From Saccopteryx bilineata (Eukaryota > Chordata > Mammalia > Chiroptera > Emballonuridae): a DNA stretch of 64,000 bases. This document shows positions 1 to 64,000 of the stretch, one piece after another; the stretch's first letter is position 1, and the number at the start of each line of letters is the position of its first letter. The DNA is taken from contig NC_089498.1 of the NCBI RefSeq assembly GCF_036850765.1, positions 71,092,305 through 71,156,304 on the forward strand, written 5' to 3'. Under the pieces are notes generated by a model. That model made no database searches. It worked only from the letters and a program-made list of their open reading frames with translations, and was not told the origin of the DNA. The position numbers and the translations under genes were made by a program.

Positions 1-417
1 TGCTCATTGTTGCTAGTCTGGCACATGGTTACGTTCAAGATCTCTGTCCTTTTGTCTTGTTCTTCCTGTGGTATCCCGGATTGTTGGTATTGGTCCAGTA
101 CCCAGCCCTTTGTATCTTGTGCGTTAGCTCTGATTGTGGTGCTGCAGAAAGAGCCCTGAACTGGGGTTCCAGTGCCAAGAGTGGAACTAGCCCTGTTGCT
201 AAATTCTTGGGAGCCTTCAGGTCAGGCAGCACACTTCTCTGGACCTCTGGGTCTTCAGCTGTGAGCAGCTTACTGCTCACTTTGGCTCTGTTGACTGGCT
301 GAGGCTTTTCTACTCCTGGTTTGGCAGTAGCTTGTGGCTAGATCAGCTTCCTAGTCACCTGTGTCAGGAGGTCCAGGGAAGAATAGCTGGAAGCTCACAC
401 TGAAGTTGCTCATGAGG
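1..417. other. Unassigned sequence
   Basis: No recognisable repeat or gene. Two open frames of 81 codons lie almost exactly over each other on opposite strands (57-302 plus, 35-280 minus), which is what a low-stop-density stretch gives by chance. Neither translation resembles a family I know. Confidence 0.4.
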
Positions 418-620
418 TCTGACCTGTGGTGGTGCAGTGGGTAAAGAGGACCTGGAACGCTGAGGTTGCAGGTTCAAAACCTCGGGCTTGCCTGGTCAAG
501 GCACATATGGAAGTTGATGCTTCCTGCTCCTCCCCTCTCTTCTCTCTCTTTCTCTCTCAAAAATAAAAATAAATAAACAAACAAACATAAATAAATAAAT
601 AAAATCTAAAAAAAAAGAAA
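418..620 (+). mobile_element. SINE type A, plus
   Basis: Head 'gacctgtggtgg', B-box-like 'ggttcaaaacc', CT-rich body, then an A-rich tail of aaat/aaac units to about 615. Degenerate bases in the head mark it as an older copy. Possible TSD 'aagttgct' before and after. Confidence 0.85.
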
Positions 621-710
621 AGTTGCTTAAGATATTTTCCATAAGCAGGGAAGTTGCATCTTCCCCTTAATCTTGCCCAGACACCTTAATTGTCTAATAC
701 TGTTACCTCT

Positions 711-1100
711 TTTTTTTTGTATTTTTCTGAAGCTGGAAACGGGGAAAGACAGTCAGACAGACTCCCGCATGCGCCCGACCGGGATCCACCCGGCACGCCC
801 ACCAGGGGCGAGCTCTGCCCACCAGGGGGCGATGCTCTGCCCATCCTGGGCGTCGCCATGTTGCGACCAGAGCCACTCCAGCGCCTGAGGCAGAGGCCAC
901 AGAGCCATCCCCAGCGCCCGGGCCATCTTTGCTCCAGTGGAGCCTTGGCTGCGGGAGGGGAAGAGAGAGACAGAGAGGAAGGCGTGGCAGAGGGGTGGAG
1001 AAGCAAATGGGCGCTTCTCCTGTGTGCCCTGGCCGGGAATTGAACCCGGGTCCTCCGCACGCTAGGCCGACGCTCTACCGCTGAGCCCACCGGCCAGGGC
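711..1100 (-). mobile_element. SINE type C, minus
   Basis: T-run and 'gtatttttctgaagctgg' tail on the left, 'ccggccagggc' head on the right, B box readable as reverse complement of 'gaattgaacccgg'. The flanks repeat 'actgttacctctttt' (about 699 and 1101), a clear TSD. ORFs read across it are SINE artefacts. Confidence 0.95.
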
Positions 1101-1189
1101 ACTGTTACCTCTTTTAAAGCATCTGAAGTTTTGCAACTGTTGGAGCAACCACATCATTCTGGGCCTCCCTTGCTCTCACATTTGTTAAT

Positions 1190-1310
1190 TATGCATTGAG
1201 CATTTACTGTGTGCCTTGTCCTGCACTGCAATACAGAGGGGTGAAGGACTCCTGTTTGACCTCAAGGAGCTCATAGTCTAGGGGTCAGATGAATGAAAAG
1301 TGACACAGAG
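1190..1310 (+). repeat. Ancient MIR/L2-type fragment
   Basis: Contains the familiar pattern 'attgagcatttactgtgtgcc' followed by 'caaggagctcatagtctag', typical of old mammalian L2/MIR-class repeats. Family assignment is from memory of the consensus. Confidence 0.6.
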
Positions 1311-1849
1311 TTATAGGAGCATTAGAAGCACAGCTGACCAAGTGTACACACAAACACACTTCAGGAAAAGACTTGCTGGAGGAAGTGTTACTCTAAGAAT
1401 GAGTAGATGTTAGCTTGATGAGAAGTACATTTCAAACAGAAAGAATATGTGTCCCAGTTCAGGGTCCACATGGGGACCATAAACAGCTGAGCACAGCCAG
1501 TGCATGGAGTGGGAAGTGGGCCATGATATGAAGGGTCTGGAGGGGGACTGGCCTGTGATAGGCCTTGACTGCCATACTCAGGGGTGTGGGTTTGAGCCTG
1601 AGGCCACTGAAGAGTATTAAGTAGACTGTACATATGTGTATGTGGTTATATTTATAATCCTGTTTAAATGATACATGGCCAATGGTATTTTCCAGCTTTA
1701 CATATATATGTATTATCTTCCATGGGGATTGTTGCCTGCAGTGGCGGTACCTTTGAGGGGTTGTATAACCCCTGTGGACCTCTGGCAGTTGAAGCTATTC
1801 ATGCTCATTAAGTGGTGATGTGTCATCTGAGTAAGACCATCAAAAGAGC
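1311..1849. other. Unassigned sequence
   Basis: No repeat or gene recognised. An 81-codon minus-strand open frame (1388-1633) has no family resemblance and no supporting context. Confidence 0.4.
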
Positions 1850-2035
1850 CCAGGGGTTATGCAGATCTAATCCTCTGTCACTAATCAGCTGAGGGACCAG
1901 CTTCTCATCCAGGCCTCTTGGGGCCTTGGTTTCCTTGTCTTTTAGTGATCATTCTGTCTGCCTTTTCTATGGCACAGAGTTGGCATCAGGCTCAGATGAG
2001 ATACTATTTGTGAAAACACTTTGAAAAGTACAAAG
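1850..2035 (+). repeat. MIR SINE fragment
   Basis: Diverged match to MIR: 'cttggggccttggtttcc' followed by a region like 'gatgagatactatttgtgaaaac' (the MIR 'aatgagataatgcatgtaaag' part). Ancient mammal-wide SINE. Confidence 0.6.
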
Positions 2036-2194
2036 CACAAGCACAAGAATGTCTATTCATTTATCTTCTTTATCTTTCATCAATATTTTATAGTTTTCAG
2101 TGTACAAGTCTTTCATTTCCTTAAATTTATGCCTAAGGATTTTATTCTTTTTGATGTTATTGTAAATGGGATTTTTGTCTTAATTTTTTTCTTT

Positions 2195-2523
2195 CTTTTT
2201 TTTTTTTTTTTTACAGGGACAGAGAGAGGGATAGATAGGTACAGACAGGAATGGAGAGAGATGAGAAGCATCAGTCATCAGTTTTTCGTTGCGACTTCTT
2301 AGTTGTTCATTGATTGCTTTCTCATATGTGCCTTGACCATGGGCCTTCAGCAGACCAAGTAACCCCTTGCTCGAGCCAGCGACCTTGGGTCCAAGCTGGT
2401 GAGCTTTTTTTTTTTTGCTCAAGCCAGATGAGCCCTCACTCAAGCAGGCCTCGGGGGTCTCGAACCTGGGTCCTCTGCATCCCAGTCCGATGCTCTATCC
2501 ACTGCACCACCGCCTGGTCAGGC
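2195..2523 (-). mobile_element. SINE type B, minus
   Basis: T-run, 'acagggacagagagaggg' tail, 'ttgttcattgattgctttct' body and 'ccgcctggtcaggc' head. Flanked by 'cttaattttttt' / 'cttaatttcttttt' from the host L1. Confidence 0.95.
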
Positions 2524-2583
2524 TTAATTTCTTTTTGAATAGTTCCTTGTTAGTTCATAGTTAGTATATAGAAGTAAACTGAT

Positions 2584-3035
2584 TTTTTTAATTGGTTTTA
2601 GAGAGATAAGAAAAGAAAGAGAGAGAGGAACATTGATAAGTTTGTTCCACTTATTTATGCATTCATTGGTTGAATTTTTAAAGTTGTATTTATTGGGATG
2701 ACACTGGTTAACAAAATTATGCAGATTTCAGGTACACAATTCTACAACACATCTTTATACACCGTACTAGGTGTTCCACCCTAGGTCAAGTCTCCATGCA
2801 TCAGCATCGATCCCTCCACACTCTTCTCCACCTGCACCACTCACCCATAATCACCACACTGTTGTCCATGCCCATGAGTTTTTTCTCTCACTGTTTTTTA
2901 ATTGTTCTAATTCTTTTTTGTTCAATCCCTCCATCCTTCTCACCCAGCATTGGTTGATTATTCTTATATGTCATCAACCCACAACCCTGGCATATTGGGG
3001 CTAAACTCTTAACCAGTTGAGCTACCTGGCCAGGT
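2584..3035 (-). mobile_element. SINE type D (VES-like), minus, split
   Basis: Left part 2584-2672 has 'attggttttagagagataag' and 'tatttatgcattcattggtt'. The right part 2947-3035 resumes with 'cattggttgattattcttat' and ends 'gctacctggccagg'. An L1 tail fragment lies between the two halves. Confidence 0.85.
2673..2946 (-). mobile_element. L1 3' UTR fragment inserted in SINE
   Basis: Antisense sequence of the kind found in laurasiatherian L1 3' UTRs ('atttattgggatgacactgg', 'gcagatttcaggtacacaat', 'accacactgttgtccatg'). The SINE motif 'cattggttga' occurs on both sides and serves as the TSD, so this is a severely 5'-truncated L1 insertion. Confidence 0.75.
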
Positions 3036-3190
3036 TGAAATGCAACTGATTTTTCTAAGTTGATTTTGTATCTTGCAATTTGACTAAATTTGTTGATAGT
3101 TATCATAGTGTTTTTTGAGTATTTAAGTTTCTCTATGTATATGATCATGTCATTTGCAAATAGATAATTTTACTTCTTTTCCAGTTTGGT

Positions 3191-3235
3191 TGCCTCCCTC
3201 CCTCCCTCCCTCCCTCCCTCCCTCCCTCCCTTCCT
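3191..3235 (+). repeat. (CCCT)n microsatellite
   Basis: About ten tandem ccct units at the tail of the adjacent minus-strand type C SINE, probably grown from its poly-pyrimidine tail. Confidence 0.95.
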
Positions 3236-3609
3236 TTCTTCCTCTTTCTGGAAGTTGGAAACGGGGAGGCGGTCAGACAGACTCCCACATGCACCCAACC
3301 AGGACCCACCCGGCATGCCCACCAGGGGGCGATGCTCGGCCCCATCTGGGGCGTTGCTCTGTTGCAGCCAGGGTCATTCTAGCGCCTGAGTCAGAGGCCA
3401 TGGAGCCATTCTCAGCACCCGGGCCAACTTTGCTCCAATGGAGCCTTGGCTGCGGGAGGAGAAGAGAGAGACAGAGAGTAAGGAGGAAGGAGAGGGGGAG
3501 GGGTGGAGAAGCAGATGGGTGCTTCTCCTGTGTGCCCTGGCTGGGAATCAAACCCGGGACTCCTGCACGCCAGGCCAATGCTCTACCACTGAGCCAACCA
3601 GCCAGGGCC
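3236..3609 (-). mobile_element. SINE type C, minus
   Basis: Starts 'ctggaagttggaaacgggg', ends 'gagccaaccagccagggcc'. Its tail abuts the ccct repeat. A 185-codon frame across it is an artefact of the SINE and its flanking simple repeats. Confidence 0.93.
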
Positions 3610-3610
3610 C

Positions 3611-3697
<87 letters not shown>
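3610..3697 (+). repeat. (CTTT)n microsatellite
   Basis: About 21 tandem tttc units between a type C SINE head and a type B SINE tail; it belongs to the tail of the type B element that follows. Confidence 0.97.
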
Positions 3698-3698
<1 letters not shown>

Positions 3699-4109
3699 AT
3701 TCTTTTTGTGACAGAGAAAGGGACAGATAGGAACAGACAGAATGGGATGGGAGAGAGATGAGAAGCATCAAGTCTTCAATGCAGCTCCTTAGTTGTTCAT
3801 TGGTTGCTTTCTCATATGTGCCTTGACTGGGGGGCTGCAGCAGAGCAGGTGACCCCTTGTTCAAGCCAGCCACCTTGGGCTTAAGCCAGTGACCTTGGGC
3901 TTCAAGCCAGTGACCTTTGGGCTCAAGCCAGTAACCATGGGATCATGTCTGTGATCCCACACTCAAGCCAGCAGCCCTGCACTCAAACTGGTGAGCCTAT
4001 GCTCATGCCAGATGAGCCCACACTCAAGCCAGTGACCTTAGGGTTTTGAACCTGGGTCCTCTGGGTCCCAGTTCAATGCTCTATCCACTGCACCACCACC
4101 TGATCGGGC
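3698..4109 (-). mobile_element. SINE type B, minus, expanded internal repeats
   Basis: Tail 'tgtgacagagaaagggacag', body 'ttgttcattggttgctttct', head 'caccacctgatcgggc'. The centre (3860-4030) has several imperfect copies of a 'caagccagtgaccttggg' unit, making it longer than the basic type B. Confidence 0.93.
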
Positions 4110-4288
4110 TGGATGCCTTTAATTTCTCTTTCTTGCCCAATTGTGGCTAGGACTTCTAGGACTAGGTTGAATAGAAATGGTGAGAATGGGCATCCTTGTT
4201 TTATTCCTGGTCTTATAGGAAAAGCTTTTGTTTTCCCCTGGTTATTATAGCTGTGGGCTTTTCATATATGGCCTTAATTATGTTAATT

Positions 4289-4437
4289 AAAAATTTTTTA
4301 AATTATTTATTCATTTTAGAGAGGAGAGACAGAGAGAGAGAGAAAGAGAGAAGGAGGGAGGAGCAGGAAGCATCAACTTCCATATGTGCCTTAACTGGGC
4401 AAGCCCAGGGTTTTGAACCGGCGACCTCAGTGTTCCA
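4289..4437 (-). mobile_element. SINE type A, minus, 5' truncated
   Basis: Has 'attcattttagagaggagag' tail and 'gttttgaaccggcgacctca', but stops before the head 'ccaccacaggtcaggc'. The host motif 'attatgttaatt' is duplicated on both sides, so truncation happened at insertion. Confidence 0.85.
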
Positions 4438-4479
4438 TATTATGTTAATTTAATTAAGGTTATTTTAAAGTAATTTTAG

Positions 4480-4722
4480 CTGTGTTTATGGATTGAAAGA
4501 CATATACAGAAGTTAACTCAAAATGGATTAAAGACTTAATATAAGCCTTGAAACTATAAATTCCTAAAAAAAAAATAGAAGGAAAATTTCATGGCAGTAG
4601 TCTTGGCAATGATTTCTTGAATATGTCATCACAAGCATGGGCAACTAAAGCAAAAATAGACAAGTGAGACTGAAGTTCAAATACCAAATGATGTTAGGTT
4701 GGACCAAAGGAGGGATGCATGA
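4480..4722 (+). mobile_element. Old L1 ORF2 fragment, plus
   Basis: Reads as decayed L1 ORF2 C-terminal half: 'caaaatggattaaagactta', 'gcaatgatttcttgaatatg', 'gcaaaaatagacaagtgag'. Orientation is opposite to the L1 pieces just upstream, so it is a separate or inverted fragment. Confidence 0.75.
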
Positions 4723-4735
4723 GGCCTGATGAATT

Positions 4736-5036
4736 TTGTTTTCTTTGTGACAGAGATAGAGAGAGGGACAGACAAGGAGGAAGAGAGATGAGAAGCATCA
4801 ATTCTTCGTTGCAGCTCCTTTAGTTGTTCATTGATTGCTTTCTCATATGTGCCTTGACCTGGGGGCTATAGCAGACCAAGTGACCCCTTGCTTAAGCCAG
4901 CGACCTGTGTTCAAGCTGGTGAGCCTTGCTCAAATCAGATGAGCCCTCGCTCAAGCCGGTGACCTCGGGGTTTCAAACCTGGGTCCTCTGCATCCCAATC
5001 CGATGCTCTATTCACTGCGCCACCGCCTGGTCAGGC
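4736..5036 (-). mobile_element. SINE type B, minus (stack 1)
   Basis: Tail 'ttctttgtgacagagatag', head 'ccgcctggtcaggc'. Flanked by 'cctgatgaatttt' at 4723 and 'cctgatgagttttt' at 5038: the first of two SINEs that used this target. Confidence 0.94.
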
Positions 5037-5050
5037 TCCTGATGAGTTTT

Positions 5051-5242
5051 TTTAAATTTTTATTTATTCATTTTTAGAGAGGAGAGAGAGGGGGAGAGAG
5101 AGAGACAGAGAGAGAGAAGGGGGGAGGAGCTGGAAGCATCAACTCCCATATGTGCCTTGACCAGGCAAGCCCAGGGTTTCGAACTGGCGACCTCAGCATT
5201 TCCAGGTCAATGCTTTATCCACTGCGCCACCACAGGTCAGGC
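5051..5242 (-). mobile_element. SINE type A, minus (stack 1)
   Basis: Tail 'atttattcatttttagagag', 'gtttcgaactggcgacctca', head 'ccaccacaggtcaggc'. The target 'tcctgatgagtttt' follows again at 5243, so it went into the TSD left by the SINE upstream. Confidence 0.95.
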
Positions 5243-5265
5243 TCCTGATGAGTTTTATAAGCAAT

Positions 5266-5472
5266 TTATTTATTTATTTATTTTTAATTTTATTTATTCA
5301 TTTTTGGAGAGGAGAGAGAGAGGGAGAGAGAGAAACAGAGAGAGAGAAGGGGGGAGGAGCTGGAAGCATCAACTCCCATATGTGCCTTGACCAGGCAAGC
5401 CCAGGGTTTTGAACCGGCGACCTCAGCATTTCCAGGTTGATGCTTTATCCACTGCGCCACCACAGGTCAGGC
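5266..5472 (-). mobile_element. SINE type A, minus
   Basis: Complete copy ending 'ccaccacaggtcaggc'. TSD 'ataagcaatttattta' at about 5256 and 5474. Nearly the same sequence as the copy at 5051-5242, 24 bp away in the same orientation. Confidence 0.95.
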
Positions 5473-5746
5473 TTATAAGCAATTTATTTATGCATCTGTA
5501 AAACAGGCAGGCTGAGACTAGTGTTGAGATTCAAATAACAACCGGTTCTCTGCCCTAATGACCGTGTTAAGTATTTAAAAACAATGTACCGAAAGGTGGT
5601 TTATTATTTCATGCATTTTTAATATTTAAATAAGAACAATAAAAGAGGTACACAAAACTAGATTATAAGAAAGAGTTTTAAAATATTAATGAAAAATATT
5701 AACACCCGACAATAAAACTGTTAAGGTATTTCCATATTGATTCTTT

Positions 5747-6052
5747 ATTTTTGTGAGAGACAGAGAGAGGGACAGATAGGGACAGACAGACAGGGAGGGA
5801 GACAGATGAGAAGCATCAATTTTTCATTGCAGCACCTTTAGTTGTTGTTCATTGATTGCTTTCTCATATGTGCCTTGACCGGGGGACTACAGCAGACTGA
5901 GTGACCCCCTTGCTCAAGCCAGTGACCTTGGGCTCAAGCTGGTATGCCTTGTTCAAACTAGATGAGCCTGCACTTAGGCCAGCAACCTTAGGGCTTAGAA
6001 CCTGCGTCCTCTGAGTCCCAGTTCTATCCTGTGTGCCACTGCCTGGTCAGGC
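5747..6052 (-). mobile_element. SINE type B, minus (stack 2)
   Basis: Tail 'tttgtgagagacagagagag', head 'ctgcctggtcaggc'. Preceded by 'tccatattgattctt' and followed by 'tccatattgcttctt'. Confidence 0.93.
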
Positions 6053-6067
6053 TCCATATTGCTTCTT

Positions 6068-6478
6068 TTTATTTTTTTTTTATTATTTTTCTGAAGCTGG
6101 AAACAGGGAAAGACAGTCAGACAGACTCCCACATGCGCCCGACCAGGATCCGCCCGACCGGGATCCACCCGGCACGCCCACCAGGGGGCGACTCTCTGCC
6201 CACCAGGGGGCGATGCTCTGCCCCTCTGGGGTGTTGCTCTGTTGCAACCAGAGCCACTCTAGCTCCTGGGGCAGAGGCCAAGGAGCCATCCCCAGCGCCC
6301 GGGCCATCTTTGCTCCAATGGAGCCTCAGCTGCGGGAGGGGAAGAGAGAGACAGAGAGGAAGGAGAGGAGGAGGGGTGGAGAAGCAGATGGGCGCTTCTC
6401 CTAGCCCTGGCCGGGAATCGAACCCAGGACTTCTGCACGCCAGGTCGACACTCTACCACTGAGCCAACCGACCAGGGC
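6068..6478 (-). mobile_element. SINE type C, minus (stack 2)
   Basis: Tail 'tatttttctgaagctgg', head 'gccaaccgaccagggc'. The target 'tccatattgcttctt' precedes and follows it, so it entered the TSD of the type B copy just upstream. Contains a local duplication of a 'gaccgggatcc' unit near 6142-6165. Confidence 0.94.
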
Positions 6479-6604
6479 TCCATATTGCTTCTTGATTGGC
6501 ATCCTCATTTGAAATTTTTTTCACCTATTGGATGGAATGAACATTACTACAGGCGCTTTGAATACACTGTTGTGCAGATGAACATTAAAAAAAAAGAGTA
6601 AGGA

Positions 6605-6797
6605 GCCTGACCTGTGGTGCTGCAGTGGATAAAGTGTTAACCTGGAATGCTGAGGTCTCCGGTTCAAAACCCTGGGCTTGCCTGGTCAAGGAACATATGG
6701 GAGTTGAAGCTTTTTGCTCCTCCCTTCTCTCTCTCTCTCTGTCTGTCTGTCTCTCTCTTCTCTAAAACAAATAAAGTCTTTAAAAAAATTTAAAAGA
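6605..6797 (+). mobile_element. SINE type A, plus
   Basis: Head 'gcctgacctgtggtgctgca', B-box region 'cggttcaaaacc', (tctg)n body, A-rich tail. TSD 'aaaaagagtaagga' on both sides (6591, 6798). Confidence 0.94.
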
Positions 6798-6979
6798 AAA
6801 AGAGTAAGGATTGTTAATTTTTTATTTCCACATTGGGCAGCTGCCCAGATGCCCACCTTAGAGAGAACCCTGATTACAAGTGCCATTTTAACAACCAATT
6901 CACCGAACTCAACAAAAAAATTAGGTATCGGTTCTGCTGAACCAGTGCTAACTGGCTGAATTTCACCACTGGTTGAGTC

Positions 6980-7346
6980 CCTAGTGGCATCTTGGGGTGC
7001 TGTAGAAAGGGGGTGTCTGATATAGGGGTTGGTGCAGGCATCTGCTGACATAGGGGTTGGTGCACCTGGACATGGTCAGATGAGCATATCCTGGTTTGTA
7101 ATCTTGGTCACAGACTGTCTCCCTTTCCCAACCTCAGGCCCCTCCCGAAGGCCTTGTCCCAGTGACACTTCCCAGAACCTTCCTAGGGTGGGGGGGGGAG
7201 TTGCTTAAGGGGAAGGGGAGGTCAGGTGAGGGAGATGCTTAATAAAGAAGCTGCCCCAGTGGGAGGTTGGATGAGGAGAGTTTGAATTTAAAGGGGCCTT
7301 GAGTTCAAAGGAGCCCTGGACCCAAACCTACTGTTGATTACGGCTG
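6980..7346. other. Unassigned, possibly LTR-derived
   Basis: GC-richer stretch with a G-run at 7190-7198 and an 'aataaa' at 7241-7246 followed by 'gaagctgcccc'. This could be the end of an old LTR, but I see no defined ends and no partner copy. Confidence 0.3.
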
Positions 7347-7380
7347 GTGCGTGCGTGCGTGCGTGTGTGTTTGTGTGCAC
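7347..7380 (+). repeat. (GTGC)n/(GT)n simple repeat
   Basis: Alternating purine-pyrimidine run with CpG: gtgc units passing into gtgt. Two short antiparallel open frames here come from the repeat. Confidence 0.9.
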
Positions 7381-7461
7381 GCCCGCGCACTTGCACTTGT
7401 GAATGTGTTTATATTTTTTAAAGTATCACTTTTTTTAGTACTTGTTAATTTAATTGTATTA

Positions 7462-7720
7462 CCATATTTCCCCATGTATAAGATGCTCCCATGTATAAGA
7501 CACACCTTAATTTTGGGGCCCGAAATTTGGAAAAAAGAAAGTATCATATAAAGTTATTGAACTCAAGTTTTGTTCATCATAAAATTCATACAACTCCTTA
7601 TCCACTCTAAAAAGCGGGAAATGCAAGTAAAAAAACACACAACTATAACCATTGTATAATATGCACCCAGTTTTTAGACCTCAAATTTTTTGGAAAAGTC
7701 TTATACATGGGGAAATATGA
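7462..7720. mobile_element. Short inverted-terminal-repeat element (MITE)
   Basis: The left end 'ccatatttccccatgtataa' is mirrored by the right end 'ttatacatggggaaatatga' with one mismatch near the tip. The tip is bounded by TA on each side (7460-7461 and 7721-7722), consistent with Tc1/mariner-type insertion. The sub-motif 'cccatgtataaga' is repeated directly at the left end. At 259 bp it has no coding capacity. Assignment to Tc1/mariner rests on the TA alone. Confidence 0.6.
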
Positions 7721-7739
7721 TATTTTTATTTATTTATTT

Positions 7740-8123
7740 ATTTAATTAATTAATTTTTTTGTATTTTTTTTCTGAAGTTGGAAACGGGCAGGTAGTCAGA
7801 CAGACTCTCGCATGCGCCCGACCAGGATCCACCCGGCATGCCCACCAGGGGGCAATGCTTTGCCCATCTGGGGCATCGCTCTGCTGCAATCAGAGCCACT
7901 CTAGTGCCTGAGGCAGAAGCCACAGAGCCATCCTCAGCACCTGGGCCAACTTTGCTCCAATAGAGCCTTGGCTGCGGGAGGGGAAGAGAGAGACAGAGAG
8001 GAAGGAGAGGGGGAGGGGTGGAGAAGCAGATGGGCACTTCTCCTGTGTGCCCTGGCCAGGAATCGAACCCGGGACTCCCTCACGCCAGGCCGACGCTCTA
8101 CCACTGAGCCAACCGGCCAGGGC
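7740..8123 (-). mobile_element. SINE type C, minus
   Basis: Tail 'gtattttttttctgaagttgg', head 'aaccggccagggcc'. TSD 'ggaaatatgatattttta' / 'ggaaatatatttttaa'; the target includes the right tip of the element at 7462-7720, so the SINE is younger than it. Confidence 0.94.
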
Positions 8124-9535
8124 CTGGAAATATATTTTTAAAATTTGATTTTAATTTAATGGATTGCTAGGTAGCATTTTCACAAGGTACAAAAGGGAAC
8201 ACAGTAAAAAGTCTATTTCCTCTGCCCCCAGCCACCAATTTTCCTTCTCTAGAAATAGCTGCAATGACCAGTTAGTTCCCTAAATCCTTCCAGAGATAGT
8301 TTGTACATCTATAAGCAATATGTATAGAGGTATCCTCCCCCATTGTTACATAAATACTGGCCTATTACATGCATCCTTTTTTTTTGGAAACAGTTTCTAA
8401 AGAGGTCATAAAAAAAGGAAAAATATAAATGCAAGGAAGTTAATAGCATTTATCTAATTAAGTGTGTGCAGAAACGCTAGCTCCATGCCATGTAACTAGA
8501 TATTACGTGAGAGTTTCCTAGCTAAGTGAGTTTGAAAACCACTTTAAACAGGTTTTATTATTGCAAAGACTTCTGGGAGACATTGGTGTGCTGATTTTCT
8601 ATATCCAGAAGGCAGGAGAAAAATTTAGTGCTTTGAGATGATTCTACCATGAAACCCATGTTGCCTAAATTCTTCTGGGGGAGCTGTTTGAGGCCTTCTT
8701 GAGAAACTCTGGGTTCCTATGGAGGGAGTTGATCAGCTCACAGAGCTGACCCAGGCGCCTCCCGTACAGAGAGCTACAATCACAGAGCAGCTGGGATGGT
8801 TTGATGGAGAGAGCCAAAGTAAAAACTGCCAAAGCGCCCCTCCCTCAGGGAGGCAGTGTGTTGGAGGATGGAGGGTGGGGCTGGGCTATGGAGAGCAGTG
8901 GACGCAGTCTGGGCTGTTTGAAGAGTAGTAATCATGTGATCTGGAACGGAGTTTTCCCAGTGCTCTGATCCTGCAGTCCTCCCCTTTGCCCTGCTCCAAC
9001 ACAAGCACACACAATGGACGTGTCAGAAAGGGGAAGAGTTCGACTTCCTTTGAATTCACAGGTTTCATAGATCAGAGGGCTTTCAAAGGGCCCCCCCTGG
9101 AGGTTCAGCTCAATTATGCTAGTAGAGAAATCAGACTTGAAGCTTTTGCAATACAGAAAACTCGTTAGATCAGCTAACTTTTTGCAGATGAGAAACAGAA
9201 ACTACTTGCCCCAGATCATTTATAATATTAAGCTCATTACATGGTAATTGACTTAAAATTTTATATGTTGGGGAAATATGTGTGCAAAAGATATTCCTCT
9301 TGTTGATGCAAACCTCTGTACCATTTCTTTAGCAGTTTATTAAGAATCAGGAAGTCCCTCGTAAAATTCTTTTTAAGCAAAACAGCTTTTGTCCCCTCCG
9401 CCCCCCCATGTCTGAAGCCATCAGTTGTAACTGTATTTATTTGATATAAGGCTCTTGTAACACAGGTTTTTCTTTGGGCTGATTAGCCTTACATAAGTGC
9501 GTCTACTTATAAACTTTGTAAATATATATATTTGA
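8124..9535. other. Single-copy-looking sequence, no feature seen
   Basis: About 1.4 kb without a repeat I can name. Short frames (8719-8928 plus, 8780-9010 minus and others) show no family resemblance. C-runs at 9093-9099 and 9401-9406 are the only simple-sequence features. Confidence 0.45.
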
Positions 9536-9539
9536 GGAT

Positions 9540-9702
9540 TTTATTTTTTTACAGAAAGGAGGGCAGGTAGGGGCAGGAAGCATCAACTCAAAGTAATTGC
9601 TTCTCGTATGTGCCTTGACCAGCAGGCAAGCCTGGGGTCTCGAACTGGTGACCTCAGCGTTCCAGGCTGACAGTTTATCTGCTGCCCCACCACAGGTAGG
9701 GC
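9540..9702 (-). mobile_element. SINE type A, minus, old
   Basis: Diverged copy: 'gtgccttgaccagcaggcaa', 'ctcgaactggtgacctcagc', head 'ccaccacaggtagggc'. Confidence 0.85.
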
Positions 9703-9776
9703 TAAATTATATTTTTAAAATGAAATATTTGGCTTCTTTGGGGGAAGGGTTTAGTAAGGCATAATTTTCTTTCTAA

Positions 9777-10130
9777 ACTTTTATTGATTGATTGATTGAT
9801 TTTAGAGAGAGAGGAAGAGAGAGATCGATTTGTTGTTCCACTTATGTACTCACTGGTTGATTTTTAAATTTTTTAAATGTTTATTTTATTGATTTTTTTT
9901 TTAGGGAGAGAGAGAGACAGAGACAGAGATAGAGATAGAGACAGGAACAGATCCTGTATGTGCCCTGACTGGGGATCAAACTGGCAACCTCTGTGCTCCA
10001 GGAGGATGCTCCAGCCAACCGAGCTATCTGGCCAGGGCAGTGGTTGATTCTTGTATGAGCCCTGACCTGGGGTTGAACCCACAACCTTGGTATATAGGGA
10101 TAACATTGTCCAACTGAGATGGGCAGCGAG
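9777..10130 (-). mobile_element. SINE type D, minus, split by another type D
   Basis: Left part 9777-9869 ('attttagagagagaggaag', 'tttgttgttccacttatgta') and right part 10039-10130 ('ggttgattcttgtatgagcc', 'accttggtatatagggataa') are the two halves of one VES-like SINE. Confidence 0.8.
9870..10038 (-). mobile_element. SINE type D, minus, nested
   Basis: Complete VES-like copy: (agagac)n tail, 'tgtgccctgactggggatca', head 'agctatctggccagggc'. The host motif 'ctggttgattttt' / 'gtggttgattct' lies on both sides. A SINE nested in its own family. Confidence 0.87.
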
Positions 10131-10139
10131 GAATAATTT

Positions 10140-10720
10140 TCATACAGAAAATTTTATCCTTTTTAGGTACATAGGTCTAAATTTTGACAATTGTGAATAC
10201 TAGTGACACTACCACTAAAATTAAGATATGTAATATTTCCAACATCGCTCAAAGATTCCTTTGTAATCAGTCCTATCTCCTGACCCCTGGCTATTAATGA
10301 TCTGATTTCTGTCCCTATAATTTTGCCTTTTCTGGAATGTCATAAATGAATCATATAGTCTGTCATCTTTTCTGTCTGGTGTCTTTCACTTTGGATAATG
10401 CTTTTGAGATTCATCAATTGTGTATCAGTAATTCATTGCTTTTTGTTGCTGAGTGGTATCCCATCATGTAGATGGCCCACAATATTGTTCATTCACCTAG
10501 CTGATGGACATTAAATGAGTTTGCTTACTGATTTTGGTGATTATGAATAAAGCTGCAATAAACATTTTCCAGCAGGTCCTTTGCTTTTCCCTATAAGCTT
10601 TAGAATTAGTTTGTTAATTCCCACGGGAATTGTGGGAATTTTTATAAGAATTGTGTTAAATCTATAGATCAATTTCAGGAGATGTCACATCTTCCCAATA
10701 TTGAGTCTTCTGACGTGTGG
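10140..10720 (-). mobile_element. Old L1 3' part, antisense
   Basis: Decayed antisense L1: 'gctgagtggtatcccatcat', 'atgaataaagctgcaataaa', then 'tctatagatcaatttcagga' and 'cccaatattgagtcttct'. Order matches the ORF2 C-terminal region read backwards. No open frame. Confidence 0.75.
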
Positions 10721-11599
10721 GTACACAATAGATCTGTAATGTAAATCTTTGTTTCTGACTGTGTGTTACAAATGTAAATTTTGACCTTTGACCTCTGTAG
10801 CCTTTGAAAACCTCCTCTGAAACCAAATACCTTCCAGATACCAAGAAGTAAGCAATGCAGGTGCATGAGGAAGCAGAGAAAAGGGAACCCTCAGAAGATC
10901 CATTTAAATTCTCAAGAGGCACAGGGACACAGAGGGTCATAAAGGAACAAAATCCCTTGGGAAGAATTAGAAAATCCATATCACCCGAGAGGGAAAATAT
11001 TTTGAAAGGCAATAAAAGACCCCAGGTTTCAGTTTTAAAGCATCAGCAGGCACATGTTTATGGTGGTAGTTTGGGTTATTGGAGAGTTTTGTGTTGTCAG
11101 ATTGGACATGGGCTTGGAGATTGGAAGTAGAAGTATTTTCATGGCTTATCTTTTCCTGCCTGCTCCCTGCCTGGATTGATCACAGCTCTTTTTTTTTTTT
11201 AAGTTGTTGATCAAGAACCATGCTAGGCCAGCTCTGACCTGGGTGCCAAGTGGGGCACAGTGAGGGATACCTCAGCTTATGGTCATGGGACATTTTCTTT
11301 TCTCCACACTGGAAAACATATCTGTCATGTTTCTTTTCATGGAAGATGGAGATCAGGGCGGAGGCAAAGAGCCTGCCTCCAGTTCCTGCTAATTGACCAT
11401 AACTGAAAGATGGTAATTCTAGCCAGACCTCAGCCAGGTCAGTCCAAACCTAGCTTCCTTGGCTACCTTCTATTTAAGCTCAAGTGGTCCACAAGGTCTT
11501 TCACCCAGCCTTTGTTTGGGCTGTTCCGGGGACTATGGTGCCACTGTTCAGGGATAATATTTTAGAAGGGGAAAGAGGGATTTCAGATAATAGTGCTCA
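10721..11599. other. Unassigned sequence
   Basis: No gene or named repeat. A minus-strand 116-codon and a plus-strand 91-codon frame (10662-11012, 10855-11130) overlap each other, show no domain, and look accidental. Confidence 0.4.
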
Positions 11600-11690
11600 A
11601 TAAATATCAGTAGTCAAGAGTACCAGCTCTGGAGCTGGATTGCCTGGCTTCATATCCTGTTAAGGCTACTAACTGAGACAGTAGGCACTA
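11600..11690 (+). repeat. MIR SINE fragment
   Basis: 'agctctggagctggattgcc' followed by 'ttaaggctactaactgagac' follows the MIR core pattern (agactgcctgggttcaaat...ccacttactagctgtgtg) at moderate divergence. Confidence 0.55.
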
Positions 11691-12173
11691 GATGTAACTT
11701 TTAATTTTTTTTCTTTGGGGGGAACTTGTTTGGAATATGAATTAACTCTTTAAAAAATTTTATTTTGATAAGTCATACAGAGAATAATGGGTAGGCAGAG
11801 AAGCATAAGTCATATGCTTCAACAAGATAAGTCCTCAGAAAAAGTCTTGAATGAATCGGAAGTAATCAAATTACCAGATGCAGAGTATAAAATAATGATT
11901 GTTAGGATGCTTAAGGATCTCAAAGCTACAATGGATGGACTTAATGAACACCTCAATAAAGAAATTGTAAGCATCAAAAAGGACACAGAAATCATAAAAA
12001 AGAACCAGACAGAAATGACAAATACAATATCAGAAATGAAGACTACATACACTAGAAGGAATTAAAAGCAGGCTGGATGAAGCAGAGGATCGAATCAACA
12101 ACCTAGAAGACAAGATAAGTGAAAACACGGAAGCAGAAAAGCAAAAGAAAAGAGGATCAAAAAGTCCGAGGAG

Positions 12174-12517
12174 CCTGACCGGGCAGTGGCGCAGTGGATA
12201 GAGCATCAGACTGGGATGCGGAAGACCCAGGTTCGAGACCCCGAGGTCGCCAGCTTGAGTGAGGGCTCATCTGGTTTGAGCAAAAGCTCACCAGCTTGAG
12301 CCCAAAGTCACTGGCTCAAGCAAGGGGTTACTCGGTCTGCTGAAGCCCCGCAGTCAAGGCATGTATGAGAAGGCAATCAATGAATAATTAAGGTGTTGCA
12401 ATGTGCAACCAAAAACTAATGATTGATGCTTCTCATCTCTCTGTTCCTGTCTGTCTGTCCCTGTCTATCCCACTCTCTGACTCTCCCTCTCTGTCTCTGT
12501 ATACAAATAAAAATAAA
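12174..12517 (+). mobile_element. SINE type B, plus, in L1 ORF1
   Basis: Head 'gcctgaccgggcagtggcgc', 'aggttcgagaccccgaggtc', (ctgt)n tail. TSD 'aaaaagtccgagga' before, 'aaaaagtccaagga' after. It splits the ORF1 remnant of the older L1. Confidence 0.96.
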
Positions 12518-12962
12518 AAGTCCAAGGAAACCCTAAGAGAGCTCTGTGACAACATGAAGAGAAACAATATCTGCATAATAGGGGTTCCTGAAGAAGAGAA
12601 AGAACAAGGACTAGAGAAGCTCTTTGAAGAAATTATAGATGAAAATTTCCTTAAATTGATGCAGGAGTCATACAAGTTCAAGAAGCAGAGAGAACCCCAT
12701 TAAAAGAGAACCCAAAGAGACCCACACCAAGACATATCATAATCAAAATACCAAAGCTAAGAGATAAAGAAAGAATATTAAAAGCCTTAAGAGAAAAACA
12801 GTCAATCACCTACAAAGGAACACCCATAAGGATGACATCCGACTTCTCAACAGAAACATTTGAGGCCAGAGGGATTGGCAAAAAATAGTGAAAGTAATGC
12901 AGAACAAGAACCTATAACCAAGACTTCTTTATCCAGCAAGACTATCGTTTAAAATTGAAGGA

Positions 12963-13145
12963 GAGCCTGACCTCTGGTGGCACAGTGGATTAAGCGTCGA
13001 CCTAGAACACTGAGGTCGCCGATTCAAAACCCTGGGCTTGCCTGGTCAAGGCACATATGGGAGTTGATGCTTCCTACTCCTCCCCCCTTCTCTCTCTCTC
13101 TCTCTGTCTCCTCTAAAATGAATAAGTAAATACAAAATAATTTTT
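12963..13145 (+). mobile_element. SINE type A, plus, in L1 ORF1
   Basis: Head 'gcctgacctctggtggcaca', 'gattcaaaaccctgggcttg', short A-rich tail. TSD 'aaaattgaaggaga' on both sides, taken from the host L1. Confidence 0.95.
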
Positions 13146-13260
13146 AAAAAATTGAAGGAGAAATAAAAAGCTTCCCAGACAAAAAAAACTCAAGGAATTC
13201 ATCAGAACCAAACCAATGCTGCAAGAAATGTTAAGGGGCCTGCTGTAGACAGAACAAAGG

Positions 13261-13306
13261 GGGGGTGTATATATATGTGTGTGTCTGTGTGTGTGTGTGT
13301 GTGTGT
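13261..13306 (+). repeat. G-run and (TA)/(GT)n simple repeat
   Basis: A run of g, then 'tatatatatg', then about 14 gt units, lying in the ORF1-ORF2 spacer of the older L1. Confidence 0.9.
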
Positions 13307-13441
13307 AGTAAAAGAGGAATATAGATTTAAAGAAAAAAATGGCAACAATCAACTACATATCAGTAATTACTTTAAATGTAAATGGATTAAATGCTCCAAT
13401 CAAAAGACATAGGGTAGCTGCATGGATAAGAAAACAGGACC

Positions 13442-13788
13442 GCCTGACCAGGCGGTGGTGCAGTGGATAGAATGTCGGACTGGGATGCAGAGGACCCAGG
13501 TTCGAGACTCTGAGGTCGCCAGCTTGAGTGCGGGCTCATCTGGTTTGAGCAAAAGCCCACCAGCTTGAACCCAAGGTCGCTGGCTCCAGCAAGGGGTCAC
13601 TCCTTCTGCTGAAGGCCTGCGGTCAAGGCACATATGAGAAAGCAATCAATGAACAACTAAGGTGTTGCAATGTGCAATGAAAAACTAATGATTGATGCTT
13701 CTCATCTCTCTCTGCTCCTGTCTGTCTGTCCCTGTCTATCCCTCTCTCTAAAAAAAAATAATAATAAACAAATTAAAAAAAAAGAAAA
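13442..13788 (+). mobile_element. SINE type B, plus, in L1 ORF2
   Basis: Head 'cctgaccaggcggtggtgca', 'aggttcgagactctgaggtc', A-rich tail with aat units. TSD 'aagaaaacaggacc' on both sides. It disrupts the endonuclease region of the older L1. Confidence 0.96.
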
Positions 13789-15082
13789 CAGGACCTGTAC
13801 ATATGCTGTTTACAAGAGACCCACCTCAAAACAAAAGATACCATAGACGGAAAGTAAAAGGATGGAAAAAAATATTTCATGCAAATGGAAATGAAAAAAA
13901 ATCTGGGGTAGCAATAGTTATATCTGACAAAATAGACTTTAAAACAAAGACTATATAGTAAGGGATAAAGAAAGTCACTACATAATGATAAAGGGAGTAA
14001 TCCAACAGGAATAGATAGCCATTATAAATATCTATGCACCTAATATAGGAGCACCTAAATAGATAAAGCAGATTTTGATGGACATAAAGGGAAAGATCAA
14101 TAGCAATACTATAATAGTAGAGGATTTCAATACCCCACTAACATCAATGGATAAATCCTCAAGAAAGAAAACAAAGAAACAGCAGAATTAAGGGACACAC
14201 TAGATCAACTGGATTTAATAGATATCTTCAGAACCTTTCACCCTAAAGCAGCAGAATATAAATTCTTCTCAAGTGTGCATGGTACATTCTCTAGGATAGA
14301 CCACATATAGGGCATAAAACGAGTCTCAACAAAGTTAAGAAAATTGAAACCATATCAAGCATCTTCTCTAACCACAATGAGATGAAACTAGAAATCAACT
14401 ACAACAGGAAAACTGAAAAACACTCAAACACTTGGAAAGTAAATGGGATGTTATCAAACAACGAATGGGTCAACAATGAGATCAAGGAAGAAATAAAAAA
14501 TTTCCTTGAAACAAATGAAAATGAACATACAACAACTCAAAATCTGTGGGACACAGCAAAAGCTTGGTCCTGAGAGGGAAGTTCATAGCATTATAGGCAT
14601 ACCTTAAGAAGCTAGGAAAAGCTCAAATAAACAACTTAATCTTGCAACTAAAAGAACTACAAAAAGAACAGCAAGTAAAACCTAGAGGAAGTAGAAGCAA
14701 GGAAATAATAAAGAGCAGAGCAGAAATAAATGACATAGAGACTAAAAAAGCAATACAGACGATCAATGAAACCAGAAGCTGGTTCTTTGAAAAAGTAAAC
14801 AAGATCGATGAACCTTTAGCCAGACTCACCAAGAAAAAAAGAGAAAGGACTCAAATAAATAAAATTAGAAATGAGGGTGGAGAAGTAATAGACACAGCAG
14901 AAATACAAAGGATTGTAAGAATATACTATGAAGAACTGTATGCCAAAAAATTAGACAACCTAGGTGACATGGACAAATTCCTTGAAAAATATAATCTTTC
15001 AAAAATCAATCTGGAAGAATCAAAAACCTGAATAGTCCGATTACAACAAATGAGATTGAAACAGTTATCAAAAACTACATCA

Positions 15083-15999
15083 TAGGGAGAAAAAGATGGC
15101 AGCGGAGTAGGCGGACGCACAGACGCCCAGCTCTCACCACCAAACTGGAATACAAATCAATTTAGGAAAAATCAGCATGAAAAACCAACTCTGAACTGCA
15201 AGAACAGCTCTCAAAAACCAAGGAGCAAAGAAGAAGCCACAACAATCCTGGTAGGGAGCTCCTGAATCTCCTCTGCTTGCAGGAACAAGGGGGGGGGGTG
15301 AGGCTGAGAGCCCAGAGGGGATCTCACACAGGGAAAAGAGCAGAAACTACTGCTCACAGCCACTTGCCTGGCGACCAGGGAGCGAGGTGTGTTGAAAAGA
15401 CCAGCTTATCTCCCAAGTGGAAAGGACAAGGAGAGGAACAGACTGTGAGGGGCTAAGGAATGCAGGAAACGAATTTAAAAAGCTGACTCATCCATGCTGG
15501 AGGCGGCCATAGCTGGGGGAGGGACTGAACCTTTCACAAAACAGAGCTGAAGTGCTTCTGGATCAGAGATCTCTGGACATCTATCCAGCTCCAATCAGCA
15601 CAACAAGACACAGCTGAGAACAAGAAGTGGGGAGGAGGGGCAGTAACTCAGGTCTCCATGGAGATCTGAGATACACCTCCCCCTACAGAAGCTGAGAAAA
15701 CACCCTGCCCCAGTGAGATTAGCTGGCTAAAGAGGCCTTCAGAGTCTCAGGTTACACCCATGGCATTCCTGGATACAGTTTCAAGGAAGCCCCCTGCTGA
15801 GATCAGTAAACAAGACTATCACCTGTTAAGAAAACAAACAAATCAAGACTTCAAAGCTTCCCAAATCTGAAAGTGGATTACAGATAACAGCTGATACCAA
15901 CCCAAGAAGACCTAGAAATAACACAACTGAAAACTGGAGGCAGACAACACCAAGCCTAGACTCAATCAACTCTACAAATAAAACACCCAAAAACAGATA
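15083..15999 (+). promoter_or_regulatory. L1 5' UTR / internal promoter region
   Basis: GC-richer leader between the TSD and the ORF1 start, beginning with 'gggagaaaaagatggcagc'. In L1 the 5' UTR carries an internal RNA polymerase II promoter; its activity here is inference. The same leader, reverse-complemented, occupies 31110-32029. Confidence 0.75.
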
Positions 16000-16893
16000 A
16001 TGAGAATACAAAGAAGTGCAATCCAAATGAAACCACAAGAGACACCTTCAGGAGATGAACTGAGTGATATGGAAATAATCAAACTTCCAGATGTGGAGTT
16101 CAAAATAATGATTGTAAGGATGCTTAGGAATCTTATAACAACAATGGAAGGTCATTATGAACACCTAAATAAAGAAATAGCAAGTATAAAAAAGAATCAG
16201 TCGGAGATGACAAATACAATATCAGAAATAAAGACCACAATGGAAGGAATTAAAAACAGGATAGATAGAGCAGAGGATCGAATCAGCGAGTTAGAGGACA
16301 ACTGGAATGAAGACATGAAAGCAGAGAAGAAAAGAGAAAAGAGACTCAAAAAGTCAGAGGAAACTCTTAGAGAGCTCTGTGACAACATGAAGAGAAATAA
16401 CATCCGCATCATAGGGGTTCCTGAAGAAGAAGAAGAAGAACAAGGGATAGAGACTTTGTTCAATCATATCATAGCTGAAAACTTCCCTAAATTAATGCAA
16501 GAGAAACTCTCACAAGTCAAAGAAGCACAGAGGACTCCATTAAAGAGAAACCCAAAGAAACCTACACCAAGAAACATCATAATTAAAATACCAAAGCTAA
16601 GCGATAAAGAGAAAATATTAAAAGCTGCAAGAGAAAAAAAAGTTATCACCTACAAAGGAGCCCCCATAAGGATGACATCCGACTTCTCAACAGAAACACT
16701 TGAGGCCAGAAGGGAATGGCAAGAAATATTCAAAGAAATGCAGAACAAGAACCTACAACCAAGACTACTTTATCCAGCAAGGCTATCGTTTAAAATCGAA
16801 GGAGAAATAAAAAGCTTCTCAGACAAAAAACAACTCAAGGAATTCGTTACAACCAAACCAGTGCTGCAGGAAATGTTAAGGGGCCTGTTGTAA
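16000..16893 (+). CDS. L1 ORF1 protein, intact 297-codon frame
   Basis: ORF1p is the RNA-binding chaperone that forms trimers and coats L1 RNA in the retrotransposition particle. The frame runs from MRIQRSAIQMK to a TAA after LRGLL. Residues about 50-130 are Glu/Lys/Ile rich with heptad-like spacing (coiled coil, trimerisation). 'NNIRIIGVPEEEEEEQGI' near 135-150 is the start of the RRM domain, and 'RMTSDFSTETLEARREWQ' with 'PARLSFKIEGEI' near 225-270 marks the C-terminal domain. It is somewhat shorter than the human protein (338 aa), with a shorter N-terminus. The ORF2 start follows 57 bp after the stop, as usual in L1. It is open but its partner ORF2 is broken; expression is not shown by sequence. 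Confidence 0.92.
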   Translation: MRIQRSAIQMKPQETPSGDELSDMEIIKLPDVEFKIMIVRMLRNLITTMEGHYEHLNKEIASIKKNQSEMTNTISEIKTTMEGIKNRIDRAEDRISELEDNWNEDMKAEKKREKRLKKSEETLRELCDNMKRNNIRIIGVPEEEEEEQGIETLFNHIIAENFPKLMQEKLSQVKEAQRTPLKRNPKKPTPRNIIIKIPKLSDKEKILKAAREKKVITYKGAPIRMTSDFSTETLEARREWQEIFKEMQNKNLQPRLLYPARLSFKIEGEIKSFSDKKQLKEFVTTKPVLQEMLRGLL

Positions 16894-16950
16894 ACAGATC
16901 AAAGTGGGAAAAGAATATAGCAAAAAAGGAATACACCTTTAAAGAAGAAA

Positions 16951-19900
16951 ATGGCAATAAACAACTACATATCAATAATAACCTTAAATGTAAATGGATT
17001 AAATGATCCAATCAAAAGACATAGGGTAGCTGCGTGGATAAGAAAACAGGACCCATACATATGTTGTCTACAAGAGACACACCTTAGAACAAAAGACACA
17101 CATAGATTGAAGGTAAAAGGATGGAAAAAACCATTTCATGCAAATGGAAATGAAAAAAAAGCTGGGATAACAATACTTATATCAGACAAATTGGACTTTA
17201 AAACAAAGGATATAGTAAGAGATAAAGAAGGCCACTACATAATTATAAAGGGAGTAATCCAACAGGAAGATATAACTATTATAAATATCTATGCACCTAA
17301 TATAGGAGCACCCAAATATATAAAGCAGACTTTGATGGATTTAAAGGGTGAGATCAACAGCAATACTATAATAGTAGGGGATTTCAATACCCCACTAACA
17401 TCACTAATAAGATCCTCAAGAAAGAAAATTAACAAAGAAACAGCAGACTTATTGGAAACACTAGATCAACTCGATTTAATAGATATCTTCAGAACCTTTC
17501 ACCCTAAAGCAGCAGAATATACATTCTTTTCAAGTGCTCATGGTACATTCTCTAGGATAGACCACATGTTAGGGCACAAAAGTGGTCTCAACAAATTTAA
17601 GAAGACTGAAATCATATCAAGCACTTTCTCCGATCACAATGGCATGAAATTAGAAATGAGTCACAACAGAAAAGCTCAAAAATTCTCAAACACATGGAAA
17701 CTAATTAGCAGGTTGTTAAATAACGAATGGATTAAGAATGAGATCAAAGAAGAAATAAAAAAAATTCCTAGAAACGAATGACAACGAGCATACAACAACT
17801 CAAAATTTATGGGACACAGCGAAAGCAGTGCTGAGAGGAAAGTTCATAGCACTACAGGCACACTTTCAGAAGCTAGAAAAAGCTCAAATAAACAACTTAA
17901 CCCTGCATCTAAAAGAATTAGAAAAAGAACAGCAAGTAAAGCCCAAATGTAGTAGAAGGAAGGAAATAATAAAGATCAGAGCAGAAATAAATGACATAGA
18001 GGCTAAAGAAACAATACAGAGGATCAATGAAACTAGGAGCTGGTTTTTTGAAAAGGTAAACAAGATTGATGAACCTTTAACTAGACTCACCAAGAAAAAG
18101 AGAGAGAGGACTCAAATAAATAAAATTAGAAATGAGTGAGGAGAAATAACAACTGACACAACAGAAATACAAAATATTGTAAGAAAGTACTATGAAGAAC
18201 CATATGCCAAAAAACTAGACAACCTAGATGAAATGGACAAATTCCTTGAAACATACAATCTTCCAAAAATCAATCTGGAAGAATCAGAAAACCTAAACAG
18301 ACCGATTACACCAAATGAGATCAAAATAGTTATCAAAAAACTCCCAACAAAGAAAAGTCCGGGGTCCGATGGCTTCACAACGGAATTCTACTAAATATTC
18401 AAAGAAGAACTAACTCCTATTCTTCTCAAGCTATTTCAAATATTTCAAGAGGAAGGAAGACTTCCAAGGTCCTTTTATGAGGCAAGCATAATTCTGACTC
18501 CAAAACCAGGCAAAGACAACACAAAGAAAGAAAATTATAGGCCAATATCCCTGATGAATATAGATGCTAAAATCCTCAACAAAATATTAGCAAACCGGAT
18601 CAAACAATATATGGAAAAAATCATACACCATGATCAAGTGGGATTTATTCTGGGGAGGCAAGGCTGGTACAATATTTGTAAATCAATCAATGTGATTCAT
18701 CACATAAACAAAAAGAAGGAGAAAAACCATATGATAATTTCAATAGATGCAGAAAAAGCATTTGATAAAATCCAGCACCCATTCATGATCAAAACTCTCA
18801 GCAAAGTGGGAATACAGGGAACATACCTCAACATGATAAAAGCCATCTATGAGAAACCCACAGCCAACATCATACTCAATGGGCAAAAATGAAAAGCAAT
18901 CCCCTTAAGATCAGGAACAAGGCAGGGGTGCCCCCTTTCACCACTCTTATTTTAGATGGTCCTGGAAGTTCTAGCCACAGCAATCAGACAAGAAGAAATA
19001 AAAGGCATTCAAGTTGGAATCGAAGAAGTAAAACTATCATTATTTGCAGATGATATGATATTGTATATAGAAAAATCCTAAAGTCTCAGTCAAAAATCTA
19101 CTGGAACTGATAAATGAATTCAGCAAGGTGGCAGGATATAAAATTAATACTCTGAAATCAGAGGCATTTTTATACACCAACAATGAACAGTCAGAAAGAG
19201 AAATTAAGGAAACAATCCCTTCACTATTACAACCAAAAAAATAAAGTACCTAGGAGTACATTTAACCAAGGAGACTAAATACTTGTACTCGGAAAATTAT
19301 AAAACATTGATAAAAGATATCATGCCTGACCAGGCAGTGGCGCAGTGGATGGAGCGTCGGACTGGGATACGGAGGACCCAGGTTCAAGACCCCGAGGTCG
19401 CTGGCTTGAGCGCAGGCTCATCTGGTTTGAGCAAAAGCTCACCAGCTTGAACCCAAGGTCGCTGGCTCCAGCGGGGGGCTGCTCAGTCTGCTGAAGGCCT
19501 GCGGTCAAGGCACATATGAGAAAGCAATCAATGAACAACTAAGGTGTTGCAACGCGCAATGAAAAACTGGTGATTGGTGCTTCTCATCTCTCTCCATCCT
19601 GTATGTCTGTTTGTCCCTGTCTATCCCTCTCTCTGACTCACTCTCTGTCTCTGTAAAAAAATAAAATAAAATAAAAATAAATAAAAATTTAAAAAAAATC
19701 AAGGAAGATACAAACAAGTGGAAGCATATACCGTGCTCATGGTTAGGAAGAATAAACACCATTAAAATGTCTATATTACCCAAAGCAATCTATAAATTCA
19801 ATGCAATACCAATTAAAATACCAATGACATACTTCAAAGATATAGACCACATATTCCAAAAATTTATATGGAACCAAAAGAGAACACGAATAGCCTCAGC

Positions 19901-21109
19901 AATCTTAAAAAAGAAGAATAAAGTGGGAGGTATCACACTTCCTGATATCAGGTCATACTACAAGGCCATTGTACTCAAAACAGCCTGGTACTGGCATAAG
20001 AACAGGCGTATAGATCAATGGAACAGAACAGAGAACCCAGAGTTCTCTGGACAACTGATATTTGACAAAGGAGGTAAGGAAATACAATGGAGTAAAGACA
20101 GCCTCTTTAACAAATAGTGTTGGGAAAATTGGACAGCTACCTGCAAAAAAATGAAACTAGATCACCAGCTTACACCACTCACAAAAATAAACTCAAATTG
20201 GATAAAAGACTTAAATGTAAGCCGTGAAACCGTAAGCATCTTAGAAGAAAACATAGGCAGTAAGCTCTCGGACATCTCTCGGAGCAATATATTTGCTGAT
20301 TTATCTCCACAGGGAAGTGAAATAAAAGACAGGATAAACAAATGGGACTATATCAAACTAAAAAGCTTTTGCACAGCTAAAGACAACAAGAACAGAGTAA
20401 AAAGACAAACTACACAATGGGAGAACATATTTGACAATACGTCTGATAAGGGGTTAAGAACCAAAATTTATAAAGAACTTGTAAATCTCAACACCAGAAA
20501 GACAATCCAATGCAAAAATGGGCAAAAGAAAGGAATAGACACTTCTCCAAAGAGGACATACAGATGGCCAATAGGCATATGAAAAAATGCTCAACATCAC
20601 TAATCATTAGAGAAATGCAAATTAAAACCACAATGAGATATCACCTCACACCAGTCAGAATGGCGTTCATCAACAAAACAACACAGAATAAGTGCTGGTG
20701 AGGATGTGGAGAAAAGGGAACCCTCCTGCACTGCTGGGAATGCAGACTGGTGCAGCCACTGTGGAAAACAGTATGGAGATTCCTCAAAAAATTGAAAATC
20801 GAACTGCCTTTTGACCCAGCTATCCCACTTTTAGGAATATACCCCAAGGACACCATAGAATGGCTCCAAAAGGAGAAATGCACCCCCATGTTTGTGGCAG
20901 CATTGTTCACAATAGTGAAGATCTGGAAACAGCCCACGTGTCCGCCAGAGGACGAGTGGATTAAAAAGCTTTGCTACATATATACTATGGAATACTACTC
21001 AGCCATAAGAAATGATGACATCGGATCCTTTACAATAACATGGATGGACCTTGATAACATTATACGGAGTGAAATAAGTAAATCAAAAAAAAAACTAAGA
21101 ACTATATGA
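16951..21109 (+). pseudogene. L1 ORF2 (endonuclease-reverse transcriptase), broken
   Basis: The first 276 codons (16951-17781) are open and hold the endonuclease domain: 'TLNVNGL' near residue 12, 'LQETH' near 42, 'GDFNTPL', 'SRIDHMLG' and 'SDHNGMKLE' with the catalytic His. An A-run near 17760 shifts the frame. Stops follow at about 18137 (TGA), 18392 (TAA) and 18889 (TGA). Reverse transcriptase landmarks remain: 'PGSDGF' near 18360, '[16 protein letters not shown]' near 18740, and the 'FADDM' catalytic motif near 19040. A SINE at 19325-19695 splits the rest. The C-terminal signature 'MEYYSAIRND' is at 20980-21010. Endonuclease might still fold; the full enzyme cannot be made. Confidence 0.95.
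19325..19695 (+). mobile_element. SINE type B, plus, in L1 ORF2
   Basis: Head 'cctgaccaggcagtggcgca', 'aggttcaagaccccgaggtc', A-rich tail with aaat units. Host L1 sequence ('gataaaagatatca' / 'aaaaaaaatcaagg') resumes directly after it. It is later than the full-length L1. Confidence 0.95.
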
Positions 21110-21397
21110 ATCCATACATAGAAGAGACATAAAAATGAGACTCAGAGACATGAACAAGAATGTGGTGGCAACAGGGGTGGGGAGTGGGGGGAGGGGGGAG
21201 GGGGTGAAGAAGGGGTTGGGGGAGGGGAAGGGCACAAAGAAAACCAGATAGAAGGTGACAGAAGACAATTTAACTTTGGGGGAGGGGTATACAGCACAAT
21301 CAAATGTCAAAATAATCTAGAGATGTTTTCTCTCAACATATGTACCCTGATTTATTAATGTCACTGCATTAAATTTAATAAGTAAATTAAAAAAAAA
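21110..21397 (+). other. L1 3' UTR with G-rich polypurine tract
   Basis: After the ORF2 stop, 21170-21232 is almost pure purine with many g-runs of 3-6 (potential G-quadruplex), a known feature of mammalian L1 3' UTRs. It ends in 'aataagtaaattaa' and a poly-A. The mirrored tract in the minus-strand L1 is the C-rich block at 25083-25150. Confidence 0.85.
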
Positions 21398-21409
21398 AAA
21401 ACTACATCA

Positions 21410-22075
21410 AACCAAAGCCCTGGGCCAGATGGCTTCACAGGTGAATTCTACCAAACATTCAAAGAAGAACTAACTCCTATCCTTCTCAAGCTATTTCAAA
21501 AAATTCAAGAGTAGGGAAAACTTCCAAGGTCCTTTTATGAGGATAGCATAATTCTGATTCCAAAGCCAGGCAAAGACAACACAAAGAAAGAAAACTATAG
21601 GCCAATATTCCTGATGAATTTAGATGCTAAAATTCTCAACAAAATATTAGCAAACTGGATTCAGCAATACATGAAAAAAATCATACATCATGATCAAGTG
21701 GGATTTATTCTTGGGAGGCAAGGCTGGTACAATATTCGCAAATCAATGTGATTCATTACATAAACAAAAGGAAGGAGAAAAACCACATGATAATTTCAAT
21801 AGATGCAGAAAAAGCATTTGATAAAATCCAGCACCCATTCATGATCAAAACTCTCAGCAAAGTGGGAATACAGGGAACATACCTCAACATGATAAAAGCC
21901 ATCTATGACAAACCCACAGCCAACATCATACTCAGTGGGCAAAAATGAAAAGCAATCCCCTTAAGATCAGGAACAAGGCAAGGGTGCCCCCTTTCACCAC
22001 TCTTATTCAACATAGTTCTGGAAGTCCTAGCCACATCAATCAAAGAAAAAGAAATAAAGGGTATCCAAATTGGGG
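21410..22075 (+). mobile_element. Older L1, plus, continuation after nested L1
   Basis: Resumes with 'accaaagccctgggccagat' in the reverse transcriptase region and runs through a piece parallel to 18340-19030 of the younger copy, including a frame 21748-21948 with '[16 protein letters not shown]'. It stops near 22075 in front of a type D SINE, without 3' end or poly-A, so the remaining ORF2 and 3' UTR are lost. Confidence 0.93.
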
Positions 22076-22081
22076 AAATTT

Positions 22082-22245
22082 TCTTTTATTGATTTTAGAG
22101 AGAGAGGAAGGGAGAGAGATAGAGGCAGAGAGAGACAGAGACAGAAATATCGATCTGTTTCTGTATGTACCCTGACTGGGGGATTGAACTGGCAACCTTT
22201 GCATATCAGGACAGTGCTCCAACCAACCAAGCTATCTGACCAGGG
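22082..22245 (-). mobile_element. SINE type D, minus
   Basis: 'tttattgattttagagagag' tail, (agagac)n body, 'taccctgactgggggattga', head 'agctatctgaccagggc'. It lies at the truncation point of the older L1, and no TSD into L1 is visible, so the L1 end may be a deletion. Confidence 0.88.
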
Positions 22246-22380
22246 CTAACTTAACTCTTCATGTCTCTGCTTCCCCTCTGTAAAACTTAAATAATAAAAC
22301 TATATTGGGTTGTTGGAGGATTACATGAAATATATAATAGGTAAAGCACTTAAAATTTGCGTGCCCAGCAACAGTGAACT

Positions 22381-22674
22381 TTTTTTTTTCAAGTGAGAGG
22401 AGGAGATAGAGAGGCAGACTCCCACATGTGCCTCGACTGGAATCCACCTGGCAACCCCCTTCTGGGGCCAATGCTCATATCAACTAAGCTATCCTTAAGC
22501 ACCCTGGGCCTACACTGGCTGCAAGAGGGGAAGACAGAGAGAAGGGAGATATGGAGGGGAAGAGAAGCAGATGGTTGCTTCTCATGTATGCTCTGACCAG
22601 GGATAGAACCTAGGACATCTGCATGCTGGGCCAACACTCCATCCACTGAAACAAACGGCTAGGGCTAGCAAACT
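22381..22674 (-). mobile_element. Old type C-related SINE, minus
   Basis: T-run then 'aggcagactcccacatgtgc', 'ggaatccacctggcaacccc', 'gaagcagatggttgcttctc', head 'aaacggctagggc'. It shares its layout with type C but is shorter and lacks the 'accagggggcgatgctctgc' blocks. It matches 59508-59827 more closely than the young type C copies, so it is probably an older subfamily. Confidence 0.8.
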
Positions 22675-23519
22675 CTTAATATTAGTAATTTTTTATTATG
22701 GGCCTTGCAGGGTGCTATGCCAGGCACAGTACCCATTCTGACATCTCATACTGTCCTAGAGGCCTCATTCTATCACTCTGGAGTGTGAACTCTTGCCATC
22801 TCAATCCTGTATGTTGAAAAAAATCACTATGGTGTTAAAATAGACATAGAAACAACTTTATCTTTATTAGGACGGTGTAATGTGACCCAGACTTTGCTCT
22901 TTCATATTCAACGAGATATTATTGGTTTATGAGTCTATGAGACCTGGATTCCAGTCCTAACTCTTCCCCTAAATGGGTAGTCCTTGACTGTCTCTGGACT
23001 TGACCTTCAGTCTGTGGATATGTTCCATACAGTAAAGTACTAGTCTCATCCCATTGAATCACTAGATGATTCTCATAGGCCAGTAATTCCTGCCTGTCCC
23101 TGTTGTTTAATTTATAAACCACTATTTTCTAAAAATATGGAATGGTCCATATTACTGGTAATTTAGAGCGAATAAAAATTATATTTTGATAAGTTAAAAA
23201 TTGTGTGATTTCTGCCAAGTCCCCACCCAGGTTCTGGAAGCTGCAGAAGGAGTCCTCAACCAGAGGTTAATATCTAGTTCACCCTGAAGAGAACCAGGGC
23301 ATTCAAGGCCTTGCCTTCTGTGTGGCGCCTCTGCCATCTGATTGGGCTGAGGGCCCTGTACACAGTTAAACAAAACCAGTAAGGGCAGGACCTTAGCAGG
23401 ACAAGGTATGTGTGTTTGTCCCTTGAATTCCTTTCCTGAGTGTTCTTTCATCCCTGTGTCAAATTTTGATTCTTATTGGAATATAGGTAAAAAAAATTAC
23501 ATGCAAGGAGTTTGTTTTT
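22675..23519. other. Single-copy-looking stretch; source of a copied insertion
   Basis: A weak MIR-like stretch at 22695-22760 ('gtgctatgccaggcacagta'), otherwise no repeat I recognise. Bases 23086-23125 appear as an exact reverse complement at 26948-26987 inside the minus-strand L1 (see findings). No gene seen. Confidence 0.5.
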
Positions 23520-23695
23520 TTAAAAGATTTTTTTAGTTGATTTTACGGGGGGGGGGGGATAAAAAGTATCAACTCATAGTTGCTATAATTTTTAGTTGTT
23601 CATTGATTGTCCTATGTGCCTTGACCTGGCAAGCCCAGGGTTTCAAACTGGCAACCTCAGTGTTCCAGGTTGATGCTTTATCCACCACAGGCCAG
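23520..23695 (-). mobile_element. SINE type A, minus, diverged
   Basis: Poly-G run at 23547-23557, then 'tatgtgccttgacctggcaa', 'tttcaaactggcaacctcag', truncated head 'tccaccacaggccag'. Confidence 0.8.
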
Positions 23696-23751
23696 TTTTG
23701 ATGTTTACTTTTTTTGTTTTTATCCCAGCCTTTGTCAGAATCTTCTTTTTT

Positions 23752-23933
23752 TTTTTTTTAATTCATTTTAGAGAGGAGAGAGAAAAAGAGAGAGAGAGAG
23801 AGAGAGAGAAAGGGGGGAGGAACAGAAAGCACCAACTCCCGTATTGGCCTTGACCAAACAAGTGCAGGGTTTCGAACTAGCAATCTCAGCGTTCCAGGTC
23901 GACACTTTATCCACTGCGCCACCACAGGTCAGG
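23752..23933 (-). mobile_element. SINE type A, minus (stack 3)
   Basis: T-run, 'attcattttagagaggagag', (ag)n tract, head 'ccaccacaggtcaggc'. Flanked by 'cagaatcttctttt' and 'cagaatctgctttt'. Confidence 0.94.
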
Positions 23934-23954
23934 CAGAATCTGCTTTTCTTTTTT

Positions 23955-24390
23955 TTCCTTTTTTTTTTTTTTTTTTTTTTTCTGAAGCTGGAAACGGGGA
24001 GAGACAGTCAGACAGACTCCCGCATGCGCCTGACCGGGATCCACCCGGCACGCCCACCAGGGGCGAAGCTCCGCCCACCAGGGGCGATGCTCCTCCCCTC
24101 CGGGGCGTGGCTCTGCCCACCAGGGGGCGATACTCTGCCCCTCCGGGCCGTCACTCTGCTGCGACCAGAGCCACTCTAGCACCTGGGGCAGAGGCCAAGG
24201 AGCCATCCCCAGCGCCCAGGCCATCTTTGCTCCAATGGAGCCTTGGCTGCGGGAGGGGAAGAGAGAGAAAGGAGGGGGTGGGGGGTGGAGAAGCAAATGG
24301 GCGCCTCTCCTATGTGCCCTGGCCGGGGATCAAACCCGGGTCCCCCGCACGCCAGGCTGATGCTCTACCGCTGAGCCAACCGGCCAGGGC
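23955..24390 (-). mobile_element. SINE type C, minus (stack 3), expanded
   Basis: Long T-run, 'tctgaagctggaaacgggg', head 'gagccaaccggccagggc'. The CpG-rich block 'cgcccaccaggggcgaagct' is repeated about four times (24050-24145) instead of the usual one or two. Flanking target 'cagaatctgcttttctt' before and after. Confidence 0.95.
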
Positions 24391-24466
24391 CCAGAATCTG
24401 CTTTTCTTAAGTTTTCCATCATCTGACTCTCCACAACCCTAAGAAAGAGAATAAAGGAATAATATG

Positions 24467-24826
24467 CCGCCTGACCAGGCGGTGGCGCAGTAGATAGAGC
24501 GTTGGACTGGGATGCGGAAGGACCCAGGTTCAAGACCCCGGAGTTGCCAGCTTGAGTGTGGGCTCATCTGGCTTGAGCAAAAAGCTCACTAGCATGGACC
24601 CAAGGTCACTGGCTCGAGCAGGGGCTTGCTCAGTCTGCTGAAGGCCCACGGTCATAGCACATATGAGAAAGCAATCAATGAACAACTACGGTGTCGCAAC
24701 GAAAAACTGATGATTGATGCTTCTCATCTCTCTCCGTTCCTGTCTGTCTATCCCTATCTATCCCTCTATCTGACTCTCTCTCTCTGTCCCTGTAAATAAA
24801 TAAATAAATAAATAAATAAATAGATT
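24467..24826 (+). mobile_element. SINE type B, plus
   Basis: Head 'cctgaccaggcggtggcgca', 'caggttcaagaccccggagt', (aaat)n tail. TSD 'aaggaataatatgcc' on both sides. Confidence 0.96.
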
Positions 24827-25365
24827 GAAGGAATAATATGCCCTTTAAATGGTAATTGTGGATCACATACAATGGACCATCTCTGGAAAGCAATAGCATT
24901 CAGTGATGGAGCTTTTTTTTTTTTAATCTTATTTTTATTAATTTTAATGTAATGACATTGATAAATCAGGGTACATATGTTCCAAGAAAACATCTCCAGA
25001 TTATTTTGACCTTTGATTATGCTGCATACCCCTCACCCAAAGTCAAATTGTCTTCTGTCACCTCTATCTGGTTTTCTTTGTGCCCCTACTCTCCCCCTAC
25101 CCCCTCCCTCTCTTTCCTCGCCACCTCCCCACCCCTCCATCCCACTCCCTGTTACCATCACATTCTTGTCCATGTCTCTGAGTCTTTTATGTCCCATCTA
25201 TGCATGGGTTCATATAGTTCTTAGTTTTTTCTGATTTACTTATTTCACTCTGTATAATGTTATCAAGGTCCATCCATGTTATTGTAATGATCCGATGTCA
25301 TCATTTCTTATGGCTGAGTAGTATTCCATAGTATATATGTACCAAAGCTTTTTATTTTTTATTTT

Positions 25366-25711
25366 TATTTTTATTTTTTGTATTTTTCTGAAGCTGGAAA
25401 CAGGGAGAGACAGTCAGACAGACTCCCGCATGCGCCCGACCGGGATCCACCTGGCACACCCACCAGGGGCGACGCTCTGCCCACCAGGGGGCGATGCTCT
25501 GCCCCTCCGCATCTGCTGTGACCAGAGCCACTCGCTGGGCCATCTCTGCTCCAGTGGAGCCTTGGCTGCGGGAGGGGAAGAGAGAGACAGAGAGGAAGGA
25601 GGGGGGGTGAAGAAGCAAATGGGCGCCTCTCCTATGTGCCCTGGCCGGGAATCGAACCCGGGTCCCCAGCACGCCAGGCCGACGCTCTACCGCTGAGCCA
25701 ACTGGCCAGGG
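25366..25711 (-). mobile_element. SINE type C, minus, in L1 tail
   Basis: 'gtatttttctgaagctgg' tail, head 'gagccaactggccagggcc'. TSD 'gtaccaaagctttttatttt' / 'gtaccaaagctttttaatcc'. Some internal sequence is missing around 25505-25545 compared with other type C copies. Confidence 0.95.
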
Positions 25712-26928
25712 CCTGTACCAAAGCTTTTTAATCCACTTGTCCTCTGACGGACACTTGGGCTGTTTCCAGATCTTTGCTATTCTGAACAATGCTGCTGTAA
25801 ACATAAGGGTGCATTTCTCTTTCTGGAACCGTTCTATGGTGTCCTTGGGGTATATTCCTAAAGTGGAATAGCTGGGTCAAAAGGCAGTTCGATTTTCAAT
25901 TTTTTGAGGAATCTCCATACTGTTTTCCACAGAGGCTGCACCAGTCTGCATTCACACCAGCAGTGTAGGAGGGTTTCCTTTTCTCCACATCCTCACCAGC
26001 ACTTATTCTGTGTTGTTTTGTTGATGAGCACCATTCTGACAGGTGTGAGGTGATATCTCATTGTGGTTTTAATTTGCATTTCTCTAATGATTAGTGATGT
26101 TGAGCATTTTTTCATATGCCTATTGGCCATCTGTATGTCCTCTTTGGAGAAGTGTCTATTCCTTTCTTTTGCCCATTTTTGCATTGGATTGTTTGTCTTT
26201 CTGGTGTTGAGATTTACAAGTTCTTTATAAATTTTGGTTCTTAACCCCTTATCAGATGTACTGTCAAATATGTTCTCCCATTGTGTAGCTTGTCTTTTTA
26301 TTCTGTTCTTATTATCTTTAGCTGTGCAAAAGCTTTTTAGTTCGATATAGTCCCATTTGTTTATCCTGTCTTTTATTTCCCTTGCCCGTGGAGATAAATC
26401 AGCAAATATATTGCTGCGAGAGATGTCCGAGAGCTTACTGCCTATGTTTTCTTCTAAGATGCTTATGGTTTCACGCCTATTTAAGTCTTTTATCCATTTT
26501 GAGTTTATTTTTGTGAATGGTGTAAGTTGGTGGTCTAGTTTCATTTTTTTTGCAGGTTGCTGACCAATTTTCCCAACACCATTTGTCGAAGAGGCTGTCT
26601 TTACTCCATTGTACGCCCTTACCTCCTTTGTCAAATATCAGTTGTCCATAGAGCTGTGGGTTTATTTCTGGATTCTCCGTTCTGTTCCATTGTTCTATGT
26701 GCCTGCTCTTATGCCAGTACCAGGCTGTTTTGAGTACAATGGCCTTGTAGTATAACTTGATATCAGGAAGTGTGATACCTCCCCCTTTATTCTTCTTTTT
26801 TAAGATTGCTGAGGCTATTCATGTTCTCTTTTGGTTCCATATAAATTTTTGGAATATGTGGTCTATATCTTTGAAGTATGTCATTGGTATTTTAATTGGT
26901 ATTGCATTGAATTTATAAATTGCTTTGG

Positions 26929-26987
26929 CCAGTAATAGTGGTTTATAATAGTGGTTTATAAATTAAACAACAGGGACAGGCAGGAAT
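26929..26987. other. Filler insertion inside L1 copied from 3.8 kb away
   Basis: The paired L1 reads straight from 'attgctttgg' to 'tatagacatt', but here about 57 bp intervene. Bases 26948-26987 are exactly the reverse complement of 23086-23125 (40 of 40). 26927-26936 'ggccagtaat' matches 23078-23087 in direct orientation. 'atagtggtttata' is tandemly repeated (26935-26947, 26948-26960). Confidence 0.9.
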
Positions 26988-29777
26988 ATAGACATTTCAA
27001 TTATGTTTATTCTTCCTAACCATGAGCACGGTATAGCTTCCACTTGTTTGTATCTTCCTTGATTTATTTTATCAATGTTTTATACTTTTCCGAGTACAAG
27101 TATTTAGTCTCCTTGGTTAAATGTACTCCTAGGTACTTTATTTTTTTGGTTGTAATAGTGAAGGGATTGTTTCCTTAATTTCTCTTTCTGACTGTTCATT
27201 GTTGGTGTATAAAAATGCCTCTGATATCTGAGTATTAATTTTATATCCTGCCACCTTGCTGAGTTCATTTATCAGGTCCAGTAGCTTTTTGACTGAGACT
27301 TTAGGATTTTTCTATATACAATATCATATCATCTGCAAATAATGATAGTTTTACTTCTTCTTTTCCAACTTGAATGCCTTTTATTTCTTCTTCTTGTCTG
27401 ATTGCTGTGGCTAGGACTTCCAGGACTATGTTGAATAAGAGTGGTGAAAAGGGGCACCCCTGCCTTGTTCCTGATCTTAAGGGGATTGCTTTTCATTTTT
27501 GCCCATTGAGTATGATGTTGGCTGTGGGTTTCTCATAGATGGCTTTTTATCATGTTGAGGTATGTTCCCTGTATTCCCACTTTGCTGAGAGTTGTGATCA
27601 TGAATGGGTGCTGGGTTTTATCAAATGCTTTTTCTGTATCTTGAAATTATCATGTGGTTTTTCTCCTTCCTTTTGTTTATGTGATGAATCACATTGATTG
27701 ATTTGCTAATATTGTACCAGCCTTGCCTCCCCAGAATAAATCCCACTTGATCATGGTGTATGATTTTTTCTATATATTGTTGGATCCAGTTTGCTAATAT
27801 TTTGTTGAGTATTTTAGCATCTAAATTCATCAGGGATATTGGCCTATAATTTTCTTTCTTTGTGTTGTCTTTGCCTGGTTTTGGAATCAGAATTATGCTT
27901 GCCTCATAAAAGGAGCTTGGAAGTCTTCCTTCCTCTTGAAATATTTGAAATAGCTTGAGAAGGATAAGAGTTAGTTCTTCTTTGAATATTTGGTAGAATT
28001 CACTTGTCAAGCCATCGGGCCCAGGACTTTTCTTTGTTGGGAGTTTTTTGATAACTGTTTTGATCTCATTTGGTGTAATCGGTCTGTTTAGGTTTTCTGA
28101 TTCTTCCAGATTAATTTTTGGAAGATTGTATGTTTTAAGGAATTTGTCCATTTCATCTAGGTTTTTTGGCATACAGTTCTTCATAGTATTTTCTTACAAT
28201 CCTTTGTATTTCTGTCGTGTCAGTTGTTATTTCTCCCCTCTCATTTCTATTTTATTTGAGTCCTCTTTCTCTTTTTCTTTTTGAGTCTAGTTAAAGGTTC
28301 ATTAATCTTGTTTACCTTTTCAAAAAACCAGCTCCTAGTTTCATTGATCCTCTGTATTGTTTCTTTAGCCTCTATGTCATTTATTTCTGCTCTGATCTTT
28401 ATCATTTCCTTCCTTCTACATTTAGGCTTTACTTGCTGTTCTTTTTCTAGTTCTTTTAGATGCAGGATTAAGTTGTTTATTTGAGCTTTTTCTAGCTTCT
28501 TAAAGTGTGCCTGTAGTGCTATGAACTTCCCTCTCAGTACTGCTTTTGCTGTGTCCCATAAATTTTGAGTTGTTGTATGCTCATTATCATTTGTTTCTAG
28601 GAATTTTTTTATTTCTTCTTTGATCTCACTCTTAATCCATTCATTATTTAACAACTTGCTATTTAGTTTCCATGTGTTTGAGAATTTTTGAGCTTTTCTG
28701 TTGTGGTTGATTTCTAGTTTCATGCCATTGTGATCAGAGAAAATGCTTGATATGATTTCAGTCTTCTTAAATTTGTTGAGACCACTTTTGTGCCCTAACA
28801 TGTGGTCTATCCTAGAGAATGTACCATGAGCACTTGAAAAGAATGTATATTCTGCTGCTTTAGGGTGAAAGGTTCTGAAGATATCTATTAAATTGAGTTA
28901 ATCTAGTGTGTCCTTTATGTCTGCTGTTTCTTTGTTAATTTTCTTTCTTGAGGATCTATCTAGTGATGTTAGTGTGGTATTAAAATTTCCTACTATTATA
29001 GTGTTGCTGTTGATCTCGCTCTTTATATCCATCAAAGTCTGCTTTATATATTTGGGTGCTCCTATATTAGGTGCATAGATATTTATAACAGTTATATCTT
29101 CCTGTTGGATTGCTTCCTTTATCATTATGTAGTGGCCTTCTTTATCTCTTACTATATTCTTTGTTTTAAAGTCCAATTTGTCTGATATAAGTATTGCTCC
29201 CCCAGCGTTTTTTTCATTTCCATTTGCATGAAATGTTTTTTCCATCCTTTTACCTTCAACCTATGTGCATCTTTTGTTTTAAGGTGTGTCTCTTGTAGAC
29301 AGCATATGTATGGGTCCTGTTTTCTTATTCATGCAGCTACCCTATGTCTTTTGATTAGGATCATTTAATCCATTTACATTTAAGGTTATTATTGATATGT
29401 AGTTGTTTATTGCCATTTTATTCTTTAAAGCTGTATTCCTCTTTTTCTATTTATTTTTCCCACTTTGATCTGTTTACACCATGCCCCTTAACATTTCCTG
29501 CAGCATTGGTTTTGTTGTAATGAATTTCTTGAGTTTTTTTCTTTGTTTGGGAAACTTTTTATTTCTCCTTCAATTTTAAATGATAGCCTTGCTGGATAAA
29601 GTAGTCTTGGTTGTAGGCTCTTGTTCTGCATTACTTTGAATATTTCTTGCCATTCCCTTCTGGCTTCAAGTGTTTCTGTTGAGAAGTCTGATGTCATCCT
29701 TATGGGCGCTCCTTTGTAGGTGATAGCCTTTTTTCTCTCGCAGCTTTTAATATTTTCTCTTTATCACTTAGCTTTGG

Positions 29778-30122
29778 TATTTTTTTCTTTATTTTTTATT
29801 TTATTTATTTATTTAACAGACAGAGAGAGAATCAGAGAGAGGGATAGATAGGGACAGACAGACAGGAACGGAGAGAGATGAGAAGCATCAATCATTAGTT
29901 TTTCACTGTGCGTTGCAACACCTTAGTTGTTCATTGATTGCTTTCTCATATGTGCTTTGACCGGAAGCCTTCAGCAGACCGAGTAACCCCTTTCTGGAGC
30001 CAGCAACCTTGGGTCCAAGCTGGTGAGCTTTTTTGTTCAAACCAGCGACCTCTGGGTCTTGAACCCAGGTCCTCCTGCATCGCAATCTGACACTCTATCC
30101 ACTGCGCCACCGCCTGGTCAGG
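29778..30122 (-). mobile_element. SINE type B, minus, in L1 ORF1
   Basis: Tail 'acagacagagagagaatcag', head 'ccgcctggtcaggc'. TSD 'tagctttggtattttt' before and after, matching host L1 sequence. Confidence 0.96.
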
Positions 30123-30566
30123 CTAGCTTTGGTATTTTAATTATGATGTATCTTGGTGTTGGTTTCTTTGGATTTCTTTTTAGTGGAGTTCACTGTGCTT
30201 CTTGAACTTGTGAGACATTTTCCTGCCTTAATTGAGGGAATTTTTCAGCTATGATATGATTGAACAAAGCCTCTATCCCTTGTTCTTTGTCTTCTTCAGG
30301 AACCCCTATGATGCGGATGTTATTTTTCTTTATGTTGTCACAGAGCTCTCTAAGAGTTTTCCTCAGACTTTTTGAGTCTCTTTTCTTTTTTCTTCTCTGC
30401 TTTCATGCCTTCATTCCAGTTGTCCTCCAACTCGCTGATTCGATCCTCAGCTCTATCCATCCTGTTTTTAATTCCTTCCATTGTAGTCTTCATTTCTGAT
30501 ATTGTATTTGTCATCTCCGACTGATTCTTTTTTTTAATATTTCAATATCCTTTTTTATACTTGCTA

Positions 30567-30920
30567 TTTTTTTTTAAATGTATTTATTTTTTACAGAGAC
30601 AGAGAGTGAGTCAGAGAGAGGGATAGACAGGGACAGACAGACAGGAACAGAGAGAGATGAGAAGCATCAATCATTAGTTTTTCATTGCGCGTTGCAACAC
30701 CTTAGTTGTTCATTGATTGCTTTCTCATATGTGCCTTGACCATGGGCCTTCAGCAGACCAAATAACCCCTTGCTGGAGCCAGTGACCTTGGGTTCAAGCT
30801 GGTGGGCTTTTCCTCAAACCAGATGAGCCTGCACTCAAGCTGGCGACCTCAGGCTCTCGAACCTGGGTCCTCTGCAACCCAGTCCGTCGCTCTATCCACT
30901 GCACCACTGCCTGGTCAGGC
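30567..30920 (-). mobile_element. SINE type B, minus, in L1 ORF1
   Basis: Tail 'acagagacagagagtgagtc', head 'ctgcctggtcaggc'. TSD 'atacttgctatttttt' / 'atacttggtatttctt'. Confidence 0.95.
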
Positions 30921-31109
30921 TATACTTGGTATTTCTTTATTTAGGTGTTCGTGATGACCATCCATTGTTGTTATAAGATCCCTAAGCATCCTTACAATCA
31001 TTATTTTAAACTCCGCATCTGGAAGTTTGATTATTTCCATATCACTCAGTTCATCTCCTGAAGGTTTCTCTTGTGGTTTCTTTTGGATTGCATTTCTTTG
31101 TCTTCTCAT

Positions 31110-32029
31110 TGTGTCTGTGTGTTTGGGTGTTTTCTTTGTAGAGCTGGTTGAGTCTAGGCTTGGTGTTGTCTACCTCCAGTTTTCACTTGTGTTGTTTCTA
31201 GGTCTTCTTGGGTTGGCATCAGCTATTATTTGTAATCCACTTTCTGATTTGGGCTGCTTTGAAGTCTTGATTTGTTTGTTTTCTTAACAGGTGATTGTCT
31301 TGTTTGCTGATCTCAGCAGGGGGCTTATTTGAAACTGTATCCAGAAATGCAGTGGGTATGACCTGAGGCTCTGAAGTCCTCTTCTGCCAGTTAATCTCTC
31401 TGGGGGTGGGTTGCTTTCTCAACTTCAGTAGGGGGAGGTGTATCTCAGATCTCCATGGAGACCTGAGTTACTGCCCCTCCTCCCAACATCTTGTTTTCAG
31501 CTGTGTCTTGTTGCGCTGATTGGAGCTGGAGAGATGTCTGTATCTCTGTGACCTGGAAGTGCTTTTGTATTCTGCTTTGTGGAAGGATCAGCCCCTCCCC
31601 CAGTTATGGCTGCCTCCAGCACTGAATGAGTCAGCTTTTCGTGTCATCACCTGTATTCGTTTTCCCCTCACCATCCGTCTCTCTCTCTCTCTCCTTTCTT
31701 TTTGGAAGACAAGCTGGACCTTTCAACACACCTCGTTCCCTGGTCGCCAGGCAAGTGGCTATGAGCAGTATTTACTGCTCTTTTCCTTGGAGTGAGAGCC
31801 CAGCCTCACCACCACCCCACCACCCCGTTCTTGTAAGCAGGGGAGATTCAGGCGCTCCCTACCAGGTTTGTTGTGGCTTCTTCTTTGCTCCTTGGTTTTT
31901 GATAGCTGTTCTTGTAGTCCAGATTTGGTTTTTCACGCTGGTTGTTCATAAATTAGTTTATAATCCAGTTCGGTGGTGTGAGCTAGGAGTCTGTGCGTCT
32001 GCCTACTTCGCTGCCATCTTCAGGTCTCC
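31110..32029 (-). promoter_or_regulatory. L1 5' UTR, minus
   Basis: Reverse-complement equivalent of 15083-15999, ending at 'cttcgctgccatcttcag' (the 'agatggcagcgaag' of the L1 start). Probably carried the L1 internal promoter. A 151-codon frame on the plus strand (31626-32081) crosses the TSD and is not a gene. Confidence 0.75.
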
Positions 32030-32045
32030 AGTGATGGAGCTTTTT

Positions 32046-32359
32046 AGAAAGCTCAGAGCTAAGTGTGTTTTTTTTAACTGAACTTAATTGTCTAGCCCCA
32101 CAATTGCCCATAGTTATATTTGCTGGTTGAAAACCCTGGTAATAAAAATAACTTTTCTTTTTAGTGTTCTAACTGAATCAAAGCACTGGAGAGGTTAGTG
32201 GTACTTGATATACCTTTAAAAAGAAAGTTGAAGACAGTCTTCTCAGAAGAAAGCCTGGTTTTCAAAACCAGGGCACTTCACAAAGACAGTGCATTGTATT
32301 TCTGTTCTTACCCTTTCATCCCACACAATGGGGTAGGGCATTATTTCCTAAAATGGTCT
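32046..32359. other. Unassigned sequence
   Basis: Short unique-looking stretch between an L1 and a hAT element. No gene or repeat seen. Confidence 0.4.
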
Positions 32360-32367
32360 ATGTATAG

Positions 32368-32703
32368 CAGGGGTCCCCAAACTTTTTACACAGGGAGCCA
32401 GTTCACTGTCCCTCAGACCATTGGAGGGCCGGACTAAAAAAAAAAACTATGAACAAATCACTATGCACACTGCACATACCTTATTTTAAAGTAAAAAACA
32501 AAACAAAAGGGGAACGAATACAATATTTAAAATAAAGAACAAGTAAATTTAAATCAACAAACTGACCAGTATTTCAATGGGAACTATGCTCCTCTCACTG
32601 ACCACCAATGAAAGAGGTGCCCTTTCCAGAATTGTGGCGGGGTCCGGATAAATGGCCTCAGGGGGCCGCATGTGGCCCGCAGGCCGTAGTTTGGGGACCC
32701 CTG
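32368..32703. mobile_element. Non-autonomous hAT element, family 1
   Basis: Ends 'caggggtccccaaac' and 'gtttggggacccctg' are perfect inverted repeats. It is flanked by a perfect 8-bp TSD 'atgtatag' (32360-32367, 32704-32711). Interior includes 'tcactgtccctcagaccatt' and 'ggataaatggcctcaggggg'. No transposase. A second, shorter member lies at 58616-58810. Confidence 0.95.
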
Positions 32704-32754
32704 ATGTATAGCATTGGTGATAGTACATGAGTTGATTTAGATACACATTTAAAC

Positions 32755-33104
32755 TTTTTTTTTTGCGAGAGAGAGACAGAGAGACAGGGATAGATAGAGA
32801 GGGAGAAAGATAAGAAACATCAACTTGTAGTTGTGGCACTTGAGTTATTCACTGATTGCTTCTCATACGTGCCTTGACCACGGGCCTCCAGCCAAGCTAG
32901 TGACCCCTTGCTCAAGTCATGTGTATGATCCCACCCATGCCCAAGCTGATGACGACATGCTGAAGCTGATGAGCCTGTGCTCAAGCTGAATGAGCCCATG
33001 CTCAAGCTGGCGACCTCAGGTTTTTGAACGTGGGTACTTAGCATCCCAGGATAGTGCAGTGGATAGGCTGGCGCTCTATCCACTGCACTATCCCCTGGTC
33101 AGGC
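32755..33104 (-). mobile_element. SINE type B, minus, old, with hairpin in the head
   Basis: T-run, 'gagagacagagagacaggga', head 'tatcccctggtcaggc'. Flanks 'acatttaaactttttt' / 'aaacattaatttttt'. The head contains an 18-bp inverted duplication not present in other copies (33049-33093). Confidence 0.92.
33049..33093. repeat. Perfect 18-bp inverted repeat, 9-nt loop
   Basis: 33049-33066 'ggatagtgcagtggatag' is the exact reverse complement of 33076-33093, with loop 33067-33075. The right arm is normal SINE head; the left arm is extra. Confidence 0.95.
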
Positions 33105-33410
33105 TAAACATTAATTTTTTTAAATGAACTAAGGTATACTTTCTATTATAACAAATGATACTGATCTTCCATCTCAAGTAGGGGCATAAAAGTTTCCTCA
33201 GAAATGATTTTATTATAGTTGACTTGAAGATAAAGGTATACTGTATGTGGCTAGACCCTAAATCTCAAAGGTGACCCAAATGATTGATGTTTAGGAAACA
33301 ATGGACTAGGTTTCTAAGACACTAACTTTTCAACTTAATTATAAGGAAATGCCTGGGGGATTTTGTGTTGCAAAAGTTCCCTTGGAGTTGAATACTATAT
33401 TACACCCTCA
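33105..33410. other. Unassigned sequence
   Basis: About 300 bp with no repeat or gene I can recognise. Confidence 0.4.
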
Positions 33411-33717
33411 TTATATTTTATTTTGAAAGAGAGAGACAGACAGATAGGAAGGGAGAAAGATGAGAAGCAACTCATAGTTACAGCACTTTAGTTGTTCTTT
33501 GATTGCTTCTCATACTTGACTTGACTGGGGGCTCCAGCCAGTGACCCTTTGCTCAAGCCAGCGACCTTTGGGTTCATGTCTGTGATCCCACTCCCAAGCC
33601 AGCAACCCTGTGCTCAAGCTGGTGAGCCCACACTCAAGCCAGCAACCTCAGGGTTTCAAACCTGGGTCTTCTGCGTCCCAGACCAGCTCTATCCACTGAG
33701 TCACTGCTTTGTCAGGC
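33411..33717 (-). mobile_element. SINE type B, minus, old
   Basis: 'ttttgaaagagagagacaga', 'gttgttctttgattgcttct', 'gggtttcaaacctgggtctt', head 'tgctttgtcaggc'. Diverged, with 'caagccagcaaccctg' internal units. Confidence 0.88.
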
Positions 33718-33839
33718 TCTTTCATTACTTTAAATGTATTATCATGTTTCTTCCTGACCCCTATTGTTTCTGATGAGAAGTCAGCCATTTATCAATTTGG
33801 GGCCTCTTTGTGTTGTTTTCTCTTGCTGCTTTTAAGGTT

Positions 33840-33862
33840 GTGAGTGTGTGTGTGTGTGTGTT
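33840..33862 (+). repeat. (GT)n microsatellite
   Basis: About 11 gt units between old L1 sequence and the next SINE. Confidence 0.9.
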
Positions 33863-33884
33863 TCAATGTTTTCATTCTTCTTTT

Positions 33885-34202
33885 TTTACAGAGACAGAGA
33901 GTAAGAGAGAGAGTCAGAGAGAGGGATAGACAGGGACAGACAGACATGAACGGAGAGAGATGAGAAGCATCAACCATTAGTTTTTTGTTGCAACACCTTA
34001 ATTGTTCACTGATTGCTTTCTCATATGTGCCTTGACCGTGGGCCTTCAGCAGACCGAGTAACCTCTTGCTCAAGCCAGCGAACTTGGGTCCAAGCTGATG
34101 AACTTTGCCTCAAACCAGATGAGCCCGCGCTCAAACTGGTGACCTCGGGGTCTCTCCGCATCCCAGTCTGACGCTCTATCCACTGTGCCACCACCTGGTC
34201 AG
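33885..34202 (-). mobile_element. SINE type B, minus
   Basis: Tail 'acagagacagagagtaagag', head 'accacctggtcaggg'. TSD 'tgttttcattctt' on both sides. Confidence 0.94.
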
Positions 34203-34499
34203 GGTGTTTTCATTCTTTGATTTTTTTGTGTGTAACAGTCTCATAATTGGAAGTTCCATGAGCTTTTGGGATGTATAGATTGTTTTTCAGCAACTTTGGG
34301 AACATTTTACTATAATTTTTCAAATACTGTTTCCTGTTCCTTTCTCTTTCTCTGTTCTTGCATTTTTCTGAGGCTCTGTTTATTTTTCTTCATTCAGTTT
34401 TCTACTTGTTCTTTGGATTGCTTATATCTCTTTGATATTAAAGTTTACCGATTCTTCTGACAGCTCATATCTACTGTTGAACCCTTCTAATGAATTTTA

Positions 34500-34679
34500 A
34501 ACTTCTTTTTAGAGAGGAAGGGTGGGGGAAGAGAGAGAGAAACACCAGTTTGTTGCTCCACCTATTCATACATTCATTGGTTGACCCTTGTATGTGCTCA
34601 GACCAGGAATCAAACCTGCAGCCTTGGTGCAAACCTGTGACCTTTGACGCTCCAACTAGCTGAGCCATCTGCCAGGGCT
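34500..34679 (-). mobile_element. SINE type D, minus
   Basis: 'tttagagaggaagggtgggg', 'atacattcattggttgaccc', head 'gagccatctgccagggc'. TSD 'ctaatgaattttaaa' / 'ctaatgaatttttaa'. Confidence 0.9.
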
Positions 34680-35467
34680 CTAATGAATTTTTAATTTTGG
34701 TTATTATACTTTTTAGCTCCAAATTTTCATGTAATTTTTATAGTTTCTCTTTGTTGATATTCTCTATTTAGTGAAACATAGTCTTCATACTTTCCTGTAC
34801 TTTTTCTCTGTCACTGCCAAGTGCGGGCTCTAGGCAGACCGTGGGAGTACTAGCCGTGACCCTGTGCTCTGGTTGCTTTGGTTTATCTTCCCCCTGCCCC
34901 TCTTCCTCACCACTCCTCCCGGCAGAAGGAGACCCAGTCACTCTGTGTTTCCCTCTCTGTACCCCTCAGACAAAAGCCAGAGAGCCTGAGCTTCCCTCCT
35001 CCCCGTACTCCAGCAGAGAAAAAGAAACCTAGTCACTCTAGGTTTGTCTCCTCTGTTCTCTAAAGCCCGCTGTGATTACGTTTTATCTTTCACCCCTCCT
35101 CCCTTTCCACCTTTAGTCCATTCAGTGCATGGATCTTTCAGACACACCTGTGAGCCCAGCTGGAGTTCCTTTGCTGTGTTATAGTTGTTCAATTTGTTGA
35201 AATTTCAAGGGGAGAGATCAGGAGAATCTCTCATGTCACCATTACTCTGATGTCATCTCCTATACTTTTTAAAGCATAGTTTCCTTTAGTTCTTAAAGCA
35301 TACAGTGGCTACCTTGAACTCTTTAAGTCTGATATCTGGTCCCTCTCACAGGCAGTGTCTGTCCCCCTGCACATGTGTCACAGGTTCCTGGTTCTTTACA
35401 TGTCTTGTGATGTTGAAAACTGGACCTTTTAGGTGATATATATTATAAGAACTCTGGATACAGATTC

Positions 35468-35851
35468 ATCCCTCCCTCCTTCTTTCCCTCTCTCCCTCCC
35501 TTCTTTTCTTTTTTTTTAGTGAGAAAGAAAGAGACAGAAAGGGAGAGAGATGAGAAACATCAACTTGTAGTTGCATCTTTTTAGTTGTTCATTGATTGCT
35601 TCTCATAGGTGCCTTGATTGGGGGGGGCTCCACCCGAGCCAATTACCCCTTGCTCAAGCCAGCAACCTTGGGCTTCAAGCCAATGACCTTTGAGCTCAAA
35701 TCAGGGACCATGGGATCATCTCTGTGATCCCATGCTCAAGCCGGTGACCCCACACTCAAGCTGGTGAGCTTGTGCTCAAGCTGGCATTTTGAACCTAGGT
35801 CCTCAGCGTCCAGGTCAATGTTCTATCTATTGTGCCACCACCTGGTTAGGC
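35468..35851 (-). mobile_element. SINE type B, minus, old, CCCT-rich tail
   Basis: (ccct)n tail 35470-35505, 'agaaagagacagaaagggag', several 'caagccagcaaccttgggc' units, head 'caccacctggttaggc'. TSD 'ctggatacagatt' on both sides. Confidence 0.92.
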
Positions 35852-36189
35852 TGGATACAGATTTTTCTTTCCTCTCTCTGGGACATGTATTTGCTTTTGT
35901 AACTTGGCTTGGCTACTTTAGGGAAGTCTATTTCCCCAGCAGCATGAAGACAATGGTATTTTTCCTCAGAGAATGCAGCCTTGTCTTGCACACAGTCACT
36001 CTGGATGACAGTGGTTTTTAGCAGGGTTTTATTTGACTCTTTGTTAAAATGATTTGCTTCATCTGGTATTATATACCTCCTGTGAAACCCTAATAATTAC
36101 TAGCTGATTACTCTCTTGTTTTCAACAGTGCTCTGAGTAAATTTGCTCAGCAGTCTGATTCAATTAAATTGTATCAAGGATCTTTATTA

Positions 36190-36561
36190 TTATTATTATT
36201 TGTATTTTTCTGAAGTGAGAAGCAGGGAGTCAGAGAGACAGACTCCCTCATGTGCCAACAGGGATCCACCCCCAGCAAGCCTGCTAGGGGGCGAAGCTCT
36301 GCCCATCTGGGGCCTCTGTTCCATTGCAGCTATAGACATTTTAGCACCTGAGGCGGAGACCATGGTGCCATCCTCAGCGCCTGGGCCAGCTTACTCTAGT
36401 GGAGCCTTGGCTGAGGGAGGGGAAGAGAGACATAGAGAGAAAGGAGAGGGGGAAGGTTGGAGAAGCAGATAGGTGCTTCTCCTGTGTGCCCTGACTGGGA
36501 ATCAAACCTGGGACTTCCACACACTGGGTCAATGCTCTACCACCGAGCCAACCAGCCAGAG
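36190..36561 (-). mobile_element. SINE type C, minus, old (stack 4)
   Basis: 'gtatttttctgaagtgagaa' tail, head 'gagccaaccagccagagcc'. Flanked by 'tgtatcaaggatcttt' / 'tgtatcaaggattttt'. Confidence 0.92.
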
Positions 36562-36589
36562 CCTGTATCAAGGATTTTTTAAATTTAAA

Positions 36590-36748
36590 AAATGTTTTTT
36601 TAATTTATTGATTTTAGAAAGAGAGGAAGGAAGAGAGAGAGACAGTAACATTGACCTGTTTCTATATATTTCCTGACTGGGGATTGAACTGGCAACCACT
36701 GTGCTATGGGCCAATGCTCTAACCAACCAAGCTGACTAGGACAAGGAT
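36590..36748 (-). mobile_element. SINE type D, minus (stack 4)
   Basis: 'tttattgattttagaaagag', 'tttcctgactggggattgaa', head 'accaagctgactagg'. The target 'acaaggatctttt' recurs after it. Confidence 0.87.
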
Positions 36749-36767
36749 CTTTTTTTTAAATTTTTTT

Positions 36768-36928
36768 TTTTATTTACTGATTTGAGAGAGAGAGAGAAGC
36801 ATCAATCTGTTGTTTCACTTATCCATGCATTCACTGGTTGATTCTTGTATGTGCCCTTATGGGGGATTGAATTTGCAACCTTGGCATATTGGGATGATTC
36901 TCTAATCAACTGAGCTATCTGACCAGTG
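36768..36928 (-). mobile_element. SINE type D, minus
   Basis: 'atttactgatttgagagaga', 'atccatgcattcactggttg', head 'tgagctatctgaccag'. Immediately follows another type D copy. Confidence 0.87.
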
Positions 36929-37056
36929 TGTGGGGGTCATTTTTGAGGTCAGCCTTTGAGGTTTTATCTGACCCCAGAAGTGCCCTTCTTAGCAGTCTCT
37001 TCTGATTCTCTCTGGTGCATGAACGGGTCTATAGGTCATTATTCTTTCTTTCTTTT

Positions 37057-37430
37057 TTTTTTTTTAATTTTTTTTTTTCTTTTTTGTATTTTTCTGAAGC
37101 TGGAAACGGGGCGGGGAGAGACAGGCAGACAGACTCCCGCATGCGCCCAACCGGGATCCACCCGGCAGGCCCAGGGCGTCGCTCTGCCGCAACCAGAGCC
37201 ATTCTAGCGCCTGGGGCAGAGGCCAAGGAGCCATCCCCAGCGCCCGGGCCCAGGCCATCTGTGCTCCAATGGAGCCTTGGCTGCAGGAGGGGAAGAGAGA
37301 GACAGAGAGGAAGGAGGGGGGTGGTGGAGAAGCAAATGGGCGCCTCTCCTATGTGCCCTGGCCGGGAATCGAACCCGGGTCCCCCGCATGCCAGGCCAAG
37401 GCTCTACCACTGAGCCAACCTGCCAGGGCC
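37057..37430 (-). mobile_element. SINE type C, minus
   Basis: T-rich lead, 'tatttttctgaagctgg', head 'gagccaacctgccagggcc'. TSD 'tcattattctttctt' before and after. Has the 'cagcgcccgggcccaggcca' variant and lacks the 'ccaccagggggcg' blocks. Confidence 0.95.
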
Positions 37431-37476
37431 CTTCATTATTCTTTCTTAAAAAAATTTATTTATTGAATTTAGAGAG

Positions 37477-38372
37477 TGTATGGCCAGTTGCTGCAGCCAC
37501 CATCACAGCCGTCTGGCCCATGCAGGTCGCATTGGATTTGGACAGTTGATAAAGAAACAACGGAGCCAAAAACTGGTGGACCATTACCTTTAATCCTAGC
37601 TTGCACCCGGCGGACAAGTAAAAACACACACTAGACTCCAAAACCTACTCATTCAGTGCTCACAAAGCTACTGACTTATCCGAGTTTCCTAGAATCAAAG
37701 GTTTCTAGCTCACCAGACTTATTCACCTCTGTTCCCCATCTCCTTCCTTCTCCCTGCACAAACTCTGCACAAACTGGCTTCTCACTCAGCACTCCGTCAT
37801 CTTGGCTGCTTCTCCTGGCCTCTTCCACGTGGCCTTTCTCTGCTCTCTGCTCTAATGCTAATCTCAGGAACTGAGAGAACAAGCTCCTGGTCTGCCCCTA
37901 TTTATAGTGTAGAAATAAAAACCTTTAATCCAATATACAGACAAGGAAGTCTCTGATACAAAGTCACTTATCTGAGGCATAATGGGATTTTTCATGAGAG
38001 TGCATCACCTCACATCAAAAAGGGTGGGAAAGCCTGACCTGTGGTGGCGCAGTGGATAAAGCGTCAACCTGGAAACGCTGAGGTTGCTGGTTCAAAACCC
38101 TGGGCTTGCCTGGTCAAAGCACATATGGGAGTTGATGCTTCCTGCTCCTCCTCCCTTCTCTCTATCTCTTTGCTCTCTATAATAAATAAATTAAATTAAA
38201 AAAAGGTGGGAAAGGCTTAGTCCTAAAACCAAGCGCCAGGCTACAAGGATCCTGCCTGCCCACAGCCCGCCTCCAACACACATTAATATATCACCTGGGC
38301 GATGGGCTTCCATGTGGGCAGCGCCATCTTTAACAAAGTGAGCATAATATATTATATTTTATCTGCCTAACA
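37477..38372 (-). mobile_element. Solo LTR, minus, family L (copy 1)
   Basis: Plus strand runs from 'tgtatggccagttgctgcag' to 'atctgcctaaca', i.e. TG...CA on the minus strand, starting tgttaggcag. It is co-linear with copy 2 (38913-39728): 'ttaatcctagcttgcacccg', 'cctagaatcaaaggtttcta', 'ccatgtgggcagcgccatct'. An antisense 'attaaagg'-type polyadenylation region lies near 37588. No internal retroviral sequence adjoins, so it is a solo LTR. A type A SINE sits inside. Confidence 0.85.
38032..38205 (+). mobile_element. SINE type A, plus, in LTR
   Basis: Head 'gcctgacctgtggtggcgca', 'ggttcaaaaccctgggcttg', A-rich tail. TSD 'aaagggtgggaaa' / 'aaaaggtgggaaa'. Confidence 0.95.
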
Positions 38373-38522
38373 ATGAGAGGAAGGGAGGGAAACATTGATT
38401 TGTTGTTCCACTTACTAATGTATTTATTGGTTGATTCTTGTATGTGCCCTGACCGGGGATTGAACCTACAACCTTGGTATATGCAGACAGTGCTCTAACC
38501 AACTAAGCTATGTGGCCAGGGC

Positions 38523-38907
38523 TAGCTTTTTGTTTTTAAGAGGAGCTGTTTTTTCAGGAGTGCCCTTAGGCTTGAACTTTTCTACACACTTTTTCAAATA
38601 AAATCTGTTGCTTTGGGGAATGTTTTGAAATTTTTCTTATGGACTGCCTATCCCCCTGGGTAAACTGAGCCACTGCTCTGGTACTGGGCACAGTGGTAGC
38701 TTGTGGTCTTCTCAGCTTGCTTTGCCAGGGTGGACTATGTCCTGTGAATGAGCTGGGGTGAAGGTGATGAGATCCAGTATTCTTGACATGCTGCTCTTGA
38801 AGTCGAGCCAGGACTAGGTGGTTAGGGACTGAGTACAGGAAGGGAACCCCCAATTTTTTGGCCATATGTCCCAGTAATTTAAATGTAACCTCTTCAGTTT
38901 GGAGTTG
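38523..38907. other. Unassigned sequence
   Basis: Unique-looking left flank of LTR copy 2. It lies within a 254-codon minus-strand frame (38566-39330) that runs across LTR and SINE sequence and matches no family, so I do not call it a gene. Confidence 0.4.
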
Positions 38908-38912
38908 GAGGC

Positions 38913-39190
38913 TGTAAAGCCAGTAGCCACGGCCACCATCATAGCCACCTGGCCCATGCAGGTTCGCATTAGATTCGGACAGACGGTAATGAAACAATGG
39001 AACCAAGAACTGGTGGGCCATTAGCTTTAATCCTAGCTTGCACCCGGCGGGCAAGAAATACACACAGTGGGCCTGACCTGTGGTGGCGCAGTGGATAAAG
39101 CGTCGACCTGGAAATGCTGAGGTCGCCGGTTCGAAACCCTGGGCTTGCCTGGTCAAGGCACATATGGGAGTTGATGCTTCCTTCTCCTCC

Positions 39191-39224
<34 letters not shown>

Positions 39225-39728
39225 CCCCTCCCTCCCTCCTTCCCTCCCTCCCTCTCCTCTCTAAAATGAATAAATTAAAAAAAAAAAAAAAAAAGAAATA
39301 CACACAGTGGGAAAACACTTCCCTTTCCATTCAGGGCTCCCAAAACCACTGAATTATCCGACTTTCCTAGAATCAAAGGTTTCTAACCTCACCAGCCTTA
39401 TTCACCTCTGTTACCCATCTCCTCCTCTCTGCACAAACTGGCTTCTCCTTCAGCACTCCGCCATCTTGGCTGCTTCTCCTGGCCTCCTCCACGTGGCCTT
39501 TCTCTGCTCTCCTACAGCATGGGCTTCTCCTAGAATGTATTAATTCTTTCTCCCGGAACAACGTGATCTCTCTTCCTTTTAAAACCTTTTGGTGCGAAAG
39601 CGCTCCCCCAACACACATTAAATAATCACACCCATCCATCCCAAGCAATCACCTGGGCAATGGGCTTCCACGTGGGCAGCGCCATCTTTAACTTTAAAGT
39701 GAGCATAATATATTTTATCTGCCCAACA
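38913..39728 (-). mobile_element. Solo LTR, minus, family L (copy 2)
   Basis: Plus strand 'tgtaaagccagtagccacgg' to 'atctgcccaaca'. Flanked by a perfect 5-bp TSD 'gaggc' (38908-38912, 39729-39733). Reading through the TSD rejoins a continuous flank. A type A SINE is inserted at 39071-39292. The 5-bp TSD and TG...CA ends fit a solo LTR made by LTR-LTR recombination. Confidence 0.9.
39071..39292 (+). mobile_element. SINE type A, plus, in LTR
   Basis: Head 'gcctgacctgtggtggcgca', 'cggttcgaaaccctgggctt', long (ct)n/(ccct)n and poly-A tail. TSD 'aagaaatacacacagtggg', 19 bp and perfect. Close to consensus, so comparatively young. Confidence 0.96.
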
Positions 39729-39733
39729 GAGGC

Positions 39734-40086
39734 AATGGAAAATACAGCAGCCTGCCTCTCCTAGTGAGATTTGGTGAACTGCAGTTGGGAACTGAGGGAG
39801 AGGGAGCCCTGGATTTTTTACCGTATTCACCTGGAGTGGAGCTTTTGTCAAACTGAGCTGGAGTTGGGGGAAGGGTGGCAGGTAGAGCAAGTGGCGTCTA
39901 AATTGCCATAGACTCTCATTGTTCTTACCAAGTTTTACTAGATTTTCTTAAATAAATGTTTCCTCATTTGCTGTATGCCCTTAGAACAATTTCCAGAGAC
40001 TTTGAATGGTTGCTTTTTATAGCTTTATTTTGCTAGTGAGTGGTCCACAGAGTTCTTCACACTGACATCCTGAAGTGGAACTAGAG
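39734..40086. other. Unassigned sequence
   Basis: Right flank of LTR copy 2, no repeat or gene recognised. Confidence 0.4.
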
Positions 40087-40490
40087 TAGTTATTACATGA
40101 CAACCACATCAGTCCTGAGGTGACACCATGAGAAGCCGCTGGAAAAACCTTCCACACAATGTGGCTGAATATTCCATAGGCATGCAACTGAGAAAAACTG
40201 ATTTTCTTTGCTTATACACAGAAGAATGGCAATGGACTCTCCTTCTCCTCCAGAAAGGAGGAAAATCTTGGCTACTTGGAGACAGGATGGAGAGCATTCT
40301 GGGTTCTCTAACCTTTTGCAGTGTAAACACATCTTTGCAGGGGTCCGATAAGCTTCAGCATTTTGACTTATAGATGTACTCAAGGCTCTGGGCATCATTT
40401 TCCCTTGAAATGTAAACACATACTTCCAGACTTGGGTAAATCTATCTGGAGTGCTCTATCTATACAGTTGCAAATTAATTTTCTAAGACT
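40087..40490. repeat. LTR-like repeat, family M (copy A)
   Basis: Alignable by eye with 42425-42790: 'gaaaaactgattttctttgc' vs 'agaatgaattttctttgc', 'ttggagacaggatggagagc' vs 'ttggaggcaggttggaaagg', 'gtaaacacatctttgcaggg' vs 'ataaatatatctctgcagg'. Its last part ('ctctgggcatcattttccct', 'gaaatgtaaacacatacttc') recurs near 45205-45240. An old dispersed or LTR-type repeat; exact ends not defined. Confidence 0.55.
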
Positions 40491-41357
40491 TGCTCTTAGC
40501 CCAGGATCCTAAGTTTTCAACTCATTTATTAAGAAAACCCCAACTGTGCAGATATACAAAACTGTTTTCTCTCTACCCGAAGATTCTACTTCTTAAGTTT
40601 CTTCATAGTTATCTACTGGTAAAATTTCCCATAATATGCCCCTCCATTGATCATTTTGTTTTCATCTGACCAGCAGGAGCTAGGGCCAGATCCACTGGGT
40701 TTGTTTGAAGCAGCACTTACCCAGCTGTTTCTAGCAGGACTCCAAGGGCAGTGTGAGGTCAGTCCCATTGTAGTGATCTTAATTGTGGCCTCCAAGGCTC
40801 CTTGTGGTCTTAGTAGGTTAAACAAATTTTATTTACCATAAAGGTCTACCTTAGAATGCCTGGTAGCTTTCTCAGGTTTCTGTATTAACTTTGCTTGCCT
40901 GGCCTGAGGCATATACCCAGGTGCAGCTAGATATATTAATACTTTGCACAAACTTGCCATGACCTGCAAGAAAGAAATCTTTGGCAAATTCTGTCATTCA
41001 TATACCTTGTCATAGTGTATTGGAGCTGACCTGAAGGCCTTTGAGGCTGAGGCAGGGTCATGAATCACTTCAGCTAAAGTAGGAGATAAATTCCATCCAA
41101 CCTTTCCAATGGATTAACTCGTATTGTAGATAAGCTGCTGCAGAGTTCGTGTCTGAGGGCGACTAGGCCTACCTGGGACATTTCCTTAAACACTTGAAAG
41201 TTTCTGATAACCCCTCTAGGTATAAGTCAGTGTTTTCACTGTAGGTGAGCTAACACCTGCCAGGTCTGCCTACAACCAGCCAGTTATGTAAGGGTTCTTG
41301 CTTTCTTTTAGGAAATATTTCACAAGATAAGCTCAGGTGATTTTGAGAGTATATTTA
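40491..41357. other. Unassigned, possible ERV interior
   Basis: No recognisable motif in any frame; short frames only. It lies between LTR-like copies A and B and could be decayed proviral interior, which I cannot confirm. Confidence 0.35.
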
Positions 41358-41734
41358 TTTATTTTTATTTTTATTTTTTTAGTAAGAGAGAGGAAGGGAG
41401 AGAGATGAGAAGCATCAACTTGTAGTTGTGTCACTTTAGTTGTTCATTGATTGCTTCTCATATGTGTCTTGACCATGGAGTTCCAGCCAAGTCAGTGACC
41501 CGTTGCTCAAGCCAGTGACCTTGGGTGCAAGTCAGCGGCCTTAGGATTTGAGCCAGTGACCTTTGGGCTCAAGGCAGTGACCATGGGGTCATGTCCATGA
41601 TCCCACGCTCAATCCAGTAAGCCTGTGCTCAAGCTGGTGAGCCCCGTTGAAATTGGGTGACCTTGGGGTTTTTTAACCTGGGTCCTCAGTGTTCCAGGTC
41701 GAAGCTCCATTTACTGCACTACCACCTGGTCAGG
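41358..41734 (-). mobile_element. SINE type B, minus, old
   Basis: 'agtaagagagaggaagggag', several 'caagccagtgaccttgggt' units, head 'accacctggtcagg'. TSD 'tgagagtatatttatt' / 'tgagagtacgtttatt'. Confidence 0.92.
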
Positions 41735-42158
41735 TGAGAGTACGTTTATTAAAGCCTCCTTGGCAGCTCCATCTACCCCATGTTCCCTCTCTAGTATCCA
41801 ACAGAATGACCAACATTTAAAAACTTATACCATTGTAAAGGGATTAGTGAAGTATCTCCTGAAACAGGAAGATCACCTGGGTGGAAAGGGAACTAAGGAT
41901 CAGAAGAGAGCAGAGAAGTGTCCCCAAGGTAGCAATCTAGACACTGCCCTGTGGTATTGAGTATTTTAGCCCTGCAATCCTCATAGACTTGCTCTGGCTA
42001 TGGCAGCTCATTAACTCTCCTCTTACCCGTAATAGAGAACAACAAAAGCTTCTCTTCTCCCACCTACAGCTCACCTTTAAGAACTTCTAGGCCCCACCTG
42101 GAGGAGAGCGAAATCCAAAAGTGTCGTTAGGGCTGCATTTTCCAGGTTTGTCTCCTGA

Positions 42159-42395
42159 TACCTGGCTAACAAACTCCCCAATCCTTTTGACAGATCTGCT
42201 GCTTGTTCCCATGGATATAATTCAAATTCTGCTAGACAGCCTCAGGGCTCTCATCTGCTTCTCCCAGTAGAGGATGTGACAAACAGGGACCCCATCATTC
42301 TTGCTGCCATAATTATTGGCCTTTTAATATTCATGTTTATTAATTTTATGCTGAATGCACAAGGTGTTCTAGATCAGAGACAGATTAGTTATTAA
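42159..42395 (+). pseudogene. Open frame ending in a hydrophobic segment
   Basis: 78 codons without a stop between TGA at 42156 and TAA at 42393; the only Met codons are late (residues 59 and 64). Residues 46-65 ('PIILAAIIIGLLIFMFINFM' from 45) form a typical single membrane-spanning helix, followed by a 13-residue polar tail. Upstream is a polar stretch with 'LLLPVEDVTNRD'. It lies just upstream of LTR-like copy B, the place where the transmembrane end of an envelope gene would sit, so a decayed proviral fragment is possible; the last exon of an unknown tail-anchored protein or a chance frame are alternatives. I do not recognise the sequence. Confidence 0.35.
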
Positions 42396-42413
42396 TCACA
42401 CAATAATTATTAT

Positions 42414-42790
42414 GTTAACAGTTATAACTATCAGCACCCCTTGCCCAGTGCTTACCCCTGAGGCTATGTGATGAAAGCCAGATGGAAAAATCTCCATTAT
42501 GGTCATCACATACTCCATAGGTTAGGGATGGAGAAGAATGAATTTTCTTTGCTTTTACACAGGTGAAAGAGTCAGCTGCTTTCTTCTGTCCAAAAAGGAG
42601 GGAGAAAACCTTTTGCTGCTTGGAGGCAGGTTGGAAAGGATCCTGGGTTCTCCCTTTAACATTTTGGAATATAAATATATCTCTGCAGGAGCAGAACAAC
42701 CCTGGTGGCTATGGGTTTTATGTCCTGGAACTATCTCCAAGGGCTTGGGCCTAACTTTCCCTCTGAGGAAGGATAGCCGGTAGAGGCACT
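42414..42790. repeat. LTR-like repeat, family M (copy B)
   Basis: Starts around 'tgttaacagttataactatc' and matches copy A (40087-40490) over about 350 bp with many small differences. ORFs on both strands here are incidental. Confidence 0.55.
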
Positions 42791-43389
42791 GGGCAGCGCC
42801 TCCCTCACCCTTTGCACACGAACAGGCTTGCTAGAGGAAACAAGTTTACCAGTGAAGCCGCAGAGACAAGCAAGGACCACTTCTATCCAACTCGGCCAGG
42901 CACCCTGAATGAAAGGTGTCCTGTAGCCAATTATAATGCCATTATAATATTGTTGCCAGTGGAATGAGGTCCTTTCATGGAGTTGTGAGAAAAGCATTTT
43001 CAGGGACCCATACATGGGAGGTTGAGGTGTAAGATTTACTGGGGTAGAAATAGAAGGCTGCCCCCAGGTTCCCCATGCCTCATCTCCGTCTGTCCCTCAG
43101 TAGACGTCCAGCCTTGTCTTTATCAAGTCCAGAAATAGGGCCAATGTCCAGAAACTTTGTGCTATGCCAAAACTTAGTCCAGTTCAGCCTTCGTCCGTCT
43201 GGCTAGTGTCATCTCTAGCCCTCGCTGCACTCCGGCTGGCACTGCGTTATTTTATCCAAACTTGTGCTTGGAACCTGCATGTCTTGGCCCCAGGCAGCTG
43301 CTAGGCCCACACAGCTGCTGTATGGAGAGAATGGATGAATGAACATGTGTTACTGAGCAAGAGAGACAGCTTGCTTTTGTTAGATGGAT
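42791..43389. other. Unassigned, probably ERV-related
   Basis: No defined repeat ends. Continues from copy B without a clear break. No gene seen. Confidence 0.35.
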
Positions 43390-44210
43390 TATATTCTCTT
43401 GATCTTAGGAAGGACCAGGCTCTCTTTCAAACTAACCAATCAACTTCCCAATCCTTATGGGCTGGTGTTGTGCCCTCCCACTAACCAATACATTTCCTAG
43501 ATCTCTGGGGTTCTGTTTCTTATCCAGTCTGATCCTTTGCCTAGACTGGACAGACAGGCCTCTGTGGTTGCCATCTAGGCTCTTATTGTGCATGCCTCAT
43601 AGTAGAAGGACCATCCCCCTGTGACATCTTGGCTTCTCCTGAGCATGTGCCTTGCAGAGGGATTTCCCCTTTATTGTTTTATCTTTTCTTGGGTAATCCT
43701 AGCTAATTACCAGTACCAGTCCTTCCTGCCCTATTCAGGGGGGTTAGGTCCTGAGGGTGAGGATGCAGTGGTCCCCTGGGGAGCCAATGAAGGCTGCAAC
43801 TTTGTAGTGAAGCAGGCCAAATATCTGAGTCAGTGTCCCACTATATTATTCTTAATGTCTGATTCTCTGAGCTCCTTTCCTTTATTAATACTATCTACCT
43901 ATGCTAACAGTATCATTAACATTACAGAAAGATCAATCAGTACTGTATCATGCACTGATGCCATGACAATTCTGGAAAGGACCAAGTAAGGTAAAAAGTT
44001 CCCCCTTCCCCTTTGGAAGGCCATGCCTCAGTTGCTCTGCCTCTACTCCACCCAGATCTACTCCTTCATGAGTTCCTTTCCACTAGCCCAAAATATAAGC
44101 CTAGCCCTGAAGCCCTTCTGGCGACTCACTTCTCAGTCTGCCTGCACTCCCTATGTGAATTTCACTTTAATCAAATATTTGCGCTTTGCTGACTTGTTCT
44201 GCCTTGATAT
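43390..44210 (+). repeat. LTR-like repeat, family N (copy 1)
   Basis: Shares a co-linear block with 58470-58960: 'ggaccaggctctctttcaaa' vs 'agaggcaggctttctttta', 'gtgccctcccactaaccaat' vs 'gtgccctccccttatccaat', 'gtgcatgcctcatag' vs 'gcacatgcctcatag'. It ends around 'cactttaatcaaatatttgc', reminiscent of an LTR polyadenylation region. A 122-codon frame here (43621-43989) has no family match. Confidence 0.5.
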
Positions 44211-44261
44211 TGATTTCTTTCTTCCTTCCTCTCTCCCTTTCTCTCTCTCTCTTTATTTATT

Positions 44262-44458
44262 TATTTTTATAACTTTTTTTTTTTAGATTTTATTTATTCA
44301 TTATAGAGAGGGGAGAGAGAGAGAGAGAGAGAGAAGGGGGGAGGAGCAGGAAGCATCAACTCCCATATGTGCCTTGACCAGGCAAGCCCAGGGTTTTGAA
44401 CCGGCAACCTCAGCGTTTCCAGGTTGATGCTTTATCCACTGTGCCACCACAGGTCAGG
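44262..44458 (-). mobile_element. SINE type A, minus (stack 5)
   Basis: 'attttatttattcattatag' tail, (ag)n, 'gttttgaaccggcaacctca', head 'ccaccacaggtcaggc'. Flanked by 'ctctttatttattt' at 44249 and 44459. Confidence 0.94.
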
Positions 44459-44473
44459 CCTCTTTATTTATTT

Positions 44474-45130
44474 TTAACGAGAGAGGCAGACAGACAGGGT
44501 GAGAGATGAAAAGCATCAACATAGTTTTGGCACTTTAGTTGTTCATTGATTGCCTTCTCATATGTGCCTTTACGGGGGGGCTCCAGCTGAGCCACCGACC
44601 CCTTGCTCAAGCCAGCAACCTTGGGCTTCAAGCCAGCCATATCTACGATCCCACACTAGCCAGTGACCCTGCGCTTAAGCTGGTGAACTCTTGCTCAAGC
44701 CAAATGAGCTCGCACTCAAGTCAGCAACCTCGGGGTTTAGAACCAGGGTCCTCAGCATCTCAGGTCAATGCTCTATCCCAGGGGTCAGGAACCTCTATGG
44801 CTTGTGAGCCAGATGTGGCTCTTTTGATGGCTGCATCTGGCTCGCAGACAAATCTTTAATTAAAAAAAATAATAATAACATTAAAAATATAAAACATTCT
44901 CATGTATTACAATCCATTCATTTCCTACCGCTCATGTTCATGGTTGACTGGAGCCAATCACAGCTGTCCTTCGGGACAACACCAAATTTTTATTGGATAA
45001 TGCATAACGTACACGGGTCGTTGTATGGCTCTCACGGAATTACATTTTAAAATATGTGGCATTCATGGCTTTCTCAGCCAAAATGGTTCCCGACCCCTGC
45101 TCAATCCACTGCGCCATCACCTGGTCAGGC
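44474..45130 (-). mobile_element. SINE type B, minus, split by a hAT
   Basis: Left part 44474-44778 ('gagagaggcagacagacagg', 'gttgttcattgattgccttc') breaks in 'gctctatcc'. Right part 45100-45130 continues 'ccactgcgccatcacctggt' to the head 'caggc'. The hAT at 44779-45099 lies exactly between. Confidence 0.93.
44779..45099. mobile_element. Non-autonomous hAT element, family 2
   Basis: Ends 'caggggtcaggaacc' and 'ggttcccgacccctg' are inverted repeats. TSD 'ctctatcc' / 'ctcaatcc' (7 of 8). Interior 'ggctcttttgatggctgcat' and 'cattcatttcctaccgctca' match, in opposite orientation, the copy at 59065-59375. Confidence 0.93.
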
Positions 45131-46322
45131 TAGAATTTTTTCTTTTGTGGACATAAAACTTGGACACTGCTGCTGGGTTGAGGCCTCCGATGGCCTCCCC
45201 ATGAATCTTGGGCATCACCTTGAAATATAAACACACCTCCATTTAGGTAATTCTCTAGAGTTTTCTCACTGTTAGGTTAACTATTGTTAACCTAAAGATA
45301 AAAGGCCAAAGTGAGAGGCAGCAACATCTATTTGAGATAAAAAGAGAATAGTAATTCAAGAAGCACTGATTCAGGCAGAAACCCATATAGAGTTCCAGTT
45401 AGAAGGTGCTGCTAAACTAACATCGTGATGCTTGTTTTTAATTTTCAGTTCATAGTCATCAGTCCAGTAGTCATAACATTTGCTTTCCTATTGTCTTTGC
45501 GAATAGTTCTTTGAGACACAGTGTTGCTTTAGGACTAGTCCAAAGGTTATTTTGTCCTGTTTTAACATTCCAAAGGTTTGCGGTATAAGATGTGCAAGGC
45601 AGTGCTATATGATGGCAGCTTGACTCCATTTTAAAGTGGCTCCATTTATATTATTTTTTATATGATATAGTTATAAATTCGCTTAACTGAGGATCCCAAC
45701 ATTCCAGCAACGTTTGCCAGAAAGCTTCAACTCTTGCTAACAGTGTGCTCCATTGGGCCACTTTGGAAGCAGAAGGGATGCATGACTTCCATGACCCAGC
45801 AGCCTGTGTTGCTCCAGGCAGTTCCTTAAGAACTGGCTTAGCTCGTCTATGTCTGAGTTGAGGCACCGTGCTTTGGGCTGCCAGGCTTAAAGCCTGAGGT
45901 GGCAGTGGGAGGTTGAGGGGGTAGTTGGTGATGTGAGCAGACATTGAGAAAATCTTCAGCATGTTGGTAGCGGGAGTACTGGCTCTTTGAAACCCAAGTG
46001 AGTGAGGAACAGAGTATGTGCGTGTGTTCTGAGTGGGGTTGGGGAGCCGTGTCTGTGTTGAGGCAAAGGGAGAGGCCAGATGACCTCTGCTGATGGACCC
46101 TGGGCACACAACGTGATATGCACAAGCCCACACCCTTTCTACCAGAATTAATCTGAGAAAACGTCTGTTTGTCCTGGGTCAAAGGTACAGTAATGGATGG
46201 CTTAGTGGAAGTAAGTAGGTGGTCGGCTCCTGGAAGCAGTGATCAGATGACCCTCACATGTAGAGGTTAGAGCTGCTGATATTAAGCAAGACCTGCAGCC
46301 TCTTTTAAGATTTCTCAGGGTG
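45131..46322. other. Unassigned; LTR-like pieces
   Basis: 45165-45265 repeats the end of family M copy A. A perfect 10-bp stem (45272-45281 with 45286-45295, loop tatt) follows. 45590-45650 'ggcagcttgactccatttta' looks like part of an ERV LTR. A 160-codon minus-strand frame at 45651-46133 has no recognisable domain and no start context that I can support. Confidence 0.4.
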
Positions 46323-46324
46323 TA

Positions 46325-46448
46325 GCCTGACCTGTGGTGGCGCAGTGAGATAAAGCGTCAACCTGGAACACTGAGGTCACCGGTTCAAAACACTAAGCTT
46401 GCCTGGTCAAGGCACATATGAGTGTTGGTGCTTCCTGCTCCTCCCCTC

Positions 46449-46497
<49 letters not shown>

Positions 46498-46521
46498 TCC
46501 TCTCTGAAAAAAAAATTGAAT
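46325..46521 (+). mobile_element. SINE type A, plus
   Basis: Head 'gcctgacctgtggtggcgca', long (tc)n tract 46451-46500, A tail. TSD 'taagatttctcagg' on both sides. Confidence 0.95.
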
Positions 46522-46689
46522 AAGATTTCTCAGGTTGGCAAACTTTCCATTTCATTTCTAAGGCAATGACCTTGTGACAATATGCTAAAGCTCTGCCAAG
46601 GCAGAGTCACCTCTGCCCAGATTTAACATGAAGACGTCTGCACTGAAGAAAAGGGAATTCACATTCCTAAAATTGAGAAGTTTGTCTTT

Positions 46690-47032
46690 GTTTGTTTATT
46701 TATTTATTTACAGGGACAGAGAGAGAGTCAGAGAGAGGGACAGATAGGGACAGACAGACAGGAAAGGAGAGATATAAGAAGCATCAATCATTAGTTTCTT
46801 GCTGCGACACCTTAGTTGTTCATTGATTGCTTTCTCACATGTGCCTTGACCGCAGGCCTTCAGCAGACTGAGGAACCCCTTGCTGGAGCCAGCAATCTTG
46901 GGTCCAAGCTGGTGAGCTTTGCTCAAGCCAGATGAGCCCGTGCTCAAGCTGGTGCGACCTCGGGGTCTCGAACCTGGGTCCTTCCACATCCCAGTCCGCC
47001 GCTCTATCCACTGCGCCACCGCCTGGTCAGGC
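46690..47032 (-). mobile_element. SINE type B, minus
   Basis: (tttg)/(ttta) tail, 'acagggacagagagagagtc', head 'ccgcctggtcaggc'. TSD 'gagaagtttgtcttt' perfect on both sides. Confidence 0.96.
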
Positions 47033-48302
47033 GAGAAGTTTGTCTTTAACGTGTCTAACAGCTTAGAAGTGCTTCTCAGTAAAACTACATTTATGTGAAT
47101 TGTATCCCCAGAGTGGCTTTTATCTTTTAGAAGTTAATATTTCAGGAGGCCAGGAGAGTCTGTAATCAAGTTGAAAGCAGCTGGAGCATGCAGACAGTCT
47201 GGGAGCAGTGAAAGGGACCATTGATGCAGAAGTGCAGTGATGCTTTCCAGACTGGGGCATGAGCAGTTCAGAGGTGGGAGAGAGGGTGGCTGACTGCGCT
47301 GAGCGGCCCTGCTGAGGCAGCACCTCTGGTCATGGCTTCTGGGGAAGATCCTGTCCCTTACTCTGAGTCACCAACCCCCACTGTCATCAACAGGAGGGGA
47401 GCAGACAGGGCTGCAGTTTTTGTCATGCTTTTGGTAAAGTATATATGTGTGCGTGTGTACAGTCTGGGATAAAAGGCAGCGTTAAGTGTGTTCTCATCTC
47501 ATGATTTAATTAAGTAGACCTTTCTCCCAGCTCCCATCACCACAGAATTCTCCAGTCATTGGTGCAGGACGCCTCTGCTGGGCTCAATCTTCCAACACAC
47601 AGACACCCCCCCACCCCCAAAACCTGGGGCCTGGATGGATCCAGGCTCTTTCGAGACCAATTGCTCCTTTCTTCCACAAATGGCAAGGATTCCCCACCTC
47701 TGAAATATAAGTGGGGTTATTCATTATTTGTCTCTTTAAATCCTGAGTTAATCTTACATTGATGTTAACTGTGATACTGCCTTTGGGCTCCATTTCACAA
47801 GTTTTCCTTTCGGGAGAGATTGAAAGGCATCCTGTTCTCAGGGCTGTAACTGTAGATACCCATTCTGAGAGTGGGTTGTACAGCTGTGATAGTTCTTATC
47901 TTCCCCTCTGTGATTTCTACATACAATAAGCAAATCCTTCCTCATCAGGGGAAGAGTGCCTACTATAACCTTTTTCGTACAAGTTTCCCTGGCAGTTAAA
48001 AATTAGCAGCATGAGCGTAGCCTAGACTTGACGCGGTACGGGCAAAGCAGTCAGAGTCCTGACGGTCTATTCTGTAGATACCTGTCAGGATGTCATTTTA
48101 GTTTCACAGCAGTTAAGATGCTAAAATGCAAGCATTGGCTGGTATAAGACCCAGAAGTTGTAATCAGGGCTTTGTTAAGACAAAGATTTCTGCCCACAGC
48201 AGAAATTATGAGGAGGAAATAAATGTCAAATGCCTTTGACTAAGTATTTTGGTTAGAGATGTGTTTTGTGGCATGAACAAATGAACAGTAGATTTGTCTT
48301 TT
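47033..48302. other. Single-copy-looking sequence
   Basis: About 1.27 kb without a repeat I can name. Short frames only (47559-47762 and similar). A small (tg)n near 47445-47457. Confidence 0.45.
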
Positions 48303-48735
48303 TTTTTTTTTAGTGAGAGAGACAGAGAGGAACAGATAAGAACAGACAGGCAGGATGGGAGAGAGATGAGAAGCATCAGTTCTTTGTTGTGGCACCTTAG
48401 TTATTCATTGATTACTTCTCATATGTGCCTTGACTGGGGGGCTACAGCAGAGCGAATGACCCCTTGCTCAAACCAGCAACCTTGGGCTCAAGCCAACGAC
48501 CTTGGGCTTCAAGCCAGCAACCTTTGGGCTCAAGCCAATGACCTTGGGTTTCAAGCCAGCAACCTTTGGGCTCAAGTCAGCAACCATGGGGTCATGTCTA
48601 TGATCCCATGCTCAAGCCAGTGACCCTGCACTCAAGCTGATGAGCCCATGCTCAAGCCGGTTACCTTGAGGATTCAAATCTGGGTCCTCTGTGTCCTAGT
48701 TTAATGCTCTATCCACTGCGCCACCACCTAGTCAG
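48303..48735 (-). mobile_element. SINE type B, minus, with expanded internal tandem
   Basis: Tail 'agtgagagagacagagagga', head 'accacctagtcag'. The centre (48465-48625) carries at least six imperfect copies of a 'caagccagcaacctttgggc' unit, the longest such array in the window. TSD 'agatttgtctt' / 'agatttgtgtctt'. Confidence 0.93.
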
Positions 48736-48941
48736 ATTTGTGTCTTAATAAAAAGTTCGGAGGCAGTCAGCTGGGCTCAGCACACTAGCTCAGCAAAGCC
48801 CAGGCAACTGGGCTCTTTGTTTTGACTTTCCCTTCCTTAGTGGGTGGTTTTGACGTCATGCTTGTCATCTCATAGTCACAAGATGGCTGCATCCTCTTCA
48901 ACATTCAAGCTGGAAAAAGGAATCAAAACTGAAAGGGTAGC
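48736..48941. other. Unassigned sequence
   Basis: Short unique-looking stretch between two SINEs, no feature seen. Confidence 0.4.
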
Positions 48942-49325
48942 CCTGGCTGGTTGGCTCAGCGGTAGAGCGTCGGCCTGGCGTGCGGAAGTCCCGGGTTCGA
49001 TTCCCAGCCAGGGCACACAGGAGAGGTGCCCATCTGCTTCTCCACCCCCCCCCTCCTTCCTCTCTGTCTCTCTCTTCCCCTCCCGCAGCCGAGGCTCCAT
49101 TGGAGCAAAAGATGGCCTGGGCACTGGGGATGGCTCCTTGGCCTCTGCCCCAGGCGCTAGAGTGGCTCTGGTCGCGACAGAGCGACGCCCCGGAGGGGCA
49201 GAGCATCGCCCCCTGGTGGGAGTGCCGGGTGGATCCCGGTCGGGCGCATGCGGGAGTCTGTCTGATTGCCTCCCTGTTTCCAGCTTCAGAAAAAATACAA
49301 AAAACAAAAACAAAAACAAAAAAAC
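48942..49325 (+). mobile_element. SINE type C, plus, near-consensus
   Basis: The only plus-strand type C copy. Head 'ccctggctggttggctcagc' with an A-box-like 'tggctcagcggtagagc' and a perfect B box 'ggttcgattcc' at about 48995, i.e. an intact-looking internal RNA polymerase III promoter. Tail of aaaac units. TSD 'ctgaaagggtag' on both sides. Many CpG dinucleotides are retained, which suggests a recent insertion. Confidence 0.96.
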
Positions 49326-49338
49326 CCTGAAAGGGTAG

Positions 49339-49799
49339 CTCTGGTCAGATAGGTCTGTTGGTTAGAGCAGTGGTCCCCAACCTTTTTTGGGCCACAAACC
49401 GGTTTGATGTCAGAAAATATTTTCACGGACCAGCCTTTAGGGTGGGACGGATAAATGTATCACGTGACCGAGACAAGCGTCGAGAGTGAGTCTTAGACGG
49501 ATGTAACAGAGGGAATCTGGTCATTTTTTAAAAATAAAACATCGTTCAGACTTAAATATAAATAAAACAGAAATAATGTAAGTTATTTATTCTTTCTCTG
49601 CGGACCAGTACCAAGTAGCCTACGGACTACTACCAGTCTGCGGCCCGGGGATTGGGGACCACTGGGTTAGAGCATTGTACTGAAGCGCTGAGGTTTCCGA
49701 TTTGATCCCAGTTCAGGGCACATACAGGAACAGATCGATTGATGTTCCTGTCTCTCCTCTATCTTCCTATTTTTCTCTCTAAAATCAATAAATAAAGGT
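49339..49799 (+). mobile_element. SINE type D, plus, split by a hAT
   Basis: Left part 'ctctggtcagataggtctgt' to 'ggttagag'. Right part from 49665 'ggttagagcattgtactgaa' through 'gatcccagttcagggcacat' to 'aatcaataaataaa'. The hAT lies between. Confidence 0.9.
49368..49664. mobile_element. Non-autonomous hAT element, family 3
   Basis: Ends 'cagtggtccccaacc' and 'ttggggaccactg' are inverted repeats. Perfect 8-bp TSD 'ggttagag' (49360-49367, 49665-49672). Interior 'cagaaaatattttcacggac' and 'gaatctggtcattttt' match, in opposite orientation, the copy at 60187-60515. Confidence 0.96.
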
Positions 49800-50319
49800 G
49801 TTTTATTGTTGGTTTGGTTTTTGGGTTTTTTTAAATGAAAGGGCAAAAGATGAAGGAAGGGCCTTTTCCTTGAGAGGGCTCTCCAGGCAATGCCAGCCTT
49901 TATCTCGTTAACCACAATCATGTCTGCTAGTTTACAGTGAGTCTGGGAAGTCGGGTAATACACTCTCCTGCCTCCACAGTAGAGGAAGGCAAGGAAAAAG
50001 GAGATTGGGAATATGTCTTACATGTGCCAGTCCTACAATATCTGCCACAGGGGTCACAATAAAATATTACCAAATAGAACAAAGCTTTGCCAACATTAAT
50101 TGTCTTTTCCTAGATTTTCTCCAGATCATGGTCAGGACTGGTATCTGGTCAATTAGGCTATGAGAATTGGGTAAACAAAAGTCAAAAATGGCTAAGAAAT
50201 CTCTCCATGTGCAAACTAATGCCTTACAAGAAAAACTTGATGTACTAATAGTGACATGGACCAAGGGATGATTAAGTTTAATGTCCCTATTTTGGGAAGA
50301 AAAGTTAAAGAGTGCCAGT
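49800..50319. other. Unassigned sequence
   Basis: No repeat or gene recognised; a G/T-rich run at 49803-49830 follows the SINE tail. Confidence 0.4.
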
Positions 50320-50545
50320 ATTGGTAGAATAACTGATGTGTGTCAAATCTTATTCCAGGTACTTTTGGATATTTTCCCACAATAACCTTTGAGCCAGATA
50401 CTGTTAATCATGTTGAACCGTTATGGTCACTAATGACAACTTGAAGAGGGCACACGGTCTGTAAGTAGAAGTGGAGGATTTGAGTCCAGGTCTGCCTGAC
50501 CAATTCCAGGGCTCCTTTTATTATCCTGTGCTGCCTTAGGTACCC
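50320..50545 (+). repeat. MIR SINE
   Basis: 'tcttattccaggtacttttg', 'cacacggtctgtaagtagaa', 'tggaggatttgagtccaggt' follow the MIR order in the plus direction at high divergence. Confidence 0.65.
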
Positions 50546-50689
50546 CAAGGCTCCACAGGGACACATCTGGCTCTTTCTTATGATAGTCCTGCCCTAACAT
50601 CTACCCTCTTCTTAGAATAGCATTCATGAGGAGGACCCAGGAATACTGAGTCCCAATCTTACCAATTGTAGCCCTATTGTTGGGTTATG

Positions 50690-50805
50690 ATTGCCTCTAA
50701 GCGCTGTTCTTCCACTAGAATCAGAGCCCCTTGAGGGCAAGGACTGTGTCCTCTTCATTGTTGAATACCCAGTGACTACCATACAGTAGGTACTCAATGA
50801 ATATT
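50690..50805 (+). repeat. L2 3' end
   Basis: 'ccccttgagggcaaggactg', 'catacagtaggtactcaatg', 'aatatttgctcaatg' match the L2 3' end pattern closely. Confidence 0.8.
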
Positions 50806-50896
50806 TGCTCAATGAGGAACAAAGAACTTTGCTATTACTATCAGTTTTTAAAGTACCTAATGCTATATATACTATGGTAGCCACTTATTAAATTTT

Positions 50897-50902
<6 letters not shown>

Positions 50903-50928
<26 letters not shown>

Positions 50929-51287
50929 TTTTTTTGTATTTTTCTGAAGTCAGAAGTGGGGAGACAGAGAGACAGACTCCTGCATCTGCCTGACTAGGAT
51001 CCACCCATCATGCCCACCAGAGGGCGATGCTCTGCCCATCTGAGGTGTTGCTTCATTCTAACCTGAAGCCATTCTAGCACCTGAGGCAGAGGCTATGGAG
51101 CCATCCTCAGCACCTAGGCCAACTTTGCTCCAATGGAGCTTTGGCTGCAGGAAGGGAAGAGACAGACAGAAAGGAGAAGGGGAAGGGTGGAGAAGCAGAT
51201 GAGCGCTGTGTGCCCTGGCTGGGAATTGAACCCGGGACTTCCACTCACCATGCCAACATGCTACCACTGAGCCAACCGGCCAGAGCT
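50903..51287 (-). mobile_element. SINE type C, minus, old
   Basis: (tttc)n tail, 'gtatttttctgaagtcagaa', head 'gccaaccggccagagc'. TSD 'attaaatttttctt' / 'gttaaatttttctt'. Many CpG sites decayed to TG/CA. Confidence 0.93.
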
Positions 51288-51646
51288 TGTTAAATTTTTC
51301 TTAATTGATCCATGAAGGAAAGAGAATGTATCTCCCTCTGATGGGATCAGAGAATAATTCATGGGAGAGCCAGTCAGTATTTAAGCCAGGCTCATGACAG
51401 GACTTTTAAATACTTAGGTGTGGGGAAGAGTGCTTTAGGTGGAAGAAATAAGGACATGGTTGTAGAGATGAGAAAGTACAGACTTTCAGGGAGAGGTCAG
51501 TTTGAATGGAGAGAAGTCTTAACTGAAGGGTAATAATAGGTATTGCAGAAAAGGGATGGTTGCCAAATATGATTGGGGAGCATTGTTTTAAATAGGTTGT
51601 TCATTATAGTTCTCAAAGCCTTTAACAGTGCCACTGTGACTCCTAG
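51288..51646. other. Unassigned sequence
   Basis: No gene or repeat recognised. Confidence 0.4.
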
Positions 51647-51739
51647 CAGCATTTCTCAAAGATTCAACCTCGGAACCTTTTTTCTTGCAGAGTATTTCAT
51701 GGAATGAATTTCCCACAGGATACATTTTGGGAAATGCTG
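51647..51739. mobile_element. Possible short old hAT (Charlie-type) element
   Basis: Ends 'cagcatttctcaaa' and 'tttgggaaatgctg' are inverted repeats with one mismatch. At 93 bp it would be an internally deleted copy. No convincing TSD. Confidence 0.45.
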
Positions 51740-51850
51740 ATCTAGATCAGCCCCTCATTTATAGACAAGGGAACTGGGAGCCAGAGAGGTGACTTACTCA
51801 GAGCCACTAGCTCTGGAGTAGAACCCTATCAGATTGCTAGACCTCCAATG
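51740..51850 (+). repeat. MIR SINE fragment
   Basis: 'tagacaagggaactgggagc', 'cagagaggtgacttactcag', 'agccactagctctggagtag' follow the MIR 'gaggaaactgaggc...cacagctagtaag' region. Confidence 0.6.
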
Positions 51851-51887
51851 TAATGCTCATTTGTAACATAAGACTATGTGTATATAG

Positions 51888-51998
51888 CCTGACCTGTGGT
51901 GGCGCAGCGGATAAAGCATCGAACCGGAACGCTGAGGTTGCTGGTTCGAAACCCTGGGCTTGCTTGGTCAAGGAACATATGGGAGTTGATGCTTCTTG

Positions 51999-52033
<35 letters not shown>

Positions 52034-52089
52034 TTCTCTCTCGCTCTCTTTCTCTCTAAAATGAATAAATAAAATAAAAATTAAAAAAA
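51888..52089 (+). mobile_element. SINE type A, plus
   Basis: Head 'gcctgacctgtggtggcgca', 'ggttcgaaaccctgggcttg', (tc)n, A-rich tail. TSD 'aagactatgtgtatata' on both sides, perfect 17 bp. Confidence 0.96.
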
Positions 52090-52189
52090 AAGACTATGTG
52101 TATATAAAGGACAGCTTCTTCAATACAAGGAACTTTTATTTACCTTTATTTAAACAACCTTGGGCTAAAATTTTTGCCGGGTTTTGTAC

Positions 52190-53031
52190 AGTGTTGTTTT
52201 TTTTTTTTTCTGGGACGTCTTTTTCTTCTGTGCAACCTCCTCTTCTGGTTTAAGAACAACCTGCTCTTTTTGTGTGTGTGTGTGACAGAGTCAAAGAGAT
52301 AGAGAGGAGGACAGACAGGGACAGACAGGCAGGAAGGGAGAGAGATGAGAAGCATCAGTTCTACATTGCAATTCCTTAGTTGTTCATTGATTGCTTTCTC
52401 CTATGTGCCTTGACCTGGGGGCTACAGCAGAGCGAGTGACCCCTTGCTCAAGCCAGTGACCTTGGGCTTCAAGCGAGCAACCTTTGGGCTCAAGCCAGCA
52501 ACCAGTGGGTCATGTCTATGATCCCACGCTCAAACCGCTGACCTCGGTGTTTTGAACTTGGGTCTTCTGCATCCCAGTCTGACACTGTATCCACTGCGCC
52601 ACCACCTGGTCAGGCAACTTTCTCTTTTTCAGTGAGGATCCTCTCAATGCGGCAGGGAGAGCTCAGGGTTAATCTGCCCGTAAACTTTGTAAATTCTGTA
52701 CCGTGTCAGTGTCTTGGGAGCTTTGTTCATTTGAATGTGCTAGAGAATCTACATCTAAACGCTTAGGTTCAGCATTACTCTCTGCATTTTTAAGTGTCCA
52801 GCAAAAATTCAGCACTTTTGGGGCCACCAAATCTGTGTTCAGTCTCACTGTTTGGCCTGGGCACACCTACCATCTCCACCGTTATAATGACAGATTGGCA
52901 CACATTGCTTCTGTAAAGTGACATCCTTCAGATACTTGGCGGTTTTTCAGATATGCCTACCCTTGATGGCCTGGGAAGTTTCTGAACTGTTCTTCAAGTG
53001 AATATGAAGAGTTGAACTCTTCATTAGCATG
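52190..53031 (-). pseudogene. RPL17P: Processed RPL17 pseudogene, split by a SINE
   Basis: Intronless minus-strand copy of the 60S ribosomal protein L17 mRNA. Reading down from 53031: DNA like 'tcatgctaatgaagagttc' (the codons before the RVHF region), then 'caggccatcaagggta', 'aagtatctgaaggatgtcac' (KYLKDV), 'tacagaagcaatgtgtgcca' (LQKQCVP), then in the frame 52669-52866 'LKNAESNAE' and 'LDVDSL', then 'gagctctccctgccgcattg' (SPCHIE). A type B SINE (52275-52613) interrupts it; beyond it 'aaaccagaagaggaggttgc' (KPEEEVA) continues to about 52190. The first dozen codons are missing, a small deletion precedes SPCHIE, and the frame is broken several times. The 3' end is too diverged to place the poly-A. 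Confidence 0.92.
52275..52613 (-). mobile_element. SINE type B, minus, in RPL17 pseudogene
   Basis: (gt)n and 'gacagagtcaaagagataga' tail, head 'accacctggtcaggc'. Minus-strand flanks 'aaaaagagaaagttg' / 'aaaaagagcaggttg' form the TSD from the pseudogene. Confidence 0.94.
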
Positions 53032-53357
53032 ATTTTTTTGGGGGGTGGTTACCAGATCAAGTGAATAGTGAATCATTTTCAGAGGTCACCTCAGGCTGCT
53101 TATGGGAAGAGTTGTACAGTAGTGTTTTATATTTGCCACCATGACTGAGCAATGAGAGCTACCCATCTCTGTCACTGCTTGTATGGCCTCCAGCATCTCA
53201 GGAAGAGGGTTCATCCTAAATCAGTCCCAGGTTTGCCTGGAGGGCGAAGAGGGGATGTTTTCCTGCATGGTCATTTTTAGGGAGATACAGGGACTACAGC
53301 ACTTTATAGTCTGTGCCACTCCCCTCAGCTATTCCTTGCCCCCAACCCTTATTCCTG
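53032..53357. other. Unassigned sequence
   Basis: Unique-looking flank of the pseudogene. A 90-codon frame 53183-53455 runs into the LTR and has no family match. Confidence 0.4.
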
Positions 53358-53955
53358 GTGTGGTAGGCAGTGTGATCCCCCAGAGATGTCTGCATCTGAA
53401 TCCCTGGAGCCTGTCAATATATTATCTTAGGTGGCAAAAGGGACTTTGCAGATAGATAGATGTGGTTAGGTTATAGACGGGAGGGAGATTATCCCAGATT
53501 ATCTGGGTAGGCCCAGTCTCATCACACCAGCCCTCTGCTTTTGCAGAGAACTTTCTCTGGCTGAAAGCAGAAGAAAGCAACAAGCAACAGAAGAGCCTAC
53601 CTTACCTGAGTGTGAAGACAGTAAGATGCTATCTTTGAAGGAAAAGGGGGCAACATGGTAAGAAGTGCATATGGCGTTAAATTTCTGAGAAGAGGCTCCC
53701 CTCTGATAGCCACCAAGGGGACAGGGACCTCAGTCCTCTGTCCTGTGACCACAAGGAACTGAATTCTGCCAAAAATCTCAATGAGTATGGAAGCAGAGTC
53801 TTCCCCAGAGCCTTCAGTTACAGCCCAGGCCCTGATACCTAAAGCAGAGAGCCCACCAGACCCTTGGACCTGTGGACAGTGAGATGATACGTTTGTGTTG
53901 TTCTGAGCCACTGAGTTTATGGTAGTTTATTTTGACAGCCTTAGAAAACTACACA
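53358..53955 (+). mobile_element. Old LTR, MaLR (MLT1)-like
   Basis: 'gtgtggtaggcagtgtgatc', 'gcaaaagggactttgcagat', 'ggagattatcccagattatc', and the end 'gtttgtgttgttctgagcca' 'ctgagtttatggtagtttat' match the well-known MaLR-class LTR pattern. About 600 bp, roughly full length. A 104-codon minus-strand frame inside is incidental. Confidence 0.75.
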
Positions 53956-56012
53956 GTTGGGTAAAGTCATTAATGTGTCCAAAGTGGGAGTCTTGAGAGG
54001 AAGAGAGATTAGGAAGGGACATCACAGGGCCAGAAGGGCTTTGAGACTGAATGTGAATGACTTTTAATGCTTTTAAAGAACCCGGGGGTTTGAGTCATTC
54101 ACATCCTCCCTCCCAGTCCGTAGTCCCTGTATTTCTAACCAAAGTGAGGGTGGTGGTCATGAGGGAAGGCTGCTAGAAGCTCAGACGGCTCCCTGAAAGG
54201 AGGGCCAACTCTGTATCTCTCCTGACAACCAGATCATGGGGTCTCTGTGGTAAGTGGCCCAAGACCTCTGCAACTCAACTGGCTGTGGATATTAGTGGTT
54301 GTATCACTTGAAAAGAAAGTGGCTGCTAATTTACCTATCCTGACAGGTTGAAGTGTGGTTATTAAAGAAGATAACACTAAGTGCTGTTAAATGGCCCAGC
54401 CTTCTGAAGGAAGCTTTTGCTTTTCATTTGAGGGCATTGCCCAGAAGGGGAGCCATTTGTCTAGGAGTCCAAAATAAACATCACCGTTCTTGAGAAAGAA
54501 TTTCAACTACATGGTAGATAAACTTACTGCCCTTAGACTACAGCCAGTTTCTGAGCCTTGGTACTCTCTTGTTTTTAAATGTGGAGGAAAGTGTTTGAAT
54601 TCTTTTATTTTACTATAATAAAAGGGCGGCATGGAGTAGGGCTTAGTTTTACTGGTCTGAAACCTTTCTTCTTTTTGTTCTCATTTTGTTTGATTTTTTT
54701 GAACCTTTTTAAAGTTATAACACAATAGAGCTAATTATTAAAGCCCTAGAAATTTTTGCACAGCATCTTATCTCTGATGAGATGCACGTTGTTAACAAAT
54801 ACTTTCGTTTTTTAAAAGGTCATGATTAATTTTAATGTTAAAGGAATTTGGAAATTCTGTATTGGATAAAAGTACAGTTTAAAATCAGGGAAGCTTCTTG
54901 GATTACTTAGAACAAAACATCCTTTTTTATTAAACCTGAGTGTACCTGCAGGTTGTTTTATTCCTGCTGTATTGTCATCTCTAATGCACACAGAAGATGC
55001 CTTTCCCACAGTGTGATTCAATACAGGCGCCCCAAAAGATGGTTTCAGATTCCCTGTGTCCAGGTAATTAGCAGAGTTGGAGTGGCTCAGTTTAACTGTT
55101 TGAAGGTCAATAATGCATGAATTTCTGGCAGACTGCCTAGCACAGAGTTCACAAATACACTTTTATAGGGACTAAACATTTTTATACTGGAGAACATTTT
55201 GTGCTTTGAATATGAAACAAGTAATGTTAGGATTAGCTTTGCCTAGAATTTAGTTTTATGGCAAATTCATGTTTTAATATGACACAAAAAAGTTCTGATG
55301 TGAATGCTTTCCAAATTTCCAAGAACTCTTTTCTTTGTTTTGCATATTTGGTAGCACAGTCTCTTATGGACCTTAAAATCAAATGCAAGCACCCCAAATT
55401 AAATCTCAGAATTTAATTTCCATGAGGAGGCCTTCTTGGAATTTGTTTAGGTCCTTTAAAATATAAGGTAAATGCATTTATATGATAAAATGTAAATATT
55501 ACCTTTTTCCTAATGGTGAAATTTTTATGCAAAATTAATTTTTTCCTTGAAATTTAACTAGAGTATCAGATAATAAAAGAAATGCACTCAAAGAAATATG
55601 GCATCTGCAATATGGAGAACTCAGCTCAGGGATCCTGGCAGCTGTCCTTCAGCTCTCTACCCAGAGCAGAAACCCCAGTCTGTCCTCACAGGACTCTAGT
55701 CTGCCCTGTGCTCCCTTTGACAGAGCCCAGGGTCCAGAATCTGGTGCAGCTCCCATGATGAATAGCAGCCCAAGAAGGTCTTCCCTTCTAAGTGGTGGTT
55801 GAGGGCAAGACAGATGTTCTAAAGTGCCAAAGCAATTAAATGACAAAAGAAAACAATTTTGACAAATGATGCTGCAAAAATTGGCTTTGCCATTCAGCAC
55901 TTACAAAATTGAAATCAAATTTAACCATAGACTGAAATGTAAAACATAAAAGTATAACTGCTTTATTGGTAATGTAAAAATTATTTGTGACTGGAGGAAT
56001 ACTGGTTCATTT
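53956..56012. other. 2 kb with no recognised repeat
   Basis: The longest stretch without an element I can identify. AT rich from 54700, with short frames only (54812-55021, 55649-55900 minus) and no splice-flanked exon that I can support. Either single-copy DNA or repeats too old to read by eye. Confidence 0.5.
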
Positions 56013-56358
56013 TTTTATTTTTATTTATTTATTTTTACAAGGACAGAGAGAGAGTCAGAGAGAGAGGGATAGATAGGGACAGACAGACAGGAATGGAGAG
56101 AGATGAGAAGCATCAATCATCAGTTTTTCGTTGTGACACCTTAGTTGTTCATTGATTGCTTTCTCATATGTGCCTTGACCACAGGCCTTCAGCAGACCGA
56201 GTGACCCCTTGCTCAAGCCAGCGACCTTAGGTCCAAGCTGGTGAGCTTTTGCTCAAACCAGATGAGCCCCGCGCTCAAGCTGGCAACCTCGGACTCGAAC
56301 CTGGGTCCTTCCGCATCCCAGTCTGACGCTCTATCCACTGCGCCACCGCCTGGTCAGG
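56013..56358 (-). mobile_element. SINE type B, minus
   Basis: (ttta)n tail, 'acaaggacagagagagagtc', head 'ccgcctggtcaggc'. TSD 'aatactggttc' on both sides. Confidence 0.95.
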
Positions 56359-56599
56359 CGAAATACTGGTTCTTGTGATGTCTTGGGAAAAGCATTTCAG
56401 GGACATTAGCGAAGAAGAATTTGAGCAAGAATGGCAAGATATATTAGAATGCAAAAATACAGCCCGATACACCATGCCAGGGTGGTTCAGCTCTTGTCTG
56501 TCTGCAGAAGTTTAGCTTCTGGGGCTGCAGGCCCACACTTGTGCCCACCTGACCCAGGAAAGTCAGGGCCCAGAGCTACAATGCCATCACTCCAGGCAC

Positions 56600-56760
56600 C
56601 AGAGGCTCCAGTAGTCCAGCTCAGTCTGTTTCCACCTGACATCAAAATTCTTAGCTGTGTGACCTTGGGCAAGTTACTTAACTTCTCTGTGCCTCATTTC
56701 CCTATTTGCACATCTGCCACAACACTTGATGGCACCTGGGCGAGGACTGGCAATATGCTT
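56600..56760 (+). repeat. MIR SINE
   Basis: Contains a strong MIR core: 'cttagctgtgtgaccttggg', 'caagttacttaacttctctg', 'tgcctcatttcc'. Best preserved MIR in the window. Confidence 0.85.
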
Positions 56761-56962
56761 TAGCCTATGCAGCTGCCACCCTCAGAGATGGGCCTTTTTT
56801 AAAAATTTAATTTATTGGTAACAGGTTTCAGATGTGCAACCAGATAAAACCTTATCTGCACACTTCATTGTGCGCGCATCACCCCAAGCAAAGATTTCCC
56901 CTTTGCTTACCTCCACCTACTACCCACCCTCCTTATCCTCTGACTACTACCACACTGTTGTC

Positions 56963-57016
56963 TGTGTAGTGTGTGTGTGTGTGTGTGTGTGCGTGTGTGT
57001 GTGTGTGTGTGTGTGG
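56963..57016 (+). repeat. (GT)n microsatellite, left part
   Basis: About 26 gt units with one gc step. A matching (GT)n run at 58243-58270 is the other half, cut apart by the LTR. Confidence 0.95.
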
Positions 57017-58241
57017 TGAAGTACCAAAGAATGGAAAAATTACTTTTAATTTTTTAGGAGAAAGAGTTAGGTTTCTTGCCCCCTCCTTTCTATAAAGAGT
57101 GAGGGAAGAGGAATGTGGGAGTTTCCTGGCTTGCAGAGACATACTGTGTGGGAAACTCCCCTTTTTACTAGGAAGCTTAAAGAGCATTTTATAACGTAGG
57201 CTAAGCATACAGAGAGATTTTGAAAATATGATTTTTTTATACTTGTGTGTGATTTACACCAGGTCAGGATGGCCGATAGCATTGTATTGTAAATGAAGAG
57301 GGGAAAGGAGACTTGGATTCCCTCCCTCCCCCCACACCTGAGGAAGAAGGCGAATAGCTAGCCAGGTGCAGGGAAAGGGAGGATTAAGCAGTCCCTTTCC
57401 TCTCCCCTCTTTCTTTCTTTAATGGGCCATTCAGAAACACTTATCCCCTGACACCATGTCAACTCCCCCTCCCATCCTGAAAACGTGATTGATGTATATA
57501 CCTCTAAACGAAGGGATGGCAGATGAACACTAAAAGATTTGGGGATGTCTTTTAATATATAAAACATTTTTCACTATTGTGTTACCTCATAAGTTTTAAT
57601 ATATAGGAATGTTTTTTTATAGATCCTATAGATCAGTGGTAGCCAACCTGGTCCCTACTGCCCCCTAGTGGGTGTTCCAGCTTTCATGGTGGGCGGTAGC
57701 AGAGCAACCAAAGTGTAAATAAAAAGATAGATTTAACTATAGTAAGTTGTTTTATAAAGATTTATTCTGCCAAACTTAGCGAAAATCCGACATAAAGTAC
57801 TTGGTAAGTAATTATTATTATATGCTTTAACTTGCTGTAACTCTGCTTTATAATTTTTATAAAGTAAAGTTACTTCCCTACTTTATAAATCACCATTACT
57901 GTGGAACCGGTGTGCAGTTAGAAAATTTTACTACTAACAGAGATACAAAAGTGGGCGGTAGGTATAAAAAGGTTGATTACCCCTGCTATAGATAGATGAA
58001 TGTTATAAGCTTAATAATGATTATTTCATGCCTCCCGCTCCTTTTCATGCCAACCTGTGTGTAATCAAAGGTATATAACCTGCCTCAGGGCTGTATTCAA
58101 GACGGCACGATTTGGATCAGATATACCCTGTGTTTGTCATATGCAGCCGGCTTATTAATAAATTTTCTCCTTTTAATAAAACTCTAAATATTCATTTGCA
58201 CTTGGTGTCTCTACGTAAACCCGGTGGAATGGTACTTTACA
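57017..58241 (+). mobile_element. Solo LTR, plus, inside (GT)n
   Basis: The left end 'tgaagtacca' mirrors the right end 'tggtactttaca', giving TG...CA with short inverted repeats. Two 'aataaa' signals (58156 and 58177 regions) followed by 'acttggtgtctctacgtaaa' look like the R-U5 end. About 865 bp without the hAT inserted at 57634. TSD cannot be read because both flanks are GT repeat. Confidence 0.75.
57634..57985. mobile_element. Non-autonomous hAT element, family 4
   Basis: Ends 'cagtggtagccaacct' and 'aaggttgattacccctg' are imperfect inverted repeats; 'gggcggtag' occurs near both ends. Perfect 8-bp TSD 'ctatagat' (57626-57633, 57986-57993). Sits inside the LTR at 57017-58241. Confidence 0.9.
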
Positions 58242-58242
58242 A

Positions 58243-58270
58243 CGTGTGTGTGTGTGTGTGTGTGTGTGTT
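58243..58270 (+). repeat. (GT)n microsatellite, right part
   Basis: About 13 gt units, the displaced half of the run at 56963-57016. Confidence 0.9.
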
Positions 58271-58615
58271 TCTTTTTGCTTAGTCCTTTCACCTTTTGTC
58301 ATCTAGTCCCCCAAGCTCCTCCCCTCTGACAGTTGTCAGTTTGTTCCATGTACCTGTGTCTGTTTTTCTGGGTTTTTTTGACAGGTTAATTGGTTCATTA
58401 GATTCTACACATAAGTGAGATCATATAGTATTTGTCCAAAATGGCCCTTTGTTTAGCTTTAATTATATTACCTTGGATTTGGGAAGAGGCAGGCTTTCTT
58501 TTAAACTACTCAATCTCTTTCCTGGCTTTTCCTGGGATTGTGCTAGTGCCCTCCCCTTATCCAATACTTTTTCTGGATCTTCTGGAGTTTTATGTCCTTA
58601 TCCTGTTTGATCTTT

Positions 58616-58810
58616 CAGGGGTCCCCAAACTTTTTACACAGGGGGACAGTTCACTGTCCCTCAGACCGTTGGAGGGCCACCACATACAGTGCTCCTCTCA
58701 CTGACCACCAATGAAAGAGGTGCCCCTTCCAGCAGTGCGGCGGGCCGGATAAATGGCCTCAGGGGGCCACATTGTGGCCCTCGGGCCTGGCCGTAGTTTG
58801 GAGATGCCTG
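58616..58810. mobile_element. hAT element, family 1, shortened
   Basis: Starts 'caggggtccccaaacttttt' and ends 'cgtagtttggagatgcctg', the decayed mirror. Interior matches 32368-32703 but lacks about 140 bp. No clean TSD ('tgatcttt' vs 'tttgagat'). Confidence 0.85.
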
Positions 58811-59064
58811 TTTGAGATTTTCCCAGGGTAGTTTCCTCTCCTTTATGGACACCCATTTCCCTGCACATGCCTCATAGTTCTGCTTGTCATTTGGTTTATA
58901 CTGTGCATGTGCTTAGTAAAGGAACTTCCCAGTTAACCATTCCTTCTCCCACTCTCCAGTTAATCCTAGGGAACAGATAAGTTGTTCCCTGGGTGACAGG
59001 AAAAGCCAGTCATTCTGGAATGGATGTTAATGTTTGGCAGAGTGATTCCGGCTATTCCCTATAG

Positions 59065-59375
59065 CAGGGGTCGGGAACCTTTTTCCCTGAGAGAGCCATG
59101 AACACCACATATTTTAAAATGTAATTCCGTGAGAGCCATACAACGACCCATGTACGTTAGGCATTATCCAATAAAAATTTGGTGTTGTCCTGGAGGCCAG
59201 CTGTGATTGGCTCCAGCCACCCGCAACATGAGTGGTAGGAAATGAATGGATTGTAATACATGACAATGTTTTATATTTTTAACATTATTTTTTTAATTAA
59301 AGATTTGTCTGCAAGCCAGATACAGCCATCAAAAGAGCCACATCTGGCTCGTGAGCTATAGGTTCCCGACCCCTG
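59065..59375. mobile_element. Non-autonomous hAT element, family 2
   Basis: Ends 'caggggtcgggaacc' and 'ggttcccgacccctg' are perfect inverted repeats. Perfect 8-bp TSD 'ccctatag' (59057-59064, 59376-59383). Opposite orientation to 44779-45099. Confidence 0.95.
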
Positions 59376-59507
59376 CCCTATAGTGTCTGTGAAGCTGTTA
59401 TTTCCTGACTTAATCAGGCTTCACCAGTTTTCTCCCATCTCTTTTGTTAATACCTAATGAACTGCCTACAGTAACAAAACCTTATTCTTTTTATAACAAT
59501 TCTTTTT

Positions 59508-59827
59508 TTAGGTGAGAGGAGGGGAGATAGTGAGGCAGATTCCTGCATGTGCCTCAACCAGGATCCACCTGGCAACCCCATCTGGGGCCATTGCTTGAGT
59601 ACCAATCTATTTTTAGTGCCTAAGGCTGATGTGCTTCAACGGAGCTATCCCCCGTCCCTTGGGCCATGCTTGAACCAGTTGAGACACTGGCTACAGGAGG
59701 GGAAGAGAGAGAAGGGGGAGGAGGGACGAAGGAGATGGCCGTGTCTTCTGTGTGCCCTGACTGGGAATTGAACCTGGGTTTTCCATACACCAGGCTGACA
59801 CTCTATCCACTGAGCCACTGGCCAGGG
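59508..59827 (-). mobile_element. Old type C-related SINE, minus
   Basis: 'aggtgagaggaggggagata', 'ggatccacctggcaacccca', 'gccctgactgggaattgaac', head 'gccactggccagggcc'. Same old subfamily as 22381-22674. Confidence 0.85.
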
Positions 59828-59960
59828 CCAACAATTTCATAGCAAATATTTACTCAGTGCCAACTTTGCGCCCAATACGGGAAAGAATATTGAGGAATAA
59901 AAGGTCTTCGTTTATATGGAATTTATAGTTTAAGGAGGAGATAAATATTAAGTAATTCAA
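59828..59960 (+). repeat. Ancient L2/MIR-type fragment
   Basis: 'atatttactcagtgccaact' then 'tggaatttatagtttaagga' follows the same pattern as 1190-1310 at greater divergence. Confidence 0.5.
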
Positions 59961-60034
59961 TAGATAATTATAATAACTAAAAACAAATTCTCTTCATGGT
60001 AACTTAAATTTTTTTAATTATTGATTTTTTTTAT

Positions 60035-60547
60035 AAAAAATTTAAAATGTATTGATTGATTTTAGAGAGAGCAAGGGAAGCATTCATTTGTTGTTCCACT
60101 TAGTGGTATGTTCACTGGTCACTTCCCATATGTGCCCTGATGGGATCAAATCCTCAACCTTGGTGTTTCCGGATGATGCTCTAACTCAGTGGTCCCCAAC
60201 CCCTGGGCTGCGGACTGGTACCGGTCCGCAGAGAAAGAATAAATAACTTACATTATTTCTGTTTTATTTATGTTTAAGTCTGAACGATGTTTTATTTTTC
60301 TAAAATGACCAGATTCCCTCTGTTACATCCGTCTAAGACTCACTCTTGACACTTGTCTCATAAGTTCGACAATTATATTTAAAAATACCACAGTTTTTAC
60401 GCTGGTCGCTTAATTTTATTTTGTGCATTTATCCGTCCCACCCTAAAAGCCGGTCTGTGAAAATATTTTCTGACATTAAGCCGGTCCATGGTCCAAAAAA
60501 GGTTGGGGACCACTGCTCTAACTGACTGAGCTAATTGGCCAGTGCTT
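60035..60547 (-). mobile_element. SINE type D, minus, split by a hAT
   Basis: Left part 'tgattgattttagagagagc', 'tttgttgttccacttagtgg', to 'gctctaact'. Right part 60516-60547 'ctctaactgactgagctaat' to 'tggccagtgc'. Confidence 0.9.
60187..60515. mobile_element. Non-autonomous hAT element, family 3
   Basis: Ends 'cagtggtccccaacc' and 'ggttggggaccactg' are perfect inverted repeats. Perfect 8-bp TSD 'ctctaact' (60179-60186, 60516-60523). Same family as 49368-49664, opposite orientation. Confidence 0.96.
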
Positions 60548-61010
60548 TATTATTGATTTGAGAGAGAAACATCATGTAGGGCCAGCAGTCACGGCCGTTG
60601 AGGCCATTCACATGTAGGTTTTCATTAGATTTGGACAGATGGTAAAGAAACAGTGGGGCCAAAAAATGGTGGGCCATTCCTTTATTAAAGTCTACATTGC
60701 CGACGAGCAAACACATGGGGAAAACACTTCCCTCTTCATTCAGAGCTCACAAAGCCCTAACACATTATCCAGTTCCACAACCAGGCGAATCTTCTCCGGT
60801 TCCTCCTAGAATCAAAGGCCCCACCAGCCTCAGCAAAGTTCACAAAAGCCCCTCAGCTCTGGTTCCCCATCTGCACACCTTCTCTTTCCCTGACAACATG
60901 GCTTCTTCCTCAGCACCCTGCATTCTCTCTGCTCTCACTCTGCAAGCATGGCTTCTCTCTTCAGCACTCTGCATTCCTTCTGCTCTCCCTGCAAAACATA
61001 GTGTTGGAAT

Positions 61011-61373
61011 CCATGGGAGTCCGAAAGACCAGAGTAACAGGCTTTATTGAAAGGAAGAAAGGAACCCTGCCGGGCACTCCTCCTGGGGGAGAAGAGCACC
61101 GGTTACAGACTAGGGGCGAGTTATATAGTGTTTGGGAGAGCCTGAGGGGATACTGAGGCAAAAGTCCTGGTATGTCCGGAGCCCCTCCTTGGGGCGGGTT
61201 GTCAACTTTTTGGAATTCCTTTGTCTCAGGGTCATTAGTCCAGTAAGGGTGAGGTCTGACAGATAAGCGGAACATCGAGGGCAGTTTGGAATTCATGTAT
61301 CTATCACATAGCTTCTTTCCTTCTACTCCTCTGCTCTTTTCAAAAATTTCTGTCAGGGAAAACCTCTCCTCCT
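61011..61373 (-). mobile_element. Second LTR, minus, gammaretrovirus-like
   Basis: Plus strand starts 'tgttggaatccatgggagtc'; the minus strand has 'caataaagcctgttactctg' followed by 'gtctttcggactcccatgga', the arrangement of a class I (gammaretroviral-type) LTR R-U5. The other end is near 'ctcctcctgca'. About 360 bp; unrelated to the surrounding family L LTR. TSD not clear. Solo, no internal genes. Confidence 0.7.
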
Positions 61374-61523
61374 GCAAATATTAGCAAAACAATGGCCCTT
61401 CCCAAGCACGAATGCAATCCGCAATTTGCAATCAACTACCCTGCTCTGAGGGCAAGCACACATGTGGCTGCTCGGCACCATTTTTTACCAATAAAAGGGA
61501 GCAAATTAAAAAAATAAAATTTT

Positions 61524-61737
61524 GCCTGACCTGTGGTGGCGCAGTAGATAAAGCGTTGACCTGGAAATGCTGAGGTCGCCGGTTCGAAACCCTGGGCTTG
61601 CTTGGTCAAGGCACATATGGGAGTTGATGCTTCCAGCTCCTCCCCCCTTCTCTCTCTCTTTGTCTCTCTCTTCTCTCTATCCCTCTCTGTCTCTCTCTCT
61701 CCTCTCTAAAAATGAATAAATAAAAAATAAAAAAAAA
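61524..61737 (+). mobile_element. SINE type A, plus, in LTR
   Basis: Head 'gcctgacctgtggtggcgca', 'cggttcgaaaccctgggctt', (tc)n, A-rich tail. Flanks 'aaaaaataaaattttgc' / 'aaaaaataaaattttac' form the TSD. Confidence 0.94.
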
Positions 61738-61911
61738 TTTAAAAAAAAAATTAAAAAAAAAATAAAAAAATAAAATTTTACAAACTGATTTGCTCAACAC
61801 ATCTATTTGTTGTTCCACTTATTTATGCATTCATTGGTTGATTCCTGTATTGAACCCATAACCTTGGTGTATTGGGATAATGCTCTAATGGTTAGAGGTT
61901 AGAGTCTAACC

Positions 61912-62704
61912 CAGGCATGACTAACATATGGCCCACGGCCGGATCTGGCCCGTGTAATGAGTTTATGCAGCCTGCGATTAAATTTTTAATGTTCTCCGCT
62001 ACTTTAAAATCTCAGCTACTCAGAAGCGGAAGCGTCTTTGATTATTGGAAATCGAGACATTGAAGAAGATAGTGATACGCGGAAAAGAATTCCGCGTGTG
62101 ACTAATCTAGGGTTAACTTCCAATAATTGGTCAAATGGATTCGCAATACTTCTTCATTTTAAAAAAAAAAAATTCCATTATAAAGATTTACAACTTTTGT
62201 ACTCGTCTGTACTCGATATGAACTGTTTGACGTTTAGCAGCGATGTGAAACCCACATTCTTTTAGGCGGAGTTTGCCAGTGTACACCCAAGATCAAACAA
62301 TTCGTTATCTTTGTGGTCAAGTGTGCTGAATCAAGTGGCTTTGTAGCATAGACAATAGCTACAATTGATAACTGAAAACGTGTCCAGGCTGTATGTAAAA
62401 CGAAATAATTGTTTTATTTGCGATCTAACCCCTTCAAGCTCATTCTATTAATTAAATATTGTTTTGATTGATTGTGATACAGTTTGGATATTTATACTGT
62501 ATGTAATTATATTTTTATTAAAATAATATTGTATATTAAAATTTTTTCACTCACATTTATTCATAAACAAATTACATAATAAAATTTTGTTTATTTAAAT
62601 GAATCATTTTTGTATTTAACATTTTTTAATTTTAATATTTCGTCCGGCTAGTGAAAAAAGTTTTTCTAATCTGACCCAGGGGCAAAAACTGTTGGCCACG
62701 CCTA
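61912..62704. mobile_element. hAT element, family 5, 793 bp
   Basis: Ends 'caggcatgactaacatatgg' and 'ctgttggccacgccta' are imperfect inverted repeats. Perfect 8-bp TSD 'gtctaacc' (61904-61911, 62705-62712). The longest hAT here. A 75-codon frame (62038-62265) covers the centre but has no transposase motif that I can recognise; the right third is AT rich (62440-62640). Confidence 0.88.
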
Positions 62705-62749
62705 GTCTAACCAATTGAACTATTCCTGGCCAGGGCAAAAAACCAATTT

Positions 62750-63078
62750 TTTTTTTTTTTTTTTACAGAGACAGAGAGAGTCAGAGAGAGGGATAGATAG
62801 GGACAGACAGGAACGGAGAGAGATGAGAAGCATCAATCATCAGTTTTTTGTTGTGACACCTTAGTTGTTCATTGATTGCTTTCTCATATGTGCCTTGACC
62901 GTGGGGCTACAGCAGACCGAGTAACCCCTTGCTCAAGCCAGCAACCTTGGGTCCAAACTGGAGAGTTTTGCTCAAACCAGATGAGTCTGCGCTCAAGCTG
63001 GCGACCTCGGGGTCTCGAACCTGGGTCCTCCGCATCCCAGTCCCACGCTCTATCCACTGTGCCACCGCCTGGTCAGGC
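62750..63078 (-). mobile_element. SINE type B, minus
   Basis: T-run, 'acagagacagagagagtcag', head 'ccgcctggtcaggc'. TSD 'aaaaaaccaatt' on both sides, immediately beside the expanded type D SINE. Confidence 0.96.
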
Positions 63079-63465
63079 AAAAAACCAATTGTTTTAAAAC
63101 TTATAACTTGCCTTATCACAACTTTGAAATTTTAAAAAATGTTATAGTGCATTTTCCCTCCCAGGTGCTTGCCCGTACCTTTCCTTTCCCCCTCCTCTTT
63201 TTCCACAGGTGTGCACCTCCTAAACTCTAAGGGTCTCCAAGACTTGCAACGAGGGGAGCAATGGGCAATGGCGCTTTGTCCTGGGCTAACCCCTTGAACC
63301 TGTTTCCAAGGCTCCCTTTTCTCTGACTTCCCAATGTAGGCTCATTTCTTGCCCATAATGTTTTGAGAGAGACAAAGCAGCCCCACCTAGCCCCCTGCTG
63401 CTTCTTCTATCCTAGGCCCTTCTTTGTTTCACTATCCCAGCTTTAATAAACGTACTCTCAAAATA
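63079..63465 (+). other. Possible LTR or retrocopied transcript end
   Basis: 63150-63450 is pyrimidine-rich and ends 'ctttaataaacgtactctca' followed by an A-rich stretch 'aaataaaaaataaaaaaatt'. That looks like either an LTR R-U5 or the tail of a reverse-transcribed RNA. No open frame and no clean TSD. Confidence 0.4.
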
Positions 63466-64000
63466 AAAAATAAAAAAATTGTTTTATATACCACCTAAAT
63501 CCTTTGGAAGTGCAGCAAGGTATTGATCGATAAGTTAACAAAAAACATTCTTTGCAGAAAAGGGAGCATTACATGTAACAGGCCCAAATCTGTAGAGTTC
63601 TGCTTTGTTGACACTTTTTTGTGACACTAGTCTTATCAGCCTAAACACTTCTCCCATTTCTGCAGCACCCAGGAGGACAAGACTGTGTAGACAGAGAGCA
63701 TTGTTGCGAACTGTTTTCTGTGCCCCACATCCTCTTTTAGCCTTCCGATCCCTGCTCCCTTCTCAAGGGTCAGAGGTCCACAACAGGCCTGGATTTATGG
63801 GTTCTTTTCCATTATCCATAGTGGTTACAGATAATGCCAAAGGGCTGGCTTTCTCTTATTGTGAAATCTGTAAGTGGGATCTTCTACACAAAGTTAATTT
63901 TTGTATTTTAGTTACTGCATTCCAAAAAGCCAAGAAATTCTAAAGTAACCGAAACAAACTGTTGCTGTAGCTTGAAAATAATTCCTGCAGTCAGAAATGT
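63466..64000. other. Unassigned sequence
   Basis: No repeat recognised. A 112-codon plus-strand frame (63605-63943) shows no domain and no family resemblance; probably chance. Confidence 0.4.

Follow-up and report, generated by a model that had tools for sequence, protein, structure and literature searches.

The window analysed here, a 64,000-nt stretch of contig NC_089498.1 of the bat Saccopteryx bilineata, includes an L1 element interrupted by a 56-nt insert, a related L1 of opposite orientation (15083-21397), and a donor segment outside the recipient L1 that matches the insert in inverted orientation. The features (in window positions) are:

24918-32028, minus strand: recipient L1 with SINE-like insertions, recognised by inverted-orientation similarity to 15083-21397 and by a flanking duplication
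24901-24917 (left) and 32029-32045 (right): target-site duplication of the recipient L1, CAGTGATGGAGCTTTTT, seen as a flanking duplication
26929-26984: whole insert, 56 nt, replacing GT of the L1, right end ambiguous by AAT, delimited by BLAST blocks against the related L1
26934-26948, minus strand: first inverted run, 15 nt, donor 23126 to 23112
26947-26987, minus strand: second inverted run, 41 nt, donor 23126 to 23086
23086-23126, plus strand: donor (template) of the 41-nt inverted copy, an exact inverted match, single-copy in the window
23078-23087, plus strand: candidate direct donor of the first piece, GGCCAGTAAT, a 10-nt match to 26927-26936
23150-23158, minus strand: alternative inverted donor of the first piece, CCAGTAATA on the minus strand, a 9-nt match to 26929-26937
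23128-23167: predicted 14-bp hairpin in which 23128-23141 pairs with 23146-23153 and 23162-23167, with an 8-nt bulge at 23154-23161

The recipient L1 is bounded by its own target-site duplication, in which the last Ts of the left copy (24901-24917) merge into the T-run of the element. Compared to 15083-21397, the recipient L1 has three SINE-like insertions of 355-388 nt (25338-25713, 29769-30123 and 30533-30920). The related L1 at 15083-21397 is the best relative in the window and lies in the opposite orientation. BLAST blocks between the two elements stop at 26928/19780 and resume at 26985/19777. The empty site of the related L1 is TTTGGGTAATATAG, which reads TTTGG-GT-AATATAG (TTTGG-GT-AATATAGACATT); in the recipient, 56 nt (26929-26984) replace the GT, where the pre-insertion bases are assumed from this one sequence, the single in-window relative that covers the spot. 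The BLAST block ends and the empty-site sequence thus bear out the initial annotation, which held that the related L1 has no insertion at this point. Since the related element is without the insert, the L1 is taken as the recipient, and copying in the reverse direction, from the L1 to the donor, is rejected on the same ground.

The long L1 blocks on either side of the event are of similar identity, with 93.1% to the left (60 mismatches in 1219 columns) and 94.1% to the right (132 mismatches in 2746 columns), and the first 100 columns to the right are 92% identical. The comparison is based on the BLAST blocks. A MAFFT alignment misplaced the event because a SINE-like insertion is close to the site in the related L1; its substitution figures near the site are therefore inflated, and its counts (67/590 near the site, 444/5356 elsewhere) were set aside. 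The SINE-like insertion of the related L1 spans 19322-19681, and the L1 piece 27060-27083 aligns on both sides of it in the manner of a target-site duplication. A search for the L1-site pattern gave 25 loci in viral contigs and 68 in genome contigs. At an E-value of 1e-5, none of these 93 resembles the donor or the flanks of the L1 any further, and we regard them as microbial sequences that match by chance.

The continuity of the L1 across the event bears on whether the insert is an artefact of assembly or amplification. In-vitro chimeras can form inverted joins with short microhomology, as are found here. The L1, however, resumes within 2 nt of the point of departure, with flanks that are 92-97% identical to the relative, and an assembly join would normally not be expected to return to the same L1. 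A chimera is considered very improbable.

Read from left to right, the insert is organised as L1 sequence ending in TTTGG, the 8-nt piece CCAGTAAT, the 15-nt inverted run, the 41-nt inverted run, and L1 sequence from AATATAG onward. As neighbouring pieces overlap, the start of the first inverted run is uncertain by 3-4 nt and that of the second by 2 nt. The second run (26947-26987) is the exact reverse complement of 23086-23126 at 41 of 41 positions, with 3,820 nt separating the arms; the 40-nt exact inverted copy reported earlier for 26948-26987 and 23086-23125 is thereby confirmed and extended by one base. The tandem doubling of a 13-mer, also recorded in the initial annotation, is found as 26934-26946 repeated at 26947-26959, and the first run matches the donor over 15 nt. 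The doubled 13-mer is a re-start of copying at about donor position 23126. More than one template switch is thus recorded in the insert, with two inverted runs that share a donor start and an additional piece of 8-9 nt. No target-site duplication of at least 5 bp is present at the insert, whose two ends repeat no more than four bases of the L1 site (AATA), and neither end carries a poly(A) or other A or T tract. A product of L1-type retrotransposition, or class 1 templated sequence insertion polymorphism (TSIP), is rejected for lack of a target-site duplication of at least 5 bp and of poly(A).

The length of the inverted match is well beyond that of chance. In 40 first-order Markov surrogates of the whole 64-kb window, exact inverted matches reached a maximum of 14-18 nt, compared to the 41 nt observed. 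To set aside repeats, all self-similarity of at least 60 nt was masked (33,679 of 64,000 bases), and matches of at least 18 nt with one arm less than half masked were retained. Of the 103 exact matches that resulted, the longest 40 were listed; among these, the 41-nt pair is the longest save for matches of a TTTC microsatellite, and the next inverted exact match is 23 nt in A-rich DNA.

Other matches in the window include (i) an exact direct 32-mer outside the mask (2642-2673 and 61810-61841) with flanks that differ, perhaps a piece of an old repeat, (ii) an exact inverted 21-mer in unmasked DNA (41735-41755 and 63440-63460), the first copy directly after what we take to be the end of a SINE and the second beside a T-rich tract, and (iii) an exact inverted 21-mer with copies 215 nt apart (7463-7483 and 7699-7719), part of which, CCCATGTATAAGA, recurs just past the first copy. 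Long exact inverted matches of 49483-49606 with 60223-60346 and of 45015-45059 with 59105-59149 may be copies of other mobile elements.

The donor lies outside the recipient L1, 1.8 kb past its left (3') end. A blastn comparison of 22640-23500 with the window gave the 41-nt match, the 15-nt repetition of part of it, and two further hits that are weak and short, at 21 and 18 nt; no other full copy of the donor is present in the 64 kb. The region 22600-23500 also had no match in Rfam at the gathering score. An origin of the insert as L1- or SINE-borne sequence is rejected, as the related L1 is without it and the donor is single-copy in the window. The same evidence weighs against the 41-mer being an unrecognised genomic repeat, or an insert carried by the L1 lineage, with the nearness of the donor a coincidence. 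The first piece of the insert, moreover, has its own match no more than 40 nt away from that donor, and its 8-nt core CCAGTAAT occurs (on either strand) at one further window site, 38871; this account is considered very improbable. As donor and recipient became neighbours only once the L1 had landed, the insertion event most simply postdates the landing of the recipient L1.

The identity of the copies provides little guide to age. The two L1s differ by about 5% mismatch, or, assuming equal rates, about 2.5% for each; on this scale about two changes would be expected in 41 + 41 sites, and thus the absence of differences is no sign of recency.

Two donors are available for the first piece because the donor region holds CCAGTAAT in both orientations, as an 8-bp inverted repeat at 23080-23087 and 23151-23158. 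The initial annotation described a short direct piece followed by inverted copying. The direct match of 10 nt is upheld, with 26927-26936 equal to 23078-23087 and the 10-mer counted twice on the forward strand and never on the reverse strand of the window; the order of events is not established by it, as a path in which all pieces are inverted fits about equally well. In the direct path the first piece overlaps its neighbours by GG and AAT, and in the all-inverted path by no base and by AATA. As GG and GTAAT are already present in the empty L1 of the related copy, strictly only CCA is in need of a source. Within the donor region 23060-23180, two of the 64 possible triplets precede GTAAT, namely CCA and CTG. 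The two paths are about equally good and either is possible.

The direct path would entail a strand switch inside the donor, in which GG pairs, CCAGTAAT is copied in direct orientation (23080-23087), AAT mediates the switch, and the inverted runs follow. This sequence of steps is a sub-variant of the templated insertion favoured below, so its probability overlaps with that of the broader reading; it is proposed tentatively, at clearly less than even odds. It accounts for the 10-nt direct match, provides some microhomology at every junction (2, 3, 2 and 3 nt), and the 8-bp inverted repeat would ease the switch. It also has a counterpart in yeast, where such a structure is described for 15 of the 23 complex insertions of rad27 mutants (PMC11724301). 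Against this, no more than CCA strictly has to be explained, and the all-inverted path gives 9 nt without a second strand; the bases that it skips (23127-23149) include the predicted hairpin's loop and the greater part of its inner stem. The 3 nt shared at the switch are, in addition, few compared to the yeast junctions between opposite fragments, for which a median of 6 bp and a range of 2-11 bp are given (PMC11724301).

Two junctions are unambiguous: AA (2 nt) between the inverted runs and AAT (3 nt) between the last run and the L1. Taken over four junctions, the microhomologies are 2, 3, 2 and 3 nt for the direct-piece path and 0, 4, 2 and 3 nt for the all-inverted path, in which the left L1 junction is without microhomology. 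Random donor-L1 junctions share at least 2 bases in 17% and at least 3 bases in 6% of 200,000 draws. The sum of 5 at the unambiguous junctions was reached in 3.5% of 100,000 random draws, where the control consists of donor-L1 junctions and one of the two observed junctions is donor-donor. The four-junction sums were reached in 0.5% (direct-piece path) and 1.2% (all-inverted path) of draws, for paths that were picked post hoc. Microhomology supports template switching short of proof; each instance is short and individually common.

A hairpin is predicted in the donor, and its foot is one base from position 23126, the possible start of both inverted runs. The segment 23070-23170 is predicted to fold with z-scores of -2.91 and -2.94 on the two strands, with none of 200 shuffles as stable. 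The hairpin itself is estimated at -7.1 kcal/mol for 41 nt; of plus-strand windows of this one length sampled every 7 nt, 299 of 9137 (3.3%) are at least as stable and 162 of 9137 (1.8%) also begin pairing in the first 3 nt. The stretch skipped in the all-inverted path (23149-23127) comprises the loop, 12 of the 16 inner-stem bases and the outer left arm. That path also copies 23150-23153, four bases that are paired in the predicted hairpin, and thus the hairpin would not have been fully closed at the time. The location of the hairpin foot at the common start, a post hoc test of a predicted structure, is suggestive of a role in the switch.

The reading best supported by these features is a templated insertion by template switching, to which we assign a probability of about 85%, whichever path holds for the first piece. 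The initial annotation had proposed template-switching repair; as a class this agrees best with the inverted copy, the patchwork, the microhomology, the repeated copying and the lack of a target-site duplication or poly(A), while the details remain conjectural. After the L1 had landed, a DNA break or a stalled replication strand would have arisen between TTTGG and AATATAG. The 3' end would then have paired by a few bases with the donor, some 3.8 kb leftward, and several short stretches would have been copied from it in inverted orientation. The first, of 8-9 nt, would have been followed by a skip or switch to the neighbourhood of 23126 and by 15 nt that reach 23112; after slipping back to about 23126, the polymerase would have gone on for 41 nt as far as 23086. 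The new end would finally have paired again with the L1 by means of AAT, and the gap would have been closed. The simplest geometry would be fold-back synthesis, in which the left end is resected by at least 3.8 kb to give a 3' tail with TTTGG at its end and the donor strand within it; as the tail includes this strand, self-paired copying would yield an inverted copy. The foot of the donor hairpin beside 23126 would account both for the skip of the polymerase and for its restart at the same place. Alternatively, in microhomology-mediated break-induced replication (MMBIR), a stalled fork and a switch between strands would produce the same sequence. The break or stall, the resection, the direction of synthesis and the effect of the hairpin are all proposed from the final arrangement; the enzyme may be polymerase theta or an MMBIR-type polymerase, which cannot be told apart from sequence alone. 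The more specific proposal of long-reach fold-back repair in the germline, with a strand exposed over at least 3.8 kb and a hairpin, rather than chance, setting the skip and restart junctions, is doubtful.

As an alternative to copying in place, a DNA or cDNA fragment that already existed may have been captured by a double-strand break, as in class 2 TSIPs. The insert resembles this class in being templated without a target-site duplication of at least 5 bp or poly(A), with a small loss (here GT) and microhomology (PMC5110952). The patchwork and the doubled 13-mer, however, require several copying steps before or during capture. The donors described for class 2 TSIPs are distant genomic regions, for which captured RNA-derived patches are proposed, and the experimental insertions from such regions are 73-414 bp, whereas the donor here is found 3.8 kb away (PMC5110952). 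Fragment capture is thus viewed as improbable.

Templated insertion by template switching is known from several systems. The complex MMBIR-linked templated insertions (MMB-TI), known as germline variants, share with this insert an inverted copy of at least 25 nt, several template switches and short microhomologies (PMC8421209). For the two people of that study, complex germline insertions copied from several templates are reported; over all classes, 138 of 155 and 135 of 148 junctions had microhomology of 1 bp or more, and complex insertions with several switches accounted for 33 of 103 and 26 of 99 of the curated calls that measured at least 25 bp (PMC8421209). An MMB-TI is recognised by an insert of at least 10 bp as an inverted template copy, which is found here with 41 of 41 positions; the resolvable junctions have microhomology (AA and AAT), and the several switches place the insert among the complex type. 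By contrast, the published template search is limited to 100 bp from the insertion, and the donor in this case is separated by 3,820 nt (PMC8421209).

Theta-mediated end joining (TMEJ) has in common with the insert an iterative, minimally primed copying, fold-back inverted copies and slippage, and its templated insertions are reported at human genome breakpoints (PMC12426944, PMC11292364). Priming by minimal base pairing is compatible with the 2-3 nt at the unambiguous junctions. The insertions of polymerase theta are described as generally less than 25 bp, occasionally more than 20 bases, and derived from flanking DNA (PMC12426944), although templates that are 'sometimes more distant' are mentioned (PMC12426944, PMC11292364). 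A 41-nt run from 3.8 kb away is thus at the edge of the class as described in these sources.

In yeast, foldback and distant inverted insertions are similar in that pieces come from one locus, possibly in opposite orientations, with 0-4 bp of microhomology to the broken ends (PMC11724301). The yeast events, as described, arise in repair mutants at an induced break, with donors in a variety of distant places (PMC11724301); for the bat insert, a two-orientation structure is possible. Great-ape short-range template switches likewise reflect template switching in germline evolution; their predicted secondary-structure stability rises at the first switch point with flanks less stable than background, and they are of short range compared to the 3.8 kb here (PMC7954356). 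Signatures of templated insertion are noted in 6205 of 56,222 complex substitutions of a human pangenome (PMC11724358). A search of the literature on bat genomes and template switching, short of a full novelty search, provided nothing relevant by title; published cases of kilobase range may exist, and no priority is claimed.

The insert is well resolved and adds a new case to a known class of templated insertions, with an unusual reach and a suggestive hairpin; as a single event it alters no known picture. The scar is natural, resolved to the base, and located in a copy of a mobile element for which an empty site is at hand for comparison. As L1 copies are very numerous in mammalian genomes, comparison of this kind could measure whether hairpins set the junctions of germline templated insertions, and how frequent insertions of kilobase reach are in the germline, beyond the 100-bp limit of the published search (PMC8421209).
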